In this document: positions 1-34,790 of the stretch, piece after piece
How positions within the stretch are numbered: position 1 is the first letter of the stretch
Layout of the letters: the number at the start of each line of letters is the position of its first letter
The notes under the pieces: model-generated
What the model was told of the DNA's origin: nothing
Seen by the model: the letters and a program-made list of their open reading frames with translations, nothing else
Database searches by the model: none
NCBI GenBank assembly: GCA_003246455.1
Contig: QKAF01000077.1
Coordinates: forward strand, 1 to 34,790
Direction: 5' to 3'
Length of the DNA: 34,790 nucleotides
Origin: Bacteroidota bacterium
GTDB lineage: Bacteria; Bacteroidota; Ignavibacteria; SZUA-365
Translations under genes and position numbers: made by a program

Positions 1-103
1 TTTCCTCCGGAGAATGCACGGTTTCGGCGCAGCCGGCACGGAACATCCGCTTTGTCCCCGCGGATTTTTTCCCCATTTTAGAGTCGTATTATCTGGGAAA
101 CGC

Positions 104-1021
104 ATGACAGTCGCGTATCAGCTCATCATTATTGCGCTCTCGATCGTGGGTCTCTGGAAAGGGGCTGAATGGGTGGTGGAATCCGCCGCGCGCGTCGCCC
201 GCAAGCTGGGGCTCTCCGAGCTGGTGATCGGCCTGACCGTGGTTGCCATCGGCACCTCGGCCCCGGAGTTCGCGGTGAGCGTCACCGCCGCGGTCAAGGG
301 ACAGGCGGATATCTGCATCGGCAACATCGTCGGATCCAATATTTTCAATCTCGGGTTCATTCTCGGGGGCGTAGCCCTGTTCGGCGGAATCGGCATAACC
401 CGACGCATGCTCTGGCGCGACGGCGGAATGCTCATCGGAACCGGCGTGCTTCTCGTTATCATGCTGTATGACGGAACGCTGCAATGGTGGGAAGGCACGA
501 TACTCTCAGCAATGCTGATCAGCTATATCCTGTACCTGTTCATTCAGAATGAGGCGCTGGAGGATGCGCCGCCCGACGGAAGCTTCCGCTGGTGGGATAT
601 TCCCCGCGTGATCCTGGGGATCGCCGTCATCGTCACCGCCGGACATTTCCTGGTTGAATCCGCGTCGGCGCTGGCTCGCCTCGCCGGGGTGTCGGAATGG
701 CTTATCGGCGTGACCATCGTGGCGATCGGAACCTCCATGCCGGAATTCGCGACCTCGTTCATCGCCCTGCTGCGCGGAAGGCACGGACTGTCCATCGGCA
801 ACCTCATCGGCAGCGACCTGTTCAATCTGCTCGGCGTGCTCGGACTCGCGGCCATCCTTCACCCCCTGCACGTCACGGCCGAGGCCTGGGAAAGCGTGGC
901 TGTACTCGCGGTCTTCATGGTGATCGTCGTCGGAATGATGCGTACGGGCGGAAAAATCTCGCGCCGCGAAGGCGTGTTGCTGCTCGTCCTGACGGCGTTT
1001 CGCTGGTGGCTGAATCTTTGA
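104..1021 (+). CDS. Calcium/sodium antiporter (CaCA family, YrbG-like)
   Basis: Integral inner-membrane cation antiporter, probably exchanging Ca2+ for Na+ or H+. The 305-residue protein shows both alpha-repeats of the family. Repeat 1 has GTSAPE at residues 50-55 and GNIVGSNIFN at 73-82. Repeat 2 has GTSMPE at 209-214 and GNLIGSDLFN at 232-241. They sit in two homologous halves of about five hydrophobic segments each, joined by an acidic loop near 150-162. The length fits the bacterial YrbG group (about 310-325 residues). I chose the ATG at 104 because the hydrophobic N-terminus MTVAYQLIIIA begins there and GGGAA lies just upstream; an in-frame start at 14 would add a polar 30-residue leader. 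It is convergent with the DUF1611 gene. The transported ion cannot be read from sequence alone. Confidence 0.93.
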   Translation: MTVAYQLIIIALSIVGLWKGAEWVVESAARVARKLGLSELVIGLTVVAIGTSAPEFAVSVTAAVKGQADICIGNIVGSNIFNLGFILGGVALFGGIGITRRMLWRDGGMLIGTGVLLVIMLYDGTLQWWEGTILSAMLISYILYLFIQNEALEDAPPDGSFRWWDIPRVILGIAVIVTAGHFLVESASALARLAGVSEWLIGVTIVAIGTSMPEFATSFIALLRGRHGLSIGNLIGSDLFNLLGVLGLAAILHPLHVTAEAWESVAVLAVFMVIVVGMMRTGGKISRREGVLLLVLTAFRWWLNL

Positions 1022-1071
1022 ATCACGACGAGCCGATGGCCCGGATGACGGCAATATGCGTGGGAATTTCC

Positions 1072-1115
1072 TTCCGCCCCTTCCGTCCCTTCCGTTCCTT
1101 CCGTTCCTTCCGCCC

Positions 1116-1116
<1 letters not shown>
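1072..1116. repeat. 9-bp tandem repeat, five units of TTCCGYYCC
   Basis: Five consecutive 9-bp units (TTCCGCCCC, TTCCGTCCC, TTCCGTTCC twice, TTCCGCCCC) fill the gap between the convergent exchanger and DUF1611 genes and touch the DUF1611 stop codon. No rho-independent terminator is visible here. A single related stretch (CTCCTTCCGTCCCCC) occurs downstream of the penicillin-binding protein gene near 28572. Confidence 0.85.
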
Positions 1117-3508
<2,392 letters not shown>

Positions 3509-3526
3509 TCATGCTCCTGTGTTCTG

Positions 3527-3563
3527 AAAAAAGAACTGGCCTCCCCGATGTCCCCGGGAGGCC
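3527..3563 (-). terminator. Rho-independent terminator after the STAS gene
   Basis: On the minus strand GGCCTCCC and GGGAGGCC form an 8-bp perfect stem with a 10-base loop, followed by AGTTCTTTTTT. It sits between the STAS stop codon and the purA ribosome-binding site and separates secD-secF-STAS from purA-DUF1611. Confidence 0.85.
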
Positions 3564-3595
3564 GTCGTTATCAACATGTATACGCGAGGTTCCGC

Positions 3596-3937
3596 TCAGG
3601 AAGCAAAGCTGGCGACGGCCTCGTCAACGGTATCGAATGGCATGAATATCGTATGCAGCTTCGTGATTTCGATGAGCTTCCTGACGTTTTCGGTCAGGCA
3701 GGCGAGCTTGAGTTCACCACCGTTGTTCTTCATGGTGGTGTAGCCGCCGATCAGCATTCCCAGGCCCGAGCTGTTCATGAGCGTCACCTGGGAGAGGTCG
3801 ATGACGACCTGCTTCCTGCCTTCATCGATCAGTCGATGCAGTTCCTCGTTCAGCGCGTTGGCCTCCGGGCCGCCAAGGATCGCTCCCTGCAGCACCAGGA
3901 TCGTTATGCCGTTTCGGTCTGAAGAGGGAATATTCAT
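3596..3937 (-). CDS. STAS-domain protein (anti-sigma factor antagonist type)
   Basis: Single-domain STAS protein of 113 residues, the size of SpoIIAA/RsbV proteins. The conserved loop MNSSGLGML (54-62) contains the Ser-Ser pair (56-57) where such proteins are phosphorylated by HPK/RsbW-type kinases; the usual Asp before it is Asn here. In known cases the unphosphorylated form binds an anti-sigma kinase and frees a sigma factor or another target. No kinase, phosphatase or sigma factor gene lies nearby, so the partner is unknown. It begins nine bases after secF with an AGAGG ribosome-binding site, which places it in the secD-secF transcript. Confidence 0.9.
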   Translation of the reverse strand: MNIPSSDRNGITILVLQGAILGGPEANALNEELHRLIDEGRKQVVIDLSQVTLMNSSGLGMLIGGYTTMKNNGGELKLACLTENVRKLIEITKLHTIFMPFDTVDEAVASFAS

Positions 3938-3946
3938 GGCTGCCTC

Positions 3947-4864
3947 TTAAAACGTGATTTTGGTGTTCCGGTTCTTGACCCAGTCCAGCGTCAGCGCACC
4001 GGCGACAAAAATGCTCGAATACGTACCGGTCAGCACGCCGATCGTCATCGTGAAGGCGAATCCGCGCGTGGGCTCGCCGCCGAACACCATCAGGGCGATC
4101 ATGGTGAGCATGGTCGTGAGTCCCGTCAGAATGGTACGGCTCATCGTGGTGTTGATGCTCTTATTGAGCAGGGGCTCGAACGCGGAAGTCTTGAACAGCT
4201 TCAGATTCTCACGCACGCGGTCGAACACCACCACGGTATCGTTGATCGAGTAACCGACCAGCGTCAGGAAGGCGGCGACCATCGCCTGGTCGAATTCAAG
4301 ATTCAGGCCGGGGATGACATCGGTGAAAATCGAGACAAGACCGAGAGTGAGGATGACGTCATGGAACAGTGCCGCCACGGCACCGATGGCGAAAATGAAT
4401 TTGAAGCGGAAACCGATGTACACGAGGATGCCGATCAGCGCGAAGAAGATCGCGATGACCGCGTCGCGCCGGATTTCGGAACCGATCTTCGCCTCGACAC
4501 GGTTCTCCTGGAGGATTTCGATCCCCTCTTTGAAGTTCGCGTTCAGCGCGGCTTTGATATTGTCGGAAATCGTCGAGCCGACACCTTTCTGGTCCGTGCG
4601 GATGATGTAATCGGTGTCGGTGCCGAAGGACTTGATTTCAATCGAACCCATGCTTGCCTGCTGCATGATGCTGCGCAGTTCACCGATCTTGACGGCGTGG
4701 GGAAGACGCACGACGACCTCGGTTCCGCCCTTGAAATCGAGGCCGAACTGAATGCCCTTCAGTCCGATGGACCCGAGTCCGATCAGGATGATGACCGCGG
4801 AAAAGAGGTAGAAGGCCTTCCGCTTGCCCATGAAATCGACGTTCAGATTCTGGAAAATTCTCAT
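3947..4864 (-). CDS. secF: Protein translocase subunit SecF
   Basis: Inner-membrane RND-type subunit that with SecD uses the proton gradient to complete Sec-dependent export. The 305-residue protein has a first transmembrane segment near 18-38, the signature GLDFKGGTEV (41-50), a periplasmic domain to about 130, then five hydrophobic segments with GYSINDTVVVFDRVREN at 204-220, the conserved region that includes the proton-relay Asp. It follows secD by 50 bases and precedes the STAS gene by nine. Many Bacteroidota carry one fused secDF; separate genes, as here, are commoner in the Chlorobi/Ignavibacteria side of the superphylum. Confidence 0.97.
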   Translation of the reverse strand: MRIFQNLNVDFMGKRKAFYLFSAVIILIGLGSIGLKGIQFGLDFKGGTEVVVRLPHAVKIGELRSIMQQASMGSIEIKSFGTDTDYIIRTDQKGVGSTISDNIKAALNANFKEGIEILQENRVEAKIGSEIRRDAVIAIFFALIGILVYIGFRFKFIFAIGAVAALFHDVILTLGLVSIFTDVIPGLNLEFDQAMVAAFLTLVGYSINDTVVVFDRVRENLKLFKTSAFEPLLNKSINTTMSRTILTGLTTMLTMIALMVFGGEPTRGFAFTMTIGVLTGTYSSIFVAGALTLDWVKNRNTKITF

Positions 4865-4914
4865 GACTCTCTATTTACTCCTGGATCACTTTCGTTGCTG
4901 GTATTCCGTTCGGG

Positions 4915-6810
4915 TCATCCGAATTTAACGATGCCCGGCGCCTTGTCAAGGGTGATTTCGAAGATGACGCGCGTCATCACGATCGCGGTGAACAGCGAAC
5001 AGATGATACCGATCATCAGCGTCAGCGCGAAGCCCTGGATGGGACCGGAGCCGAACTGGTACAGGATGATCGTCGTGAGCAGCGTGGTCAGGTTCGAGTC
5101 GATGATGGCAGGGAACGCGCGGGAGTACCCCGCGTCGATCGCGGCGCGCATCGTCTTGCCGGCGCCGAACTCCTCGCGAATGCGCTCGTTGATGAGCACG
5201 TTCGCGTCAACAGCCATACCCACAGTGAGCAGGATACCTGCGATGCCGGGCAAGGTGAGCGTGCCGTGGAAACCCGCCAGGATGGCGAGAATGAACGTCA
5301 CGTTGAATATCAGTGCGATGTCGGCGGGCACGCCGCCGAACTGGTAGTAGAGCACCATGAAGATCATCACGATGCCGAAACCGATAAGGAACGAATTCAA
5401 GCCCTTGGAGATCGAATCCTCACCGAGCGACGGACCGACCGTGCGCTCTTCGATGATTTCCACCGGCGCGGGAAGCGCACCGGCCTTGAGCACGATCTCG
5501 AGAAGCCGCGCTTCTTCCATGTTCTCCATGCCCTCGATCTGCGAATTTCCGCCGATAATCTTCTGCCGCACGTTCGGCGCGGAGAAGACGGCGTTGTCGA
5601 GCACGATGGCGATGCGCTTGTTAACGTTCGCACCCGTGATGCGGGCCCAGTCGCGCGAGCCTTCGTTGTCCATCTGCATGGTGACGACGGCGCCGCCAAG
5701 ACCGGCCTGGTCGGTCTGCGCACGGGCGTTCGTGATGACCTCACCGGTCAGCTCGGGCTTGCGCTTGAGGGTATAGAATTCGTAGTACTCCGAGCCTTCG
5801 TTGTTCAGCTGCGGCTTTGCGCTCCACGCGAAGGAAACGTCGTCGGGGATGACCCGCCGGACGTCGTCACGCTTGAGGATGTTGTTGACGCGCTCGCGCT
5901 GCTCGGAGGTGGCGAAGATGCCGTACTGCGTGGCAGTGAACATCGCGAGGAAGGGGTTTTCCTTCTTCCACTGCTCAAACTGCTCCTCTTTACTCATGTT
6001 CGCTTTGGCGATCGAATCCGCCTTGCTGTCGGTCGTATCGGCCGAGGCCATGGTCTCCGAGGCGGCCGCCGTGGTGTCGCCGGCGAGTGCGGCGGTGTCG
6101 ACGGGCTCTTCGATCGGCTTGCCGAGCAGCACCTTGTCGATGTTGCCGAAGGCCTTCAGCTGGGTGTTGTCGTCCGCGAACAATTTGAACTCGAGCTGCG
6201 CGGTTTCCTGGATGAGCTTGCGCACTTCCTGTTCGTCGCTGACGCCCGGGAGTTCGAGAATGATGCGGCGGTTGCCGCTGCGGGTGATGCTCACCTCCGA
6301 CACGCCGTACTGGTCAATACGGTTGCGGATGATTTCCATCGCGCGATCGACGGCCTTCTCGGTCTCGTCGGAGAGCGTGGACATGACCTCTTTGTTGGTG
6401 TTCCGGATGTCGCCGTAATAGCGGCTCATGCGCATGCCACGCTCTTCGAACTTCCGTCCGAACAGGTCGATGACAGGCTCGTCGCTCGTCAGCGATTCGT
6501 TGCGCACCTCGGCGAGGATTTCGCGCAGATTATCGTCTTCGTTTTTCGCCAGCTTGGTGAGCAGCTCGATGATGTCCACTTCAAGCGTGACGTACATACC
6601 GCCCTGGAGGTCAAGACCCAGCTTCAGGCGCGACTCGCGCGCGCTGCGGATGGCATCCTCGTTCTCATCGAAGTACTTCGTGCTGTCGGCATCGGAAAGT
6701 TGCTCGAGCTTGTCCGAATGGATTGAATCCATGAACGTCGGGTAGAGCAGGTATCCGGCGAACAGCACAAAGGCGGCAATCAGGGTGATTCGAAATAAAT
6801 ATTTCTTCAC
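4915..6810 (-). CDS. secD: Protein translocase subunit SecD
   Basis: Larger SecDF subunit, acting at the periplasmic face of SecYEG. The 631-residue protein has an N-terminal membrane anchor (about 7-25), LGLDLQGG at 64-71, the P1 head region with RNRIDQYGVSEVSI and LPGVSDEQEV, and six C-terminal membrane segments with the proton-path motif AVDANVLINER from 533. A low-complexity Ala/Thr/Asp-rich stretch near 240-275 interrupts the P1 region and looks like a flexible periplasmic linker. Translation starts with GTG at 6810; GGAGGT lies about ten bases upstream. It is the first gene of secD-secF-STAS, with a promoter candidate directly before it. Confidence 0.97.
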   Translation of the reverse strand: MKKYLFRITLIAAFVLFAGYLLYPTFMDSIHSDKLEQLSDADSTKYFDENEDAIRSARESRLKLGLDLQGGMYVTLEVDIIELLTKLAKNEDDNLREILAEVRNESLTSDEPVIDLFGRKFEERGMRMSRYYGDIRNTNKEVMSTLSDETEKAVDRAMEIIRNRIDQYGVSEVSITRSGNRRIILELPGVSDEQEVRKLIQETAQLEFKLFADDNTQLKAFGNIDKVLLGKPIEEPVDTAALAGDTTAAASETMASADTTDSKADSIAKANMSKEEQFEQWKKENPFLAMFTATQYGIFATSEQRERVNNILKRDDVRRVIPDDVSFAWSAKPQLNNEGSEYYEFYTLKRKPELTGEVITNARAQTDQAGLGGAVVTMQMDNEGSRDWARITGANVNKRIAIVLDNAVFSAPNVRQKIIGGNSQIEGMENMEEARLLEIVLKAGALPAPVEIIEERTVGPSLGEDSISKGLNSFLIGFGIVMIFMVLYYQFGGVPADIALIFNVTFILAILAGFHGTLTLPGIAGILLTVGMAVDANVLINERIREEFGAGKTMRAAIDAGYSRAFPAIIDSNLTTLLTTIILYQFGSGPIQGFALTLMIGIICSLFTAIVMTRVIFEITLDKAPGIVKFG

Positions 6811-6831
6811 GGCCAGTCAGACCTCCAACGT

Positions 6832-6861
6832 CAGATATATGTAGAACAACGAAAAATTCAA
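6832..6861 (-). promoter_or_regulatory. Promoter candidate for secD (TTG-N19-TATATCTG)
   Basis: Reading the minus strand, TTG is followed after 19 bases by TATATCTG, a 5-of-6 match to the fixed bases of the Bacteroidota -7 element TAnnTTTG. The predicted start of transcription would fall near the GGAGGT that precedes the GTG start, giving a very short leader. Confidence 0.45.
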
Positions 6862-6919
6862 TTTCAAAATGGCTCAGAGAGACAAATATATGGAGGGGGG
6901 GCTATAAAGTCAATTCAAT

Positions 6920-6946
6920 GCGGCAGTCTTATGAAAAGAGTGCCGC
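6920..6946 (-). terminator. Weak hairpin after the M1 gene, possible terminator
   Basis: GCGGCA and TGCCGC pair six bases, with an inner CTT/AAG step in the 15-base loop. The downstream side on the minus strand (ATTGAATTGACTTTAT) is AT-rich but lacks a U run. It is the only hairpin I found between the M1 stop and the secD promoter. Confidence 0.3.
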
Positions 6947-6951
6947 GGAGA

Positions 6952-9411
6952 CTACAGCCCGTACATCTCCCGGATCAGCGTCCGTACGCGCGGATTTTCC
7001 TCCGTCGCGACCCGGGGCAGGAGTATGCGGCGCGCTTCCGCATCGCCGAAGAGGCGCAGCGCCGACACCGCCCAGGCGCGCACCGGCGGGTGCGGCTCAT
7101 CGAGCCAGCCGAGCAGCATGGCGCGGATGCTGTCAGGATTCTCCCGAAGGATAAGCAGTGTTTCAAAGGATTTCGTCCGCACGGGGAGCGCATGGCCCGG
7201 CCCGGCCAGCCGGCGGATCACCCCGGCGAACTGCGTGTACCGGTACTTCTGCACCCAGTCCAGCGCCGCCAGCTGCACCACGTCGCTGTAGGATTTTTTC
7301 TCCAGACGCTGGCCGACGATCGCGGCCCCCGCGACGGAGTCGACCGTCAGAATGCCGTTCATCGCCGAGGCCTCGGCATAGCTGCTCGAATCGTCGAGCA
7401 TGCGGCGGAACTCGGGGATCAGCGCCGGATTCCGGAAATTATTTAATCCGTTGAGCGCGGTGGATCTGACCCCTGCAAAGGGATCCCGGGTGAGGCGAAG
7501 GAACAGCCCCTTCAGTTCTTCGGCGAACGGAAGCGCGTCCGGATGCAGGTTTGCCAGCTGTGTGGCGGCCGCTTTTCGCGCCTCGGGTTGCGGATCGCTC
7601 GATGCAGCCGCGAACAGGGCCTCCCGCGCCGCGGGTTGGTCGACGTGCACGGCAAGGGCCTCCGCGGCAAGAATCCGCTGTGCGGGACTCTTCGCCTCGC
7701 GCAGGGTCCGCGCCCATTCCTCTATAGAATAATCCATGCGCAGACGGCCGCAGATCAGGTTATCAGGATCGACTTCGACATAGCGCTCGTCATCATCGCC
7801 GATCTCGAACACTGCCTCCGTGACCGCATCGTCGATCCATACGCGTTCGCTGCGTCCGCCAGGCCACCGCACGCTCACGGGCAGGCGGAAATACCCGCAA
7901 AGGGAATCGCGGGCCTGCACCTGCCGGAATGTCAGGCGCAGGCTGTCGCCACCTGCGGTCATCACCCGGCTCACGGCGATCTCGGGGTATCCGGCGCCGT
8001 AGAGCCACTGCCGGAAAAACCATTGCAGGTCGCGCCCCGTCACGTCCTCCACGGTGCGCTTGAAATCGTTGGTCTCGACGCTGCCGAGGGCGAAGCGCTC
8101 GAGCCATGCCGTGATGACGCGGCGGAACTCCTCTTCTCCGATAATGTCGCGCAGCATATGCAGCACCGCCGCGCCTTTCGAATACGTGTTGGCCGAACCG
8201 CCGCGCCGTTCCCCCACCACGGGAATGCGCCCGGCCCTGTCGGCCCAGTCGAGATAACTGCGGATGCCGTTGAAACGCTGGATGATCTGGTCGGCGGTGC
8301 CGAAACGGTACAGCGTCCAGAGCTGCTGGAAATAGGTCGCGAATCCTTCGTTGAGCCACTCGTTTGACCAGTCGATATAGGTCACGTAATCGCCGAACCA
8401 CTGATGCGCCAGTTCATGCGCGATCAGGGGCTGCGGATCGTAATCCACCGCCGCGCGGGCATCGACCACCAGCCGGGTATCCGCCATGACGGTTGCGCCG
8501 GTGTTTTCCATGCCGCCGTAAAGAAAATGCCGCACCGGAATCTGTGCGTATTTCTTCCAGGGATACGCGACGCGCGTGTACTCGGAGAAAAACGCGAGCA
8601 TATCGTCCGTATCCTCGAACGTCCGGCGGACGTCCTCCGGAGCGTCGCCGCGGTAATGCCAGGAATCCACCGGAATCCCGTCGCGTTCGTCGTGGAACAC
8701 ATCGTAGACGCCCGCGGCAAGCATGATCAGGTAACTGCTGTGCGGCAGATCCTGGCGCCAGTGCCAGGTCGCGGTGCCGTCGCGGTTATCGCGCCGTGAA
8801 AGCAGGGCGCCGTTGCTCAGGGTGGCGAGCGCGGTATCGACGGTGATCAGGACTTCGCTGGTCGCCTTGTCGTTGGGGAAATCGTAGCAGGGAAACCAGT
8901 GGCGGTTGTCCTCCCCCTGTCCCTGCGTCCAGATCTGCATGGGATCGTCGGGAAAACTGGCGTTCGGTGAAATGAAGTACAGCCCCCGCTGCGGCCGGCA
9001 GTTGTACGCGATGTGCAGCCGGCGTTCCTGTCCGTGCGCGATCGCCTGCGGCAGCAGCACGCGCAGCTGGAGCGAATCATAGGTCCAGGAGACGTCCTCC
9101 CGCACGCTGCCGATCGACGGTCCCAGCTGCACGGCGCGGATATCCATGTTGACCGCATCGAGGACGACCGTGTCGATGGCGGTCCTCAGCGGAGTGAAGG
9201 TGATATCCACTTCCCCGTCGACGCGCCGGTCGGAAGGGTCGAGGCGGACCGCGATCCGGTAGTGTGCGACGTCGTATGTCCGTTCGCGTCGTCCGAAATC
9301 CTGTGAAGTAAGCGCCGGGGAAAAAATGGCGAAGAGGAGAAGAGGAATGAGAAAACGGAAAAATGGAATGATGGATTGATCAGGCCGGAGAGCCGGCGAT
9401 TTTTCCATCAT
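6952..9411 (-). CDS. Secreted M1 family aminopeptidase with HEAT-like C-terminal region
   Basis: Zinc aminopeptidase that removes N-terminal residues from peptides, probably in the periplasm or at the cell surface. In the 819-residue form the hydrophobic export signal spans about 17-36 and is followed by the beta-saddle domain. The exopeptidase motif is GGMEN (299-303) and the zinc site is HELAHQWFGD (His332, Glu333, His336) with Glu355 in NEWLNEGFA. From about 590 the sequence turns into alpha-helical repeats rich in Ala, Leu and Arg, resembling HEAT repeats. Two starts are possible: ATG at 9432, six bases after the upstream stop but without a good ribosome-binding site, or the ATG at 9411, preceded by AGGA at good spacing. 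I chose 9411. Both lie in or beside a large inverted repeat. It follows the vWA gene and probably shares its transcript. Confidence 0.95.
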   Translation of the reverse strand: MMEKSPALRPDQSIIPFFRFLIPLLLFAIFSPALTSQDFGRRERTYDVAHYRIAVRLDPSDRRVDGEVDITFTPLRTAIDTVVLDAVNMDIRAVQLGPSIGSVREDVSWTYDSLQLRVLLPQAIAHGQERRLHIAYNCRPQRGLYFISPNASFPDDPMQIWTQGQGEDNRHWFPCYDFPNDKATSEVLITVDTALATLSNGALLSRRDNRDGTATWHWRQDLPHSSYLIMLAAGVYDVFHDERDGIPVDSWHYRGDAPEDVRRTFEDTDDMLAFFSEYTRVAYPWKKYAQIPVRHFLYGGMENTGATVMADTRLVVDARAAVDYDPQPLIAHELAHQWFGDYVTYIDWSNEWLNEGFATYFQQLWTLYRFGTADQIIQRFNGIRSYLDWADRAGRIPVVGERRGGSANTYSKGAAVLHMLRDIIGEEEFRRVITAWLERFALGSVETNDFKRTVEDVTGRDLQWFFRQWLYGAGYPEIAVSRVMTAGGDSLRLTFRQVQARDSLCGYFRLPVSVRWPGGRSERVWIDDAVTEAVFEIGDDDERYVEVDPDNLICGRLRMDYSIEEWARTLREAKSPAQRILAAEALAVHVDQPAAREALFAAASSDPQPEARKAAATQLANLHPDALPFAEELKGLFLRLTRDPFAGVRSTALNGLNNFRNPALIPEFRRMLDDSSSYAEASAMNGILTVDSVAGAAIVGQRLEKKSYSDVVQLAALDWVQKYRYTQFAGVIRRLAGPGHALPVRTKSFETLLILRENPDSIRAMLLGWLDEPHPPVRAWAVSALRLFGDAEARRILLPRVATEENPRVRTLIREMYGL

Positions 9412-9422
9412 TCCATTTTTCC
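9357..9422. repeat. 19-bp perfect inverted repeat spanning the M1 start codon
   Basis: Arms GGAAAAATGGAATGATGGA (9357-9375) and its exact reverse complement (9404-9422) flank a 28-bp centre. The centre itself contains GCCGG-AGAG-CCGGC, so the whole can fold as one long hairpin. In the mRNA the first arm contains the AGGA-like ribosome-binding site and both ATG codons of the likely M1 start. The structure could block translation, or it could be a palindromic insertion. Confidence 0.9.
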
Positions 9423-9438
9423 TGATTGCCATGTTCTG

Positions 9439-12369
9439 CTATTTGAGGAGCATCATCCAATGTGTGCGCACGACACCGTCTGCGCTCAGGCGCGCGAGAT
9501 AGCTGCCGCTCGGGAGACCCGCCGCATCGAAGGTGACACGGTGGGTGCCGCCGTCCTGCTCGCCCTCGAGAAGGCTGCGGACAAGTCGTCCGGTCGCATC
9601 GAAGACCTCGAGGCGGACACTGTGGCGTCCTTCAGGGAGGCGGTATTCGATCACCGTCGCCGGATTGAACGGATTCGGGTAATTCGCCACGATGGCGTAG
9701 CTGGAGACGGCCGACGGATTCTCGACGGCGGTCGTATTGTCGACGGTGACCTGCCAGGTATACGAAACTGCCGGACCGACGCCCTTGCTGCAGGGATCGT
9801 AGACGTCGACCCGCACGAGGTACGAAGCCTCCGTCGCGAAAGAGTGCGTGAAATTGCGTGTCGCATTCGTCACGGAAATTCCGTCGATGAACCATTCGTA
9901 GGTAAGCGCCTGGCGCTCGAAGTCGTACATCTCCACATCGAAGGTGATATTCGTGTCGGTATGCACCGTCATCGGCGTCGCGGGTGACGCGGACAGGATC
10001 TCCGGAAGCAGATTGCCGCCGGCCTTGCGCAGAATCTGCGCGGAACATTGCACCGGCAGCACCGATGCCGACTGCACGAGTGTCGTGATGTCGGACGTCG
10101 CGTCCGCGCACGGGAACGGGAGGACCGGGATCAGCTTCCAGCTCACCGTACCGGAGGTGCCCGGTGCAAGCGGATCCGCTACGGCCTTTGTCGCGTCTTC
10201 TCCAGCGGCAAGCGTGAATGAGACGGGGACAATCAGACCCGCCGCGACATTTGCCGCGTCGGCGCTTCCGATGTTGCGGACGGTCACACTGTATGTCACT
10301 TCCGTGACAGAGCTGTCGATTTCCGTCGGACTGATGTCGCAGGTGACGTCGAGCTGCGCCGCGGTGAGAACCGGGACCGTGAGCATGATGCGGGCCGTAT
10401 CGTTCGGATAGCCCGCCGCTGTACGCACGAACGTAAGCGGGTAATCCGTTGCCACCGAGGGGCGCGGGTAGCGGAGCGGCCATGTGAGCGTATTGCTGCT
10501 GCCCGAGGCAAGGGCGGTAAACGACTGAGTGGCGGATCCACCGTCGAGCGTGACATCCTGCGGCAGGATGATCGTGACATCCCCGGCCGGGCTGTCGTTC
10601 GTACCGGCGGAGGTGATTTCCGCACGGACTTCCGCGGGATCCGGCGTATACGAACCGGCCTGCACGGTAATCACGTCGGCGTCGCAGCGCATGGCCACGG
10701 CCGAAGTGGCGGGCTTGATGTTCATGTAGAGACGCTGCTGCGCAGCCGTCCCTTCCGCCGAGGTAAAGTGCACGTCGACCTGCGCCGTCTTTTCGGTGGC
10801 CTGCGGCTGCACCTGTACGTACCAGGTAACCGTTCCGGTCTCACCGGGCAGAAGCGAAGACGGGGTCAGCATCGCAACGCGGCTGCCGCCATAGGCAACG
10901 CGCACATCGTCCGACTGATCGAGAGTCGCCTCGATACCGGTGAGCGGGAGGTCGCCGTCATTTTCGACTTCAATCGTCACGATGCCCGGGTCCGGATCGT
11001 AGTGTTTCGTGGTGGCATTCCACCGGAACACCAGCGGCAGCGCCTGAGTCGACATCGAACCGCTCTGCGGACGAACGGTGATACGGGCGGAACCTCGCTG
11101 CACGGTCAGGCAGCCGCGGCTGAGCGACACATCGGCAACCTGCACCTGCACGTCGGTATTCGCCTGCACGCTTCCGGCTTTGAAGGAGAGCATCATGAGC
11201 GTGCCCGCGCCGCTGAGGCGCGCGGAACCGCCGAGCGTCACGACCGCTCCCGTGCCGTTCATCGCAACGGAGGCATTCATTCCCTCGGCGAGATGCCCGG
11301 TCGTGACCGCACCCGTCAGCTTCAGTTTCGTCGTGTCAAACGACAGCGAAATCGTACCGGCGTAGAGACGCTGATCCTGGATGGCCGGTGAGATCTGGAG
11401 CGCAACATCCTTCGTCGTCAACGAGACGATCGACGCGGTGTCGGTCACCATGGTCACGGTCACATCGCCGCTCGGGTCTGCATCGAGCACGAACGGCTGC
11501 TGCACCTCGGCACTGTCGTTTGCGATTTTCACCTTCACATCGAGCGAACGGTCTTCCCCGTCACGACAGACATTGTTGCTGCGGTACACCAGCTGCGATG
11601 CGGCCGCCGTTCCGTTCAACGCGTCGATCACTTCCTGGACGAGCAGATCGCTGTTGGTGTAGTAGGTGCCCTTCGTCTCCTGCGAGAGGCGGCGCAGTTC
11701 CGTATCGCTGCCGACCGCGTTGATACCGAAGCAGTGCACCCTGACATTTCCGCTTATCGCGATATTGATTACGGATTGCACATCGAGCGTTCCGCCGTCG
11801 GCTTTCCCGTTCGAGAGCAGCACAACCGCGCGCGAGGGATGGGTGCTGTTCGAGAGGCAGTATTTCACGCCGTTGAAGGCGCCGTCCCAAAGATAGTTTG
11901 AGCCGCCCGTCGGGACGATGGAATTGATAGCATTGGTGAGCAGCGGCTTGATATGGGTGATATCCTGCTGCACGAAGTAATTCCCGTCATACGTCACGAT
12001 CGCACTTTCGTCGATGACGCCGTTCATCCGATCGACGAGACGGCCGGCGAGGCCTTTCGCGAACGCGATGTCCGCCGCGGTCATCGTCGAACCGACGCCG
12101 ATGATGATCGTAAGCGAGTACGGCTGCGTCGCCTGCGGATGCGTCAGATGAAGCGGCGACTGCACGAATCCGTCTTCCTTCAGCGTGAAATTCGTACTGT
12201 CGGTCGAACGGACAATGACCCCGTTCTGCCGCACCACGACGTTGGCGGTCACATCCGGGAACGCATTCGTTTCAACCTTCTGCACTTCTATGGAATACTG
12301 CGAAAACGCGGTAGGCGCAAACAGCAGCGTCAACAGCAACCAGGCCGCAAATCCCTTGCAACGCTTCAT
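9439..12369 (-). CDS. T9SS-exported protein with degenerate vWA and cohesin-like domains
   Basis: Large secreted protein of 976 residues, specific function unknown. A signal peptide spans 1-22. A von Willebrand A-like fold lies at about 65-255; its metal site is degenerate, with GVGST where DxSxS is expected and LLSNGKAD in place of LLTDG, although PTGGS is kept. A cohesin-like beta domain (about 325-430: LSFDTTKLKLTG, GTLMMLSFKA) follows, then several Ig/CARDB-like repeats (about 450-790), a PKD-like domain near 800-880 (LTYEWFIDG), and a T9SS type A sorting domain with NYPNPFNPATVIEYRLPEG. I chose the ATG at 12369 because GGAGG lies eight bases upstream; the ATG at 12375 is too close to it. 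The M1 gene follows within 6-27 bases. A surface or adhesion role is inference. Confidence 0.88.
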   Translation of the reverse strand: MKRCKGFAAWLLLTLLFAPTAFSQYSIEVQKVETNAFPDVTANVVVRQNGVIVRSTDSTNFTLKEDGFVQSPLHLTHPQATQPYSLTIIIGVGSTMTAADIAFAKGLAGRLVDRMNGVIDESAIVTYDGNYFVQQDITHIKPLLTNAINSIVPTGGSNYLWDGAFNGVKYCLSNSTHPSRAVVLLSNGKADGGTLDVQSVINIAISGNVRVHCFGINAVGSDTELRRLSQETKGTYYTNSDLLVQEVIDALNGTAAASQLVYRSNNVCRDGEDRSLDVKVKIANDSAEVQQPFVLDADPSGDVTVTMVTDTASIVSLTTKDVALQISPAIQDQRLYAGTISLSFDTTKLKLTGAVTTGHLAEGMNASVAMNGTGAVVTLGGSARLSGAGTLMMLSFKAGSVQANTDVQVQVADVSLSRGCLTVQRGSARITVRPQSGSMSTQALPLVFRWNATTKHYDPDPGIVTIEVENDGDLPLTGIEATLDQSDDVRVAYGGSRVAMLTPSSLLPGETGTVTWYVQVQPQATEKTAQVDVHFTSAEGTAAQQRLYMNIKPATSAVAMRCDADVITVQAGSYTPDPAEVRAEITSAGTNDSPAGDVTIILPQDVTLDGGSATQSFTALASGSSNTLTWPLRYPRPSVATDYPLTFVRTAAGYPNDTARIMLTVPVLTAAQLDVTCDISPTEIDSSVTEVTYSVTVRNIGSADAANVAAGLIVPVSFTLAAGEDATKAVADPLAPGTSGTVSWKLIPVLPFPCADATSDITTLVQSASVLPVQCSAQILRKAGGNLLPEILSASPATPMTVHTDTNITFDVEMYDFERQALTYEWFIDGISVTNATRNFTHSFATEASYLVRVDVYDPCSKGVGPAVSYTWQVTVDNTTAVENPSAVSSYAIVANYPNPFNPATVIEYRLPEGRHSVRLEVFDATGRLVRSLLEGEQDGGTHRVTFDAAGLPSGSYLARLSADGVVRTHWMMLLK

Positions 12370-12409
12370 GGACATATCCTCCGTAATTCAGAGATCAGGT
12401 ATGAAAGAA

Positions 12410-12440
12410 AAAAGATACGCAAGAGCGGGGAAAAATGCAG
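12410..12440 (-). promoter_or_regulatory. Promoter candidate for the vWA gene (CTG-N20-TATCTTTT)
   Basis: On the minus strand CTG is followed after 20 bases by TATCTTTT, which matches TAnnTTTG at all fixed bases except the last. The upstream triplet is CTG rather than TTG. The leader would be about 35 bases. Confidence 0.35.
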
Positions 12441-12493
12441 TATGTTTCCCCGTCAGGTTCTCCTGCGGTCCCATAGATGACACGCATGTCCTC

Positions 12494-12578
12494 GCATTGT
12501 GACATCCCGCGGACAGATTCCCGCCGCCCTTGCCTCTCCGCCCGCGCCTGCCTATTTTCCGTGTATTCATCACAATGC
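12494..12578. promoter_or_regulatory. Paired 9-bp inverted repeats bracketing the TPM promoter
   Basis: GCATTGTGA (12494-12502) and its exact reverse complement TCACAATGC (12570-12578) stand 67 bases apart in the divergent region between the vWA and TPM genes. They enclose the TPM promoter candidate. Both are followed by a similar GACATYCC, so the units also share direct similarity. The arrangement could be two operators for a looping regulator; chance is not excluded. Confidence 0.4.
12530..12560 (+). promoter_or_regulatory. Promoter candidate for the TPM genes (TTG-N20-TATTTTCC)
   Basis: TTGCCT is followed after 17 bases by TATTTT, equivalent to TTG-N20-TATTTTCC in the Bacteroidota frame. 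Transcription would begin around 12567, some 20 bases before the first ATG. Confidence 0.35.
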
Positions 12579-12587
12579 GACATTCCC

Positions 12588-13247
12588 ATGCTCAAACCAG
12601 AAAACATGTTTTCAGAACAGGACAAAAAGCGCATTGCGGAAGCGGTCAGGGAAGCGGAACAGCGGACGTCTGGTGAAATCGTGCCCTACGTCGTCGGCCG
12701 CAGCGACACGTACCCCGAGGCGTGGCTGCGCGCGGGCCTGCTGCTCGCGTTTCTTGTCCTCTTCCTGTTCGCTCTCGTCGACATGGGGACAGACCTGTGG
12801 CTTCCCTTCGGCTACGCGGAGTCGGGTGTGCTCGTCATCCTGGCTTTCGGCATCGGTGCCCTGCTCACGGCGTACGTCCCGGCGCTGAAGCGCGTATTCG
12901 TTCCCGGCGGAATGCTGCAGCAGCGCGTGGACGAACGGGCGGCCCTCGCGTTCGTGGATGAAGAAGTGTTCAACACGCGGGAGCGTACGGGCATTCTCAT
13001 CTTCATTTCCCTCTTCGAACGCCGCGTTCGCATCCTCGGCGACTCCGGGATCAACGCGCTCGTCAAGCAGGACGAATGGGATGCCATCGTCCAGCTCATC
13101 GTCGACGCCATCCGGAATGGCGTTCCCGCGGAGGGAATGCTTGAAGCCATCTGGAAATGCGGCGAACTGCTCGAGCGCAGCGGCGTGGAAATCCGTCCCG
13201 ACGACGTCAATGAACTCGATGATCGCGTCCGTTTCAGCGATACGTGA
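12588..13247 (+). CDS. TPM-domain membrane protein
   Basis: Membrane protein of 219 residues with the TPM fold (PF04536) split around a membrane part. The N-terminus (FSEQDKKRIAEAVREAEQRTSGEIVPYV) is the typical opening of cytosolic-side TPM proteins. Two hydrophobic segments follow (about 43-62 and 72-95), then FNTRERTGILIFISLFERRVRILGDSGIN and a C-terminal helical part. TPM proteins are linked to membrane-protein quality control and photosystem repair in other organisms, but no general biochemical role is settled. Starts at 12588 and 12606 are both possible and neither has a clear ribosome-binding site. The second TPM gene follows seven bases after the stop. LemA, a frequent neighbour, is absent. 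Confidence 0.88.
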   Translation: MLKPENMFSEQDKKRIAEAVREAEQRTSGEIVPYVVGRSDTYPEAWLRAGLLLAFLVLFLFALVDMGTDLWLPFGYAESGVLVILAFGIGALLTAYVPALKRVFVPGGMLQQRVDERAALAFVDEEVFNTRERTGILIFISLFERRVRILGDSGINALVKQDEWDAIVQLIVDAIRNGVPAEGMLEAIWKCGELLERSGVEIRPDDVNELDDRVRFSDT

Positions 13248-13254
13248 GGCCCGC

Positions 13255-14181
13255 ATGAACCGCATCGCATACTTCCTGCTCGCCACCGTCCTCGTTCTCG
13301 CCACCGCGCGCGCGCTCGAGGTCCCCTTCCTCTCCGGTCACGTCAACGACAACGCGCATCTCCTCAGCGCGGAGATGGTCACCGAACTCGAGCACATGCT
13401 CACCGCTTACGAAGACAGTACGGGAAACCAGATCGTGCTGCTGACGATCACGTCTCTCGAGGGAGAAACGCTCGAAGAGTATTCCCTGCGCGTCGCCGAA
13501 ACCTGGAAACTCGGGCAGAAAGGCGTGGACAACGGCGCGCTCCTGCTCATCGCGAAGGACGACCGGAAACTGCGGATCGAGGTCGGCTACGGACTCGAAG
13601 CCTCGCTGACGGACGCGATGACCTCCTACATCATCAACAGCGTCATCACCCCGCGCTTCAAGCAGGGCGACTTCGAGAGCGGCATTCGCGAAGGGCTGGA
13701 GAGCATCGTGCGCACCGCGGACGGGACGCTGGGCGAAGGAGACATCACCTCCACGGCGGACGATGATTTTCCCATCTGGCTCTTCATGACGGTGTGGTTC
13801 GGACTTGTCGGTTTCTTCACCCTGATGGGACTGTTCACCGAGGGCTGCATGGGCTGGGGACTGTATGTATTCCTGATCCCGTTCTATCTCGGTCCCGCCA
13901 CCATCGTCTCGGAATCCACGGGTTCCTCGGCGGGCTGGATGGTGTTCGGTATCTACCTCATCGCATACCCGCTGCTCCGGCTGATCATACCGAAAACCGA
14001 GTACGGGAAGAAGCTCACGAAGAAAATGAGCACGAGAAGCACGTCCCGCGGAGGGAGCTGGAGCAGTTCCGGAGGATCGTCATCCTCTTCGGGCTGGTCG
14101 AGCAGCAGCTTTTCGTCGAGCAGCAGCTTCAGCGGCGGCGGCGGCAGTTTCGGCGGCGGCGGCTCGAGCGGAAGCTGGTAG
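13255..14181 (+). CDS. TPM-domain protein, YgcG-like, with Gly/Ser-rich tail
   Basis: Second protein of the pair, 308 residues. It has a signal peptide (1-20), a periplasmic TPM domain at about 25-155 (VNDNAHLLSAEMVTELE, NGALLLIAKDDRKLRIEVGYGLE, LTDAMTSYII), two or three membrane segments at about 175-250, and a Ser/Gly tail (about 260-308) ending GGGGSSGSW, the hallmark ending of the YgcG group. A further reading frame extends upstream inside the first TPM gene, but ATG at 13255 gives a proper signal peptide and is preceded by GAGG. The two genes form an operon. The end of the gene carries a 16-bp duplication that copies the last codons and stop just past the stop codon. Confidence 0.92.
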   Translation: MNRIAYFLLATVLVLATARALEVPFLSGHVNDNAHLLSAEMVTELEHMLTAYEDSTGNQIVLLTITSLEGETLEEYSLRVAETWKLGQKGVDNGALLLIAKDDRKLRIEVGYGLEASLTDAMTSYIINSVITPRFKQGDFESGIREGLESIVRTADGTLGEGDITSTADDDFPIWLFMTVWFGLVGFFTLMGLFTEGCMGWGLYVFLIPFYLGPATIVSESTGSSAGWMVFGIYLIAYPLLRLIIPKTEYGKKLTKKMSTRSTSRGGSWSSSGGSSSSSGWSSSSFSSSSSFSGGGGSFGGGGSSGSW

Positions 14182-14201
14182 ACGCGGAAGCTGGTAGACG
14201 C
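14170..14201 (+). repeat. 16-bp direct duplication over the TPM stop codon
   Basis: GGAAGCTGGTAGACGC occurs twice in tandem (14170-14185 and 14186-14201). The first copy encodes the final Gly-Ser-Trp and the stop; the second is untranslated. It looks like a slippage duplication. Confidence 0.9.
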
Positions 14202-14206
14202 AGAAA

Positions 14207-14240
14207 TAAAAAAACGGCTCCGGAATCCGGAGCCGTTTTT
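14207..14240. terminator. Bidirectional terminator between TPM and groEL
   Basis: ACGGCTCCGG and CCGGAGCCGT form a strong stem with an A tract on the left and a T run on the right. It can end transcripts of the convergent TPM operon (+) and groESL operon (-). Its stem core resembles that of the terminator at 22465-22498. Confidence 0.92.
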
Positions 14241-14258
14241 CATTTGCGAACGCAGCGA

Positions 14259-15911
<1,653 letters not shown>

Positions 15912-15961
15912 TTATGTATCGATGAAAAAATATTGAGTGAATTCGTTCGAAGTGCGTCTGT

Positions 15962-16255
15962 CTATCCGACAATCGCGAAAATGTCATTCTCACGCATGAT
16001 CAGGTAATCTTCGCCTTCGACGGAGACTTCCGTACCGGAGTACTTCCCGTACAGCACCTTGTCCCCGACCTTGACTTCCATCGCGATGGCCTTGCCGTCT
16101 TCCGCGGTGCGGCCAGGTCCGACAGCAACGATTTCACCCTGCTGCGGCTTCTCTTTCGCCGAATCGGGGATGTAGAGACCGCCAGCGGTCTTTTCCTCGG
16201 CCTCGAGCGCACGAACAATGACCCGATCCGCGAGAGGTTTCAGATTCATTGCCAT
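15962..16255 (-). CDS. groES: Co-chaperonin GroES (Hsp10)
   Basis: Heptameric lid of the GroEL chamber, 97 residues. It shows [22 protein letters not shown] with the mobile loop near 17-34, then [26 protein letters not shown] and the closing [14 protein letters not shown] lies nine bases before the ATG at 16255; a second ATG two codons later is less likely. It is the first gene of groESL, transcribed from a strong promoter that overlaps a perfect CIRCE operator. Confidence 0.99.
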
Positions 16256-16309
16256 AATGTTTTTCCTCCAGAAAGATATTTTGTGAAAATAAGGTTGTAT
16301 AGCGGTGTA

Positions 16310-16336
16310 TTAGCACTCTCATCTACAGAGTGCTAA
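16310..16336 (-). promoter_or_regulatory. CIRCE operator (HrcA binding site)
   Basis: TTAGCACTC, nine bases, GAGTGCTAA: a perfect match to the CIRCE consensus. It overlaps the -10 end of the groES promoter and continues into the leader, the usual position for HrcA repression that is relieved on heat shock. Confidence 0.98.
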
Positions 16337-16363
16337 CATAAAAAATCACCACGGCAAAGTCAA
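16333..16363 (-). promoter_or_regulatory. groESL promoter
   Basis: On the minus strand TTGACT (16358-16363) and TATGTT (16335-16340) are 17 bases apart. In the Bacteroidota frame this reads TTG-N20-TATGTTAG. It lies directly upstream of CIRCE and about 80 bases before the groES ATG. Confidence 0.75.
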
Positions 16364-16375
16364 TACCCTGCAAAC

Positions 16376-16408
16376 TGCCATTATGTCATATTTTATGACA
16401 TAATGGCA
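16376..16408. promoter_or_regulatory. 33-bp perfect palindrome upstream of the groESL promoter
   Basis: Arms TGCCATTATGTCATA (16376-16390) and its exact reverse complement (16394-16408) flank TTT. Each arm is itself nearly palindromic (TGCCATTATGTCA, form TGnCATnATGnCA), so the site reads as two operators facing each other. It ends 13 bp upstream of the -35 element and is AT-rich in a GC-rich region. No U run follows, so it is unlikely to be the terminator of the thiamine pyrophosphokinase gene. The binding protein is unknown. Confidence 0.75.
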
Positions 16409-16474
16409 TATATACACCGAAACTGAATCAGAATGGCGGGAATGACAGGGGTTGAAATGCGCGGGAGAGGCGAA

Positions 16475-17128
16475 TTACAGCGTCCACATTCCTTCATGCA
16501 GTTCTCGAAACACGAGAAGCACGCCGTTACGCATGAAGATCGTGAACTTATCATCGAGCGCTTCGTTGCAGGTTCCTTCCGTCAGACCGAAGGAAAGGGA
16601 CTCCCCCTGTAGCGGATAACGCAATCCGGAATAGTGGATGCCGTCGGAAGGCGCGAGCGGAACGATGCTGATTCTGTCCGCGGGACGGCTTGGGAAGGTC
16701 CGTGTCGCGGTTATGATATCGACGCGATAATGGGGATCGAACAGAACGAGGTCGAAGTCGTCGCGGTAGCGGAGCAGGATGGAAAAATTCCCGAGCGTAT
16801 GATCGAGCAGCTTCCCGGTAACGCCGCAGACGGCGACGGTTCGGACTTCCTGCTCGCGAAGCAGGAGCAGCGCTTTTTCGAAATCGGTATCGTCCTGCCG
16901 TTCGAGATGGATCAGCGGGACACCCGCGCGCTCGTAATACGCGCGGGTGTCGCCGGTGATCGAATCGAAGTCGCCGATGATGGTGTCCGGCATGATGTCG
17001 AGGCTGCGCGCGGCGTTCGCGCCCCCGTCGGCACAGACGATGGTGTCGACCTGCGATACGAGAGAGTGCACCACCTCGTCGGCGGCCATTTTCCCGTTAC
17101 AAATCAGCAGTGCCTTCCGTGTATTCAT
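16475..17128 (-). CDS. Thiamine pyrophosphokinase (thiamine diphosphokinase)
   Basis: Cytosolic enzyme that transfers pyrophosphate from ATP to thiamine, giving thiamine diphosphate (TPP). The 217-residue protein shows the family motifs in order: CADGGAN (32-38), GDFDS (52-56), QDDTDFEKAL (78-87) and TGKLLDHTLGN (104-114). The frame is open further upstream, but ATG at 17128 fits the family N-terminus (ALLICNG) and has AAGGTG upstream. It begins 34 bases after the TonB-dependent receptor gene and lies behind the same TPP riboswitch. The pair therefore imports thiamine and converts it to the coenzyme that shuts off their transcript. No thiamine biosynthesis gene is present in the window. Confidence 0.95.
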   Translation of the reverse strand: MNTRKALLICNGKMAADEVVHSLVSQVDTIVCADGGANAARSLDIMPDTIIGDFDSITGDTRAYYERAGVPLIHLERQDDTDFEKALLLLREQEVRTVAVCGVTGKLLDHTLGNFSILLRYRDDFDLVLFDPHYRVDIITATRTFPSRPADRISIVPLAPSDGIHYSGLRYPLQGESLSFGLTEGTCNEALDDKFTIFMRNGVLLVFRELHEGMWTL

Positions 17129-17162
17129 GCGCACACCTTTTGATTGAGATCCCGGATTGCGA

Positions 17163-19649
17163 TCAGATGCCGAGAACGATGTCGACGAAATAGTTGCGTT
17201 CCGCGGCCACGAAGAACTGATCGCCTTCTCCGCTCTGCGCGTACAGCTGGTCGAAGACATTGTTCACGCTCAGCCGGAGATCCAGGGAACGCATCCCGAA
17301 TACCGGCGGGAGGCCGTATCGTACCGACGCGTTGAGCACCGTGAACGCGTCGACCTTCAGATCGTCACGCTGCGTGTTGTCGGTGTACTGGTCCCCGACG
17401 TATTTCCACGTGAGGACGGTGGTCAATCCATGATGCTGCCACGTGAGCTTGATATTCGCGAGCTGCTCGGGAAATCCCGCTATGCGGTTTCCCCCGAGGT
17501 CCACCGCGACCGGGTTCCCTTCGCTGTCGCTTTCGTAAACGACGTAAGTCTCGAGCCGGCTGCGGCTGAGCATGCCGTTGACGTCGAGGTGCAGCGTCCG
17601 AAGCGGCGACCAGCGCGCGGAAAGTTCAATGCCCGCGTGCAGCGTCCTGTCCGCGTTCCCGGTGATCGGCTGACCGAATCGGTCGAGCCCTCCGCTCTTG
17701 ATGATCTCATCGCTGAAATCCATCAGGTAGGCGTTGAGCAGCACGCGCGCGTTCTCGGCCGTGAAACCCGTACCGAGTTCGAAATTCAGCAGCCGTTCGG
17801 GCCTGACCAGGGGCGAAGTGAAATCATAGCTGCCATCCGATGCGAGTTCGAACTGCGGTGTTGCGCCGCCGCTCGATTCCGCCGCATCATACAGGTTTTT
17901 CAGCCGTGGTTCCCGTTGCGTCAGCGACAGGTTGCCGTAGATGTTCCATGCATCGCTGACGTTGTAGTTGACCCCGATGCGCGGATTGACGAAATAATAA
18001 TCGGTGCTGAAATCCGTTCCGACATATTTCTCGTCGAAAAGCGAATACCGGTTCATCACGAACTGCACGTTGCCCATGATGTTGAGGCGGGAGGTGAGCT
18101 GATACTGCTCCTGCACGTATGCCGCGGCAATATCCTTCCCTCCGCGGTACTCGTAGTAGTGGCGGCCGGGATCGATGCCGGCCGGGAGCTGCTCCGCCCA
18201 CTCGATGCGGCCCCAGTGCTCGCTGCGATGCCGCCGCAGCTCGAGTCCCGCGGTGAGCGTGCCGTCCGTATGCGCGAGGGTCACGCGGGGCATCCAGCCG
18301 ACCTGGCGGTTGTCCACCCACGCGCGGATAATCGGATTGACGGGATCTTCGGCATTGTCGAAGCCGAATTCGGGCGTCAGACGATAGTAGGCAGCATCGG
18401 TCCATCCCGTCCCGTCATAATCGAAGTAGCCCTGCCCCAGCACGTAAAAGAGCGCGCTGTTGAATGTCAGGCGGTCGCTGGCCTTCCATTCGTTGAGCAT
18501 TTCGAAATGCGGCTGACTGAATCGTTCGTGCTCCTGCTTCCGTCGCGGGGACGTCCAGGTATAGGCGCCGTTTTCCGCTTCCCAGTAATTGTAGTTCTTC
18601 CGGCGCTCGTCACGATCCTTCACCGCGAACTTCGGCAGGCCGTAATACACCAGACCGTCTTCGAGCGGACCGCCGTACACGTTGACCCGTGTTGTGAACG
18701 AAGGATCATATCGCGTAGCGGCAAAATAGAACGAGCTTGCGTTCGTGTACGAATGGTCCCGATATCCGTCGGTGCTCATCTGGGAGAGACGGCCGTAGAT
18801 CGTGTAGGTGTTGTCGATCAGCCCCGAACCGGCAGCAAACGCGTAGCGCTGCGTATTGTAGCTTCCGCCGCCGGCGCTGATCGTGACTCCGCGGCGGTTG
18901 GCAAAATCCCCGGTAATGATATTGATCGAGCCGCCGATGGCAGGCGGACCGTAAAACGCGCTGCCCGCGCCGCGCTGAAGCTGAATTTCCTCGGTGTTGC
19001 CGAGGAGGTCCGCCATGTCGATCCAGTACACGTTATGGTCCTCGGGATCGTTCTGCGGCACACCGTTGACCATGACCGCCAGGCGGCGCTGATCGAAACC
19101 GCGGATGCGCAGGTAGTTGTAGCCGATGCCGTTCCCGCTTTCCGAGTAGAACGTCACCGACGGGAGATCGGAAAGCATGACCGGGACGTCCTGGACGAAG
19201 TATTCATTGGAGATGTCGTCGCTCGTCAGATTCGAAAATGTGACCGGAGAAAATCGATCGCGCGCCTTCATGGCCGAGATCTCGATTTCGGGACCGGGCA
19301 TGGCCGCAGGCTGCAGGAGCACGCGCAGGCGGGTGGCGCCGGAGCCTACGACGACGCGCTGTTCATCGGTCGTGTACCCGATGAAACTCGTCTGAAGCAG
19401 ATAGGTCCCTGCTGCGACATGTTCGAAGGTGAAATGGCCGGAGCGGTCCGCCGCCATTCCGTATTTATGCGCGCCTGCGGCGTCGGTGCGCTGGTCCGTC
19501 TCCGCGTCGGACGCGGGGATGAGCAGAACGTTGGCGGATGCGAGCGGCAGATCCGTTTTTGCGTCACGGACGCTGCCGCTGACGCTTTGTGCGTGGAGGC
19601 CCTGGAGGAGTGAAATCGCTGCCAGGGCGAGTAACCAGAAAATCCTCAT
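17163..19649 (-). CDS. TonB-dependent outer-membrane receptor, probable thiamine transporter
   Basis: Outer-membrane beta-barrel of 828 residues. It has a signal peptide (1-21), a carboxypeptidase-regulatory-like domain (about 22-115: VSGSVRDAKTDLPLASANVLL), a plug domain (about 130-245, with YNYLRIRGFDQRRLAVMVNGVPQND and GAGSAFYGPPAIGGSINI), and a long barrel. The C-terminus is NYFVDIVLGI, with no terminal Phe. I chose ATG at 19649, preceded by AGGAG at correct spacing; an open frame runs further upstream, but it passes through the riboswitch and terminator and is not coding. Thiamine, TPP or a thiamine precursor as substrate is inferred from the TPP aptamer and terminator in the leader and from the thiamine pyrophosphokinase gene behind it. 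TPP-controlled receptors of this kind are known in Bacteroidota. TonB-ExbBD must be encoded elsewhere. Confidence 0.92.
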   Translation of the reverse strand: MRIFWLLALAAISLLQGLHAQSVSGSVRDAKTDLPLASANVLLIPASDAETDQRTDAAGAHKYGMAADRSGHFTFEHVAAGTYLLQTSFIGYTTDEQRVVVGSGATRLRVLLQPAAMPGPEIEISAMKARDRFSPVTFSNLTSDDISNEYFVQDVPVMLSDLPSVTFYSESGNGIGYNYLRIRGFDQRRLAVMVNGVPQNDPEDHNVYWIDMADLLGNTEEIQLQRGAGSAFYGPPAIGGSINIITGDFANRRGVTISAGGGSYNTQRYAFAAGSGLIDNTYTIYGRLSQMSTDGYRDHSYTNASSFYFAATRYDPSFTTRVNVYGGPLEDGLVYYGLPKFAVKDRDERRKNYNYWEAENGAYTWTSPRRKQEHERFSQPHFEMLNEWKASDRLTFNSALFYVLGQGYFDYDGTGWTDAAYYRLTPEFGFDNAEDPVNPIIRAWVDNRQVGWMPRVTLAHTDGTLTAGLELRRHRSEHWGRIEWAEQLPAGIDPGRHYYEYRGGKDIAAAYVQEQYQLTSRLNIMGNVQFVMNRYSLFDEKYVGTDFSTDYYFVNPRIGVNYNVSDAWNIYGNLSLTQREPRLKNLYDAAESSGGATPQFELASDGSYDFTSPLVRPERLLNFELGTGFTAENARVLLNAYLMDFSDEIIKSGGLDRFGQPITGNADRTLHAGIELSARWSPLRTLHLDVNGMLSRSRLETYVVYESDSEGNPVAVDLGGNRIAGFPEQLANIKLTWQHHGLTTVLTWKYVGDQYTDNTQRDDLKVDAFTVLNASVRYGLPPVFGMRSLDLRLSVNNVFDQLYAQSGEGDQFFVAAERNYFVDIVLGI

Positions 19650-19712
19650 GATACAACTCCTGGAGATGAGTGATTCTGGAACTCGACCCTTGCGCGGCTC
19701 GAAGAGGAGGAA

Positions 19713-19748
19713 AGAAAAACCGTTGACCCTGCGAGTGCAGAACAACGG
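19713..19748 (-). terminator. Riboswitch-linked intrinsic terminator
   Basis: On the minus strand CCGTTG pairs with CAACGG around an inner CTGC-ACTC-GCAG hairpin, followed by TTTTTCTTT. It starts four bases after the 3' end of the TPP aptamer and lies 63 bases before the receptor gene. This is the expected place for the expression platform of an OFF switch that ends transcription when TPP is bound. Confidence 0.88.
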
Positions 19749-19751
19749 TGT

Positions 19752-19846
19752 AGGAACTTCCTTCCCTACGCCGGCATTATCCGGGTCAGGTTCGACGGGT
19801 ATGTTCTCAGCTATCGGCGTTTCCGACAGCACCCCGAGATTTCTGC
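19752..19846 (-). ncRNA. TPP riboswitch (THI element)
   Basis: The minus strand contains the conserved THI-box blocks in order: CTCGGGGTGCTG, a P3 hairpin (TGTCGG/CCGATA), CTGAGA, ACCCGT, GAACCTGA, CCGGATAATGCCGGCG and TAGGGA. These form the pyrimidine- and pyrophosphate-sensing arms of the TPP aptamer. An intrinsic terminator follows directly, so regulation is probably by premature transcription termination of the receptor and thiamine pyrophosphokinase genes. Confidence 0.97.
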
Positions 19847-19875
19847 AAGGTAATGCGGCGGCCGGGTGAAAACAA
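19845..19875 (-). promoter_or_regulatory. Promoter candidate for the thiamine operon (TTG-N20-TACCTTGC)
   Basis: On the minus strand TTG is followed after 20 bases by TACCTTGC, a partial match to TAnnTTTG. Transcription would start right at the beginning of the aptamer. Confidence 0.4.
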
Positions 19876-19904
19876 GTGCGGGACGATGTCCCTCCACGCG
19901 TCCA

Positions 19905-19936
19905 TTGCGCGGAATAGCGCTCACAGGGTATTTTGA
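19905..19936 (+). promoter_or_regulatory. Promoter candidate for the M16 gene (TTG-N21-TATTTTGA)
   Basis: TTG is followed after 21 bases by TATTTTGA. The element ends four bases before the ATG at 19941, so the transcript would have almost no leader. This agrees with the lack of a ribosome-binding site. Confidence 0.4.
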
Positions 19937-19940
19937 CAGA

Positions 19941-21302
19941 ATGAAAAATCGCACGCTTCTCCTCCTCGCGCTGGTACTCCTGTCGGCCGGCAATTCCGCC
20001 GCACAGGATTACACCCCGCAATTCGAACAGTTCACGCTCCCCAACGGCCTCTCGGTGATTCTGCATCGGGATACGACGCTTCCGCTCATCTCGACCAACA
20101 TGGCATATCATGCCGGATCTGCCATCGATCCGAGAGGGCACACCGGCCTCGCCAGCATCGCCGGAGAGATGCTCCTCCTCGGGACGAAAAATGTTCCGCG
20201 GGAAGAACTGCTTCGCCTGCGAAACGACGAACAGGTATCGATCTCCGCGCTCACGACCGTCGACTGGGTCGGCATCGCCTCGGTGTTTCCGATGAACCGC
20301 CTCGAGTCCGCGCTGATGATCGAAGCCGACCGCATGGAACATTCGGCCGAAGCGTTCACCGCGGAGCAGTTCGAAAACATCGTCACAGGACTGAAAAAGG
20401 AGCATGCACGCAGGAAGAAGCAGGCTCTCGGCACGCTGACGCAGCAGATCTTCCACGAGCTCTACGCGGACGGACACCCGTACCGTCATAACTCGATTGG
20501 CGAAGCCGGCGACGTTGACAGCATCAGCTTCGCGGATGTGAAGAGTTTCAGCCGGCGCTACCATGTGCCCGCGAATGCGTATCTGACGGTCGGCGGGAAT
20601 TTCGATCCCGCAACCGCACGGTCGCTCGTCGAGAAATACTTCTCACGCATCCCGGCGGGACAGCCGGCAGGATGGACCGACATTCCTGACACCTTTACCC
20701 CGATCGGCCAGGGGGGGCTCGTGATCGAGGATCGCATCGGATTCAATCAGCTTCACCTGGTGTTTCCCACGGTACGCGCCGGCCACCCCGACGAGCCGGT
20801 CCTCGAACTCATCGCGAAGCTGCTGACAGGATCGCAGAGCGCTCTTCTGTATTCGAATCTCGTCAACGTGAACCCGCTCGTCCATTCCGTGGAGGTATCG
20901 CAGAGTTCCAGCGAGCTGACCGGGACATTCTGGATTACGATCAACTGCAAGCTCGAGACGCATCTGACGACGGTGTACGACCAGGTCATGCGCGTGCTCG
21001 ATGCGATCGCCAAGGAAGGAGTGCAGGACGAAGAACTTACGGCCGCCCGCAACCAGTCCGCGATGGAGTTCTACTCCCCGCTCGAATCGTTTTACGGATT
21101 CGGCGGACGCTGCGACGTACTGAATCTCGGCAACATGATCGGGGACTCCCCCCTGTTCAGCTTCACCCTTCAGCAGAACCAGCAGAAAGCCACATCCGCC
21201 TCGGTGCGTCGCGCGGCGAGCACCTACCTCACCGCCGGCAATCAGCTGGTCGTCAGCGTGATCCCCATCGGAAAAACAAGTTTTGCGGTCACAATGAAAT
21301 AA
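19941..21302 (+). CDS. M16 (insulinase/pitrilysin) family protein without the HxxEH zinc motif
   Basis: Exported 453-residue protein with a signal peptide (1-21). The M16 fold is clear from LPNGLSVILHRDTTLPL (33-49), HAGSAIDPRGHTGLA, LLGTKNVPREELLRL, the LMIEADRM stretch, HPYRHNSIGEAGDVDSISFADVKSFSRRYHVPANA and GGNFDPATARSLV. At the place of the zinc-binding HxxEH (normally AHFLEHM) it reads ASIAGEM, residues 71-77, so both His and the catalytic Glu are gone. It is therefore probably a non-catalytic subunit or scaffold. Such proteins usually sit beside a catalytic M16 gene, but none is adjacent here. ATG at 19941 was chosen for the signal peptide. A strong terminator follows the gene. Confidence 0.9.
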   Translation: MKNRTLLLLALVLLSAGNSAAQDYTPQFEQFTLPNGLSVILHRDTTLPLISTNMAYHAGSAIDPRGHTGLASIAGEMLLLGTKNVPREELLRLRNDEQVSISALTTVDWVGIASVFPMNRLESALMIEADRMEHSAEAFTAEQFENIVTGLKKEHARRKKQALGTLTQQIFHELYADGHPYRHNSIGEAGDVDSISFADVKSFSRRYHVPANAYLTVGGNFDPATARSLVEKYFSRIPAGQPAGWTDIPDTFTPIGQGGLVIEDRIGFNQLHLVFPTVRAGHPDEPVLELIAKLLTGSQSALLYSNLVNVNPLVHSVEVSQSSSELTGTFWITINCKLETHLTTVYDQVMRVLDAIAKEGVQDEELTAARNQSAMEFYSPLESFYGFGGRCDVLNLGNMIGDSPLFSFTLQQNQQKATSASVRRAASTYLTAGNQLVVSVIPIGKTSFAVTMK

Positions 21303-21332
21303 CCCCCGCGCGGTACTTTCCTCGCAATTCTT

Positions 21333-21364
21333 CGCCTGCGCAGTTCTGCGCGGGCGTTTTTTTT
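21333..21364 (+). terminator. Rho-independent terminator of the M16 gene
   Basis: CGCCTGCGCAG and CTGCGCGGGCG pair over 10-11 bp with one G-U pair and a tight loop, followed by eight T residues. Confidence 0.95.
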
Positions 21365-21477
21365 GTGGCCTCGATCCGCCGGATTTCCATGTGAACCCGA
21401 TTCACGAAACGTTCGCGATTTTCACAGGGACGGAAACATCCCCACGCAAAACGCCCGATAGAGCTCGATTCTGAACT

Positions 21478-21493
21478 TGGCATGGTTTTTACA
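21478..21493 (+). promoter_or_regulatory. Sigma-54-like (-24/-12) promoter candidate
   Basis: TGGCATGGTTTTTACA resembles the RpoN consensus TGGCACG-N4-TTGCA with two differences; one of them is the important -12 GC, read here as AC. It lies about 85 bases before the small secreted-protein gene. That gene lacks the TTG-N20-TAnnTTTG layout seen before other genes in the window. Confidence 0.3.
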
Positions 21494-21577
21494 TATACAT
21501 GGTACGAAGTTCAAATCGCCCGGCGAAGGCAGCAAATCGCTTCAGAACCGGGACTATCATTGAGAAGGAGCCATACC

Positions 21578-21985
21578 ATGTTGAAGAAAGCCGTCGTATC
21601 ACTCATGATTCTCCCGTTCGTTGCGGGGATGGCATTCGCACAGGGCCCGAATACAGCTACGACGATGATCTGCAGCACCAGTGACGGAACCGTCCGCATC
21701 AGCGACCGCAAAGTCAACGTCGCCGACTACGACCTGCAATTCGATTCAGTGCTGCAGGACGGCGTTCTGAAATTCGTCGATACCCGCACCAATGCCGTCG
21801 CCGTGCTCGACGCGCGTGATGAAGATGGGCTCTACCTCGTCGTTACCGAAGGCGGACAGACCATGCAGGTCGTCGCATCCCGTACGGACATCCGTTATGA
21901 GGATGCCGAACACGGAAGCGAGCCCACCGCACCGACGCTTTCGTCCGTGCTCAACCTCGTCCGCGGATCGTCCCGCACGAAATGA
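21578..21985 (+). CDS. Small secreted protein, function unknown
   Basis: A 135-residue protein I do not recognise. It begins with a clear signal peptide (MLKKAVVSLMILPFVAGMAFA, cleavage before Gln22). The mature part looks mainly beta (TVRISDRKVNVADYDLQFDSVLQDGVLKFVDTR and similar strands), contains one Cys near the new N-terminus (MICST) and no lipobox. GAAGGAG stands seven bases before the ATG at 21578; the frame is open further upstream, but that start has no signal peptide. It stands alone between two terminators, so it is a single-gene transcript. The leader carries a possible sigma-54 promoter. Confidence 0.75.
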   Translation: MLKKAVVSLMILPFVAGMAFAQGPNTATTMICSTSDGTVRISDRKVNVADYDLQFDSVLQDGVLKFVDTRTNAVAVLDARDEDGLYLVVTEGGQTMQVVASRTDIRYEDAEHGSEPTAPTLSSVLNLVRGSSRTK

Positions 21986-22109
21986 CAACCTTTCCCAGGC
22001 ACGAAAATCAAAGACACCCTGATACAATGACCATACAAGCGTAGCACCTTTTTTTGAACGTGGCATACACCGCTTAACAACGTTCTCAAGCATAATACCT
22101 CCGTGCAAC

Positions 22110-22152
22110 AATCCGCCCCCAAGCGTGCCAATTCTAGGGGGCGGATTTTTTT
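22110..22152. terminator. Strong terminator after the small secreted-protein gene
   Basis: ATCCGCCCCC and GGGGGCGGAT form a perfect 10-bp stem with a 16-base loop, followed by seven T residues on the plus strand. The stop codon of the small gene is about 125 bases upstream. Confidence 0.93.
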
Positions 22153-22177
22153 ATGACAGCGCTTCGATCTCCTTCCC

Positions 22178-22285
22178 CTTCCCCTTCCCCGCTGGCTTCC
22201 CCTTCCCCGCTGGCTTCCCCTTCCCGGCTGGCTTCCCCTTCCCCGCTGGCTTCCCCTTCCCCGCTGGCTTCCCCTTCTCCGCTGG
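22178..22285. repeat. 18-bp tandem repeat, six units
   Basis: Six consecutive copies of CTTCCCCTTCCCCGCTGG; unit 3 has one C-to-G change, unit 6 one C-to-T change, and partial units lie on both sides. Because 18 is a multiple of three, frames stay open across the array (Phe-Pro-Phe-Pro-Ala-Gly on plus, Gly/Glu/Ala/Ser on minus), but no credible gene contains it. It is a minisatellite-like array directly behind a terminator. Confidence 0.95.
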
Positions 22286-22464
22286 CTTCACGTCCCGTGT
22301 GCAGCGCATCTGACTGACCGCATCCGCCAGCGGTTCCGGACTGCCTGTTGCAGGAGTTCCGGTCGGGAACCGGAGTACTCCGCACCATCGCCACGCAAGC
22401 GGGGAGGAGACGCCGAAGAATCCCGACCCGGCTGCGGTGCAGTACGCGTCGGTTCGGAGCGCAT
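22286..22464. other. Intergenic stretch without recognisable feature
   Basis: Between the 18-bp array and the next terminator I see no gene, no promoter of the local type and no RNA motif. GTTCCGG occurs twice and GGAACCGG once, which allows weak hairpins only. Confidence 0.6.
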
Positions 22465-22498
22465 AAAAAAAGAACGGCCCCGGAATCCGGGGCCGTTC
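22465..22498 (-). terminator. Rho-independent terminator of the P-domain T9SS gene
   Basis: On the minus strand GAACGGCCCCGG and CCGGGGCCGTTC form a 12-bp stem with a three-base loop, followed by seven T residues, 25 bases after the stop codon. Confidence 0.96.
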
Positions 22499-22522
22499 GA
22501 GGATTGATTGTCTCGTACGCGA

Positions 22523-25210
22523 TTAGCGCGCGAGCACCATCTTCTTCACACCGACGAAGGCGGCCGAGCCGTCAACCGGCTGAGCTTCCATGCGGTAGAT
22601 ATACATGCCGCTGGCAACAGTCTGACCAAGGCTGGTGTTCGCATTCCAGGTCGTGATGTACTTGCCTGCGCTGTAGAAACCGTTCGCCAGGGTCGCGATT
22701 TCGCGGCCGAGCATGTCATACACGCGGACACTGACGTTGGCGTCGGTGGTCACGTTGAATGCAATGTTCGTGGTCGGGTTGAACGGGTTCGGGTAATTCT
22801 GCGTGATCTCGAAGCTGTTGAGATCGGCGACGTCGTTGAAGCGGCGCTCTGCAGGAGTTGCATCCTTGACGAGCAGCTTGACGACGGTGATGTCACCGAT
22901 ACGCTCGGCAGCGGTGCGCACATCTTCGTTGCCGCTGACGACGACCGAGGCGCGTGCGTCGCGCATCATGGCCGGTGCCGGGCTGGCGTTCTTGACCCAG
23001 TTGTAGAAGTTGGCAACTGCGTCGCGATCAACGTTCTCGCCCTTGCCGAAGACACTGGCGGGCATGGTCGCGTCGGCCAGGTTCTTCACGATCTGGCTGT
23101 TGGCGGCGTTCGGGAGCTCGACGTTGGCCGGCGTGGCGTACACGCGGTTCATCGCATCGATTTCCTTCACGTTGGCAACCTGTGCGAACAGATCGCTCAT
23201 CGGGTTGGTGTTGCTGGTGCCGGTCGGCAGCACTGCGAAGTCTCCGCCTGCGAGGGCGAATTCACGTGCCATCTGTGCCTGGACCTTGCTGATTTCACCG
23301 ATCCAGAGAACTTTTTCGCCTTCGAAGGTCACGTCGTTGACCGAACGGTCGACGAAGTTGACGGCGATGCCCTGCTGCGCGTAGGTCGAGCTGACCTGGT
23401 CGCGGAGCGATGCGGCGATGGTACCGTTGTAATAAACGGTCATCGGAGCAAACGGAATGACAACAGTGCGGCTGTACGCGTTGTTGATCAGGTTCTCATC
23501 ATCCGGGCGGACGATTTCGGCCATGATCGTGTAGTTACCGCTGCTGAGCTGCGGGAAGCTGAAGACCTGCGTATCGACGTACGGCGAGGAGGTCAGATAG
23601 ACGCGTTTTTCCTGGTAACCGATGGTCGCATTGTTGGCGTTGTTGATGACGGTCACCTTGCCGAAGGTGATCTGGTTCGGCAGGTAGCTGTAGTGTGCAT
23701 AGGCGCCGAAGGTCACGGAAACCTGCAGACCGCCGAAGCCGTTGGTCTGGTTGATGGCGATGACGCCAACATCCGACTGCTGCACGAAGTTCGGGCGAAT
23801 CATCTTGGTGTTGAAGACGCGGAATGCATCCTCGAACCAGCTGCTGCCGCCGTCGAGGGAGAACTGGGCCAGGTTGAAACCGGCATACTTGCCGAGGAAG
23901 CCCGTCGGCTCGAAGGGGCTGCCAGCCTCATCCATACCGATGCCGGGGCCGAAGGAGGCGCCGTCAAGGGCATCGAGGCAGTAACCGACGCGGTAGGTAC
24001 CGGCGGGGAGGGTCACAGGCGGCGAGAACGGATAGGAAACCCACTTGTCGCCCTGCGGCGGGAACATGCTGGCACCGGTGGTTGCCATGAGGGCGCCGGT
24101 GTTGGCATCCCACACATTGATCGTCATGCGCGATGCGGATGCGGGCGGCTCGAATTCAACGACGCTGCTCTGCCAGATATCGACACTGGTGATCGTCTGC
24201 GGCGACTGAATCTGGTAGACGTTGGCGTCGCACTCGTTGACGAACGGGAACAGGGTGTTCATGACCTGGCCGTTGTCATATGCGAGCGAACCGGGGGTCA
24301 CGTCGATCATGACCTGCTTGTTGTTGTCGGGGCGGCTCATCCAGAGATCTCCGCGCATCATGACATCAAGTCCGGTCTGATGCATGCCCTTCTGATTGCC
24401 GAGGTTCGTACCGATGAGGAACGAATAGACGTTTTCTGCCGGGATGCTGAAGTCGCCATCGAAGAACGGCGTTGCGCTTCCGCCCGGGAGCTTCTGGTCG
24501 AGGGTCACGTTCATCACACCCGGGGTCTGGCTGAGCTGAAGCAGCGCGATCATCTGGGTGGTGTTGTTCATCGGACGATAACCGGTGACGGTGTACGGCG
24601 GCACCAGCGTGACGTCGTCGATAAGGCCGAGGTCGTTGAGCGTGGTGAGACCGAAGTAGTTCAGATCGCCACCCCAGCGGATGTCGCGATAGTTGTCGTA
24701 CCGATTGAAAATGAGGCCCCAGCGAACGAGGGTACCATTGTCAGCGAGAAGGTTGTCCGTAACGTTGATCGTCCACAGACCCTTTCCGGTGCCGGAGGTC
24801 GGCAGAGCGGATTCCGGCATGTACACACCGCGGAAGAATGCGGTGACGTTGGTCGGCGAGTTGATTGCGACGCCGGGAATTGCCAGACCGGGGTTGCTGT
24901 CGAAAATCGTGTTCTCGTAATTCGCTCCTGCGAGACCGTTCTGGGTCGAGAGCGTGTAGTTACCGGTCGGACCGGAAAGCGTGATCGTGAGATCCGCTGC
25001 GGCCGGATGGTCGATGTCCACGAGAACGGACAACGTGCTGATCGTGAAATCGTAGGGGACGTCGATTGAACTCGAGGTAGTGCTGAAATCGACGATCGGA
25101 GCGTTCGGAGACTCGAAGAACTCGAATTCCCGGTTCAACTGCGCATTCGCAGTCAGAGAACACAGGAAAGCGAGTGCCACCAACGCTGCGGATAGCCTAA
25201 CAACTTTCAT
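22523..25210 (-). CDS. T9SS-exported protein with N-terminal P-domain
   Basis: Secreted protein of 895 residues, specific function unknown. A signal peptide (1-23, cleavage TANA/Q) precedes a proprotein convertase P-domain-like region at about 40-160 (VDIDHPAAADLTITLSGPTG, GKGLWTINVTDNLLADNGTLVRWGL). Such domains usually follow a subtilisin-type protease; here no protease domain is present. The middle (about 200-790) is long, beta-rich and without motifs I recognise. The end is a T9SS sorting domain: NYPNPFNPTTNIAF, VRVYDMLGREIATL, GMYIYRMEA. ATG at 25210 is preceded by GGAGG. It is a single-gene unit with a promoter about 80 bases upstream and a strong terminator. A role as a surface or secreted glycoprotein or adhesin is inference only. 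Confidence 0.88.
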   Translation of the reverse strand: MKVVRLSAALVALAFLCSLTANAQLNREFEFFESPNAPIVDFSTTSSSIDVPYDFTISTLSVLVDIDHPAAADLTITLSGPTGNYTLSTQNGLAGANYENTIFDSNPGLAIPGVAINSPTNVTAFFRGVYMPESALPTSGTGKGLWTINVTDNLLADNGTLVRWGLIFNRYDNYRDIRWGGDLNYFGLTTLNDLGLIDDVTLVPPYTVTGYRPMNNTTQMIALLQLSQTPGVMNVTLDQKLPGGSATPFFDGDFSIPAENVYSFLIGTNLGNQKGMHQTGLDVMMRGDLWMSRPDNNKQVMIDVTPGSLAYDNGQVMNTLFPFVNECDANVYQIQSPQTITSVDIWQSSVVEFEPPASASRMTINVWDANTGALMATTGASMFPPQGDKWVSYPFSPPVTLPAGTYRVGYCLDALDGASFGPGIGMDEAGSPFEPTGFLGKYAGFNLAQFSLDGGSSWFEDAFRVFNTKMIRPNFVQQSDVGVIAINQTNGFGGLQVSVTFGAYAHYSYLPNQITFGKVTVINNANNATIGYQEKRVYLTSSPYVDTQVFSFPQLSSGNYTIMAEIVRPDDENLINNAYSRTVVIPFAPMTVYYNGTIAASLRDQVSSTYAQQGIAVNFVDRSVNDVTFEGEKVLWIGEISKVQAQMAREFALAGGDFAVLPTGTSNTNPMSDLFAQVANVKEIDAMNRVYATPANVELPNAANSQIVKNLADATMPASVFGKGENVDRDAVANFYNWVKNASPAPAMMRDARASVVVSGNEDVRTAAERIGDITVVKLLVKDATPAERRFNDVADLNSFEITQNYPNPFNPTTNIAFNVTTDANVSVRVYDMLGREIATLANGFYSAGKYITTWNANTSLGQTVASGMYIYRMEAQPVDGSAAFVGVKKMVLAR

Positions 25211-25289
25211 TGATTCCTCCGATGGGGTTATGAATGATGAATAGGATGATGTCACATCTAAATAAGAATGAGAAACTCGTGATTAAGGC

Positions 25290-25320
25290 GTAAACTACCA
25301 TTTACCTGCTGGAAAGTCAA
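25290..25320 (-). promoter_or_regulatory. Promoter of the P-domain T9SS gene
   Basis: On the minus strand TTGACT and TAGTTT are 17 bases apart (TTG-N20-TAGTTTAC in the Bacteroidota frame). Transcription would begin about 75 bases before the ATG. Confidence 0.55.
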
Positions 25321-25522
25321 GCAACCGCGGGCCGTGGCACAGCACCGCACCAGCCGCTCCAAATAGACGCATTATGGGACTCTGAAGACGATGGAATCTT
25401 CCCGAAATCTCCTTGGCAGGGAAATGAAACGGTAGAAGAATAGCACAAGAGGCTCAGAATGTCAATAGATTTCGGGAAAAAGATTCTGTTGTCCGACAAA
25501 GCCCCTCCCCCCTCTCCGCGGC
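25321..25522. other. Divergent intergenic region
   Basis: The 349-bp gap between the P-domain gene (-) and the LpxH-like gene (+) has a promoter candidate at each end. The middle is more AT-rich than the flanking genes and holds one wide inverted repeat (25399-25478). No small gene or RNA motif is visible. Confidence 0.6.
25399..25478. repeat. 12-bp inverted repeat with 56-bp spacer
   Basis: TTCCCGAAATCT (25399-25410) and its exact reverse complement (25467-25478) lie between two divergent promoters. The arms extend by AATC/GATT after a three-base bulge. It could be a pair of operators or the base of an RNA stem; no U run follows. Confidence 0.6.
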
Positions 25523-25553
25523 TTGCAATTCCAGCACCGGATCGGCATCTTTG
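25523..25553 (+). promoter_or_regulatory. Promoter candidate for the LpxH-like gene (TTG-N20-CATCTTTG)
   Basis: TTG is followed after 20 bases by CATCTTTG, which differs from TAnnTTTG only in its first base. The element ends six bases before the ATG at 25560, so the predicted mRNA is leaderless or nearly so. Confidence 0.42.
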
Positions 25554-25559
25554 AATGAT

Positions 25560-26327
25560 ATGCCGACCGCCGGTGCCATACCGCCCCTGTACTTCGTCTC
25601 GGACGTCCATCTCGGCCTCGGAGATGCCGACGCGGAACAGCGCAAGCTCGCGCTGCTGCTGTCGCTGCTCGCCGATATCCGCCGTGAACGCGGCGACCTG
25701 TATATCGTCGGCGATCTCTTCGATTTCTGGTACGAATACCGGTCCGTGGTGCCGCGGGGCTATCACCGCTTGTACCAGGCACTCGAAGACCTCCGCCGGG
25801 ACGGATGCGCGGTCACCTACCTCGCGGGCAACCACGATTTCGCGATCGGCGATTTCTTCTCGCGCGATCTCGGCGTCGCGGTGGTGCGCGACGACATCGC
25901 CTTCACCGCGCAGGGACGCCGCTTCTACCTTTTTCACGGCGACGGCCTGGCCGTTCGCGACGGCGGCTACCGTCTGCTGAAACGGATCCTCCGCTCCCCG
26001 ATTTCGCAGCGTCTCTACCGCATGCTGCATCCCGACCTGGCGTTTGGCATCGCCCGCCGATTCTCGCATACGAGCCGCGACTATACGAGTGCGCGCGATT
26101 ACGGCGAGACCGACGGCATGCGCGCGGAAGCGGAGCGCCGCATCGCCGCGGGCAGCGATATCGTGATCATGGGACACCGCCACCTTCCGCGTCACGAAGC
26201 CGTGGGTGACGGTGTGTACCTGAACCTTGGAGACTGGCTCTCCCACTTCACCTACGCCGTCTGCCGCGACGGCGAAATCTCTCTCTTCACCATGCGTCAA
26301 GGAATCCAGGAGCTGTACACCGCATGA
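25560..26327 (+). CDS. UDP-2,3-diacylglucosamine diphosphatase (LpxH-like metallophosphatase)
   Basis: Calcineurin-like metallophosphatase of 255 residues, most likely the lipid A enzyme that cleaves UDP-2,3-diacylglucosamine to lipid X at the inner membrane. The metal-binding blocks are complete: DVH (15-17), GDLFDFW (51-57), GNHD (90-93), HGD (126-128) and GHRH (205-208). The spacing and the FDFWYEY context match the LpxH group found in Bacteroidota. I chose ATG at 25560; a TTG three codons upstream is also possible, and neither has a ribosome-binding site. The stop overlaps the start of the penicillin-binding protein gene by four bases (ATGA), so lipid A and peptidoglycan enzymes are made from one coupled message. 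Confidence 0.85.
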   Translation: MPTAGAIPPLYFVSDVHLGLGDADAEQRKLALLLSLLADIRRERGDLYIVGDLFDFWYEYRSVVPRGYHRLYQALEDLRRDGCAVTYLAGNHDFAIGDFFSRDLGVAVVRDDIAFTAQGRRFYLFHGDGLAVRDGGYRLLKRILRSPISQRLYRMLHPDLAFGIARRFSHTSRDYTSARDYGETDGMRAEAERRIAAGSDIVIMGHRHLPRHEAVGDGVYLNLGDWLSHFTYAVCRDGEISLFTMRQGIQELYTA

Positions 26328-28531
26328 CCGTCACTCCCCGTCAATTCTGGTCGATTGCCATCCCGTTGATCGTCGTCGTCTTCGGCGGCTGGTGGTTTCT
26401 CTCAAGCATGACCGAAGGACTGCCTTCCCTGCAGGAACTGGAGAACCCGCGTCCGCCCTTCGCTACGCGCGTGTTTTCCGCCGACGGACTGGTGATCGAT
26501 CGATTCTTCGAGGAAAACCGGTCCCGCCTCACCTCGCTCGACAGCGTCCCGAAACCCTTCCTCGAAGCGCTGCTTTCCACCGAGGACCGGCGATTCTACG
26601 ATCACTGGGGCGTGGATCTGCGCGGTGTCGCGCGCGTCATTCTCGGGCGCGTCTTCAGCTTCACTCTTCGCGGTCCCGGCGCGAGCACCATCACGCAGCA
26701 GCTCGCCCGCCTGCTCTATCTCACGCGGGAAGTGACGATCATGCGCAAGCTGCGGGAGATGCTCACCGCCGTGCAGATCGAGCGGCGCTATACAAAAGAT
26801 GAAATCCTGATCATGTATCTGAACGTCGCGCCGTTCGGACGTGGCGCCTACGGGCTCCAGTCCGCCGCCGCGGTGTATTTCAATAAAAAGCCGTCCGACC
26901 TCACCGTCAGCGAATGCGCCTTTCTCGTCGGCGCGCTCGCGAATCCGACCCATTACGATCCGCGGCGCAATTACGACGGCGCGGTCTACCGCAGAAACAC
27001 GGTCCTGCTCAACATGATCGACGAAGGTTTCATCACGGAAGCGGATTACGCGACCTATCGTGCCGACTCGATCGTGACGCGCTCGCGGGAGCAGTCCGCC
27101 GGCATCGCGCCGCATTTCGTCGAGTACGTTCGACAGCAGCTGCGCGAGAAGGCGGAGAAATACGGCTTCAATCTCTATCGCGACGGTCTGAACGTGTACA
27201 CGACGCTCGACAGCCGCATGCAGGAACACGCCAATCGCGCGGTGCTCGAGCACCTGAGTTCTTTCCAGACGAAATTCGACGGCAAGTGGAACTGGGACAA
27301 TCCCGTCCGGCGGGCGATTCTCGGCACCGCCATCCGCATTGCGGTGCGTGCGACCCCGGAATACAAGGCCGCGCGCAATGCGTCGGCGCGGGATGCGGTC
27401 AGCATCCGGTTCCGCACCGACAAGCGTTTCCTCGACTCGGTGAAAGCGTCGCTGCAGCGCGTTCAGGTCGGTTTCGTCGCAGTCTCGCCGCAGACCGGCG
27501 AAATCCAGGCCATGGTCGGAAACGCCGCGATGAATTTCCGATACGGGCTGAACCACGTCACGCAGATCACGCGTCAGCCGGGTTCGACCTTCAAACCTTT
27601 CATCTACACCGTCGCCATCGACAACGGCTACTCCCCGGCGTATCAGCTTTCGAACGACCCGATATCCATCCCGGACGGATCGGGCCAGGTCTGGACTCCG
27701 CGTAACTTCGGCGGAGAAACGGGCGGAATGTACACGCTGCGCCGGGGCCTGCAGAACTCCGTCAACCTGGTGGCGATCCGCACCATCCTCGAGATCGCGC
27801 CGGCGGAGGAGGTGGTCCGCTACGCGCACCGAATGGGCATCGACACGCCCCTGCGTCCCTTCCCGTCTCTCGCGATCGGCACCTCGGAAGTCGTGCCGCT
27901 TCAGCTCATCAGCGCCTACGGCGCTTTCGCCAATGAAGGAATCTATGCCCGGCCGTTCGGTATCACGCGCATCGAGGACCGCGACGGCAGGGTCATCGAA
28001 AACAACACGAGCGAAATCCGCGAAGTCCTGAGCAAGGAAACGGCCTTCATCATGGCCAGCATGCTCCGCTCGGTCATCAACGGCGGCACCGGCTCCGGTA
28101 CCCGTCACTGGTTCAGCGGACCCGCTGGCGGAAAGACCGGCACGACGCAGGATTACGCAGACGCCTGGTTCATCGGCTTCACGCCGAACCTCGTCGCGGG
28201 CGTCTGGACAGGGTTCGACGACCGCCGCATCACGTTCACCGGATCCTACGGCCAGGGAAGTGTCGCCGCGGCGCCCATCTGGGGACGCTTCATGAAGTAC
28301 GTCTACGCGGATAAACGCATTGCTCTGCCCGTCAGGGATTTCGTCATGCCGGAGGGAGTCACCCAGGAAAAAATCTGCCTTGAATCGCAGAACCTCGCCA
28401 ATCCCTTCTGTCCCCATACCGTCGTCGAGTATGTCAACCGGAAATATTTCCCGGGCTACTGCACCATCCATACATCCTCGGGCGGAGGCGGCGAAAATTC
28501 CGAACCCCGGGAACGCACCATAGAATACTGA
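26324..28531 (+). CDS. Class A penicillin-binding protein (PBP1A family)
   Basis: Bifunctional peptidoglycan synthase anchored in the inner membrane, 735 residues. One membrane segment spans about 9-28. The GT51 glycosyltransferase domain (about 45-240) has catalytic Glu87 in EDRRFYDHWGVD, then GASTITQQLARLL (119-131) and RKLREMLTAVQIERRYTKDEILIMYLN (141-167). The transpeptidase domain carries STFK (421-424, acyl-ester Ser421), SVN (479-481) and KTGTT (604-608). All catalytic residues are present. The tail has two Cys near KICLESQNLANPFCP. The gene starts within the stop codon of the LpxH-like gene. No obvious regulator is adjacent. Confidence 0.96.
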   Translation: MTVTPRQFWSIAIPLIVVVFGGWWFLSSMTEGLPSLQELENPRPPFATRVFSADGLVIDRFFEENRSRLTSLDSVPKPFLEALLSTEDRRFYDHWGVDLRGVARVILGRVFSFTLRGPGASTITQQLARLLYLTREVTIMRKLREMLTAVQIERRYTKDEILIMYLNVAPFGRGAYGLQSAAAVYFNKKPSDLTVSECAFLVGALANPTHYDPRRNYDGAVYRRNTVLLNMIDEGFITEADYATYRADSIVTRSREQSAGIAPHFVEYVRQQLREKAEKYGFNLYRDGLNVYTTLDSRMQEHANRAVLEHLSSFQTKFDGKWNWDNPVRRAILGTAIRIAVRATPEYKAARNASARDAVSIRFRTDKRFLDSVKASLQRVQVGFVAVSPQTGEIQAMVGNAAMNFRYGLNHVTQITRQPGSTFKPFIYTVAIDNGYSPAYQLSNDPISIPDGSGQVWTPRNFGGETGGMYTLRRGLQNSVNLVAIRTILEIAPAEEVVRYAHRMGIDTPLRPFPSLAIGTSEVVPLQLISAYGAFANEGIYARPFGITRIEDRDGRVIENNTSEIREVLSKETAFIMASMLRSVINGGTGSGTRHWFSGPAGGKTGTTQDYADAWFIGFTPNLVAGVWTGFDDRRITFTGSYGQGSVAAAPIWGRFMKYVYADKRIALPVRDFVMPEGVTQEKICLESQNLANPFCPHTVVEYVNRKYFPGYCTIHTSSGGGGENSEPRERTIEY

Positions 28532-28540
28532 TCCATACCC

Positions 28541-28571
28541 GGAAGCCGGTCCGCGACACCGGCCGGCTTCC
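28541..28571 (+). terminator. Hairpin after the penicillin-binding protein gene
   Basis: GGAAGCCGG and CCGGCTTCC form a perfect 9-bp stem with a 13-base loop ten bases after the stop. The following sequence is pyrimidine-rich (GCTCCTTCCGTCC) rather than a T run. A second small hairpin (GAGCC-TGAA-GGCTC) lies near 28600. Confidence 0.5.
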
Positions 28572-28636
28572 GCTCCTTCCGTCCCCCAACCGTTGACGAG
28601 CCTGAAGGCTCATCCTCCAGCTCCGCTCCGTTCCTC

Positions 28637-28667
28637 TTGCGTCCTGCCGCGAGGCGGGTTAATTTTA
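28637..28667 (+). promoter_or_regulatory. Promoter candidate for the lipoprotein gene (TTG-N20-TAATTTTA)
   Basis: TTG is followed after 20 bases by TAATTTTA, which matches TAnnTTTG except at the last base. The leader would be about 33 bases and includes AAAAGGAG. Confidence 0.48.
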
Positions 28668-28707
28668 TGCATTCCCGAATACATAGAATCTGAAAAAGGA
28701 GTCTCTC

Positions 28708-29358
28708 ATGAAGAAATTCTGGTCCCGTTCTCTTTTGATTTGCACGCTCGGTGTACTGCTGCTCGCCGGCTGCGGCGGAAAGGACAGCGATTCCGCGGAC
28801 GACGAGAAGAGCGGCCTGGACAAGCTGGCCGAAACGGCTGAAAACATGGCGAATGCGGCTGAAGAAGCAGGGGAAAGCCTGAATGAGGATCGCGAACCGG
28901 TTCCCCCGGTATCCTTCAAGGTGCTCCTCGGCTACCTGCCGATGCAGATAGATGAAATGAAGAAGGAAAACCCGCGCGGCGAGACCGCCACCATGGGCGC
29001 ATGGACCTTCTCCCAGGCGAACGCCGACTACAGCGGCCCCGACGACAAATCGGCGACCGTCGAGATTTTCGACTACGCCTACATCGGCGTGATGTACGCC
29101 CCCATTCGCATGTGGATGAAGATGAAGATCAATCGCGAGAGCACGGAAGGGTATGAGCGGACGACCGAAATCGCCGGTTATCCCGCGTTTGAAAAATTCG
29201 AACATGCCGACCAGCATGCCGAGGCCACGATCCTCGTCGGTGAACGGTTTATCGTCACGATAAACACGCGACAGATGCCCGAAGACATGCCGCGCCAGGT
29301 GGCGGAGAACATGGAACTGCAGAAGCTGGCGAAGGAGAAGGGCAGTCCCAACGCCTGA
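28708..29358 (+). CDS. Predicted lipoprotein, function unknown
   Basis: A 216-residue protein with a lipoprotein signal: positive start, hydrophobic core and LLAGC, giving lipid-modified Cys22 after cleavage. After a short Gly/Asp/Ser linker a helical, heptad-like stretch (LDKLAETAENMANAAEEAGES, about 36-56) precedes a compact alpha/beta domain of about 145 residues (SFKVLLGYLPMQIDEM, GAWTFSQANADYSG, ATVEIFDYAYIGVMYAPIRMW, GYPAFEKFE, ATILVGERFIVTINTR). I do not recognise the family. AAAAGGAG precedes the ATG. The stop is three bases from the stop of the convergent binding-protein gene, leaving no room for a terminator, so the two transcripts probably overlap at their 3' ends. Confidence 0.8.
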   Translation: MKKFWSRSLLICTLGVLLLAGCGGKDSDSADDEKSGLDKLAETAENMANAAEEAGESLNEDREPVPPVSFKVLLGYLPMQIDEMKKENPRGETATMGAWTFSQANADYSGPDDKSATVEIFDYAYIGVMYAPIRMWMKMKINRESTEGYERTTEIAGYPAFEKFEHADQHAEATILVGERFIVTINTRQMPEDMPRQVAENMELQKLAKEKGSPNA

Positions 29359-29361
29359 TCC

Positions 29362-30333
29362 TCATCGTCCGTTCGTCTGCCCCGCTCTTGCGATCAGATC
29401 CTGAAGCAGCGCGGCGGCCCGGAATACTCTCGGACCCGGTCTGAGGTAGATATCCGCATCGATGCGGTAGAGGGCCCCGCGCTTCATCGCATCCAGATCG
29501 CTCCATTCGGGGAAACCGGTCCGCACCTGTGCTTCGTCCACTCCCATATCGTCCGGGTACAGGACGAGATCCGGATTCATGTGCAGCAGCTGTTCCCTGT
29601 TGAGCGTCGGATAACTGCCGCGCAGGGACTCCGCGGCATTCCGTCCCCCTGCCAGCGAAATGACTTCATCGATGAACGTGGAGCGCCCGGCCGCCATCAG
29701 CGGCTGCAGCGAAAGGAGCATCAGCACCGACGGATGTGCGCTTCCCCGGGATTGCCGGATGCGGCGTTCCTCCCGCTGCAGGGAATCCAGAAGCAGGCGT
29801 GCGCGCTGCGGCGTGCCGAGAAGCATGCCGATGTCGCGGAGCGATTTGTAGACGCCGGCGATATTGCGCGGGTTGGAGACGAAAAGCGGGATGCCGAGCT
29901 CTTCGAGCGACGCGAACGTACGCGGAGAATTTCCTTCCACGGAAATGAGCACGAGATCCGGCTTCAGGGAAAGAATGCGCTCGATGTTCGGCGTGACGAG
30001 ATCCCCGACCACGGGCCTGGATGCCGCCTCCGGAGGATAGTCGCAGAACGACGTCACTCCGGCCACGCGAGCGCCGGCGCCCAGGGCGAAAAGCATCTCC
30101 GTCAGACTCGGCGCCAGGCTGACGATGCGCTGCGGCGTGCCCGTCAGGCGCACGCTCCGGCCGAGGTCGTCGCGTACCGCCTGCGCCGATGCCTGCTGCC
30201 TGCTGTCCGGCTGCCGTGCATCCGGCTGCCGTGCATCCGGCTGATCATGCGACGGCCGGTTGCATGCTCCCAGCTGCATGAGCAGCGCGATGAGCAGAAC
30301 CGGCCGTACGATTTTTTCCACGATACCTGTCAC
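29362..30333 (-). CDS. ABC transporter substrate-binding lipoprotein, cobalamin/Fe3+-chelate type
   Basis: Periplasmic binding protein (PF01497, BtuF/FepB type), 323 residues. A signal with lipobox LGAC places the lipid-modified Cys at 24. A linker with QPDARQPDARQPDSR repeats follows (about 31-46), then the two lobes of the helical-backbone fold (RIVSLAPSLTEMLFALGAGARVAGVTSFCDYP, KPDLVLIS, GIPLFVSNPRNIAGVYKSLRDIGMLLG, NPDLVLYPDD, MKRGALYRIDADIYLRPGPRVFRAA). The ligand is probably cobalamin or an iron chelate; no permease or ATPase gene is nearby. The start is GTG, four bases after the proline dehydrogenase stop, so it belongs to that transcript; the pairing has no obvious metabolic reason. 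Confidence 0.9.
   Translation of the reverse strand: MTGIVEKIVRPVLLIALLMQLGACNRPSHDQPDARQPDARQPDSRQQASAQAVRDDLGRSVRLTGTPQRIVSLAPSLTEMLFALGAGARVAGVTSFCDYPPEAASRPVVGDLVTPNIERILSLKPDLVLISVEGNSPRTFASLEELGIPLFVSNPRNIAGVYKSLRDIGMLLGTPQRARLLLDSLQREERRIRQSRGSAHPSVLMLLSLQPLMAAGRSTFIDEVISLAGGRNAAESLRGSYPTLNREQLLHMNPDLVLYPDDMGVDEAQVRTGFPEWSDLDAMKRGALYRIDADIYLRPGPRVFRAAALLQDLIARAGQTNGR
30196..30240 (-). repeat. 15-bp tandem repeat inside the binding-protein linker
   Basis: Two identical units CTGCCGTGCATCCGG and a third with three changes encode the QPDAR repeats directly after the lipid anchor. Copy-number change would only alter tether length. Confidence 0.85.
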
Positions 30334-30337
30334 GATA

Positions 30338-31246
30338 TCATTTACCGATCCCCAGGATGGCTTTCAGCACATGCATCGCCATCGAGGGATTCTCCTTCAG
30401 TCTCCGGGTTGAGTACGCATACCACTGGTCGCCGAACGGAACGTAGACACGCAGCCGGTGGCCCATGCCGACGATTTCGTCGCGGCGGTTGTGCCGGACG
30501 CCGAGAAGCATCTGGAATTCATACTGCTCGCGCGTGAGCCCGAGTTTCTTCACCGTGGCCACGCCGTGCTCGAGCAGGACATCATCGTGCGTCGCGATGC
30601 CGATGTACACGCCTTCGCCGAGTCCCAGCTCGATCAGCCGCTCGTAGTTGTCCTGCACTTCCTTCCGCTGCTTGAACGCAATGGCTTCGGGTTCGACATA
30701 AATGCCCTTGCAGAGGCGGATGTTGGTTTCACCGTCGGCGATCAGGTCGCGCAGATCCGATTCCGTACGGCGAAGATAGGCCTGGAGCACGACGCCGACG
30801 TGACGGCCGTAATCGCGCCGCAGCTTTTTGTACATCTCGAGGGTCACATCGGTGAAGGGATGATCCTCCATATCGAGACGCACGAAGTTGCCGTACCCGC
30901 GTGCGATATCGAGCAGAACGCGGACGTTCTCTTCAAAAAACGCGGGATCGATGCTGAGACCCATCTGCGTGGGCTTGATCGAGAGGTTGGCATCGAGATT
31001 GTGCTCGTTGATGGCGTGCAAGACGTCTTCGCACTGCTTGCGCATCGCCACCGTTTCTTCGCGTGAATTGACGCTCTCGCCGAGAACGTCCATGGTCGCC
31101 ATGATCCCTTTCGCATTCAGTTCCCTGACTACGCGGATGCCGTCGGCCAGCGTTTCGCCGGCGATATACGGACGGGCGAAATATCCGACGATAGGCTTCG
31201 GAACGACGGGAATCGACCATGCAATGAGTTTTGAAAAGACTGACAT
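30338..31246 (-). CDS. Proline dehydrogenase
   Basis: Monofunctional FAD-dependent enzyme that oxidises proline to delta-1-pyrroline-5-carboxylate and passes electrons to the quinone pool. The 302-residue protein shows the barrel motifs: LSIKPTQMGLSID (88-100), FVRLDMED (121-128), VVLQAYLRRTESDL (152-165), RLCKGIYVEP (177-186) and the C-terminal RVYVPFGDQWYAYSTRRLKENP. It matches the short form found in Gram-positive bacteria and Bacteroidota, not PutA. An open frame runs 36 codons further upstream, but ATG at 31246 starts the family-like N-terminus. The gene has the best promoter of the window and a 5' leader with a GC-rich hairpin. The partner P5C dehydrogenase is not in the window. Confidence 0.95.
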   Translation of the reverse strand: MSVFSKLIAWSIPVVPKPIVGYFARPYIAGETLADGIRVVRELNAKGIMATMDVLGESVNSREETVAMRKQCEDVLHAINEHNLDANLSIKPTQMGLSIDPAFFEENVRVLLDIARGYGNFVRLDMEDHPFTDVTLEMYKKLRRDYGRHVGVVLQAYLRRTESDLRDLIADGETNIRLCKGIYVEPEAIAFKQRKEVQDNYERLIELGLGEGVYIGIATHDDVLLEHGVATVKKLGLTREQYEFQMLLGVRHNRRDEIVGMGHRLRVYVPFGDQWYAYSTRRLKENPSMAMHVLKAILGIGK

Positions 31247-31273
31247 GATTCCATTACACTGTGAGCGAATGAT

Positions 31274-31300
31274 CCCCGAGAGGGGCGAACGCCCCTGGGG
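31274..31300 (-). promoter_or_regulatory. GC-rich hairpin in the proline dehydrogenase leader
   Basis: The predicted leader starts with CCCC, an inner perfect hairpin AGGGGCG-TT-CGCCCCT, and GGGG after a short bulge. The whole covers 27 of about 50 leader bases. No U run follows, so it is not a simple terminator; it might stabilise the mRNA or affect access to the start. Confidence 0.6.
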
Positions 31301-31305
31301 GTATA

Positions 31306-31336
31306 CAAAAGTACCGCCGGGATGCGATGAAAACAA
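31306..31336 (-). promoter_or_regulatory. Promoter of the proline dehydrogenase operon (TTG-N20-TACTTTTG)
   Basis: On the minus strand TTG is followed after exactly 20 bases by TACTTTTG, a perfect match to the Bacteroidota consensus TAnnTTTG. The TTG is part of the T-rich tail of the terminator that closes the glycosyltransferase genes. Confidence 0.72.
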
Positions 31337-31361
31337 AAACACCGGAGGCGGCACTCCGGTG
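31329..31361 (-). terminator. Rho-independent terminator of the glycosyltransferase genes
   Basis: On the minus strand CACCGGAG and CTCCGGTG form an 8-bp perfect stem with a six-base loop, followed by TTTTTGTTTTC. It lies 65 bases after the last glycosyltransferase stop and overlaps the next promoter. Confidence 0.93.
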
Positions 31362-31426
31362 GATTTCTCTTGCGGCGAAGCGCCGTCGGGCGGAATCGCG
31401 TGAGACGGATCGGCATTGCCCGTGGT

Positions 31427-32551
31427 TCAGGCCGAGAGCAGCTCCCGGTACACCGCCCAGGTTTTTTCCGCGATGCGCGTATTGGTGAAATGCGCGAGGA
31501 CGCGTTCGCGCCCGCGCGGACCGTATTCCGCCCGAAGCGCCGGATCGTCGACCAGCCTGGCGAGCGTGGTCCGCAGTTCCTCCCAGTTTTTCTCCTCAAA
31601 GGTGAAGCCCGCGTCGCCGATCACATTCGGAATCTCCGCGTGGGTGGAACCGAGCACCGGCACCTCCGACGCCATGGCCTGCACGAGCACCTGTCCGAAC
31701 TGCTCTTTCCAGTGCGGCACGGTGTACGACGGGAGAACGAGAAGGTCCATCAGGTTGATGTACTTCGGCACCTCCGCGTGCGGGATGGACAGCACGATGC
31801 GCAGACGATCCGCCACGCCCAGCTCCTCCGCCCGCCGGCGCAGATCCGCTTCCTGCGCCCCTCCGCCGATCAGCAGCAGCGTGTAGTCGCGATCGAGCGT
31901 CGCGGCGGCCTCGAGCAGGTTCATCACGCCCTTCTCCGGCACGAAGCGCCCGATGAAGCCGATCACCGTGCCGGATACCCGCAGTTCCTCCGCGAGTGCG
32001 GGCTGCGGGCGCTTGCGGAAAAGCTCGGCATCGATGCCCAGGAGCGGCATCACATGAATCGGCTTTTCATATCCCTTTTTCCGAAGAATGTCGCGCGCGT
32101 CGCCGTTGCCGCAGATCGCCGCATCCGAATGCACGAGGTTGAAACGCTCGAAAAACGTGAACGGGAAATTCAGCGTCTTCTCGAAGTTCATCCACGTGAA
32201 AAACAGCGTGCGGGCATGGGGCGCGAATATGCGTTTGTACACGAGCGCCTGGAAATACGACAGCGCGTCGGTCCCCTCCTCCACGTGCAGAACATCCGGC
32301 TTGAAGTCGCGCATCTCGAGATAGGCCGATTTGTAGAAATGCGCCGCTTCCTTCCCGCTGAACATCACGGGCAGGGCGCGCACGTCGAGTTCGTCGTCAC
32401 GGTGGTCGTCCGCACGGATGGTGAAGAGATAGTCCTTCCACACGGACGGGACGATGATGCGCAGGTTGACGTCATACAGCCGTGCGAGTTCACGCCACTT
32501 TTCGCGGCCGATGCGGGTGATGTAGGTGTGACTGATGACGAGAACGTTCAC
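31427..32551 (-). CDS. Glycosyltransferase family 4 protein
   Basis: GT-B fold sugar transferase of 374 residues, last gene of a three-gene run. The N-terminal lobe starts NVLVISHTYITRIGREKWRELA; the C-terminal lobe has IGFIGRFVPEKGVMNLLEAA, YTLLLIGGG and the nucleotide-sugar site HWKEQFGQVLVQAMASEVPVLGS. I chose a GTG start at 32551 because the family's first strand begins there; an ATG at 32617 would add 22 atypical residues and overlap the upstream gene. With GTG the gap to the previous gene is 28 bases. The acceptor is probably a surface polysaccharide or glycolipid; substrate unknown. Confidence 0.88.
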   Translation of the reverse strand: MNVLVISHTYITRIGREKWRELARLYDVNLRIIVPSVWKDYLFTIRADDHRDDELDVRALPVMFSGKEAAHFYKSAYLEMRDFKPDVLHVEEGTDALSYFQALVYKRIFAPHARTLFFTWMNFEKTLNFPFTFFERFNLVHSDAAICGNGDARDILRKKGYEKPIHVMPLLGIDAELFRKRPQPALAEELRVSGTVIGFIGRFVPEKGVMNLLEAAATLDRDYTLLLIGGGAQEADLRRRAEELGVADRLRIVLSIPHAEVPKYINLMDLLVLPSYTVPHWKEQFGQVLVQAMASEVPVLGSTHAEIPNVIGDAGFTFEEKNWEELRTTLARLVDDPALRAEYGPRGRERVLAHFTNTRIAEKTWAVYRELLSA

Positions 32552-32579
32552 GGGACGGCTTCGGGGATGGTCGTTGAAA

Positions 32580-33740
32580 TCAGTGACGGAGTTTCCACCG
32601 CGCAATGGCGGTCTCATACACGCCCGTGGTACGGCGGGCGATTTCCGGCCAGGCGAATACCTCCTCCACGCGCTTCCGCGCCCCGGCGCCCAGACGGGCG
32701 CGAAGATCCGGGTCGTTGAGGAGGCGAAGGTACGCGGAGGCGAGCTGCTCGGGGCTGCGCGGTTCGACGAGCATGCCGCTCACGCCGTCCTCGATGATCT
32801 CGGGAATGCCGCCCACGTTGGTTCCGACCAGGGGAAGTCCGCTCGCCATCGCTTCGAGACCGGAGATGCTGGTCGCTTCCATGAGCGAGGGCAGCGTCGC
32901 GACGGTCGACAGCGCATAGAACTTCGGCATCGCGGTATTGGGGACGTTGCCGGTGAAAAAGACATCGTGCGACTGCCCCGCATCCCTGAGCAGCGCCTCG
33001 AAGCGCCTGCGCTCGTCGGGGAATCCTCCGCCGACGATGAGAAACTGAACGTCGGGGATTTCGGCCCGCACGAGAGGGATCGCGCGGATGAAATACTCCA
33101 CCCCGTTCTTCGGCTCGAGCCGGCGGGGACAGATGATTACCGGCCGCGCGGGATCAAGGCCGTAATCCTTGTCAATGACGCCGAAGCTGTTGCCGGGCCG
33201 AAATTTCGCTGCGTCGACCCCGTTGGGGATGTAGAAATTCCTGTCAGGCGTGATTCCCGTGGCGGCGGATTTTTCATACAGCTCGTTGCTGGGACTGATG
33301 ATCGCATCCGCGTGACCGAGAAACAGCTTGATTTTCGCACGGCCCGCGGCCGTTTCGAACAGTTCGAGATAGTTCGACGTGTGGTTCGTCCACACCAGCG
33401 GCAGATCGTGCCGCAGGGTCCAGGTCGTCCAGCAGTTGGGCGTCAGGTCGTGCCAGTGCAGTACGTCGAACGGCGCGGCGGCGTGCAGCCTGCGCACATA
33501 GTCGCGCACCTTGCGGATGTAGAGCACATGCTTGATCTTCGGCGTCTGATTGTCGACGAAAAGCTTGTGCACGGTGAACCCTTCCACTTCCTCCACGTGA
33601 TCATCACCCGCGCCGTGCACCGGATGCACGAGTTCGAGCCGGTGTCCGTTCTGCACGTGTGCGCGCGCGAGTTCGAGCGCATGACTCGCCATGCCGCCGA
33701 TGTTGGGAAGGAAGTCGGATGTCAGGAGAAGTATATTCAT
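32580..33740 (-). CDS. Glycosyltransferase family 4 protein
   Basis: GT-B fold transferase of 386 residues, middle gene of the run. It begins MNILLLTSDFLPNIGGMASHALELARA, the Gly-rich acceptor loop of GT4 enzymes. DVLHWHD and VWTNHTSNYLELFE follow, then IPNGVDAAKFRPG at the hinge, IICPRRLEPKNGVEYFIRA, and the donor-binding stretch LPSLMEATSISGLEAMASGLPLVGTNVGGIPEIIEDG with the E-x7-E pair. It lies 15 bases after the CgeB-like gene. The three genes probably add successive sugars to one glycan; the sugar types cannot be inferred. Confidence 0.94.
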   Translation of the reverse strand: MNILLLTSDFLPNIGGMASHALELARAHVQNGHRLELVHPVHGAGDDHVEEVEGFTVHKLFVDNQTPKIKHVLYIRKVRDYVRRLHAAAPFDVLHWHDLTPNCWTTWTLRHDLPLVWTNHTSNYLELFETAAGRAKIKLFLGHADAIISPSNELYEKSAATGITPDRNFYIPNGVDAAKFRPGNSFGVIDKDYGLDPARPVIICPRRLEPKNGVEYFIRAIPLVRAEIPDVQFLIVGGGFPDERRRFEALLRDAGQSHDVFFTGNVPNTAMPKFYALSTVATLPSLMEATSISGLEAMASGLPLVGTNVGGIPEIIEDGVSGMLVEPRSPEQLASAYLRLLNDPDLRARLGAGARKRVEEVFAWPEIARRTTGVYETAIARWKLRH

Positions 33741-33755
33741 AGAATGTCTGTCGAA

Positions 33756-34787
33756 TCAGCTGCCGATCAGCGCGCGCGTATCGTCGACGATACGCTGCAG
33801 ACGGTGAACGGCCTGATGCTCGCGCACCGCGCGCTCGTGACCGGCCTGTGCGATTGCGAGACGCTCGTCTTCGTGATCGAGATAGTAGGTGATTTTTTCC
33901 TTCAGTTCGTCCACCGAGTCGAAACAGGCGATTTCCCGGCCTTCGACGTACAGTTCTTCCGCCTGCTCGCGGGAGCGCTGCGTCAGGAGGAATCCGCCGT
34001 AGCCGGGAATTTCCAGTGTCCGGACGTTGTGCGAATCCTTGTTCTGTTCGCGGAGGAAGTTCAGGTGGATGCGCGAGACAGCGAAGAGCTTCGAGATTTC
34101 GTCACCGTATACCGCGTTTCCTTTCCAGCGGGCACGCAGGGGATTCGACTCGGCCACGCGTTCCCACATGTTGCCCCAGACGGACAGGTCGAACTCGGTG
34201 ACCTTTTCCAGCCACCATTCGCGCATGGGTTCCCATGTCCCGGCAAACACCACGTCGGTGGCATATTTCGCGCGGTCGGCGTCGCTGACGCTCCCCGGCC
34301 GCTGGAGCATGGCGGGGTCGTAGCAGAACGCCAGGTATTCGACGCGCGGCGCACCTGCCTCGCGGAGCGGCTGCATGAGCGACTTCGCGTAGATGTAGTA
34401 GATGTCGAACAGCGGAATGCTCGCGATGCTGTCGCGCGTGGCATTGCGGTTTTCCACGTTGAACGGTCCGTCGGGATACCACTGCAGCAGCACAGGATGG
34501 AATCGCTCTTTCACTTCGCGAATCGCACTCTCGAAAATGGTTTCTCCCTTGAGAAACAGGACGGCATCGGGACGGAATTCCTCGACCGCGGCAACGAACG
34601 CGGCATTCATCTGCCTTCGGTTGATGCGCCGCGTCAGCGCGCTGACGACCGGGAGACTCCCGCCCGTCGTGAAATACGGCTGACGGAAGTCGAACACCCG
34701 TACCTCGCAGCCCAGCTGTTCGAGATACCCCTTGTACGACCAGCCGCCGGTTCCATACCAATATTCACAGACGAGGAGCAGTTTCAT
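33756..34787 (-). CDS. CgeB-like glycosyltransferase family protein
   Basis: A 343-residue protein of the CgeB/Glyco_trans_1_2-like group, first gene of the run within the window. It opens MKLLLVCEYWYGTGGWSYKGYLEQLG, has DAVLFLKGETIFESAIREVKE and LLQWYPDGPFNVENRN in the first lobe, and in the second lobe VVFAGTWEPMREWWLEKV, RIHLNFLREQNKDSHNVRTLEIPGYGGFLLTQRSREQAEELYVEGREIACFD, which is the typical CgeB donor-site block. The ATG is three bases from the right edge, so its ribosome-binding site and any upstream partner genes are outside. CgeB itself acts on spore-coat glycans in Bacillus; here a surface glycan role is inferred. Confidence 0.9.
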   Translation of the reverse strand: MKLLLVCEYWYGTGGWSYKGYLEQLGCEVRVFDFRQPYFTTGGSLPVVSALTRRINRRQMNAAFVAAVEEFRPDAVLFLKGETIFESAIREVKERFHPVLLQWYPDGPFNVENRNATRDSIASIPLFDIYYIYAKSLMQPLREAGAPRVEYLAFCYDPAMLQRPGSVSDADRAKYATDVVFAGTWEPMREWWLEKVTEFDLSVWGNMWERVAESNPLRARWKGNAVYGDEISKLFAVSRIHLNFLREQNKDSHNVRTLEIPGYGGFLLTQRSREQAEELYVEGREIACFDSVDELKEKITYYLDHEDERLAIAQAGHERAVREHQAVHRLQRIVDDTRALIGS

Positions 34788-34790
34788 GCG

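Follow-up and report, generated by a model that had tools for sequence, protein, structure and literature searches.

A paired operator upstream of groES probably places an Ignavibacteria chaperonin under a sigma-54 activator as well as HrcA

The groESL genes of a Bacteroidota bacterium of the class Ignavibacteria have a long, perfect palindrome just upstream of a promoter that already carries an operator for HrcA. Which factor does this second site serve, and how does it act on the chaperonin promoter? We analysed a stretch of 34,790 nucleotides (assembly GCA_003246455.1, contig QKAF01000077.1, positions 1 to 34,790), called the window below. The features around the palindrome are as follows.

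14259..15893, minus strand: groEL.
15962..16255, minus strand: groES.
16310..16336, minus strand: CIRCE, the HrcA operator, TTAGCACTC-N9-GAGTGCTAA, a perfect match to the consensus.
16335..16340, minus strand: -10 hexamer of groES, TATGTT, from promoter reading.
16358..16363, minus strand: -35 hexamer of groES, TTGACT, 12 bp downstream of the operator, from promoter reading.
16376..16408, minus strand: 33-bp paired operator, TGNCA-N3-TGNCA-N7-TGNCA-N3-TGNCA, a perfect inverted repeat, from the sequence and comparison of congeners.
16376..16388, minus strand: promoter-proximal 13-bp operator, TGACATAATGGCA, by motif match.
16396..16408, minus strand: promoter-distal 13-bp operator, TGCCATTATGTCA, by motif match.
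16475..17128, minus strand: thiamine diphosphokinase gene (TIGR01378), upstream of groES and codirectional with it; the start codon is inferred.

The groES promoter is of the sigma-70 type (TTGACT-N17-TATGTT, 16363-16335) and is overlapped by the perfect CIRCE at 16310-16336, which an earlier sequence-only reading of this DNA had already recognized. The CIRCE consensus is matched there only, and the palindrome does not fit it. The palindrome spans roughly -49 to -81 of this promoter. It reads TGCCATTATGTCATA-TTT-TATGACATAATGGCA on the plus strand, with 15-bp arms that are 100% complementary around a 3-nt centre, and TGCCATTATGTCATAAAATATGACATAATGGCA on the groES (minus) strand. The sequence-only reading had thus described the perfect 33-bp repeat correctly, but had set it 13 bp from the -35 hexamer, where the measured gap is 12 bp. 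About 0.0007 perfect inverted repeats with a 15-bp arm and a loop of at most 10 are expected per window, and a chance repeat was rejected. A further perfect inverted repeat, with 19-bp arms (GGAAAAATGGAATGATGGA, 28 nt, TCCATCATTCCATTTTTCC), lies at 9357-9422 of the window.

The groES site contains two 13-bp near-palindromes whose centres are 20 bp apart, and we read its halves as two dimer sites sharing one face of the helix. Dimeric inverted-repeat sites, often in pairs along a single helix face, are what sigma-54 enhancer-binding proteins (bEBPs) use as enhancers (UAS), and the groES site has this form. The arm form first proposed, TGnCATnATGnCA, holds for both arms, which are its only exact matches in the window. 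One further exact match occurs in the 4.1-Mb source genome, where a nucleotidyltransferase coding sequence begins, and it was set aside as a regulatory site. Across 60 relatives the exact pattern has no match, since this form of the motif is narrower than what relatives keep, the looser TGNCA-N3-TGNCA, twice, with N7 between.

Operators of known heat-shock regulators were compared with the site. The HAIR element of HspR (consensus CTTGAGT-N7-ACTCAAG) and the CtsR box (an AGTCAAA-type direct repeat) are both absent from 16376-16408. The core of the palindrome, TGTCATA-AAA-TATGACA, resembles the RheA operator of Streptomyces albus hsp18, TGTCATC-N5-GATGACA, but the unit kept in relatives is TGNCA-N3-TGNCA and not the RheA operator.

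The conservation of the site was scored upstream of groES with the 16 fixed bases of TGNCA-N3-TGNCA-N7-TGNCA-N3-TGNCA. The four sequenced congeneric species reach 16, 13, 14 and 13 of 16, at a chance of 3.8e-6 per position for 13 or more, and all four keep the 33-bp length and the exact 12-bp gap to the groES -35. The palindrome sequence itself is found in none of the relatives, even in a loose form with three mismatches, and the sequence between and around the operator elements has diverged among the four congeners, leaving dissimilar flanks. Hence, the elements and their promoter phase are conserved, not the sequence. Conservation in close relatives was the test set by the sequence-only reading; length, four TGNCA elements and gap pass it in 4 of 4 congeners, and with the fixed phase to the groES -35 this assigns the site to groES rather than to the upstream gene. 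In the other groES upstream regions compared, from further genera of the family, the best matches reach 8-10 of 16, with the exception of G004, where a match of 12 overlaps the gene's own -35; groES of these genera has no paired operator.

Several observations were made beside this comparison. The groES upstream region of G004 (L013), which belongs to another genus, has a different, terminator-like hairpin, AAACCCTTAAATTGATCGATAATTAAGGGTTTTTGG, and locus L009 of G005 has a 36-bp AT-rich inverted repeat. In the sister species G003, another 33-bp N3-N7-N3 site, CGCCATTTTGGCAGATATACTGACATTATGTCA, scoring 15/16, is located on contig C134 (413-445; L037/L173), about 170 bp upstream of the ORF of a small membrane protein, a possible further member of the regulon. 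A second, divergent groES with 40% identity is present in G000 (contig C56, 24493-24759), and the second groES of relatives (L032-L034) is preceded by a glutaredoxin-like ORF.

That the palindrome arose by chance, or that it forms a hairpin or terminator at the 3' end of the thiamine diphosphokinase gene, is barely credible: as RNA it does fold at -20.9 kcal/mol, 66 bp past the stop codon of that gene, but it has no U-tract, no terminator call and no Rfam match, its distance to the groES -35 is fixed, its motif recurs at unrelated heat-shock promoters, and the site of the congener G002 forms no hairpin yet keeps 13/16 motif bases. A T-run (U-tract) 3' of the site is absent in three of the four congeners and present in one, so that the 3'-end structure named by the sequence-only reading as its refutation is not what the comparison reveals. 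An intrinsic terminator, with a G+C-rich stem followed by a U-tract, and an RNA family, for want of an Rfam match, were both rejected. By contrast, the hairpin just after groEL, at 14210-14240 of the window, has perfect 15-bp arms, AAAAACGGCTCCGGA-G-TCCGGAGCCGTTTTT, and A/T tails and is a typical intrinsic terminator.

The elements of the groES site are shared with other heat-shock genes. The 33-bp template, with at most two mismatches, has a handful of matches in 12 genomes of the family, and two of the best are in heat-shock promoters, one between the divergent hsp20 and dnaJ-clpB of G005 and one ahead of the lon gene of G010. For all 12 genomes, the regions upstream of the hsp20, ClpB and Lon loci were then compared. 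In the family, TGNCA-N3-TGNCA recurs upstream of lon, of hsp20-dnaK and in the divergent hsp20/dnaJ-clpB pair, the kind of recurrence for which the sequence-only reading had proposed to search. In each of the 12 genomes dnaK comes after the second hsp20 gene, hence it is probably in one transcription unit with that gene.

Over 34 heat-shock upstream regions (10 kb) single TGNCA elements are enriched 3-fold (185 vs 61) and N3-spaced pairs about 50-fold (23 vs 0.43 in shuffles, maximum 4). The gaps of 7 and 15, also used by the groES site, are enriched too. The exact TGNCA-N3-TGNCA is missing at some targets, among them hsp20-dnaK of the source genome and several hsp20/dnaJ regions. The 4.1-Mb source genome has 31 exact sites against 36 for the reversed control pattern, so there is no genome-wide enrichment and the significance lies in where the sites are. 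Most of the 31 are in coding sequence and were set aside; five are concentrated in the roughly 1.3 kb that precede groES, lon, hsp20 and miaB (Poisson p ~7e-13). In genus g3, the hsp20/dnaJ-clpB intergenic regions (L072/L074; G010 C307, G005 C15) carry long TGNCA arrays in 8-bp steps, which in G010 include as many as six exact N3 sites; this suggests cooperative binding of multiple dimers.

These promoters are of the sigma-54 type. Scored against TGGYAYR-N4-TTGCW (16 positions), the -24/-12 elements of dnaJ-clpB (TGGTACGATGATTGCA), hsp20-dnaK (TGGTATGGTATTTGCA) and lon (TGGCACAGATATTGCA) match at 16/16 each in the source genome, and many heat-shock genes of the family reach 15-16/16; the first hsp20 gene is weaker, with 14/16 in the source genome. 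The rpoN gene occurs once per genome in 12 of 12 genomes. In each of the six lon promoters that have a site, 73-74 bp separate the centre of TGNCA-N3-TGNCA from the -24 GG downstream of it; in five of six hsp20-dnaK promoters this distance is 71-72 or 82-83 bp, two spacings that differ by one helical turn. Placement upstream of a -24/-12 promoter, mostly by about 73 or 83 bp, is thus seen at lon, hsp20-dnaK and hsp20/dnaJ-clpB, and such a fixed spacing is the geometry that enhancer sites of a sigma-54 activator have.

At groES there is no conserved sigma-54 promoter, the best matches being 13/16 in the source species and 10-11 in its sisters. It is highly improbable that a sigma-54 promoter overlapping the sigma-70 -35 of the source species (GGTATTGACTTTGC) makes the palindrome an ordinary enhancer. 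A GG-N10-GC in the region 16367-16354 provides the 13/16 match, but shuffles equal this score (p ~0.13), the GG-N10-GC is absent from all three sister species although they keep the operator, and the operator is only about 8 bp from the putative -24, against 73/83 bp at the other genes. A groES sigma-54 promoter was therefore rejected as not conserved among the sisters, and we do not class the operator at groES with the ordinary sigma-54 enhancers.

Which protein binds the motif? None of the 20 regions examined has a bEBP gene next to groES, an arrangement known from Bacteroidota. The source genome encodes 14 bEBPs. One of them is the last gene of the operon miaB - SPOR-domain protein - metallo-beta-lactamase-fold protein - bEBP, in which the second and third names are read from sequence, and about 13 are encoded elsewhere. 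The miaB-operon bEBP (contig C15 of the source genome, 14046-15203) has the domains that define the class, a sigma-54 interaction AAA+ domain (PF00158, 238 bits) and HTH_8 (PF02954, 39.9 bits), and no receiver domain. The G[AS]FTGA loop is present in 13 of the 14 orthologs examined, the Fis-type HTH is nearly invariant, and a single ortholog is found in 78 of 81 relatives.

The promoter of this operon carries the motif. Exact TGNCA-N3-TGNCA is present in 12 of 18 miaB-operon promoters and has no occurrence in 120,620 bp of flanking sequence of the same loci. The sites precede the aligned miaB start, which is slightly downstream of the true one, by 60-91 bp, and the 12 motif-bearing promoters include those of two genomes from another family of the order and of one from another family of the class. 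The operon has a sigma-70-like promoter whose -35 is overlapped, in the source species and its sisters, by a second site that is near-perfect. This looks like autoregulation by the bEBP, and it is mainly through this linkage that we name the miaB-operon bEBP as the most likely candidate for the TGNCA binder.

Hence, we suggest, with a probability of roughly 60%, that the paired operator of a sigma-54 heat-shock regulon has been recruited to the sigma-70/CIRCE promoter of groES, where the miaB-operon bEBP would bind and activate in a class-I-like manner. The proposed scheme is the following.

Step 1: In the family, the receiverless bEBP of the miaB operon would bind the TGNCA-N3-TGNCA enhancers and switch on the sigma-54 promoters of hsp20, dnaJ-clpB, hsp20-dnaK and lon. 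It would also repress the sigma-70 promoter of its own operon.

Step 2: In the source genus, the paired site would have been recruited to groESL as well, that is, to a sigma-70 promoter with a CIRCE.

Step 3: The factor bound at groES would most probably stimulate RNA polymerase by direct contact (class-I-like), and HrcA at the CIRCE would supply the classical repression. As the distance from operator to -35 is rigid, direct contact with the polymerase (class I) fits better than looping.

The chaperonin is thus probably under a sigma-54 activator as well as HrcA. The sequence-only reading had proposed a paired operator for a second regulator besides HrcA, which gains support from the conservation in congeners and from the motif at other heat-shock promoters; we tie this regulator, by inference, to the conserved activator of the miaB operon. 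Both the assignment of the binder and the view that it raises rather than lowers groES expression are inferred. Against recruitment to groES stands that bEBPs classically act at sigma-54 promoters, not at sigma-70 promoters, and groES has no conserved sigma-54 promoter; the sites of the sister species are also imperfect.

It is distinctly unlikely that the same bEBP at the groES site damps or tunes the sigma-70 promoter, by blocking alpha-CTD or UP contacts or by stabilising HrcA repression. NtrC and PspF, both bEBPs, are known repressors of sigma-70 promoters, and the TGNCA sites of the miaB operon flank or overlap a sigma-70-like promoter as would be expected for repression by the same factor. 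However, the groES site stops short of the -35 by about 12 bp, too far upstream for simple occlusion, and this distance does not vary among the four species; it would also be odd for the chaperonin to be damped while other chaperones are activated. We judge activation to be about 2.5 times as likely as damping.

A different DNA-binding protein, either another bEBP of the genome or a regulator of another class, is an unlikely binder of the motif, though it fares best among the alternatives. The assignment to the miaB-operon bEBP follows from linkage in a genome with this many bEBPs, and the operon also encodes miaB and other proteins, so its site could serve a factor encoded elsewhere. Yet among the bEBP loci of the source genome a non-coding exact site is present only at the miaB operon, its placement there is kept to the order level and once to the class level, and the constant distance of 73/83 bp from the sigma-54 promoters points to some bEBP. 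In its widest form, our reading would make the receiverless bEBP, kept as one copy per genome across the class, a master heat-shock regulator (Hsp20, DnaK, DnaJ-ClpB, Lon) that in one genus was wired into a sigma-70/CIRCE chaperonin promoter and acts positively on sigma-70 together with HrcA; this we put forward tentatively.

We know of no well-described heat-shock activator in Bacteroidota. The analysis provides the sequence of an operator, a promoter architecture with fixed phase and one conserved protein as candidate regulator. A single protein and a small number of DNA fragments thus suffice to test who activates the sigma-54 heat-shock genes. At groES, nature would also have provided an example of a sigma-70 promoter that took over the enhancer motif of sigma-54 genes.

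Receiverless bEBPs of the PspF type consist of an AAA+ domain and a Fis-type HTH without a sensor domain and have an operator at their own sigma-70 promoter. The candidate is similar in all these respects, but differs in its gene context (miaB) and in its targets (cytosolic chaperones and Lon). In the literature searched, in which few subscription journals were covered, neither the motif nor its activator is described for Bacteroidota or Ignavibacteria, and the searched text on sigma-54 and response-regulator maps of D. vulgaris contains no matching motif.

Sigma-54 promoters have been predicted in Bacteroidota by a 2025 survey for GroEL, GroES, IbpA, GrpE, DnaJ and DnaK and for the proteases COG0542 and COG0466 (ClpB/Lon-type), and GroES of B. 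thetaiotaomicron is called sigma-54-dependent there (PMC12316311). The accessible text of this survey names no activator or enhancer motif for the chaperones and does not mention Ignavibacteria. Unlike in its predictions, groES here is a sigma-70/CIRCE gene that shares only the operator. The sigma-54 chaperone promoters are therefore already predicted, and the motif, its link to an activator and the promoter design appear new.

The NtrC-like HsfA of Myxococcus xanthus activates the heat-shock gene lonD (PMC9109919, citing Ueki and Inouye 2002) and is likewise, by that account, an NtrC-family activator at a heat-shock lon gene. However, HsfA acts as a response regulator, with HsfB as its kinase, whereas our candidate is without a receiver and is encoded in the miaB operon. 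The ibpB gene of E. coli encodes a small heat-shock protein and likewise has a sigma-54 promoter (PMC4316790, citing Kuczynska-Wisnik 2001), but it is a single gene in a mainly sigma-32 organism and is not known to belong to a shared enhancer regulon. Last, groE of Helicobacter pylori is under dual repression by HrcA/CIRCE and HspR/HAIR (PMC9696931). This makes it similar to the groES promoter described here, with two regulators at one promoter and HrcA at the CIRCE among them. However, the second factor in H. pylori is the MerR-type repressor HspR, whereas the site here is not a HAIR element and its motif stands at sigma-54 promoters.
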